From Paludibacter sp. (GTDB taxonomy: Bacteria > Bacteroidota > Bacteroidia > Bacteroidales > Paludibacteraceae): a DNA stretch of 64,000 nt. Location of the stretch: the NCBI GenBank assembly GCA_031292575.1, contig JARLGX010000008.1, positions 1 to 64,000 of the forward strand, given 5' to 3'. Both the position numbers and the translations under genes were made by a program. Positions 1 to 64,000 of the stretch are shown here, one piece after another; the stretch's first letter is position 1, and the number at the start of each line of letters is the position of its first letter. The notes beneath the pieces are model-generated. The model was not told the DNA's origin. It ran no database searches and saw only the letters and a list, made by a program, of their open reading frames with translations.

Positions 1-1
1 T

Positions 2-136
2 TGTATTATAAGGATTTGCAATCCGACACATAAATATTTTAATTAAATCATTATATTTGCAATACTTAAAGAATTGAATATTAAAGCGGATTAAAAATCC
101 TTATAATACAGTTACGACGAGATTACAAATCTCGTC
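2..136. repeat. REP-type palindrome pair at left edge
   Basis: Two short palindromes lie about 100 bp apart. The first has the core GGATTTGCAATCC at 12-24. The second is a 9-bp perfect stem (116-124 with 128-136) around an ACA loop, core GAGATTACAAATCTC. In addition, 2-17 and 95-110 are perfect 16-bp inverted copies of each other. The core GATTTGYAATC recurs at 51.75, 52.4, 52.55 and 53.25 kb, so this is one dispersed family. The arrangement resembles paired REP/REPIN elements; no RAYT transposase is present in the window. Confidence 0.6.
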
Positions 137-163
137 AACCAGTGCTAAAGTGAGTGCTTTTAA

Positions 164-316
164 AGAATATATCCGATAGGACAAGGAGCTCCGGCCTTCA
201 TTAGTGTTCCTTGTAATATTGGTTTGTTAACGCAATCATTACAGCAAAATGCATTTGATTTATTCAATTCAAATGGATATGGTGATAATCCAAATTTATA
301 CAATGTTACTTGGTAA
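164..316 (+). pseudogene. open 3' gene remnant, possible polymorphic-toxin tail
   Basis: An open frame with no start codon follows a stop at 161-163 and ends in TAA at 314-316. It encodes about 50 residues, including GQGAPAFISVPCNIG and a C-terminal NPNLYNVTW. The composition looks like the end of a real protein rather than random AT-rich DNA. It abuts palindromes on its left and a small membrane protein on its right, a layout seen when the last part of an RHS/polymorphic toxin is displaced next to an immunity gene. I do not recognise the family with certainty; it could be chance coding. Confidence 0.3.
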
Positions 317-345
317 TAGTCTTAAAATAAATAACATTTAAAATT

Positions 346-720
346 ATGATGAATTATTTTTTTTATAAAGATTACATGTTTAATAAAGCAATTAAACATT
401 CTGATTCATTGTTTGTTTCGGCAATAATGATAAGCATCATTGAGTTCTCAAATATATTTTCAATATATCTTGTTGTAAACAAATACTTCTTAAATATTCA
501 TTCTTCATTATTCCTTGGAGTGCTAGCCCTCTTATTGATCGGAATATTGCAAATTAGTCTAAATGTAAGATACTTCAATAATAATATAGACCATATCTGT
601 GAAAAATATAAGAATGAAACTTTATTGAAGAATATAATAGGATATATTATATATGTTGGATATCTTGTTGGCTCAATTTTATTAGTATTATTTTTGGCGA
701 AAAATGGGTATTATTCATAA
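346..720 (+). CDS. small integral membrane protein of unknown function
   Basis: This 124-residue protein starts at tandem ATG codons. It has about three hydrophobic segments: roughly residues 20-45, 52-75 and a C-terminal segment at about 95-118. Between the last two is a short charged, Asn-rich loop. No enzymatic motif is visible and I do not recognise the family. It lies 29 bp after the truncated frame at 164-316, so one possibility is an immunity protein for a lost toxin; this is inference from position only. Codon use is strongly AT-rich, like the accessory genes of the window. Confidence 0.5.
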   Translation: MMNYFFYKDYMFNKAIKHSDSLFVSAIMISIIEFSNIFSIYLVVNKYFLNIHSSLFLGVLALLLIGILQISLNVRYFNNNIDHICEKYKNETLLKNIIGYIIYVGYLVGSILLVLFLAKNGYYS

Positions 721-831
721 AACCCAAATTGCACTGGTAATGTATCTGATTTGGCATTGTTGAAATAAAAGCTTGTAATTCAATAGATGAATTACAAGAA
801 CAGAATGGAGAATGGTGGGTGTATGCTCCAT

Positions 832-1000
832 CGCTGCCGCACAATCAATGTCATTAAGTTAGTATATTTGTTTTTGAAAATTAGTGACTTAGAGTCTTTG
901 TGGCAAAAAACAGCAACCAACAAGTCACAAAAACACTAAATGTCACAAAGATTGTATTCAATATAATCCTTAACTTAATAACATTGATTGTGCGGCAGCG
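832..1000. mobile_element. MITE-like element with 30-bp terminal inverted repeats
   Basis: Positions 832-861 and 971-1000 are inverted copies of 30 bp with a single mismatch; the outer ends read CGCTGCCGCACAATC and its complement. The 169-bp element carries no credible ORF. Its interior contains short TTTGTGGC / GTCACAAA motifs that are partly complementary. Size, long terminal inverted repeats and lack of coding capacity fit a non-autonomous mobile element, or a large transcribed stem-loop. No clear target-site duplication was identified. Confidence 0.55.
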
Positions 1001-1074
1001 GGAGTTTTTTGTAACAGATACGATGATTGATTTTGCGAACAAAGTAAAATTCTTGAAGATAGCTCAGTAATTAT

Positions 1075-1110
1075 ATAAAAATACCTGACTCAAAACTTAA
1101 TTTGAATCAG
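1075..1110 (-). terminator. probable terminator of the TonB receptor gene
   Basis: CTGACTCAAA (1085-1094) pairs with TTTGAATCAG (1101-1110) with one G-U pair. On the minus strand the hairpin is followed by a T-rich run. It lies 31 bp beyond the receptor stop codon. Confidence 0.45.
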
Positions 1111-1140
1111 ATATTTTAAAGTATCGGGCAGTTACGACTT

Positions 1141-3582
1141 TTAGAATTTCACTGTAACAGAAGCCAGAAAGTTGGTTCCTGCCTGAGGAAAATAACCGAA
1201 TTCATTATATCGCTGCAAATCCGATGCTGAGTTGGCCTGATAATAAGAATATGTCCAGGCATTGCTGATATATTGTTCGTTGAAAAGATTATTGACCAAA
1301 ACTGTAAGACCAACTCCACGAAGTCCTTTCACAGGCAGGTTATAAGTCAATCGCAGGTTGTTTATAAAATATGCACTTAACGAACGGTCATTGCTCCCTG
1401 TATTGTCAATGTATTGTTTGCCTACATATTGCGATTGAAATCCAGCCTCAAAATTACCTTTTGTAAATGTTATCATACTGTTTGCCAACAATTCAGGCGA
1501 AAAAGCTATCGGCGTATTACCGAGGGAATTCGTTTGTTGGCTCGTCCAATTGCCATTAACATCATAAACATCAACAAATTCTTTAAAATTGGTAATTTGA
1601 TTCCGGCTAACAGTGACAGACGCATCCCACCGCAACCAATCCACAGGTTTCACACTTCCCATTAATTCAATACCCGAACGATAGCTTGTAGGAATATTTG
1701 CAGTTAACATCTCACCCATATCATCAATTTTTCCGGTTAAAATCAATTGATTGCGATAATACATAAAATAGCCATTCACACCCAACGAATATATTGCATT
1801 ATGATATTTATATCCCATTTCAGTATCGTATAAAGTTTCGTTGGTTGGTGCAGTATCAGGGGTGCCATCGGTGTAGTTAGTACGTGTTGGTTCACGGTTA
1901 GCAATAGCCATCGAAGCATACAAATCGTTTCTGTCATTTGGACGATAATAGACTCCCGCTTTTGGATTAAAAAAGTTGAAATGTTTATTTATATCCAAAA
2001 TTTGCATAGCTCCAATGGCATCATTCCACTGATCGTTTTGACCACTCAGCGTATAATCAACCTTCCGGTATTGCAAATCCACATTCACATTTAATTTTGG
2101 TGTCAATGCATAATTTGCTTTCAAATAAATATTTGCATCGAATTTAGCCACCTTACTTCGATAATACTCGGTGACCGGAAGTATATTTCCAATGTAATTT
2201 TTCACCCAAACCACGTCACCAAAATGATCACCCCAATAATAATTGGCCGCTCCACCTACTTGTGCTGTCAGTTTATCTTTCAGATAATTAAGCGAAAAAA
2301 CTCCTCCTGTAAAATCATTGCTCATCTTTTTCTGAGTCACCAAATCTGAATTGGTAGTGGTTAATCCATTAACAGTAAAAGGCGTTAATGAATACTTTAC
2401 TAAGGATTGATCCTGTTGATATTCTTCGTAATAGCCATCACCTCGCGTATAATGTAAGCCTGCATTCAAACTCAATTCATTCGAAAATGTATGAACACCC
2501 AGCAATTGATAATTTGTTTGGATGTAATTATCTGTCTGGTTTTGATAATAAAGAGGTTTTCCATTAGCATCAACACCCATATAACCGCAAGGATTATAAG
2601 TTCTATGCGTGGCTAAGGAATCTTTGGGAACACCATCCCAGGCATGATAGGTTTTTTCGGTTCCGCCAAAAGTCAGAAATTTCAATGTTGTTTTTTCACC
2701 ATAATAACCTGCTTGCACATAATATGATTTCATATCCACCGAACCCCGATCGATATAACCGGACGAATTTACAGAAGACAATCGCGTATCAATAGCCCAA
2801 TGTCCGTTTATCAATCCCGAACTGGCTTTTACAGTAGCTTTTAGCGTATTAAACGAACCTACCGTGACACTGCTTTCGCCCGAAGCTTTTTGGGCATAAT
2901 TTTCGGTTTGCATATTTATGTTCGCCCCGAATGCACCGGCTCCATTCGTTGAAGTTCCCACACCACGCTGTATTTGAATGCTTTGAAGCGAAGATGCAAA
3001 ATCAGGAATATCTACCCAATAAGCACCTTGTTCGTCGGGATCGTTATAAGGAATACCATTAATCGTTATATTAATACGAGTGGCGTCCGTACCTCTAATG
3101 CGAAAACCTGTATAGCCAATTCCTGTTCCGGCATCTGACGAGGCTACAAACGACGGTGTCATGGACAACAAATACGGAATATCTTGTCCCAAATTGGTCT
3201 TGTTTAACGCTTCCTTGTCGATATTGGTATAAGCTACCGGCGATTTATCAGTTGCTCGAAGTGATGAAACGGTAATCTCATCAATTGAGTAAGATTTTGG
3301 ATTTAAGGTAATAGTCAGATTTTGATCTGTGTTTATCTGACTAACCCGCGTTTCAAATCCGACATAACTGACTTCAAGCGAATACTGATTATTCTTCAAT
3401 CCGTCAAAACTAAAAGATCCATCTTTCGATGTTGATTGCACAAGTGAACTGTTCTGAATAACCACAGTTGCACCAACTAAAACTTTCCCGTTCTCGTCCA
3501 ACACTTTCCCTTTAATAGTGTGTTGAGCAAAAGCAGTTAACGCAAAAAAAAGCACGAATGCTGTAATAAAAATTTGTCTCAT
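1141..3582 (-). CDS. TonB-dependent outer-membrane receptor, probably for thiamin or a thiamin precursor
   Basis: This 813-residue receptor has a signal peptide ending in TAFAQ at about residue 20. A carboxypeptidase-regulatory-like domain follows (about 20-110; GKVLDENGKVLVGATV). Then come a plug domain (about 115-230; FRIRGTDATRINITINGIP) and a 22-stranded-type beta-barrel ending in a C-terminal phenylalanine (VTVKF), as outer-membrane proteins do. The leader carries a TPP riboswitch, so expression should fall when thiamin pyrophosphate is plentiful. Thi-box-controlled TonB receptors (OMR1/OMthi type) are established in Bacteroidetes. No partner inner-membrane transporter is adjacent. The substrate assignment rests on the riboswitch, not on the protein sequence. 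Confidence 0.85.
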   Translation of the reverse strand: MRQIFITAFVLFFALTAFAQHTIKGKVLDENGKVLVGATVVIQNSSLVQSTSKDGSFSFDGLKNNQYSLEVSYVGFETRVSQINTDQNLTITLNPKSYSIDEITVSSLRATDKSPVAYTNIDKEALNKTNLGQDIPYLLSMTPSFVASSDAGTGIGYTGFRIRGTDATRINITINGIPYNDPDEQGAYWVDIPDFASSLQSIQIQRGVGTSTNGAGAFGANINMQTENYAQKASGESSVTVGSFNTLKATVKASSGLINGHWAIDTRLSSVNSSGYIDRGSVDMKSYYVQAGYYGEKTTLKFLTFGGTEKTYHAWDGVPKDSLATHRTYNPCGYMGVDANGKPLYYQNQTDNYIQTNYQLLGVHTFSNELSLNAGLHYTRGDGYYEEYQQDQSLVKYSLTPFTVNGLTTTNSDLVTQKKMSNDFTGGVFSLNYLKDKLTAQVGGAANYYWGDHFGDVVWVKNYIGNILPVTEYYRSKVAKFDANIYLKANYALTPKLNVNVDLQYRKVDYTLSGQNDQWNDAIGAMQILDINKHFNFFNPKAGVYYRPNDRNDLYASMAIANREPTRTNYTDGTPDTAPTNETLYDTEMGYKYHNAIYSLGVNGYFMYYRNQLILTGKIDDMGEMLTANIPTSYRSGIELMGSVKPVDWLRWDASVTVSRNQITNFKEFVDVYDVNGNWTSQQTNSLGNTPIAFSPELLANSMITFTKGNFEAGFQSQYVGKQYIDNTGSNDRSLSAYFINNLRLTYNLPVKGLRGVGLTVLVNNLFNEQYISNAWTYSYYQANSASDLQRYNEFGYFPQAGTNFLASVTVKF

Positions 3583-3649
3583 AGCAAATTAATTTGTTAA
3601 TAAATTTGATTTTGAGAGCCTAATAAAAGAAACGGATGAATTAGTCTTA

Positions 3650-3718
3650 TTCCCTTCGCGGAATTACCCGTGCAGGTTCAAAGGGTATGATCTCAGCCCG
3701 AAATATTAAGGCACCCCA
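3650..3718 (-). promoter_or_regulatory. TPP (thi-box) riboswitch
   Basis: On the minus strand the leader reads GGGGTGCC, then GGGCTGAGAT, then ACCCTTTGAACCTG, then GGGTAATTCCGCGAAGGGA. These are the conserved blocks of the thiamin pyrophosphate aptamer (CTGAGA, the TTGAACCTG strand, and the closing GCGAAGGGA). The element lies about 70 nt upstream of the TonB receptor start. No strong separate terminator hairpin is obvious between it and the ATG, so control at translation initiation is plausible. Confidence 0.93.
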
Positions 3719-3826
3719 TTGTTGTGTGAATCATTAAACAGTTGAAAGTCTCAATTGTTCAAGAATTCGTATGTTTAAAAAGAAAGAAAAACAGCCCTGG
3801 AAGCGAGCCGAATTCCTTTCGGGGGA

Positions 3827-3834
3827 CAAAGGTA
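3827..3834 (-). promoter_or_regulatory. candidate promoter -7 element for the TPP-regulated receptor
   Basis: The minus strand reads TACCTTTG, matching the Bacteroidetes -7 consensus TAnnTTTG. It lies about 110 nt upstream of the aptamer and would give a leader of about 240 nt. No good -33 TTTG is visible. Confidence 0.4.
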
Positions 3835-3935
3835 ATAAAATATTTGAATGTGACGATTTGAGAATAAGAAAATGGAATTTTTCAAAAAGCAAAAAAATAC
3901 TCAGTTGACTGATAAATGTAAACTGATAATTGAAA

Positions 3936-5474
3936 CTACCCTGCCCAACCTTCTCTATCAAGATTACGATAATTGATTGCTTCCGCAATATGATTTGAAA
4001 GTATAGGCTCTGACTCTTCCAAATCGGCGATAGTGCGTGCTACTTTAATGATTCTATCGTAAGCTCTGGCTGATAAATTAAGGCGTTGCATGGCATTTTT
4101 TAGCAATTCAGAACTTGCTTTATCTATCTGTGCGTAGGTGCGCATTTGTTTCGATGACATTTGAGCATTGCAATACACACCATCAATATTTTTAAATCGT
4201 TGTTCCTGAACCTGACGGGCTTTCATGACACGATCACGAACTGTTTCGCTACTCTCTGAATCTTTCATTTCCGAAAGTTTTTCGAAAGGAACCGGCACAA
4301 TTTCAATATGAATATCAATCCTATCAAGCAATGGTCCGGAAATTCTACTTAAATATTTTTGAACTATCCCGGGGCCACACACGCATTCGCGATCGGGATG
4401 ATTGTAATAACCACACGGACATGGATTCATTGAGGCCACCAACATAAAACTTGCCGGATATTCAATGGCAAATTTAGCTCGCGAGATACATATTTTTCTA
4501 TCTTCGAGTGGTTGACGCATAACCTCCAACACAGTTCGTTTAAATTCAGGTAATTCATCAAGAAAAAGTACTCCGTTGTGAGCTAACGAAATTTCACCCG
4601 GTTGAGGAAAAGTGCCACCACCCACAAGTGCCACATCGGAAATTGTGTGATGTGGGCTGCGGAATGGTCGTTGTGAAATAAGCGAAGTATTGCTGTCAAT
4701 ATTACCAACTACCGAATGAATTTTGGTTGTTTCCAATGCTTCATGCAAAGTCAGCGGTGGTAAAATAGTTGGAATTCGCTTGGCCAGCATTGATTTTCCT
4801 GCCCCGGGAGGTCCAACCATGATAATATTGTGTCCACCAGCAGCGGCAACTTCCAAAGCTCGTTTCACACTCTCCTGCCCTTTCACATCGGCAAAATCAA
4901 TTTCAGACAAATTCAGGTTAGTGAAAAATTCTTCGCGCGTATTAACCACTGTGGGTTCAATGGCCAATTTTCCATTAAAGAAATCAATAACTTCAGTGAT
5001 ATTTTCAACCCCGTAAACATCCAAATTATTCACAACAGCAGCTTCACGGGCATTTTGTTTTGGAAGAATAAAGCCTTTAAACCCTTCTTCGCGAGCTTTT
5101 ATGGCAATTGGCAAAACTCCTTTAATCGGTTGTAGTCCACCATCAAGCGACAGTTCTCCCATGATAACAAATTTTTCTAATTCTTCAGATTGAATCGTAT
5201 CGGCACCTGCCAAAATACCTATTGCCAAAGGCAAATCGTAAGCTGAACCCTCTTTGCGGATGTCAGCGGGAGCCATATTTATCACAATTTGCTTACGAGG
5301 CAATTTATATCCGGTATAATCCAACGCCGAAGCAATTCGCTCGTGGCTTTCTTTCACAGCATTATCGGGCAATCCAACATGTAGAAAACGAATTCCCTGA
5401 CTGACATTAACTTCAATAGTAACTATCGTGGCGTTTATTCCCTGAACCGCCGCACCAAAGGTTTTTACAAGCAT
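3936..5474 (-). CDS. comM: YifB/ComM family Mg-chelatase-like AAA+ ATPase
   Basis: This 512-residue protein has the usual family length. An N-terminal S5-fold/Lon-protease-like domain spans about 1-170 (VGLPDNAVKESHERI). The AAA+ Mg-chelatase core follows, with Walker A GPPGAGKS at 221-228 and Walker B VLFLDELPEF. A C-terminal Mg-chelatase-like region contains Cys residues around NPCPCGYYNHPDRECVCGP. In proteobacteria ComM is a branch-migration helicase that promotes integration of transforming DNA. The Bacteroidetes orthologues are generally annotated by homology only. It reads toward the riboswitch-controlled receptor and is separated from it by about 215 bp of noncoding DNA. Confidence 0.9.
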   Translation of the reverse strand: MLVKTFGAAVQGINATIVTIEVNVSQGIRFLHVGLPDNAVKESHERIASALDYTGYKLPRKQIVINMAPADIRKEGSAYDLPLAIGILAGADTIQSEELEKFVIMGELSLDGGLQPIKGVLPIAIKAREEGFKGFILPKQNAREAAVVNNLDVYGVENITEVIDFFNGKLAIEPTVVNTREEFFTNLNLSEIDFADVKGQESVKRALEVAAAGGHNIIMVGPPGAGKSMLAKRIPTILPPLTLHEALETTKIHSVVGNIDSNTSLISQRPFRSPHHTISDVALVGGGTFPQPGEISLAHNGVLFLDELPEFKRTVLEVMRQPLEDRKICISRAKFAIEYPASFMLVASMNPCPCGYYNHPDRECVCGPGIVQKYLSRISGPLLDRIDIHIEIVPVPFEKLSEMKDSESSETVRDRVMKARQVQEQRFKNIDGVYCNAQMSSKQMRTYAQIDKASSELLKNAMQRLNLSARAYDRIIKVARTIADLEESEPILSNHIAEAINYRNLDREGWAG

Positions 5475-5519
5475 AACGGATTGATTTATGGATGAAAAAA
5501 ATCGCTGAGTTTACAAATA

Positions 5520-6752
5520 TCAAAAGGCGTAACCAAAATTTAAAGATAAAGGAATTTTCACTGCTGCATTTTGCGAAAAGATATTTCCATTCGAATAATG
5601 CCCGATTTTAATTTCGGCATTCCAATTTCTATTCTCTCCGAAAAACATACCCACTCCCATATTATCCTGGAACGTAAAATGTTGACCAGTATCGTTACCA
5701 TCAATTATAATTTTGGAAATATAAGTAGGTCCGGCAACAGAATAATAAAAATAGGCATCCAATGGTTGTGTATGTAAAAAATTAAACCTCAAAACAGGAA
5801 AAACAGACAGAGTGAAAAAACTTTGCTTATTCGGATTACTCAGGCCTGATCCGACTCCTTTAGTTTGCCAACCAGAGGCACTTACACCCCAGTCTAAAGC
5901 AAATACTTTAGCCGTGTGGAATATATTTCGGTGGTAACTAAGTGTTAATCCTTGAAAAACTTCGGCATCACCTCCCCAAAACAGAACAGCTTTTTCGAGC
6001 GTATTATTTACACCATAACCAAGCACATTGCTCGAATAACCAATTTGCAACCATTGCTTTGGATTTATATACCCTGTTTCTGCTGCATTTTTCAGTTTTT
6101 GTTCAGAAACAGGGCTTAACTTATAATTAAACCCTGCCGAAATAAATGTAGTTGCAGGCTGATTAACCGAGGTATTTTCGGGTGAATATGTAGCGCCTAA
6201 TACCAAACGCCAATTGTCATTAATATGATAATTAACACCTCCTCCTAATAATACTGAAGGATATGTGACACCTGAAATTATGGGTGTTCCATCCACAGCA
6301 TTAAAACCATGTCGGGTTACAATTCCCAAACCTACTTCGCCATTCAGTGAAAAACGTTTGCTAATTGGCAATTCCGGTCTAAGAGTAAGTCCACCAACAT
6401 TCATCCAAACAGAGCTTCTAACATTTTTTTCAAGTCCTCTATCATAATAATAAAATACCCATGAAACCGGACGCATATAAGTAAGTTGTGCAGACAAATA
6501 TTTATTAAATTCATACCCGTATAATACCAACCGAACTGCAGCATGATTCACTACTACATTGTTAAGCATATAGCCGGCCGGAGCTTGAAATTGAGCTGCT
6601 CCAAAATCATAATTTATTGATCCTATATTTACACCAAAATAAGCATTTCGCAAAGCTAACGGTAACTGTGCCCTATCGTCCTGAGCAAAGGTTGAAATAG
6701 AATTGATAAACAAGAAAAAAAACAAACCGATTTTATATGCACTTAATCTCAT
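5520..6752 (-). CDS. two-part outer-membrane protein with PagL-like lipid A deacylase C-terminal domain
   Basis: A signal peptide ends at STFAQ near residue 24. Residues about 35-215 look like an eight-stranded OmpA/OprF-type barrel of alternating hydrophobic strands. Residues about 235-410 resemble the PagL / acyloxyacyl-hydrolase family, with the HxSN catalytic signature GHYSNGNI (His385, Ser387). PagL removes the 3-O acyl chain of lipid A at the outer membrane. Classical PagL is only about 150-170 residues, so this protein carries an extra N-terminal barrel. It lies 45 bp upstream of comM and may be cotranscribed with it. The deacylase assignment depends on one motif plus overall pattern. 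Confidence 0.6.
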   Translation of the reverse strand: MRLSAYKIGLFFFLFINSISTFAQDDRAQLPLALRNAYFGVNIGSINYDFGAAQFQAPAGYMLNNVVVNHAAVRLVLYGYEFNKYLSAQLTYMRPVSWVFYYYDRGLEKNVRSSVWMNVGGLTLRPELPISKRFSLNGEVGLGIVTRHGFNAVDGTPIISGVTYPSVLLGGGVNYHINDNWRLVLGATYSPENTSVNQPATTFISAGFNYKLSPVSEQKLKNAAETGYINPKQWLQIGYSSNVLGYGVNNTLEKAVLFWGGDAEVFQGLTLSYHRNIFHTAKVFALDWGVSASGWQTKGVGSGLSNPNKQSFFTLSVFPVLRFNFLHTQPLDAYFYYSVAGPTYISKIIIDGNDTGQHFTFQDNMGVGMFFGENRNWNAEIKIGHYSNGNIFSQNAAVKIPLSLNFGYAF

Positions 6753-6912
6753 AGGGTTGAATAAATTAAAAATTAAATTGAGTTCTTTCTTAATTCAAAT
6801 TTCGAACTCCTTTGATTATTTATTGGACAACAAAAATAGTTAATTATTTTAATACTTAATATGTTTTTCAATAAAAAAATTATAAATCGTATCAATTTAT
6901 TATCCTTGAAAA

Positions 6913-6955
6913 TTTCAAAAAAAAATCGTTGCAACAATAAATTGTTACAACGATT
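6913..6955 (-). terminator. strong terminator after peroxiredoxin gene
   Basis: A 15-bp stem (6924-6938 with 6941-6955; ATCGTTG...CAACGAT) has a 2-nt loop. It is followed on the minus strand by a run of at least eight T. A shorter T tract on the other side makes it partly bidirectional. Confidence 0.85.
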
Positions 6956-6981
6956 AATTTTTAATAATCTGTAAGACAGAA

Positions 6982-7617
6982 TTAAGCTTTTTCTGCCAGA
7001 TAACTTGCAATTCCTTCTTGAGTAGCTTTCAATGCTTTTTCACCTTTTTTCCAGTTTGCAGGACAAACCTCACCATATTCTTCGGTAAATTGCAGAGCAT
7101 CAATCATTCTAAGAACTTCATCAACGCTACGTCCAAGGGGCATGTCATTAACAACCTGATGGCGAACTATGCCTTTTTTATCGATTAAAAACAAACCTCT
7201 GTATGCCTGAGGTTCACCCACGAAAGTTTCATTGTCCTCGTCATCATACTCTTCAGAACCGGCTAAAACGTCATAAGCTTTTGAAATATGCAATGTTTGA
7301 TCAGCCACAATTGGGTACTTTACACCTTTAATACCACCATCATTGTGTGGAGTTTGCAACCATTTCCAATGCGAAAATGCGGAATCGGTCGATGCTCCAA
7401 CAACTACTGTGTTACGTGCAGCAAATTCTGCTGCCTTTTCTTCAAAAGCAATTAATTCTGTTGGACATACAAAAGTAAAATCCGCTGGATAAAAGAAAAA
7501 TACTACATACTTTTTACCAACAAATTGTTCTAAAGTAAAGTTTTCTACAATTTCTCCACCGTTTACAACAGCCTTGCTGCTAAATACAGGTGCTTTTTTT
7601 CCTACTAATACTGACAT
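6982..7617 (-). CDS. typical 2-Cys peroxiredoxin (AhpC/TSA family)
   Basis: This 211-residue cytoplasmic peroxidase reduces hydrogen peroxide and organic hydroperoxides. The peroxidatic Cys51 sits in FVCPTE, and the resolving Cys185 in GEVCPANW near the C-terminus. A PADFTFVCP active-site loop and GGIKGVKYPIVAD are also visible. An acidic insertion (EEYDDEDNE) lies between the two cysteines. It is a single-gene unit, with its own -7 element upstream (7655-7662) and a strong terminator downstream. No ahpF-like reductase is adjacent, so the electron donor (thioredoxin or other) cannot be told. Confidence 0.93.
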   Translation of the reverse strand: MSVLVGKKAPVFSSKAVVNGGEIVENFTLEQFVGKKYVVFFFYPADFTFVCPTELIAFEEKAAEFAARNTVVVGASTDSAFSHWKWLQTPHNDGGIKGVKYPIVADQTLHISKAYDVLAGSEEYDDEDNETFVGEPQAYRGLFLIDKKGIVRHQVVNDMPLGRSVDEVLRMIDALQFTEEYGEVCPANWKKGEKALKATQEGIASYLAEKA

Positions 7618-7654
7618 GTTTTTATATTTTTAAATGGTTATTATTTTCTTGTTG

Positions 7655-7662
7655 CAAAATTA
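7655..7662 (-). promoter_or_regulatory. candidate promoter -7 element of peroxiredoxin gene
   Basis: The minus strand reads TAATTTTG (TAnnTTTG), about 38 nt upstream of the start codon. Confidence 0.45.
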
Positions 7663-7748
7663 ATCATAAGCCTAAACAATACATCATAAAAACCGATAGA
7701 GTTTTTATATATCGCAATAGGAAAAACAAATTTAAAGGAAAGAAGTTC

Positions 7749-8231
7749 TCAGATTTTATAAATTAAAACAGTAGCATACGCAGCAATTCCTTCTTTTCGT
7801 CCTACAAAGCCCATTTTCTCAGAAGTAGTAGCTTTTATAGAAATACAATCAATATCTGCACCAATCACTTCCGACAAGCATTTTTGCATTGCAAAAATAT
7901 GAGGGTTTAATTTTGGCTCCTCTGCACAAACCGTACAATCGGCATTTCCAAATTCATAGCCTTTTGTTCGAAGTAGATTCATTGTTTTGGATAATAATAT
8001 TTTGCTGTCGATATTCTCATATTCATTTGATGTGTCGGGAAAATGAAAGCCAATGTCACGCAAATTAGCTGCTCCGAGTAAAGCATCACACAAAGCGTGT
8101 ATTAACACATCAGCATCCGAATGACCTTGTAAACCAAGCGAATATTCAATTTTAACACCGCCCAACCATAATTTACGATTTACAGCAAGAGCATGAACAT
8201 CGTATCCAAAACCAACCCTCGGAAGATTCAT
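7749..8231 (-). CDS. ispF: 2-C-methyl-D-erythritol 2,4-cyclodiphosphate synthase
   Basis: At 160 residues this has the standard IspF length. It converts CDP-ME 2-phosphate to MEcPP with release of CMP, the fifth step of the MEP isoprenoid pathway. The metal-binding GYDVHA motif is at residues 8-13. The HSDADVLIHALCDALLGAA block and the C-terminal TTSEKMGFVGRKEGIAA are also present. It is cytoplasmic and acts as a trimer in the family. It lies just downstream of porV in the same orientation, separated by a hairpin at 8252-8289 that may end the porV message, so ispF may need its own promoter or read-through. Confidence 0.96.
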   Translation of the reverse strand: MNLPRVGFGYDVHALAVNRKLWLGGVKIEYSLGLQGHSDADVLIHALCDALLGAANLRDIGFHFPDTSNEYENIDSKILLSKTMNLLRTKGYEFGNADCTVCAEEPKLNPHIFAMQKCLSEVIGADIDCISIKATTSEKMGFVGRKEGIAAYATVLIYKI

Positions 8232-8251
8232 AATAATATTAATTTAATAAT

Positions 8252-8289
8252 TAAAAAAAGGTTGTATCAACCAAAGGAAGGATACAACC
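8252..8289 (-). terminator. terminator between porV and ispF
   Basis: GGTTGTATC (8260-8268) pairs with GATACAACC (8281-8289). On the minus strand the stem is followed by a run of T. Confidence 0.7.
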
Positions 8290-8334
8290 GTTTCAATTTC
8301 TGTATAATGCAGGTTTTTATGTTTAAATCCTCTG

Positions 8335-9459
8335 TTATTTTACGAGATTCTTCAACCCATATAAATCAAACGAAAGCGAGAAACGCAAGGTTTGATCGAG
8401 TGGATTTGATTGAGAAGTTGCAATAACATACGATGCATCTAATTGAAAAATGTTTAATTTAAACCCAGCACCGGCTGTAAAATATTGGCGATTTCCCTTG
8501 TATTGGCTTTCATGAAAATAACCACCACGAACAAAAAACTGGTTGTTGTAAGCATACTCAGCACCTAATGCCCACATAATTTCTTCCATTTCCTCTTTAA
8601 AACCTCCCGGAGCTGTAAAGGACTGAAAAATTCCTGAAATAGGCGACAAATTGCTATATTGCTGAGCCGTCATGTTATCTTGCGTTGGAACTAACAATTT
8701 ATTTAAATCCGCACTTACAGAAATCTTATTAAAATTATCAAGTGGATAGTCGTATGAACCTCCTACCCGCAAGTTGGTAGGAATGAAATTACTTGATGCA
8801 TTTTGATCGTACGAAATTTTAGATCCGATATTTGAGATATTAACACCTAATGCCAACGCTCCATCAACATTTTGTAATGTTATTGGAGTTTTATAATAAG
8901 CTGCAACATCTGCCGCAACAGCAATTCCAGGATACATTGGTGTTCCACCGGAAAGATTGATACCGTTATTTAAATCGGAATAAATAAACCGCAAAGTAAT
9001 AGCTGCTGAAAATTTATCAGATAACATGCGTGAATATGCAGCATCAACAGCCAGTTCATTGGGATGCGCTGAACCCTGAGGTATTCCTAATTGATCCATC
9101 AACGTTATGTCACCTAATGAAAAATAGCGCAAAGAAGCACTTAATGCCTGACGATCGTCGAATTTCCAATAACCCGACAGGTATGCTAAATTTATATCTG
9201 AAACTAATTTGCGGAGCCAGGGAGTATAGGATACCGAAACTCCGGCACTACTTTCCATAAAAACGTATTTGGCCGGATTCCAATATTGTGAATTCACGTC
9301 GGGAGTTGTGGCAACACCAACATCACCCATACCACCTGCACGGGCATCCGGAGCTATTGAAAGTGACGGAACTGCCGTTACAATTGGATTATTTACCTGA
9401 GCTAATGTACTGATTGAAATAGAAATAAGTACACACAGTACTAAAATAGTATTTTTCAT
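8335..9459 (-). CDS. porV: type IX secretion system outer-membrane protein PorV (LptO)
   Basis: This 374-residue protein has a signal peptide ending near STLAQ (about 20). It then has the PorV/FadL-like signature SIAPDARAGGMGDVG, with SQYWNPAK close behind, and ends in a transmembrane beta-barrel. PorV is the outer-membrane shuttle that takes type IX cargo from the translocon to the PorU attachment complex. It sits 81 bp downstream of porU in the same direction, the arrangement seen in Porphyromonas gingivalis (PG0026-PG0027). The C-terminus (FDLYGLKNLVK) is not the classical terminal Phe. Confidence 0.92.
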   Translation of the reverse strand: MKNTILVLCVLISISISTLAQVNNPIVTAVPSLSIAPDARAGGMGDVGVATTPDVNSQYWNPAKYVFMESSAGVSVSYTPWLRKLVSDINLAYLSGYWKFDDRQALSASLRYFSLGDITLMDQLGIPQGSAHPNELAVDAAYSRMLSDKFSAAITLRFIYSDLNNGINLSGGTPMYPGIAVAADVAAYYKTPITLQNVDGALALGVNISNIGSKISYDQNASSNFIPTNLRVGGSYDYPLDNFNKISVSADLNKLLVPTQDNMTAQQYSNLSPISGIFQSFTAPGGFKEEMEEIMWALGAEYAYNNQFFVRGGYFHESQYKGNRQYFTAGAGFKLNIFQLDASYVIATSQSNPLDQTLRFSLSFDLYGLKNLVK

Positions 9460-9540
9460 CGGTGATTATATTATGAATTGAAGTTGCAATATTAATGAAA
9501 TTAATTTAGTTGTAGGTTAATTAAACGTGGATTTTTAATT

Positions 9541-12500
9541 TTATTGTTCTATAACCATCATTTTGTTAGTTTTTGACGTAATATCACTGTTTGTCGTTTT
9601 TATGCTTACTCGATACAAATATATTCCGTTCCTAACTCTTTGTCCATCGTTAGTAAGTAAATTCCATGATATATTATCTGCTGAAGATTGAGAAAATGAC
9701 CAAATCTTTCGACCACTTATATCAAAAATCTCAACAGTTGTGCTAAGAATCGTTTCAGGTCTATCGTTCTTGACAATTATATTTGTTTGTGATTTTACCG
9801 GATTTGGATAATTGTAAATCGAGAAAATAACAGGAGAAAGACCTTTGACAACTTCAAAATTAATAGAACTTGAGGTCGAATTGTTCAATAAATCCCAAAC
9901 TTTAAATGTAAGTGAATGTTTTCCATTTGGCAATGCCGATAATTTATAATTTACTACCCCTGAAGTATAGCTATTTGGAGCAGATTGAAAATAATCGTCG
10001 AGAATATATGATTGCGAGGGATCCTGATCAATTGTCATCGTTATGTCATGCCCAATGCCACTTCCAACTGTATTTATACCATCAGTATCACTCACATTTG
10101 CAATAAGAAGTGGTGTTTCATTAACTTTATCTCCAGAAACAAAGTTCTCGGAATTTAGGTATAGACCGACTGTAGGTCCAACGGTTTCATCAGTATAATT
10201 CTTACTGGTACCACCTATAATAAAGTTTTCAAAGTAACCCTGTGCTTCAAAATTGTTTGTATCATCTTCTGCATAATAATTAATTCTACCACCTCCAAAG
10301 TTATATTTAATATCTTTTGGTAACATAAAAGAGAAACTAAAAACTCCATTTTTCACAACCACGTTTCCGGAGAACAAGGTATTTGGCCTATCCAAATATG
10401 TAAAAGCCCCGTTTCCAGCATTATTTAGAGTTGTAATGCTTTGAACTTTGTCATATATTTCTGCATGTAATGTTCCATTAAAATTATCAACTTTATTTCC
10501 ATTTGCATCTGCAATATATCCCTGAATTGTGTCCACCGACAAAGCTCTCAGTGTATCACTACCAAAAGTGGTACTTTCATTTAGTTTACTTGTCAATATT
10601 TGATAATTTGTTGGATAATTTAATTTTAGAGCCGGATCTCCCATATAAATATAAGGTAATTTGTTGATTTGATTTCCAATAATATTTTTTGCTAATGAAA
10701 TTATATCGCCAATACGTTGCTCTGTTCCATTCTTTTTAAGGAATAAATTATCACAAATAGCTTTATTCAAAGTAAAATTCTGAGATTCATAAACAGGTCT
10801 TGCTGAAGAGAAAACCCCAATTGCACCTCCAAGCGGATTTGTTAATAACTGTTCACCGCCTGAAGTTGCTTGAACATCAAATTGAAGAAAATCACAAGTC
10901 GCTCCTATGAAAAAGAACAAATTAGGATTTGATAAAACTTTCACATCTGCAAGCGAAAGAACTGATTTGCTCGTCAACCCATATGGTCCGGCATGACCTG
11001 TATAATCGAGTAAAAGTAAACCTGATTGAATGGAGTTTAACAATTTCATCTTTGCATCTGGAGAACTTAGACCGCTTGCTGAAGTTACTTCCAAATAAGC
11101 ATCCAAATAAATTTTCTCAATTTGATAAGCTGGAGAACTATTATTAAGCGAGATTGCAATATTATCTGCCTCATATCCAAAACGACTTCCATCTCCAACG
11201 GCACCATCGTCGGCCAAAAAACAAAGTTGATTTTTCCAATACCCTTTCCCTTTGTTATTCATATATGTAATGGTCTTATTTACTATATCCGTTGCTTGCT
11301 GAACATTAGAAACTGGGAAACGACCTACGCCTATGTCCATTAAATTGGAAGATATATTAACCCCATCATTATCACCCAATAGAGCAAAATAATCATCAGT
11401 CACATAGGCAGAAGTCATTACAAGCGAGTTATCTGCCTGATATGTCAATATTAAATTATCGCCCGAATCAGGTCGTATTTTTCTGTTATCGTAAGATCCT
11501 CTTCCAAAAAGCAATAGATATTTTGGTAAATCAGCCGTATTTCCCAAAGCCAAAGCTCTATCATATAGCATTTTCATGACCCAGCGATACGCAGTTGCGT
11601 CGGGTGCACCGGATGAAAATTCATTATATACCTGATCAGTAGTTACTACTTCAACTGTAAGATTATCTTTGTCACGATGTGCTTGAGCCAAGCTTTCAGC
11701 TTGCGACAAAAATAAAGGATTGGTAATAATCACCATATCAGCCTGAGCAACCCCATGAAGATTTTGATTCGGAACTACACCTACTATATCCGGCTTTGAA
11801 AAAGAGGAGGATAATGTTGGGTCAATAGCTAAATATGTTTTCACATTGGTACTTGAATCAATAAACGTCATTTTTCCATTCACTATTGTAGTCTGTATTT
11901 GATAGATATTCTGCGGATCAGTTATATCCCAAATTTGCACATTGGAATTTGCCCCACTTAATTCATACTGGCTATAAACAGATTGCCCTAAATAATCAAC
12001 ATTTTGAAATTGCATTACCGAACCGCTCATTGTAAGTTGTCTTCTTACATTTACTTCAAGATAATTCAAATATCCTATAGATGTACCTGCTGGCTTTGTA
12101 TACGAGATATTAAAATTAAAAGTATCTGAAAGTGGAGTGAATGTATATATAGCTGAGTTTCCATTTGCCATTGTAAAATTATCACCAGGCATTATTTGAC
12201 TAACAGATATGGATTTGGTTTGCGCTCCATTTAAATTAAGTGAAAAGCTTGATGGTACGGGAGATGAAGCTGCAACATCTAAGCGAGCTACGGTAGAATT
12301 TGTTTGAATTGAGTTAGGAAAACTAAAAGGTAATGTGTATGAAGTTACATCGTTGAATGTCTCTCCGTAAAATTCTTTACCGGATTTAACTAAATTCTGC
12401 AAATCTTTTTCATAAACCTGGTAATCCGTAAATTCATTAACCACGTTTATTGTAGGTGAATTTGGCAGTGGAATTGATTTAATATCAATTTTATTGCCCG

Positions 12501-13350
12501 ATCCGGCATCGGAAGTTACAAAATAATAGCCATATTTTGAATATGTGTTTGCTGTATGCGTAAACATTGATTTAGTTTTGTCATACGACCATTTAACTAT
12601 GCCTTGTGCGTAAAATAAAATGTAATCGCCTGCATTGAAAATTCCATCTGCACCCTTATTCATATATATTGCATCCTCGGGTAAATCATCAATTTTTGTA
12701 TGCGAAAAATCCTGATCCAACACGCCACCGCCATATCCAAAAATGCGTACATTAGCAGGATTTACTCCCATCGACACTAAATCTTCATAGGTTAGTTTGT
12801 AAATTCCACTATTTATAATTTGTATTTTTACAAATTTCCCTTGTGCCAAAACAGAATTCGAAGCATATGTATGACTTGTTGCTGCTATTATTTTTTGAGG
12901 TTGATTATTTTGGTCTATTTGCAAATCAAATGAGAGTAATTTTAATAGCTTACCATTCTGATTTACAAATGGTAAAATACTTATATCAAGCAAAGTTGAC
13001 CCTTGTAACTGGAACAAATTAGTTAGCACCTCGGCGTTGGCAGCCAAAGCTACATTTGCTGTCAATAATGCAGAATCTTCTTTTGTAACAGGAATATAGA
13101 CAGCGTTTAATAATTCTGCCCGGTAGGAAAAAGCAGGATCAATTTTTATTCTTTCATTAAAATAAGGCAAATGATTTTCAGCAGGATATTGAGCTCCGTC
13201 AAAAGATATTACATTAATTGATGATGAGTCTGCATACCATTTTTCAACACCTTTCCAATTTATATTGTGAGATGAAATTTGTGTTGTTTGAGCTTGTAAA
13301 GTAGTAAAGGATATTAATAAAATTGCAAAAAAAATGACTTTATATTTCAT
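9541..13350 (-). CDS. porU: type IX secretion system sortase PorU (C25 gingipain-fold)
   Basis: This 1269-residue protein has a signal peptide ending at LQAQ (about 21). A propeptide-like beta-rich N-terminal half follows, then a peptidase C25 (gingipain) domain at about 530-930. The catalytic pair appears as His786 in TGHAGPYG and Cys819 in GATCDFLQ. The C-terminus is a type IX sorting domain with YNYPNPVKSQTNI and GIYLYRVSI. PorU cleaves the C-terminal sorting signal of secreted cargo and links cargo to A-LPS on the cell surface. Its own CTD is characteristically retained. Length and gene order with porV match the known system. No other por genes are in the window, as expected since they are scattered in the genome. 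Confidence 0.95.
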   Translation of the reverse strand: MKYKVIFFAILLISFTTLQAQTTQISSHNINWKGVEKWYADSSSINVISFDGAQYPAENHLPYFNERIKIDPAFSYRAELLNAVYIPVTKEDSALLTANVALAANAEVLTNLFQLQGSTLLDISILPFVNQNGKLLKLLSFDLQIDQNNQPQKIIAATSHTYASNSVLAQGKFVKIQIINSGIYKLTYEDLVSMGVNPANVRIFGYGGGVLDQDFSHTKIDDLPEDAIYMNKGADGIFNAGDYILFYAQGIVKWSYDKTKSMFTHTANTYSKYGYYFVTSDAGSGNKIDIKSIPLPNSPTINVVNEFTDYQVYEKDLQNLVKSGKEFYGETFNDVTSYTLPFSFPNSIQTNSTVARLDVAASSPVPSSFSLNLNGAQTKSISVSQIMPGDNFTMANGNSAIYTFTPLSDTFNFNISYTKPAGTSIGYLNYLEVNVRRQLTMSGSVMQFQNVDYLGQSVYSQYELSGANSNVQIWDITDPQNIYQIQTTIVNGKMTFIDSSTNVKTYLAIDPTLSSSFSKPDIVGVVPNQNLHGVAQADMVIITNPLFLSQAESLAQAHRDKDNLTVEVVTTDQVYNEFSSGAPDATAYRWVMKMLYDRALALGNTADLPKYLLLFGRGSYDNRKIRPDSGDNLILTYQADNSLVMTSAYVTDDYFALLGDNDGVNISSNLMDIGVGRFPVSNVQQATDIVNKTITYMNNKGKGYWKNQLCFLADDGAVGDGSRFGYEADNIAISLNNSSPAYQIEKIYLDAYLEVTSASGLSSPDAKMKLLNSIQSGLLLLDYTGHAGPYGLTSKSVLSLADVKVLSNPNLFFFIGATCDFLQFDVQATSGGEQLLTNPLGGAIGVFSSARPVYESQNFTLNKAICDNLFLKKNGTEQRIGDIISLAKNIIGNQINKLPYIYMGDPALKLNYPTNYQILTSKLNESTTFGSDTLRALSVDTIQGYIADANGNKVDNFNGTLHAEIYDKVQSITTLNNAGNGAFTYLDRPNTLFSGNVVVKNGVFSFSFMLPKDIKYNFGGGRINYYAEDDTNNFEAQGYFENFIIGGTSKNYTDETVGPTVGLYLNSENFVSGDKVNETPLLIANVSDTDGINTVGSGIGHDITMTIDQDPSQSYILDDYFQSAPNSYTSGVVNYKLSALPNGKHSLTFKVWDLLNNSTSSSINFEVVKGLSPVIFSIYNYPNPVKSQTNIIVKNDRPETILSTTVEIFDISGRKIWSFSQSSADNISWNLLTNDGQRVRNGIYLYRVSIKTTNSDITSKTNKMMVIEQ

Positions 13351-13444
13351 TTAAAAGCAGGAGTTGCATTAACATTAAAAAAACTACGGTAATAACGGTT
13401 TTATTGACCTTTTATTATTCAATATATATTTTAAAAACAATCAG

Positions 13445-14056
13445 TTACTTAATATAAAAATCGAACATTTTCTTTTCAAAAATATAACCTTCTAATCTAT
13501 CGCCAATTGCTACTTTGCCCACTCCAACCGGAGTTCCGGTAAAAAGAATATCACCAATTTTGATAGTAAAGAAACGGCTAATATAGGCAACAAGTTCATT
13601 TATAGGGAAAATCATATCTGAAGAATTTCCACTTTGAACAGTTTTACCATTTAAGTCTAATCTAAAGCTAATATTTTGGATGTCATCAATTTCAGACAAA
13701 GCCATAAAATTTCCAATAACAGCCGAATTATCAAAAGCTTTACTTATTTCCCAAGGCTTGCCTTCGGCTTTAAGTTGTCGTTGTAAATCCCTGGCAGTAA
13801 AGTCTACACCTAATCCAATTTCAGCAAAATATCGTTGAGAAAATTTTGAGTCAATATTTTTTCCTAAACGATTGAACCGGACAATCAGTTCTGTTTCGTA
13901 ATGTAACTCTTGTGTAAAATCGGGGATAAAAAATGGTTTATTATTTTTAAGCAATGCAGTATCCGGCTTCATAAAAACAACCGGTTCTGTTGGATTTTTG
14001 CTATTTAACTCTTTATTATGTTCAACGTAGTTCTGTCCTATGGCAAATATTTTCAT
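13445..14056 (-). CDS. fumarylacetoacetate hydrolase family protein (acylpyruvase/oxaloacetate decarboxylase-like)
   Basis: From the start chosen here, MKIFAIGQNY at 14056, the protein has 203 residues; an upstream ATG at 14092 would overlap rex. The chosen ATG follows the rex stop by one nucleotide, as in translational coupling. The FAH fold is shown by HYETELIVR (metal ligands), GVDFTARDLQ, GKPWEISKAFDNSA and a C-terminal GDILFTGTPVGVG. Short single-domain members of this size act on acylpyruvates, or decarboxylate oxaloacetate in FAHD1-type enzymes. The exact substrate is not readable from sequence. Confidence 0.88.
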   Translation of the reverse strand: MKIFAIGQNYVEHNKELNSKNPTEPVVFMKPDTALLKNNKPFFIPDFTQELHYETELIVRFNRLGKNIDSKFSQRYFAEIGLGVDFTARDLQRQLKAEGKPWEISKAFDNSAVIGNFMALSEIDDIQNISFRLDLNGKTVQSGNSSDMIFPINELVAYISRFFTIKIGDILFTGTPVGVGKVAIGDRLEGYIFEKKMFDFYIK

Positions 14057-14057
14057 T

Positions 14058-14741
14058 TTATATTCGAGTTTTATTTTTTTTACAATTCTCACATTCTTTT
14101 ATCACACTCAAACGATTAAACATAACTGCCAAATGAGCGTAAATTGATGTGTTTTGAACAATTACATTTTCCGGAACTCTTATTCGGAAAGGTGTAAAGT
14201 TCCAAATTGCCTGAATTCCACCTGCAATCATTATTTCAGAAACCATTTGCGCTTTATCAACAGGTACTGTCAAAATTCCTATATTAATTCCGGTTTGCTT
14301 TTGTAGTTCTGTAAAACGGTCAATATGATGAATTGGAATTCGGTTAATGCTCGTCCCGGAAAGTTCATATTTCACATCAAAACCTGCTGCAATTTCAAGT
14401 CCAAATTGTTCTAAACCATTGTCGTGCAACAATGCCCCACCTAAATTTCCGACACCAAATAAAAATGCCCTGTGTGAATTTGTAAATCCCAAAAAAGCTT
14501 CAAGAATATCGACTAATTCTTTTACATCATAGCCAACACGTGTTTTTCCGGCAATATTCACATACGACAAATCTTTAGCAACCATTGAGGCATCAACCGC
14601 TATGTTCTTAGCAATCTGAGTAGAAGACAAATAAACTTCGCCATCTTTTAAAACTAACTGAGCGTAAGCCAAATACCAAGGTAACCGTCTTAAAGTTGGT
14701 TCGGGGACTTTGAATTCGATAGATGCGTGAAGATTAGACAT
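14058..14741 (-). CDS. rex: redox-sensing transcriptional repressor Rex
   Basis: This 227-residue regulator has an N-terminal winged-helix DNA-binding domain (about 10-85; EPTLRRLPWYLAY, SSTQIAKNIAVDASMVAKDL). A Rossmann NAD(H)-binding domain follows, with FGVGNLGGALL, and the protein has a C-terminal swapped helix. Rex represses fermentation and respiratory genes and releases DNA when NADH/NAD+ is high. Here the protein ends with an unusual Cys-Lys tail (CENCKKNK). It is the first gene of a two-gene unit with the FAH hydrolase. Confidence 0.93.
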   Translation of the reverse strand: MSNLHASIEFKVPEPTLRRLPWYLAYAQLVLKDGEVYLSSTQIAKNIAVDASMVAKDLSYVNIAGKTRVGYDVKELVDILEAFLGFTNSHRAFLFGVGNLGGALLHDNGLEQFGLEIAAGFDVKYELSGTSINRIPIHHIDRFTELQKQTGINIGILTVPVDKAQMVSEIMIAGGIQAIWNFTPFRIRVPENVIVQNTSIYAHLAVMFNRLSVIKECENCKKNKTRI

Positions 14742-14769
14742 TTTTGAATTGATTTAATTAATTAACCCG

Positions 14770-14777
14770 CAAAAATA
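14770..14777 (-). promoter_or_regulatory. candidate rex promoter -7 element
   Basis: The minus strand reads TATTTTTG (TAnnTTTG), 29 nt upstream of the rex start. Confidence 0.4.
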
Positions 14778-14872
14778 ATCATTTTTTCCAAACACCATCT
14801 TACAACTTTAATTAAAAAACAGTCAACAAGTTTTTTAGCTGATTTACGAATTCATTATTCGCCTAAATTGAT

Positions 14873-14880
14873 TAACTTTG
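14873..14880 (+). promoter_or_regulatory. candidate leuS promoter -7 element
   Basis: TAACTTTG matches TAnnTTTG, 66 nt upstream of the leuS start. It lies in the divergent rex-leuS gap. Confidence 0.4.
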
Positions 14881-14945
14881 CATTGACATTTTAAAAATAC
14901 ATAAATAGATTTTTTGACACTACATTTACTTATTTTCAATATATT

Positions 14946-17699
14946 ATGGAGTACAATTTCAAAGATATAGAACAAAAATGGCAAGTTTATTGGAAAAACA
15001 ATAACACGTATAAAACAAAAATTGACCAAAACAAACCCAAATATTATGTTTTGGATATGTTTCCTTACCCTTCGGGAGCTGGTTTACACGTGGGACATCC
15101 ACTTGGATATATTGCGTCCGATATTTTTAGCCGCTATAAACGCTTGCAAGGTTTCAATGTACTTCATCCAATGGGATATGATGCTTATGGTTTGCCTGCT
15201 GAACAATATGCAATACAAACCGGACAACACCCTGCCGTTACTACCAAAATAAATATAGCCCGTTATCGTGAACAACTAGAAAAAATTGGGTTTTGCTATG
15301 ATTGGGATAGAGAAATCCGGACATGCGAACCGGACTACTATAAATGGACACAATGGGCTTTTATACAAATGTTTAATTCATACTTCTGCAATGACGCACA
15401 ACAAGCCAGACCCATTACAGAATTAATTGAAGTATTTGAATTACAAGGAACAAAAGATTTAAATATAGCTTGTACGGTAGAAACAAGCTTTACAGCAGAA
15501 GAATGGAAAGCAAAAACTGAAAAAGAACAACAAGAATTATTACTAAATTACCGCATTGCTTACCTGGCCGATTTAAAAGTAAACTGGTGTCCAGCATTAG
15601 GAACCGTTTTGGCTAACGACGAAGTAAGCGAAGGTGTTTCGGTTCGTGGTGGTCATCCGGTAGAACAACGCGTGATGCGTCAATGGAGCTTACGAGTTTC
15701 GGCATATGCTCAACGGTTGCTCGACGGCTTAAATACAATCGAATGGACAGATTCTTTGACTGAAACGCAAAAAAACTGGATTGGACGAAGCGAAGGAGCT
15801 GAACTCCGATTTGATATCAAAGGACAAAACTTTAATTTTGAAGTTTTCACCACTAGAGCAGATACTATTTATGGAGTAACTTTTATGGTGTTGGCTCCCG
15901 AAAGTGAATTAGTAAAACAGCTTACCACATCTGAACAAGCTGCTGAAGTTCAGGACTATCTGGATGCAACTAAAAAACGTACTGAACGTGAACGCATTGC
16001 CGACAGAAGAGTAACCGGCGTTTTCTCAGGTTCATTTGCTATCAATCCGGTAAGTGGAACTGAGATTCCAATCTGGATTTCCGATTACGTGTTGGCAGGT
16101 TACGGAACTGGCGCTATTATGGCAGTTCCGGCTCACGATAGTCGCGACTATGCTTTTGCAAAACATTTCAACCTGCCTATTATTCCTTTAATTGAGGGAT
16201 GTGATGTGAGCGAAGAAAGTTTTGATGCCAAAGAAGGCATTATTATGAATTCGGGATTCTTAAACGGACTTACTGTAAAACAGGCCATTGCGAAAGCAAA
16301 AGAATATATAACTGAAAATAAATTAGGTCGTATAAAAGTGAATTTTCGCCTACGCGATGCAATTTTCAGTCGCCAACGTTATTGGGGTGAGCCTTTTCCT
16401 GTATATTATAAGGACGAAATGCCTTATATGCTTGACGAAAGTAAACTTCCACTAGAATTGCCTGAGATTGATAAATTTCTTCCAACTGAAAAAGGCGAAC
16501 CACCACTGGGACGGGCTAAAAACTGGGAAATAGATGGTTATCCGCTAGAACTAAATACTATGCCTGGATTCGCGGGATCTTCAGCTTATTATTTACGATA
16601 CATGGATCCTAAAAATGATGAAGCATTGGTTAGCACCGAAGCCAACCAGTACTGGAGAAGTGTGGATTTGTATATCGGCGGAACCGAACATGCTACGGGT
16701 CATTTGGTTTACAGCCGTTTTTGGAATAAGTTCCTTTACGACTTAGGTTTGATTTGCGAGGATGAACCATTCAAAAAATTAATTAATCAGGGAATGATTC
16801 AGGGACGAAGTAATTTCGTGTATCGCATAAAAGACACTAACACTTTTGTTTCGTTAAACCTTAAAAGTCAATACGAAACTACCCCTATTCACGTAGACGT
16901 CAATATCGTTTCAAATGATATATTGGACATTGACCGTTTTAAAAACTGGAATCCGGAATATAAATCGGCTGAATTTATTTTGGAAGATGGAAAATACATT
17001 TGCGGTTGGGCAGTTGAAAAAATGTCAAAATCGATGTACAATGTAGTGAATCCGGATGATATCGTTGAAAAATATGGTGCTGACACATTACGTTTATACG
17101 AAATGTTCCTCGGTCCATTGGAACAATCAAAACCTTGGGACACAAACGGAATTGATGGTGTTCATCGGTTCTTGAAACGTTTATGGTCATTATTCTACAA
17201 GGAAAACTCTTTCATCGTAAGTAATGAAGCTCCTACAGCAGAAGAACTTAAGGTTTTACACAAAACAATTAAGAAAATTACGTTTGACATAGAAAACTTC
17301 TCATATAACACATCTGTTTCGGCATTTATGATTTGTGTAAATGAACTGTTTACGTTGAGATGTAGCAAAAAAGCCATTCTTGAACCGCTTACAATACTGT
17401 TGACTCCTTTTGCTCCACATATTGCTGAAGAATTGTATCATGCTCTCGGAAATACCACTACAGTTTGTGACGCCGTTTTCCCTGTTTGCAATGAAGGATA
17501 TTTGAAAGAATCAGCAGTAAAATATCCGATTTCATTCAATGGGAAAGTTCGCTTTACATTAGAACTTCCTGCCGATATGAGCAAAGAAAATGTTGAAAAA
17601 ACAGCCCTATTAAATGAACAAACTATTAAACAACTTGATGGAAATACACCAAAGAAAATAATTGTTGTCCCTGGAAAAATTGTGAATATTGTAATTTAA
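14946..17699 (+). CDS. leuS: leucyl-tRNA synthetase
   Basis: At 917 residues this is a typical bacterial LeuRS. It charges tRNA-Leu with leucine using ATP. The class I signatures are HVGH (48-51, HIGH motif) and KMSKS (692-696). The connective-peptide editing domain carries [13 protein letters not shown] and the [15 protein letters not shown] block. A C-terminal anticodon-binding domain ends in [10 protein letters not shown]. The sequence around residues 610-690 ([14 protein letters not shown]) is an insertion common in Bacteroidetes enzymes. It is followed by a YitT-family gene after 49 bp, a frequent neighbour in this phylum. A matching tRNA-Leu(UAG) gene is at 59.0 kb. Confidence 0.97.
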
Positions 17700-17748
17700 C
17701 ACAACATTTAAAGGGAACTGTTTCAGCACATTCTCAAATTCAAATAAA

Positions 17749-18693
17749 ATGAGTAAAGAGAGAAAAAATGGAAATAAAAGCAACTTCAACTCTTCTTTAG
17801 GAGTTGGGGGTAATGTGAAGAAAATTACCAAGCAAGGTTGGATCGATATCCGCGAATACATTTTCATTGCATTTGGCTTGTTTTTATATGCCGGTGCATG
17901 GAAAGCCTTCCTTTTGCCTCATCATATAACAGGTGGTGGAGCAACGGGCGTCGCCGCAATTACTTATTACGCCACAGGAATTCCAATTTCACTCACTTAT
18001 TTTCTAATAAATGCAGTTTTATTGATTATTGCCATTCGAACTGTTGGGTTGAAATTCAGTCTTAGAACAATGTATGGAGTCGGAGTGCTCACATTTTTCT
18101 TTTCGGTTTTACCGCAAGCCATACCTGGTACTTTTGTAGGTGTTGATGATAATTTTATGGCTTGTGTACTTGGCGGAGGACTTGCAGGTGTTGGAATTGG
18201 TATTGTTTTTCTTTCGAACGGTAGTTCTGGCGGAACGGATATAATTGCCAAAGTGGTCAATAAATACCGGAATATAACACTTGGTAGAATTCTCCTTTAT
18301 TGTGATGTATTGATAATTTGTTCTTCATATTTCTTCAATTTTGGGAGCTTGGAAAGAATTGTTTATGGTCTCACAGCTATGACAATCACTACAATAGCCG
18401 TAGACATGGTTATTAATGGTGTACGACAATCAGTTCAATTCTTTATTTTTTCAAAAGAATATGAAACGATTGCAACCAAAATAAATCTTGATGTTCATCG
18501 CGGTGTAACTATATTGGATGGAATGGGTTGGTATTCAAAAGAACCCGTTAAAGTAATTACGGTTATAGCCCGAAAAAATGAATCGGTAAAGATATTTCGA
18601 ATTGTAAAAGATATTGATCCGAATGCATTTATATCGCAATCGTCAGCAATTGGTGTATATGGTAAAGGATTTGATGTGATAAAAGGGAAGTAA
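17749..18693 (+). CDS. YitT family membrane protein (DUF161/DUF2179)
   Basis: This 314-residue protein has about five or six membrane segments between residues 35 and 215 (GLFLYAGAWKAFLLPHH; GGGLAGVGIGIVFLSNGSSGGTD). A soluble C-terminal DUF2179 domain follows at about 220-314 (HRGVTILDGMGWYSKEPVKV). The family is widespread, with no settled function; transport has been proposed. The first 25 residues (NSSLGVGG...) are hydrophilic, and the DNA behind them resembles the CTTTAGGGG-type intergenic repeat, so an in-frame repeat insertion at the N-terminus is possible. It overlaps no neighbour and probably shares the leuS transcript. Confidence 0.9.
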   Translation: MSKERKNGNKSNFNSSLGVGGNVKKITKQGWIDIREYIFIAFGLFLYAGAWKAFLLPHHITGGGATGVAAITYYATGIPISLTYFLINAVLLIIAIRTVGLKFSLRTMYGVGVLTFFFSVLPQAIPGTFVGVDDNFMACVLGGGLAGVGIGIVFLSNGSSGGTDIIAKVVNKYRNITLGRILLYCDVLIICSSYFFNFGSLERIVYGLTAMTITTIAVDMVINGVRQSVQFFIFSKEYETIATKINLDVHRGVTILDGMGWYSKEPVKVITVIARKNESVKIFRIVKDIDPNAFISQSSAIGVYGKGFDVIKGK

Positions 18694-18699
18694 AACAAA

Positions 18700-19845
18700 A
18701 TGAAAGTATTATTTATTAGTTCATGGTATCCGACAGAAAATAATCCAAATTTTGGGATTTTCATCAAAGAACACGCAAGTGCAATTCAATCAACTGAAAA
18801 TGAAATCAAAGTATTAGCCATTTTAACCGAAAAATCACATTTATTTTTTACTATTAATAAGAATGTTTATGTAGATGAAGCTGGTATTGAAACCGTTGAA
18901 ATTCGAATTTTAACAAAATTCAAAAATTTAGTTTATCATTTTGTACCACTACAAAACAAAATAGCTTTTTACTTTTATAAAAAATTGCTTTCCAAATCAT
19001 TCTCGCCAGATTTAGTACATTCAAATGTTGTTTTTCCAGCTGGAATGATTGGTGATTTTATTTCAAAAAAAATTAAAAAACCGCATATTATAACTGAACA
19101 CTGGAGTAAAATAGGTGGAATACTTAAAAAGCCATATCTTTCTTGGTTGACAAAAAAAACATATAAAAATGCCTCAAAGATTTTGACAGTTTCATATTTT
19201 TTGAAAGATTATATGATAAGTTTAATGCCAGCACTAAAGTCAAAAAAAATACAAATTATTCCAAATGTAATTAACTCAAATACTTTCACTTACAAACAAA
19301 AAAATAATTCTAAAAATGAAATTCATTTTTGTTCTATTGCGACATGGGCCACCAAAAGAGAACCCGACAAAAAGCCTGAGCTAATTATAGAAGCTTTATC
19401 CAAAGTGCAAAAAAACATTGAAAAAGAAATTATTTTAACACTAGTAGGCGGCGGTGACAGATTAGAAGAACTTGAACATCTCTGCAAAAAGCATCAATTA
19501 AGAGCTGAATTTACTGGTTATCAACCCAAAGCCAAAATTGCTACGATTTTACACAATTCCGATTTTTATATACATGCCAGCACAATTGAAACTTTTGGGA
19601 TTGTTATTGTTGAAGCATTAATGACTGGAACGCCAGTAATCTGTTCCAATGTGGGAGCTTTACCTGAAATTATAAATGAATCAAATGGTATTTTATGTGA
19701 AAATACTATAGAAAAATGGGTTGAAGGAATCCAACTATGTATAAATACTAGTTACAATTCAAAACAAATTTCAGTTAATACAGGAAATCGATTTAGTTTA
19801 GAAATTATTGGTAGTCAAATTAACGATGCATATAAAGAATTATAA
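18700..19845 (+). CDS. glycosyltransferase family 4 protein
   Basis: This 381-residue GT-B fold enzyme starts 6 bp after the YitT gene. The N-terminal acceptor domain begins MKVLFISSWYPTENNPNFG. The C-terminal GT1-type domain has LTLVGGGDRLEELE and the donor-binding EX7E region in STIETFGIVIVEALMTGTPVI. Such enzymes transfer a sugar from a nucleotide-sugar donor with retention of configuration during surface polysaccharide assembly. It converges with the large polysaccharide cluster on the minus strand and is probably part of the same pathway. Donor and acceptor are unknown. Confidence 0.88.
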   Translation: MKVLFISSWYPTENNPNFGIFIKEHASAIQSTENEIKVLAILTEKSHLFFTINKNVYVDEAGIETVEIRILTKFKNLVYHFVPLQNKIAFYFYKKLLSKSFSPDLVHSNVVFPAGMIGDFISKKIKKPHIITEHWSKIGGILKKPYLSWLTKKTYKNASKILTVSYFLKDYMISLMPALKSKKIQIIPNVINSNTFTYKQKNNSKNEIHFCSIATWATKREPDKKPELIIEALSKVQKNIEKEIILTLVGGGDRLEELEHLCKKHQLRAEFTGYQPKAKIATILHNSDFYIHASTIETFGIVIVEALMTGTPVICSNVGALPEIINESNGILCENTIEKWVEGIQLCINTSYNSKQISVNTGNRFSLEIIGSQINDAYKEL

Positions 19846-19876
19846 TCAGAATCTGATATAATCAAAAGTGAATTAG

Positions 19877-20776
19877 CTATTTTTCAGCCCTAATTAATGC
19901 TTTTCTAAAACTCGGAACTTCATTTTCATCTACAAAAACAATATAACCGTTAGAAAAATCACAAATAAATTCTCTGTTTATCAGATATTTGTATATATTA
20001 TCGGCATCTTCATTACGATGATAAGTACATACACACATTTTTAAGCTTTTTGTATTGCTAAAAAAAGATTTCATTCCATCAAATGCTTTCATTTCATAAC
20101 CTTCGATATCAAGTTTAATAAAATAATTTTCATTTTGATCAATTTTAATAAAGCCGTCAACTGAAACAGTATCTTCACTATCAGAATCTGAGAGGTACTT
20201 TCCGATTATTTCTACTTTATCTTTCCAAGGAAGAAAAGTAAGTTGCAGTGCTTCAATCCATTCCGGCTTACATTCAATTAGATATAGTTTTTTGATTTTT
20301 TCAATAATCGATAATGAGAAACTACCTTCAGCTACTCCACCATCAATTACAATACTTCCATTGCCGACCTGAAATTCATCAGTCAGATAACAATGTGGCG
20401 AATTTTTGTCTTGTTCTTTAAGAATTCCTCTCATTGTCCACAAAATTTGAAACCGAGTGTATTGTTTCGGGAAATATAACTTTTTGCGTTCAAAGAAAAT
20501 ATAATGAAAAGAAAACTGTTCGTCGAAATAAATCTCAGTTGTAAAATTATCGTATTTCAATGACCAAAAATATGGAAGTGGGCTAAAGCGATGTGTTTTC
20601 AGAAAACTCATAGCTTCTTCAATTTCAGTCGGTTTATTTCTTATTACCATGTTATTATTTAACAAATTCATCCTTCTGGCTCTATTTAATTTTGAGTCTG
20701 TGTAAAGCTTTACAAAACTCTGTATAGATTGAGGAGCATATTTTTGCCAATAAAATTTGATTGATTTCATGTACAT
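19877..20776 (-). CDS. FkbM-family SAM-dependent methyltransferase
   Basis: The protein has 299 residues. The methyltransferase core is seen in SIVIDGGVAEGSFSLS (SAM-binding motif I), LIECKPEWIEAL, and the FkbM block DQNENYFIKLDIEGYEMKAFDG. FkbM-type enzymes O-methylate sugars or small molecules. As the last gene of the minus-strand polysaccharide cluster it may methylate the glycan. A second Met two codons in is an alternative start. Its 14-bp spacing from the upstream GT2 gene indicates cotranscription. Confidence 0.8.
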   Translation of the reverse strand: MYMKSIKFYWQKYAPQSIQSFVKLYTDSKLNRARRMNLLNNNMVIRNKPTEIEEAMSFLKTHRFSPLPYFWSLKYDNFTTEIYFDEQFSFHYIFFERKKLYFPKQYTRFQILWTMRGILKEQDKNSPHCYLTDEFQVGNGSIVIDGGVAEGSFSLSIIEKIKKLYLIECKPEWIEALQLTFLPWKDKVEIIGKYLSDSDSEDTVSVDGFIKIDQNENYFIKLDIEGYEMKAFDGMKSFFSNTKSLKMCVCTYHRNEDADNIYKYLINREFICDFSNGYIVFVDENEVPSFRKALIRAEK

Positions 20777-20790
20777 TTGAAAGAATTAAT

Positions 20791-21813
20791 TTATTTATAA
20801 CTGGTATTCCCAATCAACTTGGCTAACCATTCGACATCTCCGTGAAATAAACTCATGATTAGTCCTACAATCGATCTTAATTTCCAAATTGGTTGATGAA
20901 AACCATAATGGATTAAAGAATGAATGTAATCTTTTCGAGCTCCACTAAAATCTTTTCTGATCAGCTTATACCTACCTGATCTAGAGTAACTTATAACTAA
21001 TCGGTCACAAAAATGATTGTCTATCACTTTCTTAGTTAATCCATGTTCTGCAAAAAGTTCGGGATAACGTTGCATCATTTCCTGAATAAGCAAGTAATAA
21101 CTTGAAGTCATTTGGCCGGTGTATGTTTTTGTAACCTGAGTTGGATATATTCTCCAATGCCCCAACGGCTGATTAATAAACGCAAATTCGCCTCTTAAAA
21201 GAAGCTCCAGCGTTGTAGGAATGTCAACCAATGGCAAATTATATTTTTGAACAAATCCACCCAGCGAATCCAGCGCATCTTTGCGAATTACAATTGTTAA
21301 TGCGGGGATGAGCGTTGTATAAATGAATTTTTTTAAGAAACTTCCAATCGGCTTGTTATTGAAAAGTGTCTCATCTTCTGTGTTTTTAGGTGCAAGGTAG
21401 TAATTTTCCGACAAATCAATCGACGATAAATAAGCTTTTCCCCAACACAAAACGCATTCGGGCTTTTTCTCCATAACCTCAATCTGCATAGTCAGTTTTT
21501 CGGGTAACCATACATCATCGCACTCTAAAATGGCAACATATTTTCCTTTACATTTGGATAGTGCGAAGTTATATGATTCGCCTAACCGGAAAATTCCTAC
21601 ATTTTTCTGGGTATAAGCATGAATGCGCTTGTCTTTTTTCTCATATTCTTGGGCAATGGCAAATGTACCATCAGTGCTGCCATCATCAATAATAATCATT
21701 TCCCAATTATTATAGGTTTGTTTCAACACGGACTCAATGCAGTCAGAAATATGCTTTTCGTGATTATAGGTGGGTGAAATTATCGAAACTAGTGGGTTTT
21801 CTTTATTATTCAT
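20791..21813 (-). CDS. glycosyltransferase family 2 protein
   Basis: This 340-residue GT-A enzyme has the opening motif VSIISPTYNHEKHISDCIESVL, nucleotide-binding IIIDDGSTDGTF and the DXD-like ECDDVWLPEKL. I prefer the ATG at 21813 over one at 21825, because TATATTTG (minus strand, 21827-21834) just upstream looks like a -7 promoter element that would start transcription very near 21820. It is an inverting transferase for surface-polysaccharide assembly. Substrate not readable. Confidence 0.87.
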   Translation of the reverse strand: MNNKENPLVSIISPTYNHEKHISDCIESVLKQTYNNWEMIIIDDGSTDGTFAIAQEYEKKDKRIHAYTQKNVGIFRLGESYNFALSKCKGKYVAILECDDVWLPEKLTMQIEVMEKKPECVLCWGKAYLSSIDLSENYYLAPKNTEDETLFNNKPIGSFLKKFIYTTLIPALTIVIRKDALDSLGGFVQKYNLPLVDIPTTLELLLRGEFAFINQPLGHWRIYPTQVTKTYTGQMTSSYYLLIQEMMQRYPELFAEHGLTKKVIDNHFCDRLVISYSRSGRYKLIRKDFSGARKDYIHSLIHYGFHQPIWKLRSIVGLIMSLFHGDVEWLAKLIGNTSYK

Positions 21814-21866
21814 AATATAATGCATACAAATATATTGTTACAAATTTTAGTTTAAATCTGAAAAGA

Positions 21867-22715
21867 TTAACATAAATCATATTGTCCGGTTTTGGAATTG
21901 AATCCATGTATAATACCTAAGAAAATTGCTTTATATTTTTGAAACCGTTGCTTTTCAAAAACAATTTTAATTAATCGATAAATAATTTTATATTGATAAA
22001 AGTTGACTTTATCAGAGGAATTAGTATATTCAGGATATAATTTCCATGTTAAAATAGTATTTCTAACTATATAATACGTGCTTTGAGCCGAATAATTATT
22101 TATCAACAGACCTAATTTTGTTTTCTCTGCATATCCTTCTTTATGCAATAATGTTATTGGAGTAACACAAACGGTTTTAAAATTATTTCTTTTTGCTTTA
22201 AAGCAAAATTCGATATCAATCATATAAATAAAGAAATCTTCATTAAACAACCCAATTTCATTAAAAATCTTTACGGGATAAACTGCACCCGAAGAAATAG
22301 CAGTACGAACTTCTGTAAAAATACTAGTTGAATTTGATATAATATTCCGGTTGGGAGCATAAATAGCTACCGTCGTATTATAATCATTTTCAATTAATTT
22401 AATATATTTATAAAATTCATTATCAGAAAAATAACTATCCTGATCCATTGTCAATAAGAAATCAAACTCATTCTGCTGCGCCCAACGAACTGCCTCGTTA
22501 AACGGTTTAGCTAAACCCTCATTATGTCCGGTTCCACGAATTTCAATATTCTTTGAATTAACTAGTTGAAAAATCTCATCTATTTTACTATCAATTTTGG
22601 GAGTGTTCTCCCAAATAATAAGTTTATCTAGATAGTGTAAATATGTATTTATATTTTTAGCAAAATCCAGAATATCAGGATAAAATGCAGATACTATACC
22701 AATGGTCTTTCTCAT
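21867..22715 (-). CDS. rhamnosyltransferase-like GT2 glycosyltransferase
   Basis: The protein has 282 residues. It begins TIGIVSAFYPDILDFAKNI and carries LLTMDQDSYFSDNEF (the DQDS variant of the DXD site) and FFIYMIDIEFCFKAKR, a pattern seen in RfbF/WbbL-like rhamnosyltransferases. It is a clear paralogue of the next gene upstream (22757-23608), with matching LIIWENTPK, TMDQDS and YYIVRNT blocks, so the pair arose by duplication. It probably adds a deoxyhexose to the repeat unit. No rhamnose (rml) synthesis genes are in the window. Confidence 0.83.
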   Translation of the reverse strand: MRKTIGIVSAFYPDILDFAKNINTYLHYLDKLIIWENTPKIDSKIDEIFQLVNSKNIEIRGTGHNEGLAKPFNEAVRWAQQNEFDFLLTMDQDSYFSDNEFYKYIKLIENDYNTTVAIYAPNRNIISNSTSIFTEVRTAISSGAVYPVKIFNEIGLFNEDFFIYMIDIEFCFKAKRNNFKTVCVTPITLLHKEGYAEKTKLGLLINNYSAQSTYYIVRNTILTWKLYPEYTNSSDKVNFYQYKIIYRLIKIVFEKQRFQKYKAIFLGIIHGFNSKTGQYDLC

Positions 22716-22756
22716 AAATATGAATCAACTTAATTTTTTTAATTCAGCAAAATCAA

Positions 22757-23608
22757 TTATTTTATAAACTTATCATATCGACCTAGTCGTTTCATTTTAA
22801 AATGCCAAAGAGCAGTATAAATTGCAGTAAATTTTCTAAAGGAATCTTTTTCAAAAATTAATTTTAAGGTTCTGTAAATTATTCTATACTTGACAAATGA
22901 GTGTTTGTAGGATTGCTCAAAATATGCCGGAAATCTATTCCATAACCATAATGTATTTCGAATATAATAATAAGTTCGTTGAGCAGAATAAGGAACAATT
23001 TTTAATCCAGTCCAATGTTTATAATGATAACCCATTTGATGTTCTAAATTAACTTCACGAATTACAATTACCTGATATCCAACATCTTTAGCCCTCAAAC
23101 AATAGTCGGTGTCAATTGCATCAATAACCAAATTCTCATTAAATCCCTGTAGTTCCAAAAATACATGAATTGGATAAATTGCTCCCGAAATAAAAATATA
23201 ATCTACTTCTCCATTATTTACTTTGTTCTGCTCGCGGCTAGTACTATTTGGACCAAATGCAGCAACTTTTTTATCGAGTAAATTTTCAATTAATTGGAGA
23301 TATCTTTCGAAATGGCTAGTAGAAAATGTACTATCCTGATCCATTGTCAACAAGTGTGTGAAGTTATGTTCTTTTGCATATTTTGCACACAAATTAAATG
23401 GAACTGCCAGGTATTCATTTTTTCCGGTTGTTCTAACTTCAATCTTATTACTATTTAGTTTTTCAATCAATTTATAAATATAACTTTTTTCTTTGGGTGT
23501 ATTTTCCCAAATAATAAGGTACTCAATATCAGAAATAAACGAATTTATATTTCGTTCCAGTTCATCAATATCGGGGAAAAATGAAGTTATAACACCCAGA
23601 ATTTTCAT
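22757..23608 (-). CDS. rhamnosyltransferase-like GT2 glycosyltransferase (paralogue)
   Basis: The protein has 283 residues. It shares with its neighbour at 21867-22715 the blocks EYLIIWENTPKEKS, HLLTMDQDSTFSTSHF, GAIYPIHVF and YYYIRNTLWLWNRFP. The DQDS site is the probable metal/nucleotide-sugar site. It starts 7 bp downstream of the flippase gene and is cotranscribed. Two paralogous transferases in series suggest a repeat unit with two similar linkages. Specificity is unknown. Confidence 0.83.
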   Translation of the reverse strand: MKILGVITSFFPDIDELERNINSFISDIEYLIIWENTPKEKSYIYKLIEKLNSNKIEVRTTGKNEYLAVPFNLCAKYAKEHNFTHLLTMDQDSTFSTSHFERYLQLIENLLDKKVAAFGPNSTSREQNKVNNGEVDYIFISGAIYPIHVFLELQGFNENLVIDAIDTDYCLRAKDVGYQVIVIREVNLEHQMGYHYKHWTGLKIVPYSAQRTYYYIRNTLWLWNRFPAYFEQSYKHSFVKYRIIYRTLKLIFEKDSFRKFTAIYTALWHFKMKRLGRYDKFIK

Positions 23609-23615
23609 AATAAAA

Positions 23616-25001
23616 TTACAATTGCTTGATGGTTGTAAAAGCTGATATAAAGTAATCCTTAAACTTTATATCTAAATCCTTAATAACCATGTATGGCCAT
23701 TTCCAGTTTTGATAAACAATTTGAGCGATTCCGGGAGCTAAAATCATGCCCCAAATACCAATTGTAGTAAGTTTTAAACTTATAAATAACAAAGCTACCG
23801 AAGCTAAGCCTGATATAATCGATGCTTTAGCAAAAGGAACTTCATTCTTAGTTAAAAGCATTTGAGCTGCTAAACCATGATTGGTTTCTAAAAAAGCCAC
23901 AATCAGGAAGACAAAGGTCATGAAAGCTGGAAGTAACTGGGTTTTACTATGAATCAAGGTCAGTAAACTCGGACCAATAAAAATTAACCCAGCTCCACAA
24001 ATAAAGAAAACCATCACCATACTGAATTTAGCCTTCAGGTACATTCTCTTTATTTGCTCAAAATCTTCATTTACACGGTGTAACGTTATTTTAGGATAAT
24101 AGGTTCCAAACCACAAAAGACCCAAAGAAATAATTAAATCTATCATTTGCTTCGTTGTCCCATAACTCGCAATCTGATCAAGAGTCAAATAAAGTGGTGC
24201 AATCAGAATAATTAACCTACTATTTAACAACCCTCCCATTGTAGTCAATCCTATTTTAAGGGCATTGGGTGTCATTAATTTCATCACCTCGCTTACCTTT
24301 ATATTAGCTGAGGTGTGCAAATTTAATTTCAATTCTTTATCATAAAACGAGTAATAACATAAGGTTCTGTTCACAATATCACTAACAAATTGTGCTATTA
24401 CAAGCGAAATTATTCCATAACCCAACAAAAGGAAAATTATGGCAGTTCCAATTCTGCTTACTTGACCAATTATGATTATTTGCTGAACGCGCTTTACCTT
24501 CCCTCTTCCCGACAAAATAGAACTATAATAATAAGTATACAGCTGATAAGCAACTAAAACACCATAAGCAAACCACGAAACCCAGATTTCACTTTTGTTT
24601 CCGCTATATTCTTTTAAGATTTGCGTGAGATAAAAAGGACTAACAATTGTAAAAACGCCAAGAAAAATAATAGACAAAATACCATAATAACGCCTCATTG
24701 CTGCAATTACACTTTTCAGCAAACCATAATCAATTGAATTATCATTATTTACAGGTGTATATCCTTCTTTTTTAAGTTCCTTTACACCACTAAAAATATA
24801 TGTTACATTTCTGGTAAATGAATTAGCAAAACCAAAATCCAGCAAAGTTGCTAATCCTCCAATTGTCACATAAATCGTCCAAAGCCCATACTCCTGTCTT
24901 GGTAATATCCTTAGAACCAATGGTAAAACAATTATCCCTGAAGCCACACGCATAAATGTTGCTGCAAAATTCCAGATTACATCTTTTCGCCCTATTTGCA
25001 T
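23616..25001 (-). CDS. polysaccharide flippase (Wzx/MATE-like, MOP superfamily)
   Basis: This 461-residue integral membrane protein has about 12 hydrophobic helices. It begins GRKDVIWNFAATFMRVASGIIVLPL, the usual oligosaccharide-translocase opening. Wzx moves undecaprenyl-linked repeat units across the inner membrane. Its presence amid glycosyltransferases supports a Wzx/Wzy-type or similar glycan pathway. No Wzy polymerase with its typical helix pattern is evident in the window. Confidence 0.88.
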   Translation of the reverse strand: MQIGRKDVIWNFAATFMRVASGIIVLPLVLRILPRQEYGLWTIYVTIGGLATLLDFGFANSFTRNVTYIFSGVKELKKEGYTPVNNDNSIDYGLLKSVIAAMRRYYGILSIIFLGVFTIVSPFYLTQILKEYSGNKSEIWVSWFAYGVLVAYQLYTYYYSSILSGRGKVKRVQQIIIIGQVSRIGTAIIFLLLGYGIISLVIAQFVSDIVNRTLCYYSFYDKELKLNLHTSANIKVSEVMKLMTPNALKIGLTTMGGLLNSRLIILIAPLYLTLDQIASYGTTKQMIDLIISLGLLWFGTYYPKITLHRVNEDFEQIKRMYLKAKFSMVMVFFICGAGLIFIGPSLLTLIHSKTQLLPAFMTFVFLIVAFLETNHGLAAQMLLTKNEVPFAKASIISGLASVALLFISLKLTTIGIWGMILAPGIAQIVYQNWKWPYMVIKDLDIKFKDYFISAFTTIKQL

Positions 25002-25019
25002 ATTCTAAATAAATTTCAG

Positions 25020-25976
25020 TTATGAGTTAGATGTTTCCTTATACAAATAAAAACATGCTGTATCTCCATCATTCAATGAATTCAACTGAATTGCTTCTTT
25101 TTTAAAAGCTTTCAACTGAATTTTGGAAAATATATTTACCTTGTCAGTTATTTTATATCCTCTCAGATACTTTTCACTTCCAATAAATTGAAATGAGGTA
25201 GAATCAAATTTTACTTCATCCAGTTTCAAACCAGACTTTTCAGCTAAAATACTCATACTCTTAACTGTATGTAAATAAAAGTGTCGAGGTGCATCAAGTT
25301 GTACCCAATTAGTTTTATATTTTCTCCAAGCATATGAACCGGCAAGTGGAATTCTTATAAGAATGCACCCATTTTTTTCGACTATTGTAGAAAGTTTCAG
25401 TAATACTTTTTCTGGAAATTCCATGTGTTCAAATGAGTGATTCAACATAATTAAATCAAACTTATTGTCCAAGTCAAACAAGTCCTTTTTGTAAATTGAC
25501 AAATTATTGTCGTAGAATATATCCTTTTGATTGAAGGGATCTATTCCCGTAAGATTTTTATAACCAAATCGTTGCATTGTAAGTAACAATTTACCAGTAC
25601 CACAACCAACATCTAAAATTTTTGACTCCAAATTAACGATTCCAGGTTTTATCCATGGAAATTGATTTGCAACAAAAAATGACAAAATAAATCCAAGGAT
25701 ATTAAAGCTACCAGCATAATATCTTGCAACTTTTATTTTTAAAAAAGATTTAAAGGCTGTCCGTTTTTTGAAGAATATTGGTCTTTTAAATGAAAGATAA
25801 TCCGTTGGATAATAATCAGCTATATTGGTTGGAATGCTTTCAATCTGTAAACAACCACACTTACTACATTCAAAATAATTAAATTCCCTATTAAGTCCAT
25901 ACATTAACTCTTTGGCTAAAAAAGGATTATTATTTATAGTGTTTCCACAAATTTTACAAGCTAGCAAATTTTCCAT
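25020..25976 (-). CDS. class I SAM-dependent methyltransferase with N-terminal zinc-binding region
   Basis: The protein has 318 residues. The N-terminus holds a Cys4 zinc-ribbon-like pair (CKICG at 7-11, CSKCGC near 37). The methyltransferase domain follows, with ILDVGCGTGKLLLTMQRFG, DLIMLNHSFEHMEFP and GCILIRIPLAGSYAWRKY. This zinc-ribbon plus methyltransferase build is common for sugar methyltransferases in O-antigen clusters. It lies 2 bp from wecB and 18 bp from the flippase gene, so it is within one operon. Confidence 0.82.
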   Translation of the reverse strand: MENLLACKICGNTINNNPFLAKELMYGLNREFNYFECSKCGCLQIESIPTNIADYYPTDYLSFKRPIFFKKRTAFKSFLKIKVARYYAGSFNILGFILSFFVANQFPWIKPGIVNLESKILDVGCGTGKLLLTMQRFGYKNLTGIDPFNQKDIFYDNNLSIYKKDLFDLDNKFDLIMLNHSFEHMEFPEKVLLKLSTIVEKNGCILIRIPLAGSYAWRKYKTNWVQLDAPRHFYLHTVKSMSILAEKSGLKLDEVKFDSTSFQFIGSEKYLRGYKITDKVNIFSKIQLKAFKKEAIQLNSLNDGDTACFYLYKETSNS

Positions 25977-25978
25977 TT

Positions 25979-27052
25979 CTATTTGTAGTTTAAAATATAT
26001 TGAGCAATGCGTTCAGCAGCGTCTCCTTTACCATATAAATTAATTGAAAAGTCCGATTGTTTTGTCCGAAGTAATTCAAAAGCATTTTTTAATCTTATTT
26101 TATCACTTCCTACCAAAACATTAAAACCTCTATCAACCAATTCAACCCATTCTGTTTGCTCACGCAATGTAATACAATGTTTTCCAAAGAAGAAAGCTTC
26201 TTTTTGAATACCACCGCTATCAGTAATTACTAATTCAGAGTTTTTCAACAACATAATCATATCAAAATAACCAACAGGATCAATTAATCTGAATTCGGTA
26301 GAGATATTTAGTTTTTTTAAAATATTTCGGGTTCTTGGATGTATTGGTACAATTACAGGAATTTGACGATTTATTTCATTTAATCCTTCAACAATATTTC
26401 TAATATTTTCAACAGAATCAGTATTTTCCTGACGATGAATAGTGGCCAATACAAATTTAGTTATTCCAATTTGTTTTAAAATATCAGATGTTTTTTCAGC
26501 TTTATCAGCGTAAAAAAGTGCTGCATCCAACATCACATCGCCATTCTTAAAAATCTCAACTGGCAAATTGTCAAAACCTTCTCGTTTAAGATTTTGTATA
26601 GCAGAATCAGTTGGACAAAACAATATATTTGAAATTCTATCAGTCAAAATTCGATTAATCTCTTCTGGCATATTCATATTGAATGACCTCAACCCTGCCT
26701 CTACATGAATAACCGGAATGTGTAGTTTTGCAGCTGCCAAAGCTCCAGCAAGCGTTGAATTAGTATCACCGTAAACCAGTACCCCATCTGGCATTTCAAC
26801 TTGTAAAACTTTCTCAACTTCTTCAAGCATTCTTCCTGTCATTGCACCATGCGAGACAGAATGAATATCGAGCTGATAAGTCGGTTTTGGTATTTCCATT
26901 TCTTCAAAAAAGATATCCGACATGTTGGTATCAAAATGTTGTCCGGTATGAATTATTACCTCTTCAATACCCAGCAATTTGAATTGACGACTTAGTGTTG
27001 CAGCTTTAATGAACTGCGGTCGGGCACCAACTACGGTTACTATCTTTTTCAT
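25979..27052 (-). CDS. wecB: UDP-N-acetylglucosamine 2-epimerase (non-hydrolysing)
   Basis: The protein has 357 residues. It interconverts UDP-GlcNAc and UDP-ManNAc. Family motifs seen are VGARPQFIKAA, IHTGQHFDTNMSD, VYGDTNSTLAG, HVEAGLRSFN, MPEEINRILTD, ATIHRQENTD and TDSGGIQKEAFFFGK. It is cytoplasmic and supplies ManNAc-type sugars for the glycan made by this cluster. It overlaps the upstream glycosyltransferase by 4 bp (translational coupling). A ManNAc dehydrogenase is not nearby, so the final sugar may be ManNAc itself. Confidence 0.93.
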   Translation of the reverse strand: MKKIVTVVGARPQFIKAATLSRQFKLLGIEEVIIHTGQHFDTNMSDIFFEEMEIPKPTYQLDIHSVSHGAMTGRMLEEVEKVLQVEMPDGVLVYGDTNSTLAGALAAAKLHIPVIHVEAGLRSFNMNMPEEINRILTDRISNILFCPTDSAIQNLKREGFDNLPVEIFKNGDVMLDAALFYADKAEKTSDILKQIGITKFVLATIHRQENTDSVENIRNIVEGLNEINRQIPVIVPIHPRTRNILKKLNISTEFRLIDPVGYFDMIMLLKNSELVITDSGGIQKEAFFFGKHCITLREQTEWVELVDRGFNVLVGSDKIRLKNAFELLRTKQSDFSINLYGKGDAAERIAQYILNYK

Positions 27053-28344
27053 AAAGAATTCAATAAATTTGCTAACTCACCTGTGAGCGAACGTCGTGAA
27101 AACCGAGTAACAGATTCATTCTGAACAATTAATGTTTTATTCTTATATCGTGTATAAAAGTCCAATATTGCTCTTTTTGTTTCTCTTTCATCCGAAAAAC
27201 CAACCATAATTCCAGCAGCAGTATCGCGAAGTACATCGGCAGCATTACCTTCAGTTGGTCCTACAGCTAAAATTGGACGTTTGGAAGCTAAATATTCATA
27301 AAATTTTCCAGTCAATATGCCATTTGCATTGGGCGATTGATTGATGAGCAAAAGTAAAATTTGAGAAGATTGTTGTTTAGCAATAGCCTCACTATGAGAC
27401 AAATAATCAATTTTATTTAAATAATCTTGTAAATTATATTTACGTATGGATTCTAAAACAGAAAAATCAATTTTTCCGACCAATTGAATTTGTAAGTCAA
27501 ATTTAAACTCAGAGTTTTCAGCACAAATCTCACTCAACACTTTCCAAACTGTTACAGGATTTCGCGAAGCATTTAATGTCCCGATGTGAGAAATAGTAAA
27601 TTTATTGTCCAACGGAACTTCAACTTGCTGAACATCTGATTCATCATACCCGTTCGAAATCACCTGTATGCGTTTCGGCTTCATCAATACAAATTCATCT
27701 TTCCAACCTTCCGAAACCGTCACCATACTGTCGGCAGTTCGAATTACTTTTTTCTCCAGCCTATGATGAATTTTATCAGCAAACCATGTTAAATTCAATT
27801 CTTTGTAAAAATCAATATTAGTCCATGGATCGCGGAAATCGGCCAGCCATGGTAAATCAGGCATATTCCTTTTCAGTCCCAATCCAATCAAATGCATAGA
27901 ATGTGGAGGTCCGGTTGTAATAATGGCATCTACCTTATTTTCCGTTAAATACTTAGTTAAATACTTAACGGAAGGTTTAACCCAAAATCGGCGCGGGTCA
28001 GGAATTAAAAAATTTCCTCTGATCCAAATCGAAAGTTTATCTTTCCACCCCTGTTTTTTATTTTCGGAAATAAATGCAGCATTAATTGGTTCATTTTTCT
28101 TCTTTCTTGTTAGTATCCGATATACATTATATGGTTCCCAAATTGGCGTTTTCAAAACAGTAAGATTTTCGGGTAAATCTTTTTCAAAAGATCTGTCAAT
28201 TGAAGGGAATTCACCATTTTCAGGAGTATAAATAATTGGTTCCCAGCCAAAATCTCTTAAATACTTTGTAAATTTGAGCCAACGTTGAACCCCGGCACCT
28301 CCACTTGGAAACCAATAATATGTTATAATCAGAACTTTCTTCAT
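27049..28344 (-). CDS. glycosyltransferase, GT4-like
   Basis: The protein has 431 residues. It opens with KVLIITYYWFPSGGAGVQRWLKF, the GT-B acceptor domain start typical of glycosyltransferases near O-antigen loci. It continues with DAIITTGPPHSMHLIG, WLADFRDPWTN and a C-terminal nucleotide-sugar domain (GILTGKFYEYLASKRPILAVG). It overlaps wecB by 4 bp. The role is sugar addition in surface polysaccharide assembly; the donor is unknown. Confidence 0.85.
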   Translation of the reverse strand: MKKVLIITYYWFPSGGAGVQRWLKFTKYLRDFGWEPIIYTPENGEFPSIDRSFEKDLPENLTVLKTPIWEPYNVYRILTRKKKNEPINAAFISENKKQGWKDKLSIWIRGNFLIPDPRRFWVKPSVKYLTKYLTENKVDAIITTGPPHSMHLIGLGLKRNMPDLPWLADFRDPWTNIDFYKELNLTWFADKIHHRLEKKVIRTADSMVTVSEGWKDEFVLMKPKRIQVISNGYDESDVQQVEVPLDNKFTISHIGTLNASRNPVTVWKVLSEICAENSEFKFDLQIQLVGKIDFSVLESIRKYNLQDYLNKIDYLSHSEAIAKQQSSQILLLLINQSPNANGILTGKFYEYLASKRPILAVGPTEGNAADVLRDTAAGIMVGFSDERETKRAILDFYTRYKNKTLIVQNESVTRFSRRSLTGELANLLNSL

Positions 28345-28364
28345 CTTAACTCGTTCAAAAAAAA

Positions 28365-29150
28365 TTAGTTTGATTTAATAAGATAATAACCTGCTGTCGA
28401 AAAAAAATCTCGAAAATATGGAATTGCAGCGATTATTCTATTCATTTTTAATGGTTTAAGCCCAAATTTAACCTGATAATTAGGATTAATGAAATACAAT
28501 GTTTTTAACACTTTAATATACCCATTTTTATTTACCAAGCGTTCAAAACGCTCAATGCTTATTCCGGTTTCCTTTATTTCTAATAAGCCTGAAATAGTGT
28601 TCTTGTCTTCACCAAACGATTGTAAAACAAGTTTGTAAATTGATTTTGGCAAAAGATGGTAAAACGGAAGATGAGATAAAACCTTGCTTTTACACATTTG
28701 TTGATGTCCTCCAAACGGATTTTGCCAAGGTGGAAATGCAAAAAATGCAACCGCATTAGGAGCCATTAATTTTTTCATTAGTCCCAAGAATTTATCTTGG
28801 TCATGAATATGCTCAATTACATCGCGAACAATGATAATATCAAATTTTGAATCAAAATCATTAGTTTTGTAAATATCATCACTTATAAGTTTTATTCTAT
28901 TTTCGAAAGTAAGTGTTGAGTAATACTCTTTAGCCTTCTCAATTTTTGACAAACTGTAATCAACTCCCGTGCAAAAACAACCCAATTCTAAAAATGGTTT
29001 TAAATTGCCAGCTTCACCACAACCAATTTCCAACACCTGCAGAGACTTATTTATCTCTTTTGCAGATTGGATAAACGGGATAATATATTTCTGTGTTGAA
29101 AGGGCTTGCTCGTTAAAATACCGTTGCGGGTCGCGATGACGTTTCTGCAT
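28365..29150 (-). CDS. class I SAM-dependent methyltransferase
   Basis: The protein has 261 residues. Motif I is VLEIGCGEAGNLKPFLELG; further blocks are FDIIIVRDVIEHIHDQ and APNAVAFFAFPPWQNPFGGHQQ. It is the first gene of the polysaccharide cluster, 5 bp downstream of gltX, so it depends on read-through from the gltX promoter unless an internal promoter exists. The substrate may be a sugar or a lipid-linked intermediate; this cannot be told from sequence. Confidence 0.8.
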   Translation of the reverse strand: MQKRHRDPQRYFNEQALSTQKYIIPFIQSAKEINKSLQVLEIGCGEAGNLKPFLELGCFCTGVDYSLSKIEKAKEYYSTLTFENRIKLISDDIYKTNDFDSKFDIIIVRDVIEHIHDQDKFLGLMKKLMAPNAVAFFAFPPWQNPFGGHQQMCKSKVLSHLPFYHLLPKSIYKLVLQSFGEDKNTISGLLEIKETGISIERFERLVNKNGYIKVLKTLYFINPNYQVKFGLKPLKMNRIIAAIPYFRDFFSTAGYYLIKSN

Positions 29151-29155
29151 TCTTG

Positions 29156-30676
29156 TTAAATTTTTATCGTATTAATAGCACGTTCTATGCGCTCTATTGT
29201 TTCATCCTTTCCAATAATTGCAATAATATCAAACATGTGAGGACCTTTAGGTTCGCCAACAACTGATAAACGAAATGCATTCATAATTCCGCCAAGGTTA
29301 TATTCTTTGGCAGCAATCCATTCTTTTACAATTTCTTCAGTAATCTCAGGTGCGAAATCACTAACAGCTTTCAAAACTTCAACCAATTCAATTAATTGTG
29401 TAGGAGTTTCAGCTTTCCAGCGTTTTTGAATTGTTTTAGAATCATATTCGGTTGGAGCAACAAAAAAGAAGCTCGATTGATTCCAAAGTTCAGTTACAAA
29501 ATTAACCCGTTCTTTAATTAACGATACAATTTTAGTTACTTTTTCTATATGTTCCTTTATTCCTTTTTCAATCAAAATAATTTGGAACAAATTAGCAATT
29601 TCTAAATCTGATTTAGATTGTATATATTTATGATTAAACCACTTGCCCTTTTCATAATCAAATTTCGCACCACTTTTACTGACTCTTTCCAACGAAAATT
29701 GTTCAATCAATTCTTGCATTGAGAAAATTTCCTGTTCCGTACCGGAGTTCCAGCCTAATAAAGACAAAAAATTAACTACAGCTTCCGGAAAATAACCGGC
29801 TTCGCGATAACCTGATGAGGTTTCGCCCGTTTTAGGATCTTTCCAGTTTAATGGAAAAACTGGGAATCCCAATCGGTCACCATCGCGTTTACTAAGTTTT
29901 CCATTTCCATCCGGCTTTAATAATAAAGGCAGATGTGCAAATTCAGGCATTACTTCCGTCCAACCAAAGTATCGATATAACAGGACGTGTAATGGTGCTG
30001 ATGGCAACCATTCTTCACCCCGAATAACATGCGAGATTTCCATTAAATAATCATCCACTACATTTGCCAAATGGTACGTTGGTAATTCGTCAGAAGATTT
30101 AAACAGAACTTTATCATCTAAAACGGTCGAATTTACAATAACTTCACCCCGAATCAAATCCTGAATTTCTATTTCCTGGTTTGGTTCAATCTTAACTCTT
30201 ACCACATATTGTTCTCCGCATTTAATCTTATTTGCAACATCTTCAGCCGACAACGTAAGAGAATTTGTCATCATTCCTCGCGTGGAAGCATCATATTGAA
30301 AATTTGAAATTTCATTGCGTTTCGCTTCTAATTCTATTGGAGTATCAAAAGCAATATATGCCAATCCACCATCTAATAATTTATCCACATATTTACGATA
30401 AATGGCTTTGCGTTCGCTTTGACGATAAGGTGCATGTTTCCCTTCGTTTCGGGCTCCAATTCCTTCATCAATATGAATTCCCAGCCAATTGAGCGATTCA
30501 ACGATATATTCTTCTGCACCTGGCACAAAACGGGCAGAATCTGTATCTTCAATGCGGAGCAACATGTCTCCACCGTGTTTTTTTGCAAAAAGATAATTGT
30601 ATAATGCGGTACGAACTCCGCCAATATGTAGTGGTCCGGTTGGACTGGGTGCAAAACGCACTCTTACTTTTCTCAT
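29156..30676 (-). CDS. gltX: glutamyl-tRNA synthetase
   Basis: It charges tRNA-Glu with glutamate. The start at 30676 gives 506 residues, beginning [19 protein letters not shown] (HIGH-type motif). An upstream ATG at 30805 would add 43 residues of non-conserved, hydrophobic sequence overlapping the tsf terminator and would precede the -7 element at 30723-30730, so I reject it. The KMSKS equivalent is [15 protein letters not shown]. It is followed within 5 bp by the polysaccharide cluster. Confidence 0.95.
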
Positions 30677-30722
30677 TCTTGAATAGGATATTAACTTGCT
30701 GAAGTCTGTTATATATGAAATG

Positions 30723-30730
30723 CAAAAATA
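30723..30730 (-). promoter_or_regulatory. candidate gltX promoter -7 element
   Basis: The minus strand reads TATTTTTG, about 46 nt upstream of the chosen gltX start. It supports that start and may drive the whole polysaccharide operon. Confidence 0.45.
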
Positions 30731-30762
30731 ATAAATTTTGACGACAATCCGGCAGAATAAGG

Positions 30763-30800
30763 CAAACAAAAAACCTCCCGATAAAAATCGAAAGGTTTTT
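30763..30800 (-). terminator. terminator of tsf
   Basis: AAAACCT...CGAT (from 30769) pairs with ATCG...AGGTTTT (to 30799). The loop is A-rich, and a T run follows on the minus strand. It lies 33 bp after the tsf stop. Confidence 0.7.
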
Positions 30801-30808
30801 CTCAAAAA

Positions 30809-30839
30809 GTACCCTTTAGGGAATTTAGGGGTTTATTCC
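30809..30839. repeat. CCCTTTAGGG-type repeat overlapping tsf 3' end
   Basis: GTACCCTTTAGGGAATTTAGGGG and following bases match copies at 31931-31960 and 32022-32053 (shared pattern GTCYCYYTTWGGGRATTWGGGG). They are related to the CCCCTAAAGGGG repeats at 42.8-43.2 kb. The copy runs into the tsf stop codon. Confidence 0.55.
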
Positions 30840-31831
30840 TGATTTAACGTTACGCGTTTGAAAGCGATGCAGGTTAAATGTTTTTTTGCAAGCAGTTCTT
30901 TTACTGTTATTTTTCCGGCTTCTTCACCGCCTCCTTCGTACTTTTGTTCTAAAAGGGTATATTCTTTGAAGAATTTTGCCATACGTCCAGCGGCAATATT
31001 GTTTACTTTCTGATCGGGTAAAGTAGCAGTTTTTTCTGCAACAACTGTTTCTTTTATTTCACGTGCTTTTGCTGCTTCTTCTGCGGTGATCCAACCTTTT
31101 GCCATATTTGATTCAATATGAGCTTCAGTATCAACGTGAGTAGGGTTTATTCCTGCTTTTTTCAATGCGACTTCAACTTCTTTTGAAACAAGTTCCATTT
31201 TGGTTTTTTCGATAGCCACTGCCAGCTCGTTATCTTTTACCTTTTGAGGTACAGCGGATTCATCAATAGCCACAGGAGCCATTGCTGCAATGTGCATTGC
31301 TATGCCGCGAATAATTTCGTATTCTGCGTTTTCTTCAGCAAATGCTACCAAAGTAGCCAATTTGTTTCCCGGATGAATGTAAGCCGAAGTTGAACCTCCC
31401 TGAACAAATTCATAATAATCCAATTCCATTTTTTCGCCCGTTACACCAATGCGTTCAACGATTAAATCAGAGACAGCTTTACCATCAATTTTTAATGCGT
31501 TAAGTTCCTCAATATTACCTGGCTTTGATGCCAACGCAACATTGAGAATAGATTGTGTAAGAGCAATAAAATCGGCATTTTTTGCCACAAAGTCTGTTTC
31601 ACATTTTAGAGCTAAAACGGCTGCAAATCCATCTTTAGCCGCAGCCAAAACACAACCTTCAGAAGCTTCACGGTCGCTACGCTTGGCAGCTACCGCTTGC
31701 CCCTTTTTACGAATAATTTCAATTGCTTTTTCAAAATCATTTTCAGCCTCTGTAAGTGCATTTTTGCAATCCATCATGCCGGCACCAGTCATAGTGCGCA
31801 ACTTTGAAATTTCTGCCATTGTTACTGCCAT
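30833..31831 (-). CDS. tsf: translation elongation factor Ts
   Basis: At 332 residues this is a normal EF-Ts of Bacteroidetes length. It is the nucleotide exchange factor that releases GDP from EF-Tu. The N-terminal UBA-like region reads MAEISKLRTMTGAGMMDCKNAL. The core includes KCETDFVAKNADF and MHIAAMAPVAI. It lies downstream of rpsB, the conserved rpsB-tsf order, but with a 216-bp gap containing repeats. It ends in a hairpin at 30763-30800. Confidence 0.97.
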   Translation of the reverse strand: MAVTMAEISKLRTMTGAGMMDCKNALTEAENDFEKAIEIIRKKGQAVAAKRSDREASEGCVLAAAKDGFAAVLALKCETDFVAKNADFIALTQSILNVALASKPGNIEELNALKIDGKAVSDLIVERIGVTGEKMELDYYEFVQGGSTSAYIHPGNKLATLVAFAEENAEYEIIRGIAMHIAAMAPVAIDESAVPQKVKDNELAVAIEKTKMELVSKEVEVALKKAGINPTHVDTEAHIESNMAKGWITAEEAAKAREIKETVVAEKTATLPDQKVNNIAAGRMAKFFKEYTLLEQKYEGGGEEAGKITVKELLAKKHLTCIAFKRVTLNQE

Positions 31832-31930
31832 AATTGTAAAGTATTAAATCACTACCTCTAAACCTTAGTAGAAGAATAAGATAGCGAAGAATGTTAGTAT
31901 AATATTTTAGATTTTAAATTCCCTTATTCT

Positions 31931-32053
31931 GGTCTCCTTTAGGGATTAGGGTTTTATTAGAACGAGTTACAAGCTACAAAAATTCATAACTGGTAACTCG
32001 TTTTAAAGATTTTGTCTTTAAGTCCCACTTCAGGGGATTTAGGGGTCTTATTC
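31931..32053. repeat. two CTTTAGGGG-type repeat copies and an inverted repeat in the rpsB-tsf gap
   Basis: Copies lie at 31931-31960 and 32022-32053; the second runs into the rpsB stop codon. Between them AACGAGTTAC (31961-31970) and GTAACTCGTT (31993-32002) form a perfect 10-bp stem with a 22-nt loop. This could attenuate or process the rpsB-tsf message. No T tract follows on the minus strand, so it is not a classical terminator. Confidence 0.55.
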
Positions 32054-32881
32054 TTCTTCTTTAATGAATTTCTTTACCACGTTAGCGTTTAAAGCTTCTT
32101 CATCTTCTTTTTGAGTTCTTGGTCTTTTTGTTACTCGCGATTTCTTTTCTTTCACAACCGGAGCTTCTGCAGATTCAGTATCTACTTTTTCAACTTTACG
32201 TTCTTCTAAACCCTCTTGAATAGCAGCAACCATTGCTGAAAGAATTACATCTACAGATTTTGTTGCATCATCATTAGCAGGAATCACAAAGTCGATATTA
32301 TTAGGATTCGAGTTTGTATCAACAATACCGAAAACAGGAATACCCAAACGTTGAGCCTCTTTAACAGCAATTTGCTCTTTCATTACATCTACAATGAAAA
32401 GTGCAGAAGGCAAACGAGTCAAATCAGCAATAGAACCTAAGTTTTTTTCCAATTTTTCGCGTTGACGTGTAATTTGAAGTTTTTCGCGTTTAGAGATATT
32501 ATCAAAAGTTCCATCAGTGGCCATTTTATCAATGGTAGTCATTTTTTTCACTGCTTTACGGATTGTAGGAAAATTGGTTAACATACCACCTGCCCAACGT
32601 TCTGTAATATATGGCATCCCAACAGCAGTTGCTTTATCAGCAACAACGTCTTTTGCTTGTTTCTTTGTAGCAACGAAAAGGATTTTACGACCTGATTTTG
32701 CGATTTGTTTTAATGCTGCAGCAGCCTCATCAATTTTCACAACTGTTTTGTGTAAATCAATAATGTGGATATCATTACGCTCCATGAAAATGTAAGGAGC
32801 CATAGCAGGATTCCATTTGCGTTTCAAGTGACCGAAGTGGCAACCGGCTTCTAATAATTCTTCGAAATTTGTTCTTGACAT
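32048..32881 (-). CDS. rpsB: 30S ribosomal protein S2
   Basis: The protein has 277 residues. It begins FEELLEAGCHFGHLKRKWNP and contains RKILFVATKKQAKDVV, RWAGGMLTNFPTIRKAVKK and FGIVDTNSNPNNIDFVIPANDDA, all S2 signatures. The C-terminal tail (about 235-277) is long, charged and rich in Glu, Lys and Arg, as usual in Bacteroidetes. Gene order rplM-rpsI-rpsB-tsf is conserved in the phylum. Confidence 0.98.
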   Translation of the reverse strand: MSRTNFEELLEAGCHFGHLKRKWNPAMAPYIFMERNDIHIIDLHKTVVKIDEAAAALKQIAKSGRKILFVATKKQAKDVVADKATAVGMPYITERWAGGMLTNFPTIRKAVKKMTTIDKMATDGTFDNISKREKLQITRQREKLEKNLGSIADLTRLPSALFIVDVMKEQIAVKEAQRLGIPVFGIVDTNSNPNNIDFVIPANDDATKSVDVILSAMVAAIQEGLEERKVEKVDTESAEAPVVKEKKSRVTKRPRTQKEDEEALNANVVKKFIKEEE

Positions 32882-32989
32882 TTTTGTTGTTTTAATTTTT
32901 TGTTTACTTTCTGTAATAATTCAATTGTCGAGTAGCCATCCAGCGTACTATGAGTCTCGTCAATTTAGATACTAAACAATTTTCAGTGA

Positions 32990-33056
32990 ACAGCAAACAG
33001 TAAACAGTAAACGAAATCGATAACTGCTGACTGATAACTGATGCCTGATAACTGAT
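32990..33056. repeat. short tandem AACAGTAA / TGATAACTGA motifs between rpsI and rpsB
   Basis: About 65 bp contain CAGCAAACAGTAAACAGTAAACG followed by repeats of CTGATAACTGATG. Similar CTGATAA motifs lie at 3908-3930. They are low-complexity intergenic repeats; no function is evident. Confidence 0.45.
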
Positions 33057-33057
33057 A

Positions 33058-33444
33058 TTAACGTTTTGAGAACTGGAATCTTTTACGAGCTTTTGGTTGA
33101 CCCGGTTTCTTACGTTCCACCTCGCGTGGGTCACGTGTCATGAAACCTTCCGATTTAAGAGCCGGTTTATCTTCGGCATTTATCTTTACCAATGCACGGG
33201 CAATAGCTAAGCGCAAAGCTTCGGCCTGCCCTTTAAAACCACCGCCATCAAGATTTACTTTGATATCATATTTTTCAACAACTCCTAATTTAGAAAGAGG
33301 TTGTTTTACAATAAATTGTAGAATTGGTGAGGGAAAATATACAGAGACATCACGTTTATTAATGGTAATTTGTCCACTTCCTTCGCTTACAAAAACACGA
33401 GCAACAGCCGCTTTTCTTCTTCCTAAGGCATTTATTACTTCCAT
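33058..33444 (-). CDS. rpsI: 30S ribosomal protein S9
   Basis: At 128 residues it has standard S9 length. It contains GRRKAAVARVFV, the GGGFKGQAEALRLAIARAL block and the basic C-terminal tail KPGQPKARKRFQFSKR that reaches the ribosomal P site. It starts 5 bp after rplM, so the two are cotranscribed. Confidence 0.98.
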   Translation of the reverse strand: MEVINALGRRKAAVARVFVSEGSGQITINKRDVSVYFPSPILQFIVKQPLSKLGVVEKYDIKVNLDGGGFKGQAEALRLAIARALVKINAEDKPALKSEGFMTRDPREVERKKPGQPKARKRFQFSKR

Positions 33445-33449
33445 ACTGA

Positions 33450-33905
33450 TTATTTAAGTGAGTTTAAATCGATTTGTTTTGGTTGTTGAGCTTGCATAGT
33501 GTGTTCCGCTCCTGCGAAAACATACAAATTACCCAAAAGTACTGCACCTAAACGGTTTTTAGGTAACATACCTTTCACCACTTTTTTGATTAGTTTTTCA
33601 GGACTTTTTTCCATCAATTTAGCAGGTGTAATTTCGCGTTGTCCACCCGGATAGCCAGTATGGCTTAGGTAAATGCGATCGTTCCATTTGTTACCTGTTA
33701 ATTGAACTTTGTCTGCATTGATAATAATCACATTATCGCCACAATCAACGTGAGGAGTAAAACTTGGTTTGTATTTACCGCGCAAAAGCTTTGCAACTTT
33801 TGAACCCATACGTCCCAACACCAAATCGGTAGCATCCACAACTACCCATTCTTTCTGCGCCGTAGCTTTATTGGCAGAAATGGTTTTATAACTTAACGTA
33901 TCCAC
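33450..33905 (-). CDS. rplM: 50S ribosomal protein L13
   Basis: The protein has 151 residues. L13 blocks are VDATDLVLGRMGSKVAKLLRG, KYKPSFTPHVDCGDNVIIIN, HTGYPGGQR and the MLPKNRLG strand. It is the first gene of the rplM-rpsI-rpsB-tsf group and is preceded by a leader of about 140 nt. Confidence 0.98.
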   Translation of the reverse strand: MDTLSYKTISANKATAQKEWVVVDATDLVLGRMGSKVAKLLRGKYKPSFTPHVDCGDNVIIINADKVQLTGNKWNDRIYLSHTGYPGGQREITPAKLMEKSPEKLIKKVVKGMLPKNRLGAVLLGNLYVFAGAEHTMQAQQPKQIDLNSLK

Positions 33906-34051
33906 TTTTTAAAAATGTTTTTTAATTAATAATTCAGTCGTTTCATCCAGTTTCAATCGCTACGTTGAGGAGGCTAATCGGCACAAAATAGGATATTTAC
34001 ACTTAGAAAAACAGACTATTACACTGAGATAATAAACGGACTGCAAAAATA
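33906..34051 (-). promoter_or_regulatory. rplM promoter and long 5' leader
   Basis: The minus strand has TATTTTTG (34044-34051), a -7 element, about 140 nt upstream of rplM. This leaves a long untranslated leader of the kind that can carry an autoregulatory ribosomal-protein binding site. L13 leader RNAs have been proposed in Bacteroidia. I did not derive a secondary structure with confidence. Confidence 0.4.
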
Positions 34052-34154
34052 CTGTTTTTCTTTGGATTACCAAACAATTGAACATCTTTTTTTTAAACTG
34101 TATTTTTCAGGCATTTAAACTCTATTTTTACATGAAAATAACTAAGTTTGCAGC

Positions 34155-34670
34155 ATGGAAATACTAACCACTGAGTTTTATAAACAAGATGCTATAATTA
34201 TTGCCGAAAAACTTTTGGGAAAAACTCTGATCCGTACCTGGGATGATGGTTCGGAATCCTGTTACAGCATTACTGAAACAGAAGCATACCTTGGTGAAGA
34301 AGACAAAGCTTGCCACGCCAGTAAAGGAAGGACAAAGCGTACTGAAATTATGTATGCCGAAGGTGGAAAATTATACGTTTACCTTATTTACGGAATGTAT
34401 TGGATGTTGAATGTGGTTACAGGAGTTGAAAATCAGCCTCAGGCAGTTTTAATTTGCGGAATAGACAATATTATTGGCTCCGGAAAAGTTGGACGTGAAC
34501 TTAAAATTGATAAAACTTTTTATGGCGAAGACTTGATAATTTCAAAGCGAATCAGAATAGAAAATGCTCCGGATATTACAAATTTTAAAACCACCAAAAG
34601 GGTTGGAATTGACTATGCAGGCGATTACTGGAAAAATAAAGAGTGGAGGTTTATTTATAAACAAAAATAG
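34155..34670 (+). CDS. DNA-3-methyladenine glycosylase (AAG/MPG family)
   Basis: At 171 residues it is at the short end of the family. It excises alkylated purines in base-excision repair. Signatures are DAIIIAEKLLGKTLIR, ITETEAYLGEEDKACHA (catalytic Glu in ETEAY), KRTEIMY, and YVYLIYGMYWMLNVVTG. The enzyme is monofunctional and cytoplasmic. It stands alone, divergent from rplM. Confidence 0.92.
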   Translation: MEILTTEFYKQDAIIIAEKLLGKTLIRTWDDGSESCYSITETEAYLGEEDKACHASKGRTKRTEIMYAEGGKLYVYLIYGMYWMLNVVTGVENQPQAVLICGIDNIIGSGKVGRELKIDKTFYGEDLIISKRIRIENAPDITNFKTTKRVGIDYAGDYWKNKEWRFIYKQK

Positions 34671-34803
34671 ACCTTTATGAAAAAGAATTTCAAACGATTG
34701 CAACGTAAATTTCTATGGAAACTTTAAATAATTATTTAGTTGAAAATATTCATATTAATTTTGTACAATGAAATTTGTATTGTACTTAAATTCTAATTTT
34801 ATC

Positions 34804-36648
34804 ATGAAAAAACTAATTTCCCTTTTGCTTTTAGTCCTGACTTTGAGCGCTTATGCACAGATTGATCGCGTAGAACCTGCTTTTTGGTGGGTAGGAATGA
34901 AAAATCCCCAATTACAGTTATTAATTCATGGAACAGAAATTTGCAATAGAAAGGTAGAAATAGCTTACCCGGGAATTAAAATACTCAAAACCAACAGAGC
35001 TTGCAGTCCAAATTACCTGTTTGTAACGTTGGAGCTTGATTCGAAAACAATAAAAGCAGGGAAGTTTGACATTCAACTGACTCAGCCCGACAAACCAACA
35101 CTAACAGTAAACTACGAACTAAAAAACAGACGAAAAGACTCAAGAAAACGCGAAGGATTTTCGAGTTCAGATGTGGTCTATCTACTTATGCCAGACAGGT
35201 TTGCAAATGGAGACACAACAAACGACAATGTAGCATCTCAACCTGATAAACTTAACAGACAAAACCCGAGTGGCCGGCATGGTGGCGATTTAATGGGCAT
35301 AATGGAACATTTGGATTATATCAAGGAGCTAGGTGCAACAGCCATATGGAGTACTCCACTTTTAGAGAACAATTACTCTAGAGGAACTTATCATGGTTAT
35401 GCTATTAGCGATTATTATAAAATAGATCCACGGTTTGGCAGTAATGACGATTACATAAACTTCGTGACAGCATCGCACCAAAAGGGATTGAAAATAATCA
35501 TGGATATGGTATCAAATCATTGCGGAATATGGGCGTGGTGGATGAGCGATCTACCTTTCGAAGACTGGATTCATCAATGGCCAACATATACTCAAACTAA
35601 TTTTAAGTTCAACACTATTAATGACATACACGCTGCAAACATTGACAAAAAGCAGTTTACTGATGGATGGTTCGACAGAATGATGCCGGACATGAACCAA
35701 CAAAACCCCTATTTCTGGACATATTTTATTCAAAACTCAATCTGGTGGATTGAAAACGCTGATTTAGATGGGATTCGCATGGATACGTATCCGTTCAACG
35801 ACCGCGAAGCTATGGCTAAGTGGGCAAAAGCCATAACCGATGAATATCCTCACTTCAACATTGTGGGAGAGATATCACTCGAAAACTCGCAGGAAATTGC
35901 TGCATGGCAAAAAGATGCAGTTAGTCCAATCAAATCTAATTCCAATCTTCCAAGTGTGATGGATTTTATTCTTCAACGAGATTTATTAAAATGCTTTAAT
36001 GAGCACGGAAAACCATGGGAAAATACTGGAATGAACCGGCTTTATAATACTATTGTCAATGATTATTTATACCCTAACATTAACGACTTGTTGATATTTG
36101 CCGAGAACCACGACACACAACGGTTTAATTATCAAACAAAAGGCAGCCTGGCAAAATATAAAATGGCTATGTCGTTGTTGATGACTACACGTGGCATTCC
36201 CCAGATTTATTATGGGTCTGAAATAGGCATGACCGGAGACAAAGACAAAGGCGATGGCGATATACGTCGTGATTTTCCGGGTGGTTGGGCAGGTGATTCC
36301 ATCAACGCGTTTACTGAAAAAGGCAGAACTCCTATGCAAAACGAGTATTATGATTTCACAGCAAAATTATTAAACTGGCGAAAGAATAAAACAGTCATTC
36401 ACACCGGATTGCTGACGCACTATGTACCTGAGAATGATGTATATGTATATTTCCGGTATAATGACACGGAAAAAATAATGGTGGTTATTAACAACAATGA
36501 AACAGATCAGACCATAAAAACTGACCATTTTGCCGAAAGCTTGGAAAATGTAACCACTGGAACAGATGTGATGACAGGTAAAACCTTTGATTTAAAAAGT
36601 GAGCTGACTATCCCAAAGCAAACCGCACTAATTCTGGAGTTGCATTAA
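34804..36648 (+). CDS. GH13 alpha-amylase family enzyme (neopullulanase/cyclomaltodextrinase-like, SusA type)
   Basis: The start at 34804 (KKLISLLLLVLTLSAYAQ) gives a clear signal peptide and 614 residues; an ATG 12 codons upstream would spoil the signal. Domains are an N-terminal cyclomaltodextrinase Ig-like domain (about 20-120), then the GH13 barrel. Catalytic regions are DGIRMDTYPFND (nucleophile Asp), VGEISLEN (acid Glu) and AENHDTQRF. A C-terminal beta domain ends the protein. It hydrolyses alpha-1,4 glucans such as maltodextrins in the periplasm. It is followed 33 bp later by a second GH13 gene. No SusCD pair is adjacent. Confidence 0.9.
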   Translation: MKKLISLLLLVLTLSAYAQIDRVEPAFWWVGMKNPQLQLLIHGTEICNRKVEIAYPGIKILKTNRACSPNYLFVTLELDSKTIKAGKFDIQLTQPDKPTLTVNYELKNRRKDSRKREGFSSSDVVYLLMPDRFANGDTTNDNVASQPDKLNRQNPSGRHGGDLMGIMEHLDYIKELGATAIWSTPLLENNYSRGTYHGYAISDYYKIDPRFGSNDDYINFVTASHQKGLKIIMDMVSNHCGIWAWWMSDLPFEDWIHQWPTYTQTNFKFNTINDIHAANIDKKQFTDGWFDRMMPDMNQQNPYFWTYFIQNSIWWIENADLDGIRMDTYPFNDREAMAKWAKAITDEYPHFNIVGEISLENSQEIAAWQKDAVSPIKSNSNLPSVMDFILQRDLLKCFNEHGKPWENTGMNRLYNTIVNDYLYPNINDLLIFAENHDTQRFNYQTKGSLAKYKMAMSLLMTTRGIPQIYYGSEIGMTGDKDKGDGDIRRDFPGGWAGDSINAFTEKGRTPMQNEYYDFTAKLLNWRKNKTVIHTGLLTHYVPENDVYVYFRYNDTEKIMVVINNNETDQTIKTDHFAESLENVTTGTDVMTGKTFDLKSELTIPKQTALILELH

Positions 36649-36681
36649 AATAAAAACCAATCAATCTCTAAAGTAGTTTTT

Positions 36682-38082
36682 ATGAAGAAAGTCATAATTC
36701 CAATAATTTCATTGCTGGTATTAGCCACAGCAAGTTTAGCCGGATTCAATTCGTGTAAAAGCCAATCGAAAACTTCAGAAAATTTAATGGATTCTATTCC
36801 TTACAAAAAAACGATGCCTGAGTGGGCACGGAATGCAAATATCTACGAAGTAAACATACGTCAATATACGCCCGAAGGAACATTCAAAGCATTTCAGACG
36901 CAATTGCCGCGACTCAAACAAATGGGCGTTGACATTCTTTGGATAATGCCCATCAACCCAATTGGGGTAAAAAACCGCAAAGGTTCACTCGGAAGCTATT
37001 ATTCAATCAGTGATTATGGAAAAGTGAATCCCGAATATGGAACCGAAGCTGACTTTAAAAATCTGGTTACCAAAGCTCACAAACTCGGGATGCATGTCAT
37101 TATCGACTGGGTGGCAAACCATACTTCGTGGGACAATGTATGGATTAAACCTCATTCCGACTGGTACACAAAGGACAGCCTTGGGAATATCATTATTCCA
37201 AAAGGCACAGACTGGCATGACACGGCCGATTTGAATTATGACAATCCCGAATTGCGCAAAGCAATGATTGCCGCCATGAGCTATTGGGTAAAGAACGATG
37301 ACATTGATGGTTTCCGCTGCGATGTAGCGTTTATGGTTCCGATATCGTTCTGGATTCATGCCCGCAAAGCCATTGATGAATTGAAGCCGGGTTGTTTTTT
37401 CCTGGCTGAAGCCGGTGATCCATTGCAACATTTAGCATTTGATATGACTTACGACTGGCCATTGAAAGATATAATAAACGAAATACCAAAGGGTAAAAAA
37501 AATGTCAGCGATTTAATCAAACATTTTGAAGATGAATCTAAAAAATTCAAGCCGGAAGATGTGAGAATGCATTTCCTGACCAACCACGACTTAAACACTT
37601 GGGACGGAAGCGAATATGAACGCTTGGGTGATGCCCCGGTTGATGCTTTTACGGTACTGACCTATATGCTCCCGGGAATGCCACTGACCTATTCGGGACA
37701 GGAAGAACCGATAAAGAACCGAATCAGATTCTTCGACAAAGATACCATTCAGTTTAAAAACTATGCACGACAAGGACTTCTCACAAAACTAAACCAACTG
37801 AAAACAGGGAATAAAGCCCTTTGGGGAACCAGTTACAATGGCAGTTTTATGGGATTGCGAAACACAAGTCCGAATAACGTACTAAGTTTCATCCGGTTCA
37901 ATAAAAAGACTCAGGTACTTGCTGTATTTAATTTCTCTCCGAAAGAACAAATATTCAAAATTACGGATGAAATTAAAGGTGATTTTGTGAATTACCTGGG
38001 AGAGAAAATCACCGTGCAAACCAATGCGGTGATTAAATTAAAACCCTGGGATTATTCCGTTGAGATTTCGATTCCGCAATAA
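36682..38082 (+). CDS. GH13 alpha-amylase family protein, probable lipoprotein or exported
   Basis: This 466-residue protein has an N-terminal hydrophobic signal with Cys in FNSCKS near residue 26, a loose Bacteroidetes-type lipobox. The barrel has YEVNIRQYTPEGTF, DIDGFRCDVAFMVP (nucleophile Asp), FFLAEAGDP (Glu) and LTNHDLNTWDG (Asp). A short C-terminal beta domain is present. It probably works with the upstream GH13 enzyme on starch-like glucans. The operon ends at the hairpin 38161-38202. Confidence 0.88.
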   Translation: MKKVIIPIISLLVLATASLAGFNSCKSQSKTSENLMDSIPYKKTMPEWARNANIYEVNIRQYTPEGTFKAFQTQLPRLKQMGVDILWIMPINPIGVKNRKGSLGSYYSISDYGKVNPEYGTEADFKNLVTKAHKLGMHVIIDWVANHTSWDNVWIKPHSDWYTKDSLGNIIIPKGTDWHDTADLNYDNPELRKAMIAAMSYWVKNDDIDGFRCDVAFMVPISFWIHARKAIDELKPGCFFLAEAGDPLQHLAFDMTYDWPLKDIINEIPKGKKNVSDLIKHFEDESKKFKPEDVRMHFLTNHDLNTWDGSEYERLGDAPVDAFTVLTYMLPGMPLTYSGQEEPIKNRIRFFDKDTIQFKNYARQGLLTKLNQLKTGNKALWGTSYNGSFMGLRNTSPNNVLSFIRFNKKTQVLAVFNFSPKEQIFKITDEIKGDFVNYLGEKITVQTNAVIKLKPWDYSVEISIPQ

Positions 38083-38160
38083 CCAGTGAACTCAACCCTG
38101 TTATAATCCGTTTGTGGAATTATAATAATCCGTTATAAAAACCGTATTTGTAAGCTAAGC

Positions 38161-38202
38161 AAACAGGGAAAGCGTAAACGTTTTCCCTGTTTGCCTTTTT
38201 TT
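38161..38202 (+). terminator. terminator of the GH13 gene pair
   Basis: AAACAGGGAAA (38161-38171) pairs perfectly with TTTCCCTGTTT (38182-38192). It is followed by a seven-T tract. Confidence 0.9.
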
Positions 38203-38372
38203 AATGATTATATAACAGACAAGTATAATTATTTAACTTTGTGTGTTTATATCTTTGTTGTTATTTTTTAAGCATAGAGTTGTATTGTAAAGTTGCTAAT
38301 AATTAAATCGATAGTATATTAGTAATGACTTATTGAGATTAAGAACAATATGAATAAGTAATTCGGAGATTC

Positions 38373-39632
38373 GTGAAATTTAGAGATCTGCATCCAACCA
38401 CAAAACGGTTAATTCTGGCACGGGCATTTAGAAGTATTGGACAGGGAGCACTTGTTGTTGACTTGACGTTATATTTACATGCTTTAGGTTGGAATGGCTT
38501 TCATATTGGAGCGGTACTTAGTGCAGCAGGATTGTTTGGAGCGTTATTGAGTTTGGGTGTGGGCATAGCCAGCGACCGCATGCACAGAAGGCCATTTTTA
38601 ATTACCTATGAAAGCATTATACTTGTTTGCAGTATCATGGCTCTTCTCACAGCTCAAAGCATCATCTTAACCGGTATAATTGTTATTGCAGGATTCGGAC
38701 GTGGAGCGAATGGAGCCGCAGGGCCATTTTCGCCGGTTGAACAGGCCTGGCTTGCCGAAGAGATAGAGCCTGAGCGACGGGGATTGATTTACAGTTTAAA
38801 TACAGCACTTGGTTTTTTCGGTATGGCTTTTGGCGCGCTGCTGGCCATGTTTCCGGCGTTTATAAGCGTTTGGATAGATAAAACGCAGACAACCCGGGGG
38901 CTTCAACCCATAGCATTCCGTCCTCTGTTTCTGATTGTGATTGCCGCAACCGTGGTTAATCTGATCTTGATTTACGGTGCCAAAGAGCAATATTCCGGCA
39001 GGAAAACCGGGAGAACTACAAAGAAGACTAAAACCGAGAATGACACAAGAAAGCAGGAAAACAAAATGCTTACAGGGCTGGTTATTCTGAACTCTTTTAA
39101 TGGAATGGCTATCGGGTTAACGGGTCCGCTTATCTCTTATTGGTTTGCTATCCGGTTCGGAGTAGGTCCTTCGTCCATTGCACCAATGATGGCTGCTACA
39201 TTTTTTATTACAGGAGTTTCAGCTCTTTTGACAGGCAAAGTCAGCGAGCGGGTTGGCATTGTCAAGTCAGTAGTATGGACCCGATTTATTGGGTTAGTAT
39301 TATTAATTCTAATTCCACTCACTCCATTTTTCTGGTTAGCATCGGCATTATATATGTTACGCTCGGCATTTAACAGAGGATCCATTGGAGCCCGCCAGGC
39401 ATTAACGGTAGGGTTAGTTCGTGATGAGCGACGTGGTCTGGCAACGAGCTTGAATGCTATATCAATGCAACTTCCACAATCTGTAGGACCAAGTGTTGCA
39501 GGGTTGCTATTCAGTGCCGGCGAACTGCAACTGCCGTTTTATGTAGGAGCTTTGTTTCAGGGAATTTATTTAGTTATGTACAGCCGGTTCTTTCGACATC
39601 AGAATAAACCTCAAAGTGAGAACCGGCCTTAA
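38373..39632 (+). CDS. major facilitator superfamily transporter
   Basis: This 419-residue protein has about 12 transmembrane helices in two halves, separated by a basic cytoplasmic loop (KKTKTENDTRKQENK, near 215). The MFS loop 2-3 motif appears as GIASDRMHRRPF. The start is GTG at 38373; an ATG at 38350 runs into a stop after three codons. The substrate is not readable; drug or sugar efflux-type MFS are the closest pattern. It is probably a single-gene unit. Confidence 0.85.
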   Translation: MKFRDLHPTTKRLILARAFRSIGQGALVVDLTLYLHALGWNGFHIGAVLSAAGLFGALLSLGVGIASDRMHRRPFLITYESIILVCSIMALLTAQSIILTGIIVIAGFGRGANGAAGPFSPVEQAWLAEEIEPERRGLIYSLNTALGFFGMAFGALLAMFPAFISVWIDKTQTTRGLQPIAFRPLFLIVIAATVVNLILIYGAKEQYSGRKTGRTTKKTKTENDTRKQENKMLTGLVILNSFNGMAIGLTGPLISYWFAIRFGVGPSSIAPMMAATFFITGVSALLTGKVSERVGIVKSVVWTRFIGLVLLILIPLTPFFWLASALYMLRSAFNRGSIGARQALTVGLVRDERRGLATSLNAISMQLPQSVGPSVAGLLFSAGELQLPFYVGALFQGIYLVMYSRFFRHQNKPQSENRP

Positions 39633-39660
39633 TACATGCTTCATTCAACGATAAACTATC

Positions 39661-39969
39661 TTAAGCCTCTCCCCCACCAAAAGCCATTGGAACAGGAGGA
39701 ACAAAACCATTATCAGGAACTTTAATTTTGCCGTTTTGATGCTCAAACTTTGCAATATTTTCCTGCAAGGCAAAGAGCAAGCGTTTAGCATGTTCGGGTG
39801 TAAGGATGATGCGCGATTTTACGTTAGCCTTTGGTGTGCCCGGCATAATGCGGATAAAATCAATTACAAATTCCGAAGTAGAATGTGAAATAATAGCCAG
39901 GTTGGAATAAATACCTTCGGCCACTTCGGGCGAAAGTTCAATGTTTAATTGGTTTTCTTGGTTTTCCAT
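39661..39969 (-). CDS. DUF3467 domain protein
   Basis: The protein has 102 residues. It contains GIYSNLAIISHSTSEFVIDF and RIILTPEHAKRLLFALQENI, the family signature. DUF3467 proteins are common in Bacteroidetes and have no assigned function. The protein is small, soluble and acidic. It converges with the MFS gene; no operon partner. Confidence 0.9.
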   Translation of the reverse strand: MENQENQLNIELSPEVAEGIYSNLAIISHSTSEFVIDFIRIMPGTPKANVKSRIILTPEHAKRLLFALQENIAKFEHQNGKIKVPDNGFVPPVPMAFGGGEA

Positions 39970-40159
39970 TGTTTTGTTGTTTTAATTTTAAAGCAGAACT
40001 AAACCCGCTTCCTAAGTATCTTTACGCTATACAAAGATAAGCTTTTTTATTAAAGCGAAAAAACCTGAACGGAATTAAGCTGAAATTGGGATAAGTAAAC
40101 TGTATGATTGTAAATAAAGAGTTATGCCCCGGAGCATTTATAAAATAGAATATATCCTA

Positions 40160-40470
40160 TGTGGGTTTTTACTCCAAACTTCACTTCATTCTTTTGCTTG
40201 GATTAAAAAACAAAGCAGAAAAGTTTAAGACTGCGTCCGTTTTATTCAAAAAACCAGCGTTCGAAAAGCTAAAATCACCAAACTCATCCCTTTGGTCGTC
40301 AAGCAAGGAGTATTTTCGCGCCTTCCTCACTTATTTTTGGATTCACCGGACGGGGTGGGTCGTTAGCAGACATTGGGATATTCCGGGGCACAACCGAACA
40401 GACGTTCATTTTAAGCCTTTCATTCAGACCGAACCGCCTGTTAATAACTCTGCTCATTTTACATAAAAAA
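40160..40470. repeat. probable dispersed intergenic repeat, no credible gene
   Basis: The 39970-40587 gap holds a GC-richer stretch beginning near TTCATTCTTTTGCTTGGAT. To me it resembles a non-coding sequence family seen between genes in many Bacteroidetes. A 101-codon frame exists here but has no recognisable domain and odd composition, so I do not call it a gene. The rest of the gap is AT-rich with nothing evident. Confidence 0.35.
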
Positions 40471-40587
40471 TGTATTGTAAAATAAAATATAAATTATTAT
40501 TTTTGCAACTTTAATTTTTAAGAATAGTCAATTACTTTTATCTGACTGATTATTGTTTATATCCTTCGTTTGCCGAAATGAATTATT

Positions 40588-41427
40588 ATGAAGGGAAAAA
40601 GAAAGAAATTCATTAACCTTATCATGCCACGCCTGTTTACAAATACCAATAGGCAGGTCTATTTTTGGGGCATCTCGCTCTGTTTGGTAATAGTGCTTAA
40701 CTGCCAGCACCCTTTCGGCGAATATACCTGGCATCTTCCGCATCATCACTTGATACTTACAGGCTTGGGATGCCTGTTTATGCTCACGGTTATGCTATTC
40801 TATGGCGTTTTACCCCGTATGTTCCGTAATTATTATGCACTGAGCAACTGGACAGTGGGTAAAGAGACCGTTAATATGGTCATCTTTTTTGTTGCAAGTT
40901 GCCTGGTTAACTGGATATATATGTCAATGATTATTGCACCGCAATACGGCACACTTATGTACGCAATACGCATCCTGTCGTTCACACTCACTTTCAATGC
41001 TGCGCCTATCGTGCTGGTAATATTTATCCAAACCACCACTCATTTAGTCCACAAGTTTGTGATTTCGGAGACAGAAACACTGGACATCAAATCTACTCAA
41101 TCCCACATGTTTAACAACAAACCGTTTTTGATACACGACATTCTGCTCTTCGCACAGGACAGCAATTACTATCTAATGCATTATCTGCAAAACGAGGAAG
41201 TAGTGGTAGAAAGGATAAGAGGAAGCATGAAGCAGCTTAGTGACGATATGAAACAGTACACACAATTCAGGCACTGCCACACGTCGTACCTGGTAAATAC
41301 CGACAGAATTGAATACTACTGCAAACGCCGTGGAAGTAGAAGGCTGAAAATCGCACATTATGACAAAGAAATATCGGTGGCGTATAATTTCAGAAATGAT
41401 TTCAATCAATACACGAGGAGCAAATAA
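40588..41427 (+). CDS. membrane-anchored LytTR-type transcriptional regulator
   Basis: This 279-residue protein has four hydrophobic segments (about 24-40, 52-75, 95-115, 125-150). A C-terminal LytTR DNA-binding domain follows at about 175-279 (ILLFAQDSNYYLMHYL, FRHCHTSYLVNTDRIEYY). LytTR proteins bind imperfect direct repeats. Without a receiver domain, the membrane part presumably senses a signal directly. No histidine kinase is adjacent. It lies immediately before the repeat-rich zone. Confidence 0.85.
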   Translation: MKGKRKKFINLIMPRLFTNTNRQVYFWGISLCLVIVLNCQHPFGEYTWHLPHHHLILTGLGCLFMLTVMLFYGVLPRMFRNYYALSNWTVGKETVNMVIFFVASCLVNWIYMSMIIAPQYGTLMYAIRILSFTLTFNAAPIVLVIFIQTTTHLVHKFVISETETLDIKSTQSHMFNNKPFLIHDILLFAQDSNYYLMHYLQNEEVVVERIRGSMKQLSDDMKQYTQFRHCHTSYLVNTDRIEYYCKRRGSRRLKIAHYDKEISVAYNFRNDFNQYTRSK

Positions 41428-41538
41428 AAAAATGCTTGGCGGGCAGGACAATAATAAAATGTAATGCTTATCCGCAAAAGCTCCTAAAGACATCATATAC
41501 TATGACCAGCCTTATCAAAATCAATAATTCTTTTTCAA

Positions 41539-41630
41539 ACCACTAATTACACTAATTTACACGAACCAACAATCAGCGCAAGCTAATAATATACGTGTAT
41601 TTTCGTGAGAATTCGTGGAATTGGTGGTTC
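41539..41630. repeat. intergenic stem-loop repeat (ACCACTAATT...AATTGGTGGT type)
   Basis: ACCACTAATT (41539-41548) pairs imperfectly with AATTGGTGGT (41619-41628). Further complementary blocks (TTTACACGAA / TTCGTGAGAATTCGTGG) lie inside. This kind of non-coding stem-loop is common between Bacteroidetes genes. Confidence 0.45.
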
Positions 41631-41740
41631 ATATTTCTTCATTCATTGTAAAACCTCATCTTTGAAGCCTAAATATGTATCATTATTTGATTAGGCTTTA
41701 AATTTAGGACACTTTGCGGATAATCATGTAAAAACGTTTC

Positions 41741-41815
41741 CCGCAGATAGCGCTAATCTGCGCAGATTCTTACATATCAGCATTTATCTGCGTAATCTGC
41801 AGAAGAATCATATTA
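41741..41815. repeat. CGCAGAT palindromic repeat cluster
   Basis: CGCAGAT (41742-41748) and ATCTGCG (41756-41762) form a tight palindrome. Further ATCTGCG / AATCTGCAG copies follow to about 41811. It is non-coding and probably a dispersed repeat. The rest of 41816-42236 shows nothing I can support beyond loose repetition of CGTCCCA and CATCTAAAT. Confidence 0.45.
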
Positions 41816-42256
41816 TACATTTTGTTCCAAACTTGAAATGCTACATACCTTTTTGAACCGCATCTTTAGAAAGAGTTCAAGCCCTTAGCGGACAGTTCAA
41901 AATCGAATCAATCCTTGTCCAACCATCCAAATTAACGTTTATACGTCCCAAAAAATGCACGAAGCGTCCCAGCTTCATTTAAATCTCCCAAAAAGCCATC
42001 TAAATATCCCAGACCCTTAAGATTTATTGAAACAGCTTTTATATTTGACACGTTTTTCGGAGGAAAAAACATCCCTGCGCATTGACGGAACACGATACGC
42101 GTAGTGTAAAAACAAATGTTGTACGAATCGAAAGCAGTAAGTTTTGAAAAGATGCTTATAGGGCATTGAGCGGAAGCATAACTTGGTCAACAACATCCGA
42201 CTGCGTCCATTTCGGACAATGCTGAAACCAAATACAGAACAACTGCCTGACAAGCG

Positions 42257-42749
42257 AACGCATCTGACGAAGACGATAACGCATCTGTCGGTAAAGGTGA
42301 ACGCATCTGACGAAGACGATAACGCATCTGTCAGTCGAGGTGAACGCATCTGACGAGGACGATAACGCATCTGTCGGTAAAGGTGAACGCATCTGACGAA
42401 GACGATAACGCATCTGTCGGTCGAGGTGAACGCATCTGACGAAGACGATAACGCATCTGTCGGTAAAGGTGAACGCATCTGACGAAGACGATAACGCATC
42501 TGTTGGTCAAGGTGAAGGCATCTGACGAAGACGATAACGCATCTGTCGGTAAAGGTGAACGCATCTGACGAAGACGATAACGCATCTGTCGGTCGAGGTG
42601 AACGCGTCTGACGAGGACGATAAAGCATCTGTCGGTCGAGGTGAACGCATCTGACGAGGACGATAACGCATCTGACGGTCAAGGTGAACGCATCTGACGA
42701 AGACGATAACGCATCTGACGAACAAGCGAACACGTCTGACAAACAAGCG
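42257..42749. repeat. 43-bp tandem repeat array, about 11 units
   Basis: Units start at 42257, 42300, 42343, 42386, 42429, 42472, 42515, 42558, 42601, 42644 and 42687, an exact 43-bp period. Each unit is two related halves of 21 and 22 bp, both opening with AACGCATCTG: the first continues ACGAAGACGAT, the second TCGGTAAAGGTG. In units 1-8 the second half alternates GTAAAGG with GTCGAGG or GTCAAGG, giving an 86-bp higher-order period. The array decays into AACACGTCTGAC at its right end. The period is not a multiple of three and plus-strand frames are closed by GATAACG, so it is unlikely to code. It is not a CRISPR, since nothing in it varies like a spacer. Confidence 0.95.
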
Positions 42750-42803
42750 AAAGGTATTGAATGTGTGCGAAATAGGGTAATATGCTATGTTAGCATACTT
42801 GAT

Positions 42804-43300
42804 TTTACCGCCCCAAGCCCCTAAAGGGGATGTGAAGAGTGGTTTGCGTTGTTTGTTGGTATTTGGCTAACCAAATCATGACCGTAGAAGAACTATAATT
42901 CCAAAATGCGAAATCAAATTCATATAAGTAGTAGAAATTAAATAATGTCGTATTCTTCAGAAAATAGTTAGATAATACGGTTGTAATTTCAAGTCCCCTT
43001 TAGGGGAACCAACGGTCAGTGACCAAAGGGAGATAATTAGGGGCGGTTTTTAAATATATTTTACCGCCCCAAGCCCCTAAAGGGGATGTATAATACCATT
43101 GTCTCTGAAATCTTAAACCTAACAGGCTATTATTTTAAATACAGATAAGTAAGTAGAATTAAACAATGCGCATTTTTCAAAAAAATGTTCTTACAAGACA
43201 GTTGTAACTTCAAGCCCCTAAAGGGGATGTATAAATACCATTGTCTCTGAAATCGTAAACCCAACAGGCAATTATTTCGAATACAGATAATCACGGATCA
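42804..43300. repeat. CCCCTAAAGGGG repeats and tandem duplication upstream of the 43.3-kb gene
   Basis: TTTTACCGCCCCAAGCCCC with the following TAAAGGGGATGT occurs at 42804-42832 and 43059-43089, and a shorter copy lies at 43211-43233. GGGGCGGT (43040-43047) and ACCGCCCC (43063-43070) form a stem. The stretch from 43071 (CCATTGTCTCTGAAATC block) is repeated about 142 bp later, and an older diverged copy begins near 42929. There is no gene in this 590-bp region. The repeats are related to those around tsf and rpsB. Confidence 0.75.
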
Positions 43301-43341
43301 CCTTAAGTAACTATATTACAAACATTTTAAATTCTAAAATT

Positions 43342-44247
43342 ATGACTTCAAAACAAAGCAGTATTTATTCAATGCTAAGACGTGTGGTTTCATTTTTAAA
43401 AAAGAACAGTGCTGTGTTTGCGCTCCTGACAGTATTCAATGATTTGCTTACCCCGCTCGAGGCAAACCTTACCGAGATTGACTTGCTGAAGGAACAACAA
43501 AGTGCCGACATTACAGGACTGAGAAAAAAGAAAGAATCGTTACGCATAACTGCCTATCAAAAGGCAATGGAAATTTGTAATGCACTTCAGGTATTTGCTA
43601 AAATATCGGGCGACGTGGTACTTGCCGACGAGATAAAATATACCGAAACGGACCTGCGAAAATGCTCTGATAATGAATTGGACAGCAATTTAGGCGTGAT
43701 TTACTCGGCAGCGTTGCGCAACAAAGACGAGTTAATTGCTTATGGCATCACCGAAGAAAAACTAACCGGTTATAAAGCAGCCATAGATAATTATAAAGCA
43801 GCCATAGGAACGCCGAAATCAGGCACTATAGAACGGAAACAAATCACCGACCGCTTAGCCTACTTGTTTGACGCTGAAATGGTTATTCTGGAAAAAATTG
43901 ATTTGCTGGTGGAAACATTCAAGTTTTCGAATCCTTCATTTTATGCCGAATACCACGATAACCGCAAAGTGAACTATTACCCAACGTACCTGATGGTAAA
44001 CAGTACAATAACCGATGCCGCAACAGGCCTTGGATTGCTGGGAGTAAAAATATCTTTTGCACTGAATGGTGTTACCGTGTTGGAAAAGCTAACGGGCGAC
44101 GGGGGCGGTATAAAGATTAAATCCATTGAAGCAGGCATATACGCCATAGGACTAACCAAAACAGGCTATATAGCCCAAACGCTGACGGTGAACATCACGG
44201 GCGACGACCTTGTAACCATAACGGCAGCCATGGTAAAAGAAAGCTAA
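43342..44247 (+). CDS. helical protein with C-terminal carboxypeptidase-regulatory-like domain, function unknown
   Basis: This 301-residue protein has no signal peptide. Residues 1-210 are almost entirely helical, with leucine-rich amphipathic stretches (NDLLTPLEANLTEIDLLKEQQ; NKDELIAYGITEEKL), suggesting a four-helix bundle. From about 217 a beta-sandwich of the carboxypeptidase-regulatory type follows (VNSTITDAATGLGLLGVKI, GIYAIGLTKTGY). I do not recognise the family by name. It is a single-gene unit with a strong terminator at 44272-44306, and it sits right after the tandem-repeat zone. That placement may be meaningful, because the repeats form its entire upstream region. Confidence 0.75.
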   Translation: MTSKQSSIYSMLRRVVSFLKKNSAVFALLTVFNDLLTPLEANLTEIDLLKEQQSADITGLRKKKESLRITAYQKAMEICNALQVFAKISGDVVLADEIKYTETDLRKCSDNELDSNLGVIYSAALRNKDELIAYGITEEKLTGYKAAIDNYKAAIGTPKSGTIERKQITDRLAYLFDAEMVILEKIDLLVETFKFSNPSFYAEYHDNRKVNYYPTYLMVNSTITDAATGLGLLGVKISFALNGVTVLEKLTGDGGGIKIKSIEAGIYAIGLTKTGYIAQTLTVNITGDDLVTITAAMVKES

Positions 44248-44271
44248 ATTAATTGAAAAAAAGGTGATTAT

Positions 44272-44306
44272 AAACTGTTCCAAAATCTGAGATTTTGGAA
44301 CAGTTT
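44272..44306 (+). terminator. strong terminator of the 43.3-kb gene
   Basis: A perfect 16-bp stem, 44272-44287 with 44291-44306 (AAACTGTTCC...GGAACAGTTT), has a TGA loop and is flanked by A and T runs. Confidence 0.85.
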
Positions 44307-44870
44307 TAATTTAAGAGAGAAAAGCAGGATGCAGCCTGCGGCGTTTACCGGAAACCTGAAAACCGCAAACCCAACGTAATTTATACACATATCACTACCT
44401 ACAAAATTGACATGATTAAGAATTAGTTGGATAAATTAAAATAAACATAGAAAAAATAATGATGTTTAAAAAAAAGTTTTTACCTTTGGGGCTGGATTTA
44501 AGTAAAATATAAACTAAAGCAATAAAAAAGAGCAGCTAGTTAAATTCCTGTAAGAACAGCTATGTTAAACAACTATATTTTTGTAAAATACTATTTATTA
44601 GCAACGTAAGATTATATGTGTTTTCTATAAAACGGATATATGTGCAATGCCATAGTACATACAGGATTTAGAATTACACATATAATGGTGTTAGCAGCCA
44701 AGTGTAAAAAAAAGAAAAGATTACCGTTATAACGAGATTTAATTCATTTTAAAGCATAGCATAAGAAAATAAACTTTGAAACAGAAAGATCAAATACAAG
44801 AAAACTATTCCACTTATAGACTCTAAATTTAACGAATCAAATAGAGCTTTTATAACAATATCACTTTAAA
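44307..44870. other. AT-rich intergenic region before the six-gene operon
   Basis: No ORF of substance is present. A motif TTAGCAGCCAAGTGTAAAAA at 44691-44710 has a near-copy at 50754-50773, just beyond the operon. TTTACCTTTG near 44479-44488 contains TACCTTTG, a possible -7 element, but it is nearly 400 nt from the first start codon. Otherwise nothing recognisable. Confidence 0.5.
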
Positions 44871-46091
44871 ATGAGGAAAAAAAATACAAAAAAAAATATT
44901 GATTTTGATTATTGGAATTTAATAAAATCTAGTGATAGACCTTTAGAAATTGGAATTATTGATGCAGACCTTCTTGACCAAGGCACCCGTCATCCAAATC
45001 TTGCTTTATTGAAAATATCTGGGTATTGCAAGAAGTTTAAACATAATATAAAATTAATAACTGATTATTCTGAAATTATCGAGGAGTGCCAACAAAACAA
45101 ATACGACATATTGTTAATGTCAAAGGTTTTTAAGTTTACACAAATTCCATCTGAAATTCTTTCTAAGATTGAGAATAATGAGATTGTTATTGGTGGAACT
45201 GGTTTTTTTGACATGGACAGCCCAGAACTTCCTTATGAAATTGAGCATGAAATGCCTGATTATGATTTATATACTGATTACATTACTAAACAAACAGATA
45301 ATTTCACCAAGGATGTAGTCAAGTATGATGATTATATAAATTTTTCAATTGGTTTTACAACAAGGGGTTGCTTTAGAAAATGTAGTTTTTGCGTTAACAG
45401 AAAATACGATAGAGTTTATAAGCATTCACCAATTTCGGAATTTATAGACCCGAAAAGAAAAGGTATTTATTTATGGGATGATAATTTTATGGCATCTTCT
45501 GATTTTCACAATATACTTGATGAATTAATATCAACTGGAAAACCCTTTCAATTTAGGCAGGGATTAGATATCCGTTTAATGACAGATAAAAAAGCGGAAA
45601 GACTTGCAAATGTAAAATATAAAGGTGATTTCATATTTGCATTTGACCATATTGAAGATGCTAATAAGATTAGTGAAAAATTAAAAATTTGGAGAAAATA
45701 CTCTAAAAAATCTACTAAATTATATGTTCTAACTGGATATGAGAGTCAAGATGAAATAGATATTGAGAATACTTTTAAACGCATTAAGATAATTATGGAA
45801 CATGGATGTTTGCCTTACATAATGAGATATGAAGATTATACAAAATCGAGATTCAGGTCATTGTATATTCAATTAGCTAGGTGGTGTAATCAACCCAATT
45901 TCCTAAAAAAGAAAAGCTTTAGGCAGTATTGTATCGCAAATGAAGATTATCATCAATCAAATACAAAAGTTATAAAAGAATATTGTTCTAGCTACAAAGC
46001 AATGATAGATTTCGAAATGGAATTTCCAGAAATCTCTAAAAAATATTACGATTTAAGATTTGAAGAAATTAATCAGTATAAAAACAAATAA
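44871..46091 (+). CDS. radical SAM protein with N-terminal B12-binding-like domain
   Basis: The protein has 406 residues. Residues about 25-130 resemble a Rossmann/cobalamin-binding-like domain (IGIIDADLLDQGTRHPNLALL). The radical SAM core follows, with the 4Fe-4S ligands Cys167, Cys171 and Cys174 in RGCFRKCSFC. LWDDNFMASSDF and FRQGLDIRLM are typical barrel strands. It has no TRAM or second cluster-binding region, so it is not MiaB/RimO. The enzyme would cleave SAM reductively; the substrate is unknown. It is the first gene of a tight six-gene operon (12 bp to the next). A nucleic-acid substrate is suggested only by the company it keeps. Confidence 0.82.
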   Translation: MRKKNTKKNIDFDYWNLIKSSDRPLEIGIIDADLLDQGTRHPNLALLKISGYCKKFKHNIKLITDYSEIIEECQQNKYDILLMSKVFKFTQIPSEILSKIENNEIVIGGTGFFDMDSPELPYEIEHEMPDYDLYTDYITKQTDNFTKDVVKYDDYINFSIGFTTRGCFRKCSFCVNRKYDRVYKHSPISEFIDPKRKGIYLWDDNFMASSDFHNILDELISTGKPFQFRQGLDIRLMTDKKAERLANVKYKGDFIFAFDHIEDANKISEKLKIWRKYSKKSTKLYVLTGYESQDEIDIENTFKRIKIIMEHGCLPYIMRYEDYTKSRFRSLYIQLARWCNQPNFLKKKSFRQYCIANEDYHQSNTKVIKEYCSSYKAMIDFEMEFPEISKKYYDLRFEEINQYKNK

Positions 46092-46103
46092 TCTGAATCC
46101 AAA

Positions 46104-47114
46104 ATGAAACCAAAGTACATTGAATTAGACATCGAAGATGTTCATCTTGATTTAGGCAACCCTAGAATCAAACAATATCTTGAAATTTACTCAGGTGAAA
46201 TAACAAGTGAAGCGATTGCCCTAGCTCTTACAAATCCGGGAAATGGCGATTCATCGACCTCTTATAATACCTTAAAAGAATCTATTAAAGTCAGTGGTGG
46301 GATTATACATCCAATTATTGTAAACAAAGAAAAAGATGGGAAATTAATTGTAATTGAGGGTAATACGAGACTTCAAATCTACAAAGAATTTCTTTTATCA
46401 AACCCTTCAGGTCCTTGGGATAAAATTAGTTCAATTGTATATGATAATTTGACTGATTCTGAAAAACACTCTATAAGATTACAATCACATTTAGTTGGAC
46501 CTCGAGAATGGGATCCATATTCAAAAGCAAAATATTTACACCAACTTAGTGAAATTGAACATTTACCAATGCCTACAATAATTTCAATGTGTGGAGGTAA
46601 TAGTTCGGAAATAAATAAGCTAATAAGTGCATATCGGGACATGCAAGTGTATTATTCAAAAGCAGTTACTGAAAAAGGGGATGATTTTGACATTCGGGAA
46701 TTTTCAAAATTTATTGAATTACAACGTTCTACAATTACATTTGCTTTAACTTCCAAAGGTTTTTCTAAAGAAGATTTTGCAAAATGGGTTGTAAATGATA
46801 ATGTTGATACAGCACAAAATGTTAGACAATTACCAGCTGTTCTAAAAGATCAAGAAGCTTTAAAAGTTTTTCTTAAAAAGAATATATCTGAAGCGGTAAA
46901 GAAAATTGCTGTGACAGAAAATTCACATAATGAATTAAATAATATAGCCTATGATATTTTAGGTGCAAAATTTCTAGAATCACTTAACAGATTAGAATAT
47001 CAAGAAGTGAAAAAATTAAGTAATGATCCAAGTTATGATAAAAAGAAAACCATGCTTCTGTCTATCTATGAAGTTTTACAAGATATAATGAAGGATATTC
47101 AACAAGAAGATTAG
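46104..47114 (+). CDS. ParB/sulfiredoxin-fold protein, copy 1
   Basis: The protein has 336 residues. The N-terminal ParB-like domain reads LDLGNPRIKQYL, GGIIHPIIV and KLIVIEGNTRLQIY; Arg89 in EGNTRL is the nucleotide-phosphate-binding position in ParB folds. About 47 residues later comes GPREWDPY (Trp136), a second block shared with the paralogue at 49011. A helical middle follows (MPTIISMCGGNSSEINKLI, possible helix-turn-helix) and a charged C-terminus. Chromosome partitioning is unlikely; ParB-like proteins also occur in phage and DNA-modification modules (for example DpdB). It is cotranscribed with the radical SAM and nuclease genes. Confidence 0.78.
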   Translation: MKPKYIELDIEDVHLDLGNPRIKQYLEIYSGEITSEAIALALTNPGNGDSSTSYNTLKESIKVSGGIIHPIIVNKEKDGKLIVIEGNTRLQIYKEFLLSNPSGPWDKISSIVYDNLTDSEKHSIRLQSHLVGPREWDPYSKAKYLHQLSEIEHLPMPTIISMCGGNSSEINKLISAYRDMQVYYSKAVTEKGDDFDIREFSKFIELQRSTITFALTSKGFSKEDFAKWVVNDNVDTAQNVRQLPAVLKDQEALKVFLKKNISEAVKKIAVTENSHNELNNIAYDILGAKFLESLNRLEYQEVKKLSNDPSYDKKKTMLLSIYEVLQDIMKDIQQED

Positions 47115-47118
47115 TGAT

Positions 47119-47532
47119 ATGGCTGAATCAATTGCCCATATAATTTACGTGAGAAAAATTGCAGAATATACTTCTGCGATTATACCTGTTGAGTTAATTC
47201 CATATTTATTGATTGATTTACCTGAAAGTTGTAGAAAGCCAGACAGAACTATTGGCAATTTTATTCCTGACTTATACTATAAAGACCTTAACTTCTTGAT
47301 TATTGGTGAAGCTAAAACAGAAAATGATATTGATCGAAATCATAGTAGAAATCAATACAAATCATACATTGAAGAAGCATCGTTATTTCACGGTGAAAAG
47401 CATATTCTCATATGCACTTCACTATATTCATACGCAAGAATTAAGAACTTAATTAGAAAATTAAAGTCAGAACTGAATACAACTGCAAAATTTCATTTAT
47501 TAAACGACATAGGGGATATAAGTATCATATGA
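47119..47532 (+). CDS. small PD-(D/E)XK nuclease-like protein
   Basis: The protein has 137 residues. The motif FIPDLYY, with Asp51, is followed 13 residues later by GEAK (Glu64, Lys66), the PD...(D/E)XK arrangement, with SRNQYKSYI as the supporting helix. It resembles VRR-NUC-type Holliday-junction-like endonucleases often found beside SNF2 helicases in phages. Its stop overlaps the start of the helicase gene by 4 bp, so the two are translationally coupled and likely act together. Nuclease activity is inferred from motif only. Confidence 0.72.
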   Translation: MAESIAHIIYVRKIAEYTSAIIPVELIPYLLIDLPESCRKPDRTIGNFIPDLYYKDLNFLIIGEAKTENDIDRNHSRNQYKSYIEEASLFHGEKHILICTSLYSYARIKNLIRKLKSELNTTAKFHLLNDIGDISII

Positions 47533-48998
47533 GAAAGATTGTAAATAAACCTGGACAGAATCTAACAGCAAAGTTAGAAGCATTTCCTTATCAATATGAA
47601 GCATTTGATGCAATAAAAGATAAGTCATTTGCAGCAATCTTTCATGAACAAGGACTTGGGAAAACTAAAATTGCAATTGACATTCTTTTATATTGGTTGG
47701 AGTACAAAGAAATTGATACTGTTCTTATTGTCACAAAAAAACAATTAGTAGAAAACTGGCGTGGTGAATTTGAAATACATACTAATATTTTACCTAGAAT
47801 ACTTACAAATAAACGTGGTGAGAATTATTACGTATTTAACAGCAATACTCGAATTGTTATTACAAACTTTGAAACAATTTCAGGCGAAAAGGACAGATTT
47901 AAACTTTTTCTTAAAACAAGAAATGTTGCTATTATAATCGATGAATCAACTAAGCTAAAGAATCCAGAATCTAAACTAACTCAAGACTTTTTTGAAATTT
48001 CTAATTTGTTTAAAATTCGTATAATAATGACAGGGACACCTGTTGCAAATAGACCTTATGATATATGGGCTCAAATTTTCTTTCTTGATTTTGGCAAAAG
48101 TTTAGGGACAAATTTTGCTGAGTTTAAATCAACAAATGATCTCTCAAACGACTTGGCAACAAATGAAACAAAAAGAAATTTATTTGAGACATCTGTATCC
48201 AAAATCTTTGATAAAATCAAAGATTTTACGGTTAGAGAAACAAAAAATAGCGGAATAATAACTCTTCCAAATAAAGTGTATCATGATATTTATGTAGACT
48301 TCGAAGATACACAATCTTTAATGTATAATAAAGTGCGAACTGAAATGCAGATTTTATTGCAACACGATGAAAAAACATTACTTGACGAATCTACAGATTC
48401 AATTAAAAGATTATTAAGATTAGTACAAATTACTTCAAATCCTCGGTTGTTAGATGATTTATACTGTTCTTTCTCAGGGAAAGAGGCAAAACTCGATGTT
48501 TTAATCAATGAAATTATAAGTAGAGATGAGAAAATTATAGTTTGGTCAATATTCACAGGTAATATAGATCATTTCTGTAAAAAATATAAGAACCTCAATG
48601 CAGTTAAAATAACGGGTAAAATGAATATAGAAGATCGAACAAATTCAGTTCGGGCATTCAAAACCGGTGATGCAAAAGTTTTATTTGCAACTCCACAATC
48701 AGCAAAGGAAGGGCTAACACTTACAATTGCTAATAATGTAATTTTCTATGATCGAGGTTTTAATCTTGACGATTATTTACAAGCTCAGGATAGAATACAT
48801 CGCATTTCACAAACTAAAATCTGTCATATATATAACATAATGGTTAAAAATAGCATTGACATTTGGATTGATCAATTACTAAAAGCCAAACAGAATGCAG
48901 CATTTTTAGCTCAAGGTGATTATAAATTAAAAAAGTATACAGAAGTTGCCGATTATAGTTTTGGTGAACTTGTTAAAGATATTTTAAACGAAAATTAG
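47529..48998 (+). CDS. SNF2-type superfamily 2 helicase/translocase
   Basis: The protein has 489 residues, short for SNF2, consisting of the two RecA-like domains with little else. Motif I is QGLGKTK (Lys45), motif II IIIDEST (138-141 DEST), motif III MTGTPVANRP, motif V FATPQSAKEGLTLT and motif VI QAQDRIHRISQ. It would translocate on double-stranded DNA using ATP. It is coupled to the upstream nuclease by a 4-bp overlap and 12 bp from the second ParB-like gene. Minimal SNF2 proteins of this size with an adjacent small nuclease are typical of phage replication/recombination blocks and some restriction or defence loci. Confidence 0.9.
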   Translation: MRKIVNKPGQNLTAKLEAFPYQYEAFDAIKDKSFAAIFHEQGLGKTKIAIDILLYWLEYKEIDTVLIVTKKQLVENWRGEFEIHTNILPRILTNKRGENYYVFNSNTRIVITNFETISGEKDRFKLFLKTRNVAIIIDESTKLKNPESKLTQDFFEISNLFKIRIIMTGTPVANRPYDIWAQIFFLDFGKSLGTNFAEFKSTNDLSNDLATNETKRNLFETSVSKIFDKIKDFTVRETKNSGIITLPNKVYHDIYVDFEDTQSLMYNKVRTEMQILLQHDEKTLLDESTDSIKRLLRLVQITSNPRLLDDLYCSFSGKEAKLDVLINEIISRDEKIIVWSIFTGNIDHFCKKYKNLNAVKITGKMNIEDRTNSVRAFKTGDAKVLFATPQSAKEGLTLTIANNVIFYDRGFNLDDYLQAQDRIHRISQTKICHIYNIMVKNSIDIWIDQLLKAKQNAAFLAQGDYKLKKYTEVADYSFGELVKDILNEN

Positions 48999-49010
48999 TA
49001 AAAATACAGC

Positions 49011-49979
49011 ATGAAGACATTAACAATTGGCAAAAAGGATTTTGAAGTTAAGGAAGGGGAATTTAATCAAGCATCTTTAATGTTTTATGAAGATAATCCT
49101 AGAGTTTATAGTGCTTTAAGAGTATCATATCAGACAAATCCTGACCAGAAAAGTATTGAAGATTTAATGGTCACAATGGAGCATGTAAAACAACTAAAGC
49201 TATCTATTGAAAGTAATGGAGGTCTTATCGACCCATTAATTGTGAGAGATGGTGACTTTGTAGTTCTTGAAGGAAATAGTCGATTAGCTGCATATCGACT
49301 GTTGTGCCGAAAAGACCCAATTACATGGGGAAAAGTCAAATGTATAATTTTACCAAAAGACATTGATGAAACATCTATTTTTACTCTTTTAGGTCAATAT
49401 CATATTATTGGCAGAAAAGATTGGAGTCCTTACGAACAAGCGGGTTATTTGTATAGACGGAAAAAAGAATCGAAAATTCCTGTAGAAACAATGGCTAAAG
49501 AACTTGGGATAAAAAAAGGAGATGCTCAAAAATACCTTGATGTATATACTTTTATGATTGATAATGATGACTTAGAACCATCAAATTGGAGTTATTATGA
49601 TGAATTGCTTAAAAATAGGTCATTAAATAAGGCTAAAGTGTATCTTCCACAATTACAGAGCACTATAGTTGCACAAATTAAAAATAAAGAAATCCAACAG
49701 GCTTCAGATATACGAAAAATTGGGGAAATAGCTAATTGTCCCGATAATAAAGCAAAAAAAGTGCTTGCTGACATTGCGAAAGGTGTATCTGATATTTATA
49801 TGGGTTATGAGATAATTAAAGATACAGGCAAAATAGATTCATTATATAAAAAGGTTCGAGCGTTTAGAGAACTAATTTCAGATTGCGAATTTAATGATTC
49901 GATTGCCGATAGTCCTGATATTAAGTATGAAATTAAAAAAATTACACAAATATTAAAGAAATGCTTTAAAGAAGAATAG
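49011..49979 (+). CDS. ParB/sulfiredoxin-fold protein, copy 2
   Basis: The protein has 322 residues. The ParB-like domain shows DNPRVYSALRVSY, GGLIDPLIV and FVVLEGNSRLAAYR (Arg91). GRKDWSPY (Trp138) follows with exactly the same 47-residue distance from the Arg as in the first copy, proving paralogy. A probable helix-turn-helix follows at VETMAKELGIKKGDAQKYL. Sequence outside these blocks is diverged, so the two are likely non-redundant partners rather than a recent duplication. It lies 12 bp after the SNF2 gene and 2 bp before the last gene of the operon. Confidence 0.8.
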   Translation: MKTLTIGKKDFEVKEGEFNQASLMFYEDNPRVYSALRVSYQTNPDQKSIEDLMVTMEHVKQLKLSIESNGGLIDPLIVRDGDFVVLEGNSRLAAYRLLCRKDPITWGKVKCIILPKDIDETSIFTLLGQYHIIGRKDWSPYEQAGYLYRRKKESKIPVETMAKELGIKKGDAQKYLDVYTFMIDNDDLEPSNWSYYDELLKNRSLNKAKVYLPQLQSTIVAQIKNKEIQQASDIRKIGEIANCPDNKAKKVLADIAKGVSDIYMGYEIIKDTGKIDSLYKKVRAFRELISDCEFNDSIADSPDIKYEIKKITQILKKCFKEE

Positions 49980-49981
49980 TT

Positions 49982-50662
49982 ATGAATTTTAAAATTGAAG
50001 ATTTTTTTGATAGAAGTTATGAGTTGCAAATAAATGAGAATATGTTCTATTATAGTTACAAATTTCCACACAATGAAGTATGTGAGTATTTAGAATATAT
50101 TATTAATACTCCTTACTCTGAATTTGTTGCATATATTCAAAATCATATTCAGTGTAATTCTATTACTTCTAAAGATATTCCACAATTTAGTTCATTTAAT
50201 AATTGTACAATAAATATTTGCAAAAAACTTCTAGCAGTTAATGATCCAGGGTTGCAATTTGTTGAAATTGGTAAATTATTATTAGATGACGTAAATTCAA
50301 GAAATGATGTCGCTTACAGAAAATATGGTGAAAATCATTCAAAAACTGCATTTGAATTAGGTCTGACACAATTTAAGGAAAGTACTTGGTATTTATCGTG
50401 TATTGGTTATACATTTCTCTCATTTGACGAAAAAAGTCAAATAGCAATAATATCTAGATGCTTACTACGAAATAAATTTATTTCTAGAATAATTGGAGAT
50501 TCTTTAATTTCGGAAGTAAATATTGTGAAATATATGCACTGTTTATCAAAAAGTACTATGACCCGCAGGAAACCCAATATTATGTTTCTTATCAATATGT
50601 GTAAAGTTCAATTTGACAATGTTGATTCGAATTTATTGAAGAAAATCTATTGTGAATTTTAG
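49982..50662 (+). CDS. unknown protein, last gene of the six-gene operon
   Basis: The protein has 226 residues, starting 2 bp after the second ParB-like gene. It is soluble, with no signal peptide, membrane segment or motif I can name. It is rich in Asn, Ile, Tyr and Cys, with a helix-rich pattern (YRKYGENHSKTAFELGLTQ; LISRCLLRNKFISRIIG-like region). Its position marks it as a functional part of the operon. The AT-rich codon use matches the other five genes. Confidence 0.65.
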   Translation: MNFKIEDFFDRSYELQINENMFYYSYKFPHNEVCEYLEYIINTPYSEFVAYIQNHIQCNSITSKDIPQFSSFNNCTINICKKLLAVNDPGLQFVEIGKLLLDDVNSRNDVAYRKYGENHSKTAFELGLTQFKESTWYLSCIGYTFLSFDEKSQIAIISRCLLRNKFISRIIGDSLISEVNIVKYMHCLSKSTMTRRKPNIMFLINMCKVQFDNVDSNLLKKIYCEF

Positions 50663-50980
50663 AAAGTGTATCAATTAAAAATGAAACTTGACAAACAAGA
50701 TTTCTCAACTTGCGGACAAAACACCTAGGCGGTAACACACGCTTTTAGGGTCATTAGCAGCAAGTCGAAAAAATAAGAGAACTGCAATGCTCCAAATTAT
50801 GCATTTGCAGACAGCGAGATAAAACACAAAAACAACGAAACATGTTAACTAATTATGACTGAATCTACAATATTAAAAGCGGAGCTTTTATTTTAGCTTT
50901 GACATAGCGAAACGTGGCTGTTGCACAACTCCGATTACAGAGTAATAAATACAATTAAAAACAATTAAAAATCAAACTAT
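50663..50980. other. intergenic region after the operon, with copy of the flanking motif
   Basis: It contains TTAGCAGCAAGTCGAAAAAA (50754-50773), which aligns with 44691-44710 apart from one inserted base and two substitutions. An ACTTGC / GCAAGT inverted pair brackets 50708-50765. No gene was found. A clear intrinsic terminator is not visible right after 50662. Confidence 0.45.
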
Positions 50981-51742
50981 ATGAATCGTCTTATTTCAAG
51001 TCTATTATTTATTTTACTTTTAGTGGTCATTTGTCAGTCCTGTAAAATTGACAAGCCAAAAGAGGCCGCTCTTCCTCAGAAGCAATATGTGTATCTGACT
51101 TTTGATGACGGACCTTTGGATGGTAGTCAAGATGTTGATAGTATTATTTTGGCAGAGAAGATAAAAATTAGTGTGTTTCTGGTTGGTTCGGAAGTAGTTG
51201 GCGACAGGGAAATGGATACCTATTACAAGTACTACGAAGATAATCCGTATATCGAGGAGTACAATCATAGTTTTACACATGGCAACGATCAATATAATGT
51301 GTTCTACAGCAATCCGCATAAAGCAACCGAGGATTTCCTGAAGAATCAGAAGTTTCTGAAAATTCAGTTTAAAATCATACGCATGCCGGCTTGCAATACC
51401 TGGCGTGTTAATAACAAGAAACAAGATGATTGTGAAACTAATGCGGTGGCTACTGCCGATAGCCTGGCTGCAAGAGGATTTAAGGTTTTTGGTTGGGATA
51501 TAGAGTGGCAGCATCATGCAGAAGACGGTACTCCGGTACAAAGCGTTGATGAAATTTACCGACAAATTATGCAACAGCTGAATTCGGGTAAAACATTCAC
51601 GAAAAACAATATCGTTATCCTGTTGCACGATGAAATGTTTCAACGACGTTGGGAAGAAAGTGACCTGAAACAATTAATTGACCGCCTGCGAAAAGATAAA
51701 AACATCGTTTTCGAACAAATGAAGTTTTATCCTCAGGATTAA
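50981..51742 (+). CDS. polysaccharide deacetylase family (NodB-like) lipoprotein
   Basis: The protein has 253 residues. The N-terminal signal has lipobox ICQSC (Cys at about 21), followed by Lys/Asp residues, so it is probably membrane-anchored. NodB-fold motifs are LTFDDGP (motif 1, metal-binding Asp), NHSFTHGN (motif 2 His pair), IRMPACN (motif 3), FGWDIEW (motif 4) and ILLHDE (motif 5). It deacetylates GlcNAc or similar sugars in peptidoglycan or glycans. It is a single gene, bounded by repeats. Confidence 0.88.
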   Translation: MNRLISSLLFILLLVVICQSCKIDKPKEAALPQKQYVYLTFDDGPLDGSQDVDSIILAEKIKISVFLVGSEVVGDREMDTYYKYYEDNPYIEEYNHSFTHGNDQYNVFYSNPHKATEDFLKNQKFLKIQFKIIRMPACNTWRVNNKKQDDCETNAVATADSLAARGFKVFGWDIEWQHHAEDGTPVQSVDEIYRQIMQQLNSGKTFTKNNIVILLHDEMFQRRWEESDLKQLIDRLRKDKNIVFEQMKFYPQD

Positions 51743-51749
51743 AAACCGC

Positions 51750-51821
51750 GCTCGCGCAGATTTGTAATCTGGGCGAAAAGAGATAATGAAAGAATGTCAC
51801 GGTTCACAGAACAGAGTCAGC
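51750..51821. repeat. 72-bp REP-containing repeat, copy A
   Basis: It is identical to 53251-53322 except for one base. It starts with a palindrome (GCGCAGATTTGTAATCTG) and continues through AGATAATGAAAGAATGTCAC and CACAGAACAGAGTCAGC. It lies immediately after the deacetylase stop. Confidence 0.85.
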
Positions 51822-51852
51822 AAGGGGAGTTTGAAACTAAAAAATCAAAAAA

Positions 51853-52209
51853 ATGAATACTAAAAATATCCCATTCCAAACCATTGATTGGACAAAAATC
51901 CCAAAGACAGAACACAAAGGTGAGACTGGTATTGCTTATTGGCAAACTATTCAATTTGAAGGATTACGAATAAGAATAGTTGAATATTCTAAAGGTTATA
52001 TTGCTGACCATTGGTGCACAAAAGGACATATTGTACATTGTTTGGAAGGAGATTTTATGAGTGACCTAAACAATGAGAATAAATTCATTTTGACAAAAGG
52101 AATGACTTATGTAGTTACAGATGATTTGAGTTCACATCGTTCGACTACAGAAAACGGAGTAAAATTGTTGATTATTGATGGTGAATTTTTGCAATTGAGC
52201 ATTGAATAA
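51853..52209 (+). CDS. DHCW-motif cupin-fold protein
   Basis: The protein has 118 residues. It contains GYIADHWCTKGHIVHCLEGDF, where the DHWC stretch and the following GH are the hallmark region of this cupin family, with possible metal-binding His residues. A second strand pair (KGMTYVVTDDLSSHRS) completes the small barrel. No function is established for this family. It is flanked by dispersed repeats, in a run of small accessory genes. Confidence 0.75.
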   Translation: MNTKNIPFQTIDWTKIPKTEHKGETGIAYWQTIQFEGLRIRIVEYSKGYIADHWCTKGHIVHCLEGDFMSDLNNENKFILTKGMTYVVTDDLSSHRSTTENGVKLLIIDGEFLQLSIE

Positions 52210-52278
52210 GAAAACTAACTATTACTGTCTAATTGCAAGAAACTATAGTAACGTTGATTCAACAACTAAATAGAGAAT

Positions 52279-52390
52279 AAATGATTGTATTAAAAAGAAC
52301 AAATTCTGACGACAAAGATTTTCAAAAACTGGTTGAAGAGTTGGATAAGGAATTGGCTATTCGTGACGGAGAAGATCACTCCTTTTATGC
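52279..52390 (+). pseudogene. GNAT acetyltransferase fragment, truncated by a repeat
   Basis: From ATG at 52279 the frame reads VLKRTNSDDKDFQKLVEEL, then ELAIRDGEDHSFY, which matches the conserved N-terminus of a GNAT-family N-acetyltransferase. At about 52390 it runs directly into the inverted-repeat element at 52398-52559 and stops soon after. No remaining part of the acetyltransferase (acetyl-CoA site) is found beyond the element. It is therefore a gene remnant created by insertion plus deletion. Confidence 0.65.
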
Positions 52391-52397
52391 CCCCCAG

Positions 52398-52559
52398 CTG
52401 GCGCGGATTTGCAATCCGTGCCAATAATAAAAGAAAAGAAGTACAGGTAGCGCTAGCGGAGAAAATGGAACGTTAGATATACTGGTAATTGAATTTTGGA
52501 ATGGACAATAGTATCAAAATAGAATAGTTGTGTTGGCACGGATTGCAAATCCGCGCCAG
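52398..52559. mobile_element. REPIN-like element with perfect 26-bp inverted ends
   Basis: 52398-52423 (CTGGCGCGGATTTGCAATCC...) and 52534-52559 are perfect 26-bp inverted copies around 110 bp of non-coding DNA. Each arm is itself palindromic (GCGGATTTGCAATCCGTG). Two opposed REPs of this spacing fit a non-autonomous REPIN mobilised in trans by a RAYT transposase. It truncates the acetyltransferase fragment. Confidence 0.75.
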
Positions 52560-52688
52560 CCGCGGGGACGGGTCGGTTAGATTAAAAGAAAATTCCAACA
52601 ACCAGTCTGAAGCATTCTGCAAAGAATAAGATAGATATATCAGCATTGACAAGGGGGCCAATCAATAATCGTTAAAACAAATAGAATT

Positions 52689-53243
52689 ATGAATCAATGT
52701 GATAAATGTGGAACAGACAACACCGAAAATGCAAGATATTGTTTGAATTGCGGATATGAACTACATAGAAAAATAACCTTAGAAAATCAAGAAGAACAAT
52801 CTATTCCCAAAGAACAGAAAGGAAATAAACGACAAGTGACAACTGTACTGGGTGCTATAGTTGGAATTTTATTTATGTTTGGAATTCAGCAATTTTTCTT
52901 CAAGCCACAAACAGCTAAATTAGATAAATTAATGATGCAATTTGCAAGTGAGATTAATAAATCTTGCCCTATTATGATTGATTCAGAAACCCGACTTGAC
53001 AATGCGATTGCATTACCTAATAATGTATTTCTTTATAATTACTCTTTAGTAAATATAGAGAAAGGAAAAGTTGATACTATGCAAATCAAAAATCTCCTTG
53101 TGCCCAAAATTATAAATTTCGTGAAGTCAAGTCCACAAATGAAACCAATAAGAGACGCGAAAGTTACCATAGACTATTATTATAAAGACAAAAATGGAGT
53201 ATATTTATTTCAAGTACCAATAACGTCTCAACAATACGAATAG
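52689..53243 (+). CDS. zinc-ribbon membrane protein of unknown function
   Basis: The protein has 184 residues. A zinc ribbon (CDKCGTDNTENARYCLNCG, residues 4-22) is followed by a charged linker. One transmembrane segment (about 56-76; VLGAIVGILFMFGIQQFFF) comes next, then a mixed alpha/beta domain of about 105 residues. The ribbon is expected to be cytoplasmic and the C-terminal domain outside. Many Bacteroidetes and Firmicutes proteins share this build with no known role. It stands alone between repeats. Confidence 0.7.
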   Translation: MNQCDKCGTDNTENARYCLNCGYELHRKITLENQEEQSIPKEQKGNKRQVTTVLGAIVGILFMFGIQQFFFKPQTAKLDKLMMQFASEINKSCPIMIDSETRLDNAIALPNNVFLYNYSLVNIEKGKVDTMQIKNLLVPKIINFVKSSPQMKPIRDAKVTIDYYYKDKNGVYLFQVPITSQQYE

Positions 53244-53250
53244 AATAACC

Positions 53251-53322
53251 GCTCGCGCAGATTTGTAATCTGTGCGAAAAGAGATAATGAAAGAATGTCA
53301 CGGTTCACAGAACAGAGTCAGC
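53251..53322. repeat. 72-bp REP-containing repeat, copy B
   Basis: One mismatch separates it from 51750-51821. It lies 8 bp after the zinc-ribbon gene, as copy A lies right after the deacetylase gene, so both sit at gene 3' ends. Confidence 0.85.
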
Positions 53323-53385
53323 GAGAGAAAAGAAACAAAATAAATAGAATCAAATCGCCTCGGTGCTTTATATAAATCAATAAAC

Positions 53386-54051
53386 ATGAGAATAATTATA
53401 ACATTCGTCATTTTAATGATAGGATTAAATATGTATGCACAAACTGACTCTATTGAGAATTCAGTGCTCTATAAAAAGGCTTCAGCTATGGAGATTACGG
53501 GAGAAGAGTTCTCAAAAACTGTAAAGAATTGGAATGTAACAATAAAAAAAATAAACGGTTATCCTAATTTACCAATAAACAATAATGGAAAGGTTCAATA
53601 TTCATTTGTCAGAGATTTCCCCGGTTTAAGTAAAGGAGAACTTTTTAATAGAATTCTCGAATGGTTTTCGATTACCTATGGAATTGTTCCGGCATATTTA
53701 TATTCGAATCTGGAGGATGGAAAAATTATTTGCTCAAACAGTTTGAAGATTTATAACAATACGACAAGCTCATTTACATATATTATTTCAATTAGGGATA
53801 AAAGAATATTAATGAATATTGCAAACTTAGGATATCAAGAGACACATGCCGGATATTATTCTGATGATACCTGGATACCGGAGAGTTCAAATTTCTATGG
53901 CATTGATCAGGTGTTTCCAATAATATTAAAAGAACCTTCGAAATGGAATTATTATTTGAACATATTGGCAACAATTAACAAGCAAATGAACAACGAAATT
54001 TATAGTCTTACCGACTATCTAATTAATTATGATTCAAGATATGTTTTTTAA
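53386..54051 (+). CDS. exported protein, DUF4468-like
   Basis: The protein has 221 residues, with signal peptide MRIIITFVILMIGLNMYAQ. The mature part contains FPGLSKGELFNRILEWFS and a following beta-rich region that resemble the TBP-like DUF4468 fold common in Bacteroidetes exported proteins. Function is unknown. The protein lacks membrane segments after the signal and is probably periplasmic. The assignment to DUF4468 is by pattern only. Confidence 0.6.
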   Translation: MRIIITFVILMIGLNMYAQTDSIENSVLYKKASAMEITGEEFSKTVKNWNVTIKKINGYPNLPINNNGKVQYSFVRDFPGLSKGELFNRILEWFSITYGIVPAYLYSNLEDGKIICSNSLKIYNNTTSSFTYIISIRDKRILMNIANLGYQETHAGYYSDDTWIPESSNFYGIDQVFPIILKEPSKWNYYLNILATINKQMNNEIYSLTDYLINYDSRYVF

Positions 54052-54154
54052 TAAATAAACAGAATTCAATACAGGGGGATTTGATACGGTAGGTACTTCC
54101 TGACTTTGGGTTGCCGGTTGTTTATAGGAAACAAAGAACCCTGAAAACAAAATA

Positions 54155-54187
54155 AATCCCGGCAATCGTTAGATTATCGGGATTTTT
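54155..54187. terminator. hairpin terminator upstream of the lipid operon
   Basis: AATCCCG(G)CAATC pairs with GATTATCGGGATT and is followed by a T run. The same hairpin sequence recurs at 58965-59000, so the two bracket the lipid operon. Confidence 0.75.
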
Positions 54188-54308
54188 AGTGGACCGAAAG
54201 AACCTGAAATTTCCAAATAGAAATAGCTGTTTCAACGAATAGCTTTTCATTTCATATTACTTTTTTATAAAAGTTCTGTATATTTTTTTTTGAAGTTATA
54301 TTAAGTAC

Positions 54309-54316
54309 TATCTTTG
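54309..54316 (+). promoter_or_regulatory. promoter -7 element of the lipid operon
   Basis: TATCTTTG matches TAnnTTTG, with TTTG 16 nt upstream. It is about 100 nt before the first gene. The rest of the 54052-54418 gap holds only the hairpin above. Confidence 0.5.
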
Positions 54317-54418
54317 CAATTGAAGAATGTACAAAGAATATGATTTAATGTTATCAACTACCCAATCAGGGAGAAATCTTTCTTTGCTTACTCTCAATAA
54401 ACTATTAAAATAAATATC

Positions 54419-55672
54419 ATGGTAGACATTTTCGACAGATTAAAAGCAGCAAAAGGTCCGTTAGGACAATATCAACAAAAAGCAGATGGTTATTTTATGT
54501 TTCCTGAATTAGAAGGAGAAATTGCCCCACGAATGAGATTCAACGGAAAAGAAGTTCTGAACTGGAGTTTAAATAATTACCTGGGTCTGGCTAATAATCC
54601 TGAAGTAAGAAAAGCTGATGCAGAAGCTGCGTTGAAATACGGAATGGCTTACCCAATGGGTGCCCGTATGATGTCGGGCGAAACAAAATACCATAAAGAA
54701 CTTGAACATAAGCTGGCAAAATTTGTCAACAAACCTTCATCGTATTTATTGAATTTCGGGTATCAGGGCATGGTATCTATCATCGATTCATTGTTAGACC
54801 GAAAAGATGTTGTTGTGTACGATTCGGAATCGCACGCCTGCATACTTGATGGATTGCGGCTTCATATAGGCAAGCGGTTTGTATTTCCTCACAACGACAT
54901 GGAAAACCTTAAAAAGCAATTGGAACGCGCCACAAAACTGGCCGATGAGCAAGATGGCGGAGTGCTTGTGATTACCGAAGGAGTGTTTGGTATGGCCGGA
55001 GACTTAGGTAAGCTCGATGAAATTGTGAAATTGAAAAACGATTTTAAATTCAGACTTCTGATTGACGATGCACACGGTTTTGGAACAATGGGGAAAACCG
55101 GAGCCGGAACCGGGGAGCATTTTGGCGTACAGGATCAGATAGATATTTATTTCTCTACCTTTGCTAAAAGTATGGCCGGCATTGGAGCTTTTGTGGCTTC
55201 GGAAATTGAAATCATTGATTCATTACGATTCAATATGCGTTCACAAATTTTCGCAAAATCACTTCCAATGCCAATGGTATTCGGAGCATTGAAGCGCTTA
55301 GAGATTCTTCAAACGCAACTGGAGCATAAAGAAAACTTATGGAAAATTACCCGCGCCCTTCAAAGCGGACTGAAAGAAGACGGATTTGACATCGGACACA
55401 CGCAATCGCCTGTTACTCCGGTATATTTCAACGGCAGTGTGGCCGAAGGAACCAATATCGTAGTCGATCTGAGAGAAAACTATAATATATTTTGTTCCAT
55501 AGTTGCCTATCCGGTAGTACCAAAAGGGGTTTTGATGTTACGTTTAATTCCTACAGCATCTCACACATTAGAAGATGTAAAAGAAACAATTTCAGCTTTC
55601 AAGAATATTAAATCAAATTTGTCCACAGGGAAATATAACACAGCCGAAATGCAGGCAATGAACATAGTTTAA
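54419..55672 (+). CDS. PLP-dependent acyltransferase, probable cysteate fatty-acyltransferase (CapB-like; alternatively serine palmitoyltransferase)
   Basis: The protein has 417 residues, of the alpha-oxoamine synthase family. Blocks are NWSLNNYLGLANNPEV, GARMMSGETKYHKELE, VYDSESHACILDG, LLIDDAHGFGTMG and the PLP-binding Lys250 in TFAKSMAG. This family condenses an amino acid with an acyl-CoA or acyl-ACP, releasing CO2. Serine gives sphingoid bases and cysteate gives the sulfonolipid base capnine. The next two genes resemble cysteate synthase and a ketoreductase, so cysteate is the favoured substrate. Sequence alone cannot separate it from serine palmitoyltransferase. It starts the operon, 1 bp before the next gene. 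Confidence 0.78.
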   Translation: MVDIFDRLKAAKGPLGQYQQKADGYFMFPELEGEIAPRMRFNGKEVLNWSLNNYLGLANNPEVRKADAEAALKYGMAYPMGARMMSGETKYHKELEHKLAKFVNKPSSYLLNFGYQGMVSIIDSLLDRKDVVVYDSESHACILDGLRLHIGKRFVFPHNDMENLKKQLERATKLADEQDGGVLVITEGVFGMAGDLGKLDEIVKLKNDFKFRLLIDDAHGFGTMGKTGAGTGEHFGVQDQIDIYFSTFAKSMAGIGAFVASEIEIIDSLRFNMRSQIFAKSLPMPMVFGALKRLEILQTQLEHKENLWKITRALQSGLKEDGFDIGHTQSPVTPVYFNGSVAEGTNIVVDLRENYNIFCSIVAYPVVPKGVLMLRLIPTASHTLEDVKETISAFKNIKSNLSTGKYNTAEMQAMNIV

Positions 55673-55673
55673 G

Positions 55674-56987
55674 ATGAGCGAACAAAAATATTATTTACAA
55701 TGTGTCGCATGTGGGCATAAAACTTCCGATTTTGGAGTCTGGTTTGAGCAAAATCAGGTTTGTCCCGTATGCGGGAGCAAGCATTCCGAAGTTTGGTATA
55801 ATACCGATTATAAAGGATTAAAAAACATAATGGAAGAAAAAGTGGATAGTTTTTGGGAATATTTGCCCTATTTACCACTTATCGATCCAACGAATATTGT
55901 TACATGCATGGAAGGAGGAATTCCGCTTCAACAATGGAATTTTCTGGAAGAGTTTGTGAAAAACAAATATAATATAAACATTCAGGTACATGTTTATCGC
56001 AATGATTTAAATGGTGGTACCGGAACATTTAAAGATGTTTCTGCTTCGTTGGCAGCAAGTATTTTTAAAGAATATGGCGTTAACCAGTATTGTGTAGCCT
56101 CCACAGGAAATACCGCAACTTCATACGCCACTTATTTATCCATTGCCGGAATAAATTGTTCGGTTTTTATTCCCGAAAATGCGTTGAAAGCTTCTGAAGC
56201 ATTTATAAGTGCTTATGGACAGCAGGTTTTCAGAACTAACGGAGATTATACAAAGACCAAAGTGATAGCAGCCGATTATGCCAGAATAAACAATATTCTT
56301 ATTTCTAACGGGAATATTGATCCGATCAGGGTTGAGGCTAAAAAAACTATGGTTTTTGAATGGTTGCGTCAGTTAGGCAAAATGCCGGATGTGTATATTC
56401 AGGCCATTAGTGGCGGTACAGGCCCGATTGCCATCGATAAAGGTGTACGCGAAATACAATCCATTTATCCGGGGTTGAAAAACCCAAGGTTTCTTTTAGT
56501 ACAACCCGATAAGTGCGATCCAATGGTACAAGCCTGGGAAAAGGCAGAAATAAATGACTTCCCAACCGGATACGAAAAAGACTTTCCTTCCATTGACAAT
56601 CCTGAAACTACAATTCCCACACTCGCTACCGGGCATCCTGGAACGTATCCGATTATTGCAAAGTTAGTGAAATCTGTCGACGGCAGCTTTGTCAGAATTA
56701 GCGAAGATAAGATAGCCGCTTTTGCCCGATTAATTGCATTTGAAAGCAAAGTAATGTTGGGTCCGGCTTCGGCAGTTTGCATAGCCGGCTTTTTCGAATC
56801 GCTTAAAAAAGGATTGATAAAGGATGGAGAAAGCGTATTGCTGAATATCGGCGAAGGAGTAAATCGGGCACCTGAATTTGTAAATGAAATGATTTACACC
56901 ACAAAAAATATTGATAACGTGGAGCAATGTAAACCTCACACGATGAACACGTATCGGGAACAATTGTGGGCTGCTATTGAAAATTAA
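55674..56987 (+). CDS. threonine-synthase-like PLP enzyme, probable cysteate synthase (CapA-like)
   Basis: The protein has 437 residues. An N-terminal zinc ribbon (CVACGHKTSDFG, CPVCG) precedes the fold-type II PLP domain, with Lys120 in GTGTFKDVSAS and SISGGTGP-like phosphate loop AISGGTGPIAIDKG. Cysteate synthases make L-cysteate from O-phosphoserine and sulfite and derive from threonine synthase. A true threonine synthase would normally sit with thrA/thrB rather than with a lipid acyltransferase. Placement 1 bp after the acyltransferase gene and 6 bp before an SDR supports the sulfonolipid role. Zinc-ribbon threonine synthase remains the alternative. Confidence 0.75.
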   Translation: MSEQKYYLQCVACGHKTSDFGVWFEQNQVCPVCGSKHSEVWYNTDYKGLKNIMEEKVDSFWEYLPYLPLIDPTNIVTCMEGGIPLQQWNFLEEFVKNKYNINIQVHVYRNDLNGGTGTFKDVSASLAASIFKEYGVNQYCVASTGNTATSYATYLSIAGINCSVFIPENALKASEAFISAYGQQVFRTNGDYTKTKVIAADYARINNILISNGNIDPIRVEAKKTMVFEWLRQLGKMPDVYIQAISGGTGPIAIDKGVREIQSIYPGLKNPRFLLVQPDKCDPMVQAWEKAEINDFPTGYEKDFPSIDNPETTIPTLATGHPGTYPIIAKLVKSVDGSFVRISEDKIAAFARLIAFESKVMLGPASAVCIAGFFESLKKGLIKDGESVLLNIGEGVNRAPEFVNEMIYTTKNIDNVEQCKPHTMNTYREQLWAAIEN

Positions 56988-56993
56988 ACAGGC

Positions 56994-57791
56994 ATGGCAA
57001 AGTTCGAAAATAAAACAGTTTGGATAACAGGAGCTTCATCGGGAATTGGTGAAGCCTGTGCTTATCTTTTTGCTATTGAAAAAGCAAACCTTATCCTGAC
57101 TGCTACCAGAACTGACGCGTTGAAAATGATACAGGAAAAATGTATCGGTCTGGGTGCTCACTGCAAAATACTCCCTTTTGATTTATCGGTTATTGATAAT
57201 ATTCCAACTTTAGTGGCAGATGCATTTAATTGTTTCGGCCGTATTGATGTTTTATTTAATAATGCAGGAATAAGCCAGCGGGGGCTAACAGCCGACACTG
57301 TATTTGAGGTTGATAAAAAGATTATGGATGTCAACTTCTTTGCACCGGTCTTCATCACAAAGCTCGTTTTGCCGGAAATGCTCAAAAATGGAAATGGTAC
57401 AATTGCTGTAACGTCAAGCATTGCAGGGAAGTTCGGATTTCCATTAAGGTCTGCTTATAGTGCTTCAAAACATGCCTTATACGGTTTCTTTGAAACTCTT
57501 CAGGCCGAATACCACAACCGGAATATACGTGTGGTGATGGTTTGTCCGGGATTTGTCAATACAAATATCTCAATGAATGCACTGGAAAACGATGGGAAAC
57601 GACATGCAAAATTAGATGCAGGACAAGCCGGTGGAATCACGGCTGAAAAAGCTGCAAAGAAGATTGTAAACGGAATTTATAATCAAAAACCGGAAGTTTT
57701 AGTTGGAGGAAAAGAGCTTATTATGGTTTATATAAAAAGATTTACTCCTTCATTATCAAGAATTTTAGCACGGAAAATAAAACCATCATAA
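56994..57791 (+). CDS. short-chain dehydrogenase/reductase, probable 3-ketocapnine reductase (CapC-like)
   Basis: The protein has 265 residues, a classical SDR. It has the NAD(P) loop TGASSGIGEAC, NNAGISQRGL, Ser in VTSSIAGKFG and the catalytic YSASKHALYG (Tyr-x3-Lys). It resembles the DHRS7/KDSR-type lipid ketoreductases. In the operon it would reduce the 3-keto group of the base made by the acyltransferase, completing capnine. The C-terminus (FTPSLSRILARKIKPS) is basic and may be membrane-associated. It starts 6 bp after the cysteate-synthase-like gene. Confidence 0.82.
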   Translation: MAKFENKTVWITGASSGIGEACAYLFAIEKANLILTATRTDALKMIQEKCIGLGAHCKILPFDLSVIDNIPTLVADAFNCFGRIDVLFNNAGISQRGLTADTVFEVDKKIMDVNFFAPVFITKLVLPEMLKNGNGTIAVTSSIAGKFGFPLRSAYSASKHALYGFFETLQAEYHNRNIRVVMVCPGFVNTNISMNALENDGKRHAKLDAGQAGGITAEKAAKKIVNGIYNQKPEVLVGGKELIMVYIKRFTPSLSRILARKIKPS

Positions 57792-57794
57792 TTT

Positions 57795-58874
57795 ATGGCT
57801 GATTATATTATAAGTGGAATCCAACAAGTTGGCATTGGCGTGGAAGACTTCAAAGCAGCCTGGAAATACTACATCAATACGTTTAACATGGACGTAAAAA
57901 TCCTTGAAGATGATACTGTTGCCGAATTGATGTTGCCTTACACCGGAAATAAACCTCAGAAACGCCATGCAGCCATTGCCATTAATATGCAAGGCGGAAG
58001 CGGCTTTGAAATCTGGCAGTACTCCGAACGCAAACCCCAAAAGATTGATTTCGATATACAGTTTGGCGATTTAGGAATATGTGTTGCCAAAATGAAAAGC
58101 AGAAATGTAAAACAAACTTATCAGGAATTTTCAAACAAACCCGGAGTTAAAATTCTTGGAGGATTGGGCAAGTATATTGATGGCACGGACACGTTTTACA
58201 TGGAAGATCCATTTTCGAATGTCTTTCAGATTGTTCATGATGAAACCGTCTTTCGGGACGAACACCGTTCATCGGGTGGACCTGTGGGAGGAATTGTTGG
58301 CGTAACAGATATAGATCGTTCATTGCCGGTCTATCAGGATATTTTAGGTTACGACAAAATAATAACGGATGTAACGGGAAATTTCGACGACATTGCCGGA
58401 TTAAATTCAGGAAATCAAAGATTCAGAAGAGTGTTACTCACTCATTCCACAGCACGGAAAGGAAATTTCAGTCGACTATTCGGACAATCAACCATCGAAC
58501 TGGTTCAGGCATTGGACCGCAAACCCCGAAAAATATACGAGGGCCGTTTTTGGGGCGATCCCGGATTTATTCAAATCTGTTTTGATGTCCGCAACATGAA
58601 TGCTTTAAAAGAGAAATGCGAAAGCATGGGCTTTAAATTTACGGTCGACAGTTCGGTAAAAGGTGCGTTTGACATGGGCGAAGCTTCCGGTCATTTTACG
58701 TACATCGAAGACGTTGATGGAACTTTGATTGAATTCGTGGAAACACATAAAATTCCAATGATAAAGAAATTGGGACTAAACCTCAACTTAAGCAAGTATG
58801 ATCCCGAAAAGCCTTTAAGTGATTGGATGCTGAAAGCATTGCGGTTTGGAAGAGTAAAAGCGGACAAAATTTAA
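57795..58874 (+). CDS. two-domain VOC (glyoxalase/dioxygenase-fold) protein lacking usual metal ligands
   Basis: The protein has 359 residues, starting 3 bp after the SDR gene. It has two VOC half-domain pairs (about 5-155 and 165-320), an overall build like 4-hydroxyphenylpyruvate dioxygenase. The positions that normally hold metal-binding His carry Gln here: IQQVGIGVEDF and FIQICFDVRN, and GGIVGVTDID also lacks His. A Glu is kept in LIEFVE. The fold is clear but dioxygenase chemistry is doubtful. Its operon position suggests a role in sulfonolipid formation, perhaps binding or modifying a lipid intermediate. This is inference. Confidence 0.7.
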   Translation: MADYIISGIQQVGIGVEDFKAAWKYYINTFNMDVKILEDDTVAELMLPYTGNKPQKRHAAIAINMQGGSGFEIWQYSERKPQKIDFDIQFGDLGICVAKMKSRNVKQTYQEFSNKPGVKILGGLGKYIDGTDTFYMEDPFSNVFQIVHDETVFRDEHRSSGGPVGGIVGVTDIDRSLPVYQDILGYDKIITDVTGNFDDIAGLNSGNQRFRRVLLTHSTARKGNFSRLFGQSTIELVQALDRKPRKIYEGRFWGDPGFIQICFDVRNMNALKEKCESMGFKFTVDSSVKGAFDMGEASGHFTYIEDVDGTLIEFVETHKIPMIKKLGLNLNLSKYDPEKPLSDWMLKALRFGRVKADKI

Positions 58875-58964
58875 TATTTATGTTTCCCCTTCTTGTAATA
58901 ATATCTTGATACATTAAAATTAAAGAAATCTCATATCGAACTTGCTTTAGTTCACTAACAAATA

Positions 58965-59000
58965 AAAAATCCCGACAATCATCAGATTATCGGGATTTTT
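58965..59000. terminator. bidirectional terminator between the lipid operon and tRNA-Leu
   Basis: AAATCCCGACAATC pairs with GATTATCGGGATTTTT, with T runs on both strands. It ends the operon on the plus strand and the tRNA transcript on the minus strand. It is nearly identical to the hairpin at 54155-54187. Confidence 0.85.
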
Positions 59001-59002
59001 CG

Positions 59003-59084
59003 TGCGGCTGAAGGGACTCGAACCCACACACCTCTCGGTACCAGATCCTAAGTCTGGCGCGGCTACCAATTACGCCACAGCCGC
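59003..59084 (-). tRNA. tRNA-Leu (anticodon UAG)
   Basis: The gene spans 82 nt. The 7-bp acceptor stem is GCGGCTG/CAGCCGC with discriminator A. The anticodon stem-loop is CCAGA-CTTAGGA-TCTGG with anticodon TAG. The long class II variable arm (TACCGAGAGGTGT) and T-arm GGGTTCGAGTCCC are present. The 3' CCA is not encoded. The class II arm and anticodon identify leucine; the gene reads CUN codons. Confidence 0.95.
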
Positions 59085-59101
59085 TTGCTGTGTTGCGGGT
59101 G

Positions 59102-59109
59102 CAAAGATA
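59102..59109 (-). promoter_or_regulatory. tRNA-Leu promoter -7 element
   Basis: The minus strand reads TATCTTTG, 17 nt before the tRNA 5' end, with TTTG 16 nt further upstream. Confidence 0.55.
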
Positions 59110-59265
59110 CACTTTTTTTATTAATCAAATAATAGTTGAACGACAAAAATATATACATTTGTACAAAACTACAAGTCTGCTTTAGTAAAGATTTGATAAG
59201 TAAGATTTTAAATTTATAGTTGGAATAGTTTTTGACTCGTAAAATTGGCATTAACAAAGGAGAGA

Positions 59266-60033
59266 ATGAGAAAATTAGTTATTGTTGTTTTAGTTTGTTT
59301 AAGTCTGTTTACATCGGCCAAGACAACCAGTAAAATAGAAAAAGCTCCATTTTTGAGTGGAGAAAGACTAACATTTCGTGTTGCATTCAGCTCCGCCCTA
59401 ACGGGAAACCTGACAGCAGGAAAAGCTTCTTTACAGGTTTTCGATAAAAAAGAAATAATTAGTGATCATTCTTATTTTCATGTCGTTGCAGAAGGAGGAA
59501 CAGTAGGTTTTGTAGAATTCTTTTTCAATATCAAAGAAAAATTCGAATCATATATTGATGAAGAATCAAATTTACCTTTGATTTTTATCAGACAAACACG
59601 TGAAAATACCTATAAGAAAAACGATTTGGTTCGGTTTAATCATACAGAACTAACGGCTAAAAGCAACAAAAAGAAAACTAAAATTACAGCCGACACACGC
59701 GATGTCATTTCAGCTTTCTATCTTGCCCGAATGCAGAATATATCTAAAATGAAGGAAAATGATAGTTTCAATATCCCCTATTTTTTTGATGACACAATAG
59801 CAGATTTCAGAATCGTCTATGTAGGCAAACAAAAAATTAAAACTCATCTGGGAGTTTTCAATTGTATTGTATTCAAACCACAGGTTATCACGGGAAGGGT
59901 ATTTGATCAAAAATATCCAATTACTTTTTGGGTAAGCGACGATAAAAATCGACTTCCTGTCTTAATCGAATCAAAACTTGCTATTGGGAAAGTTCGGATA
60001 GAATTAATGAGCTATAATGGCGGTGAAAATTAA
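59266..60033 (+). CDS. DUF3108 domain exported protein
   Basis: From the start at 59266 the protein has 255 residues. AAAGGAGAG just upstream is a good ribosome-binding site, and the signal peptide RKLVIVVLVCLSLFTSAK then begins at Met1. An ATG at 59245 would put seven hydrophilic residues before the signal. The mature domain contains GERLTFRVAFSSALTGNLTAGK and ends with FKPQVITGRVF and PITFWVSDDKNRLPVLIES, the DUF3108 pattern. It is predicted to be periplasmic with a lipocalin-like beta structure. Function is unknown. Confidence 0.82.
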   Translation: MRKLVIVVLVCLSLFTSAKTTSKIEKAPFLSGERLTFRVAFSSALTGNLTAGKASLQVFDKKEIISDHSYFHVVAEGGTVGFVEFFFNIKEKFESYIDEESNLPLIFIRQTRENTYKKNDLVRFNHTELTAKSNKKKTKITADTRDVISAFYLARMQNISKMKENDSFNIPYFFDDTIADFRIVYVGKQKIKTHLGVFNCIVFKPQVITGRVFDQKYPITFWVSDDKNRLPVLIESKLAIGKVRIELMSYNGGEN

Positions 60034-60071
60034 AGTGTTCAATTATTGAACAAACAGTAGTAGAACTCTAT

Positions 60072-60968
60072 TCACTGTCTCAAGGTCTTTGCCATTCTGC
60101 AAGTTGTACTAATCATTGATGCATCAATCATCTCAAAATGAGAAGCCCGAATCGGATTAATATCAATCCCACCACGACGGGTGTACATGGCAGCAACCAT
60201 TAATTTTTGAGGTTTGAAAGCATCCTGAAAGCGCTTATAAATCATTTCCACCACTTCTTCATGGAAATGGTTTTCCTGACGAAATGAAACCAGATATTCG
60301 ATAACCGAACTTAAATCAATATCATGTTTAGTTGTAATTTGGACAAACAAATCGCCCCAGTCGGGCTGATTGGTAACCCGACAATTGGAACGCAACATAT
60401 CCGTGTGAAAAACATAATTATGAATTGTTTCGGTAATCTTGCTCCGAAGCAACTCAGGAGATTCCTTAAAGCGAGAGAACTCGATTAACTCTAGTTTTTC
60501 TGCCGGAACCAAATCACTCAAATTGATTTGATAAAACGAAGGAAATGGTTGATTTACCTGACTGTTTTCATTAAAAAATACTGCATGTACTTCTGTTTCC
60601 AACAAAGCATTTAAATCTTTCGATATTAAAGTCAAAACATTCATTTCTGCGTCAATAACAGTTTCTCCAAACCGATCCATGTTGAATGAATTCAGATACA
60701 ATTTCAACGATTTTGATTCAACCAGAAATTCGCTTTCGGCTGGATAGATTAACTTTAAAACCCTCGAAACAGGTAACCCATTGTCAGTCAAAAATGAAAC
60801 TTCGTAACAGTTCCAAACATCGAACCCAACAAAAGGCAAACAACTGTTGTCAATTTCGTAATGCACCCGATTTTCGGAACGGGGTATCCGAAATAGGAAA
60901 GAAGCATCATACCGCTCAGGGTTTGATGCTTGCTTTCCTAGAATAGAATTATTTAAATCAAATTGCAT
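60072..60968 (-). CDS. queF: NADPH-dependent 7-cyano-7-deazaguanine reductase
   Basis: The protein has 298 residues, the long bimodular QueF type. It reduces preQ0 to preQ1 in queuosine biosynthesis. The catalytic Cys196 lies in SNCRVTNQPDWGDLFV, with the conserved Asp in DWGD. The NADPH-binding region includes ESKSLKLYLNSFN and the active-site Glu. It lies 35 bp upstream of no close partner; no queC/D/E neighbours are in the window. Confidence 0.93.
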   Translation of the reverse strand: MQFDLNNSILGKQASNPERYDASFLFRIPRSENRVHYEIDNSCLPFVGFDVWNCYEVSFLTDNGLPVSRVLKLIYPAESEFLVESKSLKLYLNSFNMDRFGETVIDAEMNVLTLISKDLNALLETEVHAVFFNENSQVNQPFPSFYQINLSDLVPAEKLELIEFSRFKESPELLRSKITETIHNYVFHTDMLRSNCRVTNQPDWGDLFVQITTKHDIDLSSVIEYLVSFRQENHFHEEVVEMIYKRFQDAFKPQKLMVAAMYTRRGGIDINPIRASHFEMIDASMISTTCRMAKTLRQ

Positions 60969-61003
60969 TGTTGCTAAACAAATTAATATTTAATCCGATA
61001 TTA

Positions 61004-62797
61004 TCAAAATATCAAATCATAAATTGGTCTGCATTTATTATCCAGCCATTTTTTCTCCGTATCATTCAAAAATGGAGAAAGCGATGCTACCACTTTTTCA
61101 TGATAATCATCAACCCAACGTTCCTCTTCTTCTGTTAATAAAGTAATATCAATTAATTCTCTGTCCAACGGGCAAAGAGTCAACGTTTCAAACTGAAGGA
61201 ATTGTCCAAACTCAGTTTTCTGTGCCGGAATAACGTGAACCAGATTCTCAATCCGGATGCCGTATTCATTTTCACGATACATTCCGGGTTCGTTCGAAAT
61301 CATCATTCCCGGTTGCAGAACAGTTGGGTTTTCGTCCATGCGTATGCTTTGCGGACCTTCATGTACATTCAGGAAATGACCGATTCCATGACCTGTTCCA
61401 TGTCCGTAATTCATGCCTAAATCCCACAAAGCCTTACGGGCAAGAATATCCAGTTGCGTGCCTCGCGTCCCGACAGGAAACTGAGCTGTTGCAAGGGCAA
61501 TATGACCTTTAAGTACCAATGTGAAATCGGTTTTTTGCTTTTCGATGGGCTGTCCGAAAGCTACAGTACGTGTAATATCGGTGGTACCATCAAGAAACTG
61601 ACCACCCGAATCTAACAAAAAGATATTTTCGGGTTTCAACTTTGCATCTGTTTCGGGCGTTGCGCTGTAATGCACAATAGCTCCATGGGCAGCATATCCG
61701 GCAATGGTTCCAAAACTTTCGCCCACAAAATTTTCCTGAGCGCTTCGGAATTCGTATAACTTTTTATCAACAGACATTTCAGTCAGATTTCCCGATGCCA
61801 GATTTTCTTCCAACCACATGAAAAAACGGGTTAAAGCTACACCATCTTTCACCATTGCACGACGTACACCGTTCATTTCTACCTCGTTTTTAATGCTTTT
61901 CAATTTAAAAACAGGCGACATAGTGTTGCGAATGGCACACCCTTCAGGAATTGCTTCGAACAAAGATTGATTCAATTTTCCACCATCAACCAAAACGCCA
62001 TTTGAAGTCTGTATATTTTTCAGATTATTATAAATAGCCAGATATGGTTCAACCCTTACACCCTGGCTTTGAAGATAGGTGGTCGTTTCAGGAGTTACTT
62101 TTTCCTTTGCAATACACAAAGTTGCTTTATCCTTTTCAACCAATGCATAGGCAATGACTACCGGATTATAATCCACATCTTTTCCACGTATATTGAACAA
62201 CCAGGCTATATCATCCAACGCTGACATGACAAAAACATCAGCGTGAGCTTTTTTCATTTCTAAACGAACTAAACTCAGTTTCTCTTCAGTGGATTTACCT
62301 GCATATTTTATATCAAAAACAAAGAAAGGGCTCATTGGAAGCGAAGGTCTGTCGGTCCAAACCTGTCCGAGCAAGTCAATGGAAACAAGTTCCAAATCGC
62401 TCATTTTAAGTTCAGACTTCATAGAAGAATAGCTATTAATCGAAAACATCTGTGAGTTTACGCCTACTTTATCACCTGCATTTAGCTTGGTTGCCAACCA
62501 CGGCAGAATTTCCAAGGTATCGGGTAATCCCTGTTTCATCAATTCAATTTCAGTTCCTTCTAACTGATCCGCTGCGTGAATAAAGTAGCGCGAATCAGTC
62601 CATAAGCCGGCATCGGTTAACGTTACAACCGCTGTACCTGCCGAACCATCAAAACCAGAAATCCACTGGCGTTCTTTCCAATACTCTGCAATGTATTCCC
62701 CTGCATGCGGATCGGTTCCAGGTATAATACAAGCCGCAATGCCTGCTTTTCTCATAGTTTCGCGTAGTAAGTTCAGGCGTGTTTTTATTTGTTCCAT
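61004..62797 (-). CDS. Xaa-Pro aminopeptidase (aminopeptidase P, M24B)
   Basis: This 597-residue, three-domain aminopeptidase P has two creatinase-like N-terminal domains (ACIIPGTDPHAGEYIAEYW near the start). A C-terminal pita-bread catalytic domain follows. Metal ligands are in LLDSGGQFLDGTTDITRTV (two Asp), GTGHGIGHFLNVHEGP (His), NEPGMY (Glu) and GIRIENL (Glu). It removes N-terminal residues next to proline, using two manganese ions. It is cytoplasmic, with no signal peptide. It is divergent from uvrA and 35 bp upstream of queF, possibly cotranscribed. Confidence 0.93.
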   Translation of the reverse strand: MEQIKTRLNLLRETMRKAGIAACIIPGTDPHAGEYIAEYWKERQWISGFDGSAGTAVVTLTDAGLWTDSRYFIHAADQLEGTEIELMKQGLPDTLEILPWLATKLNAGDKVGVNSQMFSINSYSSMKSELKMSDLELVSIDLLGQVWTDRPSLPMSPFFVFDIKYAGKSTEEKLSLVRLEMKKAHADVFVMSALDDIAWLFNIRGKDVDYNPVVIAYALVEKDKATLCIAKEKVTPETTTYLQSQGVRVEPYLAIYNNLKNIQTSNGVLVDGGKLNQSLFEAIPEGCAIRNTMSPVFKLKSIKNEVEMNGVRRAMVKDGVALTRFFMWLEENLASGNLTEMSVDKKLYEFRSAQENFVGESFGTIAGYAAHGAIVHYSATPETDAKLKPENIFLLDSGGQFLDGTTDITRTVAFGQPIEKQKTDFTLVLKGHIALATAQFPVGTRGTQLDILARKALWDLGMNYGHGTGHGIGHFLNVHEGPQSIRMDENPTVLQPGMMISNEPGMYRENEYGIRIENLVHVIPAQKTEFGQFLQFETLTLCPLDRELIDITLLTEEEERWVDDYHEKVVASLSPFLNDTEKKWLDNKCRPIYDLIF

Positions 62798-62999
62798 AGT
62801 ATAATTTATTTATGAATATTCAAATTTGTTGTGTATGCAAAGATAAACAATAACAAAAGAAAATGGTTTGAAAACGGGAAATTATTATCTTCCAATGTAA
62901 GAAATATCTTTTTATTTTAAAAGTGGAATAACCTCCATCTTCATAAAAATTCAATTGAAATTTTATGCTGTTTTAGCTTATCTCTCTGAACTAATTTAC

Positions 63000-63030
63000 T
63001 TGCCTACTCGTTTTGTAATTCGTATCTTTG
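63000..63030 (+). promoter_or_regulatory. uvrA promoter
   Basis: TATCTTTG (63023-63030) is a perfect -7 element. TTG at 63000-63002 lies 20 nt upstream, the consensus Bacteroidetes spacing. It places transcription start about 15 nt before the chosen uvrA start. Confidence 0.6.
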
Positions 63031-63051
63031 CAAGTTCTAAAAAAAACAGTT

Positions 63052-64000
63052 TTGATAACAAATTCCGACATAAATTCCCTCGACACTTCAGAGTATGTAG
63101 AAGTGATTGGCGCACGGGTTCACAACCTAAAAAATATCGATGTTTCCATTCCGCGCGATGCGTTGACGGTAATTACCGGCTTGAGTGGCAGTGGAAAATC
63201 ATCACTCGCTTTCGATACCATTTTTGCTGAAGGGCAACGCCGTTATATTGAGACGTTCTCCGCTTATGCACGTAGTTTCCTTGGTAATATGGAACGCCCT
63301 GATGTGGATAAAATCACCGGATTAAGCCCGGTTATTTCCATCGAACAAAAAACCACGAACAAAAATCCTCGGTCCACCGTAGGAACCACCACCGAAATTT
63401 ACGACTTTCTACGTTTGCTTTTTGCCCGTGCTGGCGAAGCATTTTCGTACGTTACAGGTGAAAAAATGGTGAAATATTCCGAAGATCAGATTGTAGATTT
63501 GATTTTGAAAGATTATGAAAGTAAAAAAATGTTTCTGCTTGCTCCGTTAGTTCGCGGACGTAAAGGACATTACAAAGAATTATTTGAACAAATCCGTAAA
63601 AAAGGATATCTGAATGTTCGCATTGATGGTGAAATACGTGAAGCTACTCATGGACTAAAATTAGACCGATATAAAAATCACGACATTGAGGTAGTCATAG
63701 ATAAATTAGTTGTTTCCGAGAAAGATCGCAAACGGCTGAAAGAATCGATGCAAAAAGCCATGCAGCAAGGCAGCGGTATTGTGATGTTGCTCGAAAAAGA
63801 CAATGACGAAGCACGTTATTTCAGTAAAATGCTAATGTGTCCAACCAGTGGTATTTCGTATGACGAACCAGCACCACATAATTTTTCGTTTAACTCACCG
63901 CACGGTGCTTGCCCTCGTTGCAAAGGACTTGGTTTTGTAAACCAAATTGACATGGATAAAATTGTTCCCGATAAAACTCTGAACATTTTCAATGGAGCAA
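63052..64000 (+). CDS. uvrA: excinuclease ABC subunit A (5' part)
   Basis: The gene runs off the right end of the window; about 316 residues are present. UvrA is the damage-recognition ATPase of nucleotide-excision repair. Visible are [16 protein letters not shown], Walker [16 protein letters not shown], the [18 protein letters not shown] block, [20 protein letters not shown] and the first zinc-finger Cys pair (CPRCKGLG). No ATG exists in frame, so TTG at 63052 is the likely start. The gene reads away from aminopeptidase P. Confidence 0.95.

Follow-up and report, generated by a model that had tools for sequence, protein, structure and literature searches.

A radical SAM gene linked to a conserved ParB-nuclease-SNF2-ParB block in Paludibacter: a candidate self-marking defence system

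A six-gene operon of Paludibacter sp. joins a radical SAM gene to a core block of four genes (ParB-nuclease-SNF2-ParB) that was found in 14 distinct loci, each time with a radical SAM gene beside it (14/14). The operon is located in the window, the whole stretch of 64,000 nucleotides that was analysed. Judged by its gene context, the operon rather probably encodes a modification/restriction-like, self-marking anti-invader defence system, with the mark made by the radical SAM enzyme. A literature search restricted to open-licence papers gave no description of this combination among the matches listed.

All six open reading frames are encoded on the plus strand and are separated by 12, 4, -4, 12 and 2 bp; this arrangement, noted in a sequence-only reading of the window, was reproduced from the ORF coordinates, and the spacing points to co-transcription. 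The radical SAM gene (44871..46091, 406 aa, here termed type A) is followed by the genes for ParB/Srx-like protein 1 (ParB1; 46104..47114, 336 aa), a small predicted PD-(D/E)XK nuclease (47119..47532, 137 aa), an SNF2-family helicase/translocase (47529..48998, 489 aa), ParB/Srx-like protein 2 (ParB2; 49011..49979, 322 aa) and Orf6 (49982..50662, 226 aa). The operon is indeed richer in AT than its neighbours, with a G+C content of 29.1% compared to 42.4% and 38.6% in the flanking genes and 35.4% in the whole window. A scan of the operon detected 45 promoter-like sites, which is no excess over the 40.7 in shuffled sequences, and no terminator-like sites on the plus strand. The ten proteins flanking the operon in the window showed no clear defence match in PADLOC. 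When the flanks were compared with four genomes of the same genus, the downstream deacetylase gene was the sole match, with nothing on its other side.

The radical SAM protein belongs to the phrog_9298 family (PHROGs, 9.5e-54); its radical SAM match in Pfam is below the cut-off (0.17). The CxxxCxxC motif reported for Cys167/171/174 (45369..45392, plus strand, codons computed from the ORF start) was confirmed, and its cysteines do not vary among the 59 relatives aligned; together with the PHROGs match and the fold of the structure model (pLDDT 91.5, pTM 0.88) it places the protein in the radical SAM superfamily. The closest PDB folds are MiaB (3e-7) and MgmA (6e-7), with TM values of about 0.43-0.47; RimO and, next to MgmA, a second B12-type radical SAM methylase, TokK, are likewise among the nearest solved folds. 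This likeness is modest, as the five best PDB matches have a TM below 0.5 and an rmsd of more than 10 and identity is about 10-13%; a PDB sequence search with profiles of the radical SAM protein and Orf6 yielded no match. MiaB acts on tRNA, RimO on a ribosomal protein and MgmA on methyl-coenzyme M reductase. With these enzymes among the best folds, the radical SAM protein might modify RNA (a tRNA-like substrate, as for MiaB) or protein, and the cluster might guard a translation or protein target. Methylthiotransferases such as MiaB and RimO, however, hold a second cluster with three N-terminal cysteines, and this set is absent here, since the only cysteines conserved in the 59 relatives are 167/171/174, 313 and 339. 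The partners are DNA translocases, the neighbours are methyltransferases and the family is set in defence and phage DNA modification contexts, all of which makes a target in RNA or protein unlikely. For a mark on DNA, the nearest folds suggest C-methylation or methylthiolation.

Both ParB-like proteins proposed earlier were recovered as matches to ParB-like families in PHROGs (2.5e-8 for ParB1 and 3.4e-7 for ParB2), with Pfam labels below the cut-offs (E 0.0088 and 0.15). They carry conserved EGN[TS]RL motifs: EGNTRL at residues 85-90 of ParB1 (46356..46373, plus strand) is invariant in an alignment of three sequences, and EGNSRL at residues 87-92 of ParB2 (49269..49286, plus strand) is conserved. 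ParB2 is a distant paralogue of ParB1 (30% identity over 125 aa, about 5e-16). The SNF2 helicase contains both domains of its family (PF00176, 5e-27, and Helicase_C, PF00271, 4e-18) and matches PDB entry 1z63 (4e-29). For the nuclease the assignment is a prediction from motif conservation: D51 and E64-A-K66 (47269..47316, plus strand), which we take to be the catalytic D...ExK of a PD-(D/E)XK nuclease, are conserved, but Pfam, PHROGs, PADLOC and NCBIfam returned no match to the protein. It is the core gene that changes fastest, with 64% identity to its counterpart in locus L002 compared to 84% for SNF2. The sixth gene, previously regarded as an orphan, belongs with the type A radical SAM gene, to which its homologues are adjacent or fused in four loci (L030, L028, L111 and L112; the fusion is found in L028). 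Orf6 is absent in L002, and none was found in DISARM-type loci. The motif KYGENHSK at residues 114-121 (50321..50344, plus strand) has K, G, E, N, H and K invariant in five homologues; the structure model (pLDDT 84.7, pTM 0.83) gave no significant match in a PDB fold search. We propose that Orf6 is a DNA-contacting or specificity subunit.

Since the core block recurs in 14 loci, the operon is more than a chance assembly. The loci stem from this window, another phylum, alphaproteobacterial plasmids and viral contigs; gene order is the same in 13 and rearranged in one, and ParB1 homologues are present in all 13 further loci. The copy in L002 sits among PD-T7-3 and AbiLi/AbiLii-like genes, that is, in a defence island. 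The sequence-only reading had named two findings that would speak against it, homologous sets confined to prophages as replication genes and genes that are not conserved together, and neither was observed. A search with ParB1 alone recovered the core in 7 of 8 plasmid matches and in all six viral contigs, and each of these 13 core-bearing records (12 without a near-duplicate) contains a radical SAM gene. It is of type A in one of them and of type B in 12, type B being a distant homologue of the type A protein that is accompanied by a GHKL ATPase. Rhizobium leguminosarum WSM1325 and Novosphingobium aromaticivorans DSM 12444 each have a type B radical SAM gene. Among 11 type B loci, four have the radical SAM gene facing the core and are therefore not single operons. 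Across the phylum, the only nuclease-positive genome among 395 was the window's own; a ParB1 profile matched one of 395 genomes and, in a second search, none of 344, an empty answer of little weight. Viral contigs scanned with two-sequence alignments of ParB1, ParB2 and the nuclease and with a single radical SAM protein, all weak patterns, gave no relatives; these were later recovered with broader alignments.

The type A radical SAM gene is also found beside other defence cores. In L016, which comes from the same genus as the host of the window, it heads a DISARM operon with DrmA (5e-170) and DrmB (8e-59). Together with Orf6 it stands next to PbeA (4e-218) and PbeC (1e-101) in L028 and next to PbeA (3e-189) in L112, and AIPR (7e-36) is another of its neighbours. 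The core and the radical SAM gene form separate, recombining modules, a point overlooked in the earlier reading. The window's operon differs from DISARM in that it contains no DNA methyltransferase, and its six proteins include no DrmA or DrmB, only a helicase-level similarity of SNF2 to DrmD. Nor does it correspond to CxC/PbeABCD (ABC ATPase-DndE core, HKD-SF2 nuclease-helicase): its core is ParB-nuclease-SNF2-ParB, PbeC has no match in the six proteins, and PbeA only one of 1.5e-6 through the helicase. According to excerpts from PMC10853773, the modification partners of CxC/PbeABCD are likewise exchangeable, those named being PT genes and cytosine methylases; the two mentions of 'radical SAM' in that paper concern DndC. 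Dnd phosphorothioation shares the logic of modification plus restriction, and a DndB family protein (PF14072) occurs in type B modules, but the operon is devoid of DndC, DndD and DndE. The SNF2 protein scores against ZorD models (2e-42), but reaches only 55.4 bits compared to an equivalog cut-off of 1500 bits; ZorA and ZorB have no match in the six proteins, and Zorya was set aside as an identity for the operon.

In viral contigs the type A radical SAM gene is common (138 loci, of which the best 80 were kept), and because the gene alone occurs in phages the phage link is real. For the methyltransferase test, 9 of the best 80 loci, in which the radical SAM ORF was missing from the gene calls, were dropped, and the phage loci were thinned at 85% identity to 50, including the defence-type loci L028 and L030. 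A DNA methyltransferase lies at most one gene from the radical SAM gene in 15 of these 50 loci compared to 5.7 expected (0 of 2000 permutations). A SAM synthetase is present in nine, and 24 have no methyltransferase within about 6 kb. A tree from which unlabelled rows below 330 aa, duplicates and L004 were excluded requires the setting to have changed between phage and defence five times or more; here 'phage' was assigned from the collection and some 6 kb of flanking sequence rather than by inspection of each contig. Where phages have this radical SAM gene next to their methyltransferases, they probably use it to disguise their own DNA.

The radical SAM protein could instead be the effector itself, making a toxic or chain-terminating nucleotide on infection while the ParB/SNF2/nuclease block senses phage DNA. 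Radical SAM viperins act as defence effectors (PMC12926258, in excerpt), and ParB/Srx relatives have been considered as effectors acting on nucleotides (PMC10853773, in excerpt). No viperin model in NCBIfam or PADLOC matched the protein, however, the only NCBIfam hits being weak (YgiQ, 0.0032; LuxQ, 0.051), and viperin was set aside. A marker is favoured over an antiviral toxin because phages carry the gene beside DNA methyltransferases, and the adjoining DISARM and Pbe cores are described with DNA-modifying genes (for Pbe, the same excerpts of PMC10853773). A toxic product is thus an improbable role for the enzyme.

It is very improbable that the operon is a replication block captured from a phage, as the earlier reading had also considered, or a recombination block of such origin, and this account was likewise set aside. 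Matches to SNF2 occur in 2319 phage records, viral contigs commonly carry the type A radical SAM gene, and in L004 this gene stands beside a phage helicase; but all SNF2 matches in phages are below 60% identity (about 27-30% among the matches listed), those of ParB1 are weak (26-28%) and the nuclease has none. The core is located on large plasmids, within a defence island and on viral contigs, in the last case with no replication genes called beside it, and does not form a replication module, which disfavours this account. The proposed analogy to the 7-deazaguanine (Dpd) systems holds loosely, through the DpdE-like SNF2 protein (PADLOC, 5e-38) and a DpdB-like protein in the plasmid relatives (8e-19), but a reduced Dpd system was discarded as the least credible identity, since the DpdE equivalog reaches 21.4 bits compared to a 500-bit cut-off (NCBIfam), no other Dpd protein was matched in the operon, QueE-type, DpdA and deazaguanine-pathway matches are absent from the six proteins (DpdA and the pathway also from the ten flanking proteins in PADLOC), and the radical SAM protein has a MiaB/MgmA-like fold; a different modification chemistry is implied.

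The suggestion of DNA modification coupled to restriction thus gained support from gene context, namely the defence cores, the phage methyltransferases and the conserved linkage. In such a self-marking system the first module, the radical SAM enzyme aided by Orf6, would modify DNA bases, and Orf6 or the ParB-like proteins would help to select the sites. In the second, the SNF2 motor would scan or translocate along DNA, the two ParB/Srx-like proteins would load onto or sense it, and the small nuclease would cut DNA that lacks the mark, thereby defending the cell.

We tentatively extend this, at somewhat less than even confidence, to a class of defence systems in which two related kinds of radical SAM enzymes write an undescribed carbon-centred mark on DNA bases (e.g., C-methyl or methylthio), combine as exchangeable units with four or more unrelated restriction cores, and serve phages as camouflage. 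If this is true, a radical SAM route would join methylation, phosphorothioation and 7-deazaguanine as DNA self-marks for the recognition of self and non-self. It would also account for phrog_9298, a common and unexplained phage gene family, and would add an undescribed DNA mark that is seemingly borne by phages too.

The six open reading frames of the operon (44871-50662, + strand) were recovered in the order and with the gaps described in the sequence-only reading, and its AT-richness was borne out, with a G+C content of 29.1% vs 35.4% in the window. An alignment of 59 relatives showed that the cysteine triad of the radical SAM protein is invariant and that Cys 313 and Cys 339 are nearly so. 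The identity of SNF2 is secure. Both proteins described as ParB-like match ParB-like PHROGs families, but their scores lie below the cut-offs of Pfam; they are diverged and distant kin of each other. The nuclease label is supported by a conserved D...E-A-K motif but not by any profile match. As a whole, the observation was confirmed. After the operon, a polysaccharide-deacetylase-like gene (50981-51742) is located, which is present in four of 47 other genomes of the genus with 81-93% identity; since its flanks there are not those of the window, this gene may itself be mobile.

Scanning bacterial genome contigs with the window radical SAM protein identified L002, a MAG contig encoding radical SAM, ParB1, nuclease, SNF2 and ParB2 in the window's order (75, 84, 64, 84 and 77% identity, respectively) without Orf6. 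The hosts belong to different phyla, as the collection contains 13 genomes for the phylum of L002 and 395 drawn from that of the window; horizontal transfer between them is therefore likely. The L002 copy is located in a defence island: PD-T7-3 (5e-104) directly follows the core (the ParB-nuclease-SNF2-ParB block), followed by AbiLi-like (2e-72) and AbiLii-like (4e-16) genes. The same island contains a gene that by eye is DUF5131-like (Gp37/Gp68; L002 16593-17327) and encodes another SAM-type Cys-motif protein. All six genes are present in the window's order on the viral contig L030 (52, 51, 34, 69, 41 and 40% identity), where Orf6 carries a Peptidase_S24 extension. By eye, an apparent reverse transcriptase gene lies upstream of this set (L030 3529-5100).

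To search independently of the radical SAM protein, ParB1 was used as sole query against plasmids. Eight records matched, and seven contain the core: six opened loci (L125-L130, from Rhizobium, Mesorhizobium, Roseomonas and Bradyrhizobium) and H64, a near-duplicate of L126 that was assessed by its match positions. In the eighth, a Persicobacter plasmid (26% identity), no SNF2 or radical SAM gene is annotated within 17 kb, and the match was rejected as a distant ParB only. Searching plasmids with SNF2 (E 1e-60) led to these seven records again. Scanning viral contigs with a ParB1 profile identified L132, which is the L030 contig, and L133-L137; core and radical SAM are present in each of the six. 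Thus, every one of the 13 records that were identified through ParB1 and contain the core has a radical SAM (12 of 12 without H64). Altogether, 14 distinct core loci are known (window, L002, L030, L125-L130, L133-L137), and joint conservation of the four core genes holds, 13 showing the order ParB-nuclease-SNF2-ParB. In L130, the rearranged locus, three genes are ParB-like; a small one with an EAKT motif comes next, and then SNF2. By the ParB1 profile, the core appears rare: one genome out of 395 was positive in the window's phylum and none out of 344 in another.

The window, L002 and L030 carry the type A radical SAM protein, and the other 11 distinct core loci carry type B (532-687 aa). Profile comparison indicates that the two are homologous (hhalign 99.4%, 4e-21, about 300 columns). 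A GHKL-type ATPase lies beside type B in all 11 (in L125: HATPase_c_3, 6e-11), and a DndB-family DGQHR protein accompanies it in seven (PF14072 8e-8; PADLOC DpdB 8e-19). The B module has the same direction as the core in seven loci and is opposed in four (L128, L130, L135, L137). In the SNF2 tree, the three cores with type A cluster together with strong support (99/99), which fits a single exchange of the radical SAM module. Twelve plasmid records contain type B, the seven core-bearing ones and five others. In the two of these five that were opened (L138, NZ_CP072139.1; L139, NC_009426.1), the annotation of about 19.6 kb shows no ParB core. They encode type B radical SAM, DGQHR protein and GHKL ATPase (L138 5499-12203; L139 7994-14492) alongside PIN-like/ATP-binding genes and an additional DGQHR protein that is larger than the first (786 aa in L138). 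This may be a further arrangement of radical SAM-based defence.

Type A is common to several defence cores. It is the first gene of an operon in L016, a genome from the same genus as the window, together with an orphan of 788 aa, DrmA (5e-170) and DrmB (8e-59); L017 shares this arrangement as far as a cut-off DrmA-like gene. L005 and L025 combine type A with a NERD-helicase gene and a similar orphan, with no DrmA in view. This orphan of 783-794 aa recurs next to type A in both DISARM-type and NERD-helicase loci (L016 7912-10278, L017 1595-3946, L005 4643-7027; a 207-aa remnant in L025, 11147-11770), and the L016 copy has no PADLOC or Pfam match. The viral contig L028 encodes a fused radSAM-Orf6 protein followed by PbeA (4e-218) and PbeC (1e-101); an LmuB-like ATPase (2e-208; L028 2650-4437) directly precedes this cluster. 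L112 encodes radical SAM and Orf6 as two proteins, followed by PbeA (3e-189) and then by PbeC, which is cut (4e-46); in L111, the radical SAM and Orf6 genes stand before that of an AIPR protein (7e-36). Among the loci found, Orf6 was seen with type A only, which ties this gene, an orphan in the sequence-only reading, to the radical SAM protein.

Type A (phrog_9298) also occurs in 15 annotated phage records and 138 viral loci. Of the best 80 of these 138, 50 non-redundant loci were counted, using N6/N4 methyltransferase with ParB_N, C5 methyltransferase and SAM synthetase N-domain as reference genes. A DNA methyltransferase lies at most one gene from type A in 15 of the 50, compared to an average of 5.7 for random genes of the same loci, and at most two genes away in 21, compared to 10.0; neither count was reached in 2000 permutations. 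Anywhere in the stretch, a DNA methyltransferase was found in 26 loci and a SAM synthetase-like gene in nine. Counting strong branches alone, the type A tree (69 proteins) requires the setting to have switched between phage and defence five times or more. The Pbe-linked L028 is a near neighbour of the solo phage gene L029, and the sister of the window group is L001, a Bacilli MAG contig whose ORFs read as a prophage. Short radical SAM relatives (about 290-306 aa) are present in prophage-like stretches (L018 10295-11164; L024 1231-2151), by eye with PAPS-reductase-like and methyltransferase-like genes nearby.

The radical SAM protein was modelled confidently (pLDDT 91.5, pTM 0.88). Its best PDB matches are MiaB, MgmA, MtaB, RimO and TokK (E 3e-7 to 5e-4), which transfer methyl or methylthio groups. 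Since TM-scores are 0.43-0.47 and rmsd is above 10, the modelled likeness reflects fold kinship and does not assign a substrate. The Orf6 model, built from three sequences (pLDDT 84.7), shows helices and then a two-strand hairpin, which could be a winged helix; it has no significant match in the PDB (best E 0.35).

The window operon fell outside DISARM, Dpd, PbeABCD, Zorya and viperin in the membership tests of each, and is therefore regarded as a variant within modification-dependent defence. In the available passages of PMC10853773, cytosine methylases replace phosphorothioation in CxC/Pbe systems, and "radical SAM" refers to DndC (two mentions). DISARM relatives are described in PMC12458937, the available parts of which contain no radical SAM, the sole match being the word "radically". 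The window's type of system is described in none of the available parts of PMC12926258, PMC10250203, PMC7641849 and PMC3226654. No description of it was found in the open-licence literature searched; a paper outside this set could exist.

The best reading, which we consider somewhat probable, is that the operon provides defence of a modification/restriction-like kind, in which the radical SAM protein acts as the writer. The radical SAM protein and Orf6 would write a DNA mark, and SNF2, the ParBs and the nuclease would read DNA and cut DNA without the mark. More tentatively, this may be a new DNA mark common to the defence system and phages.
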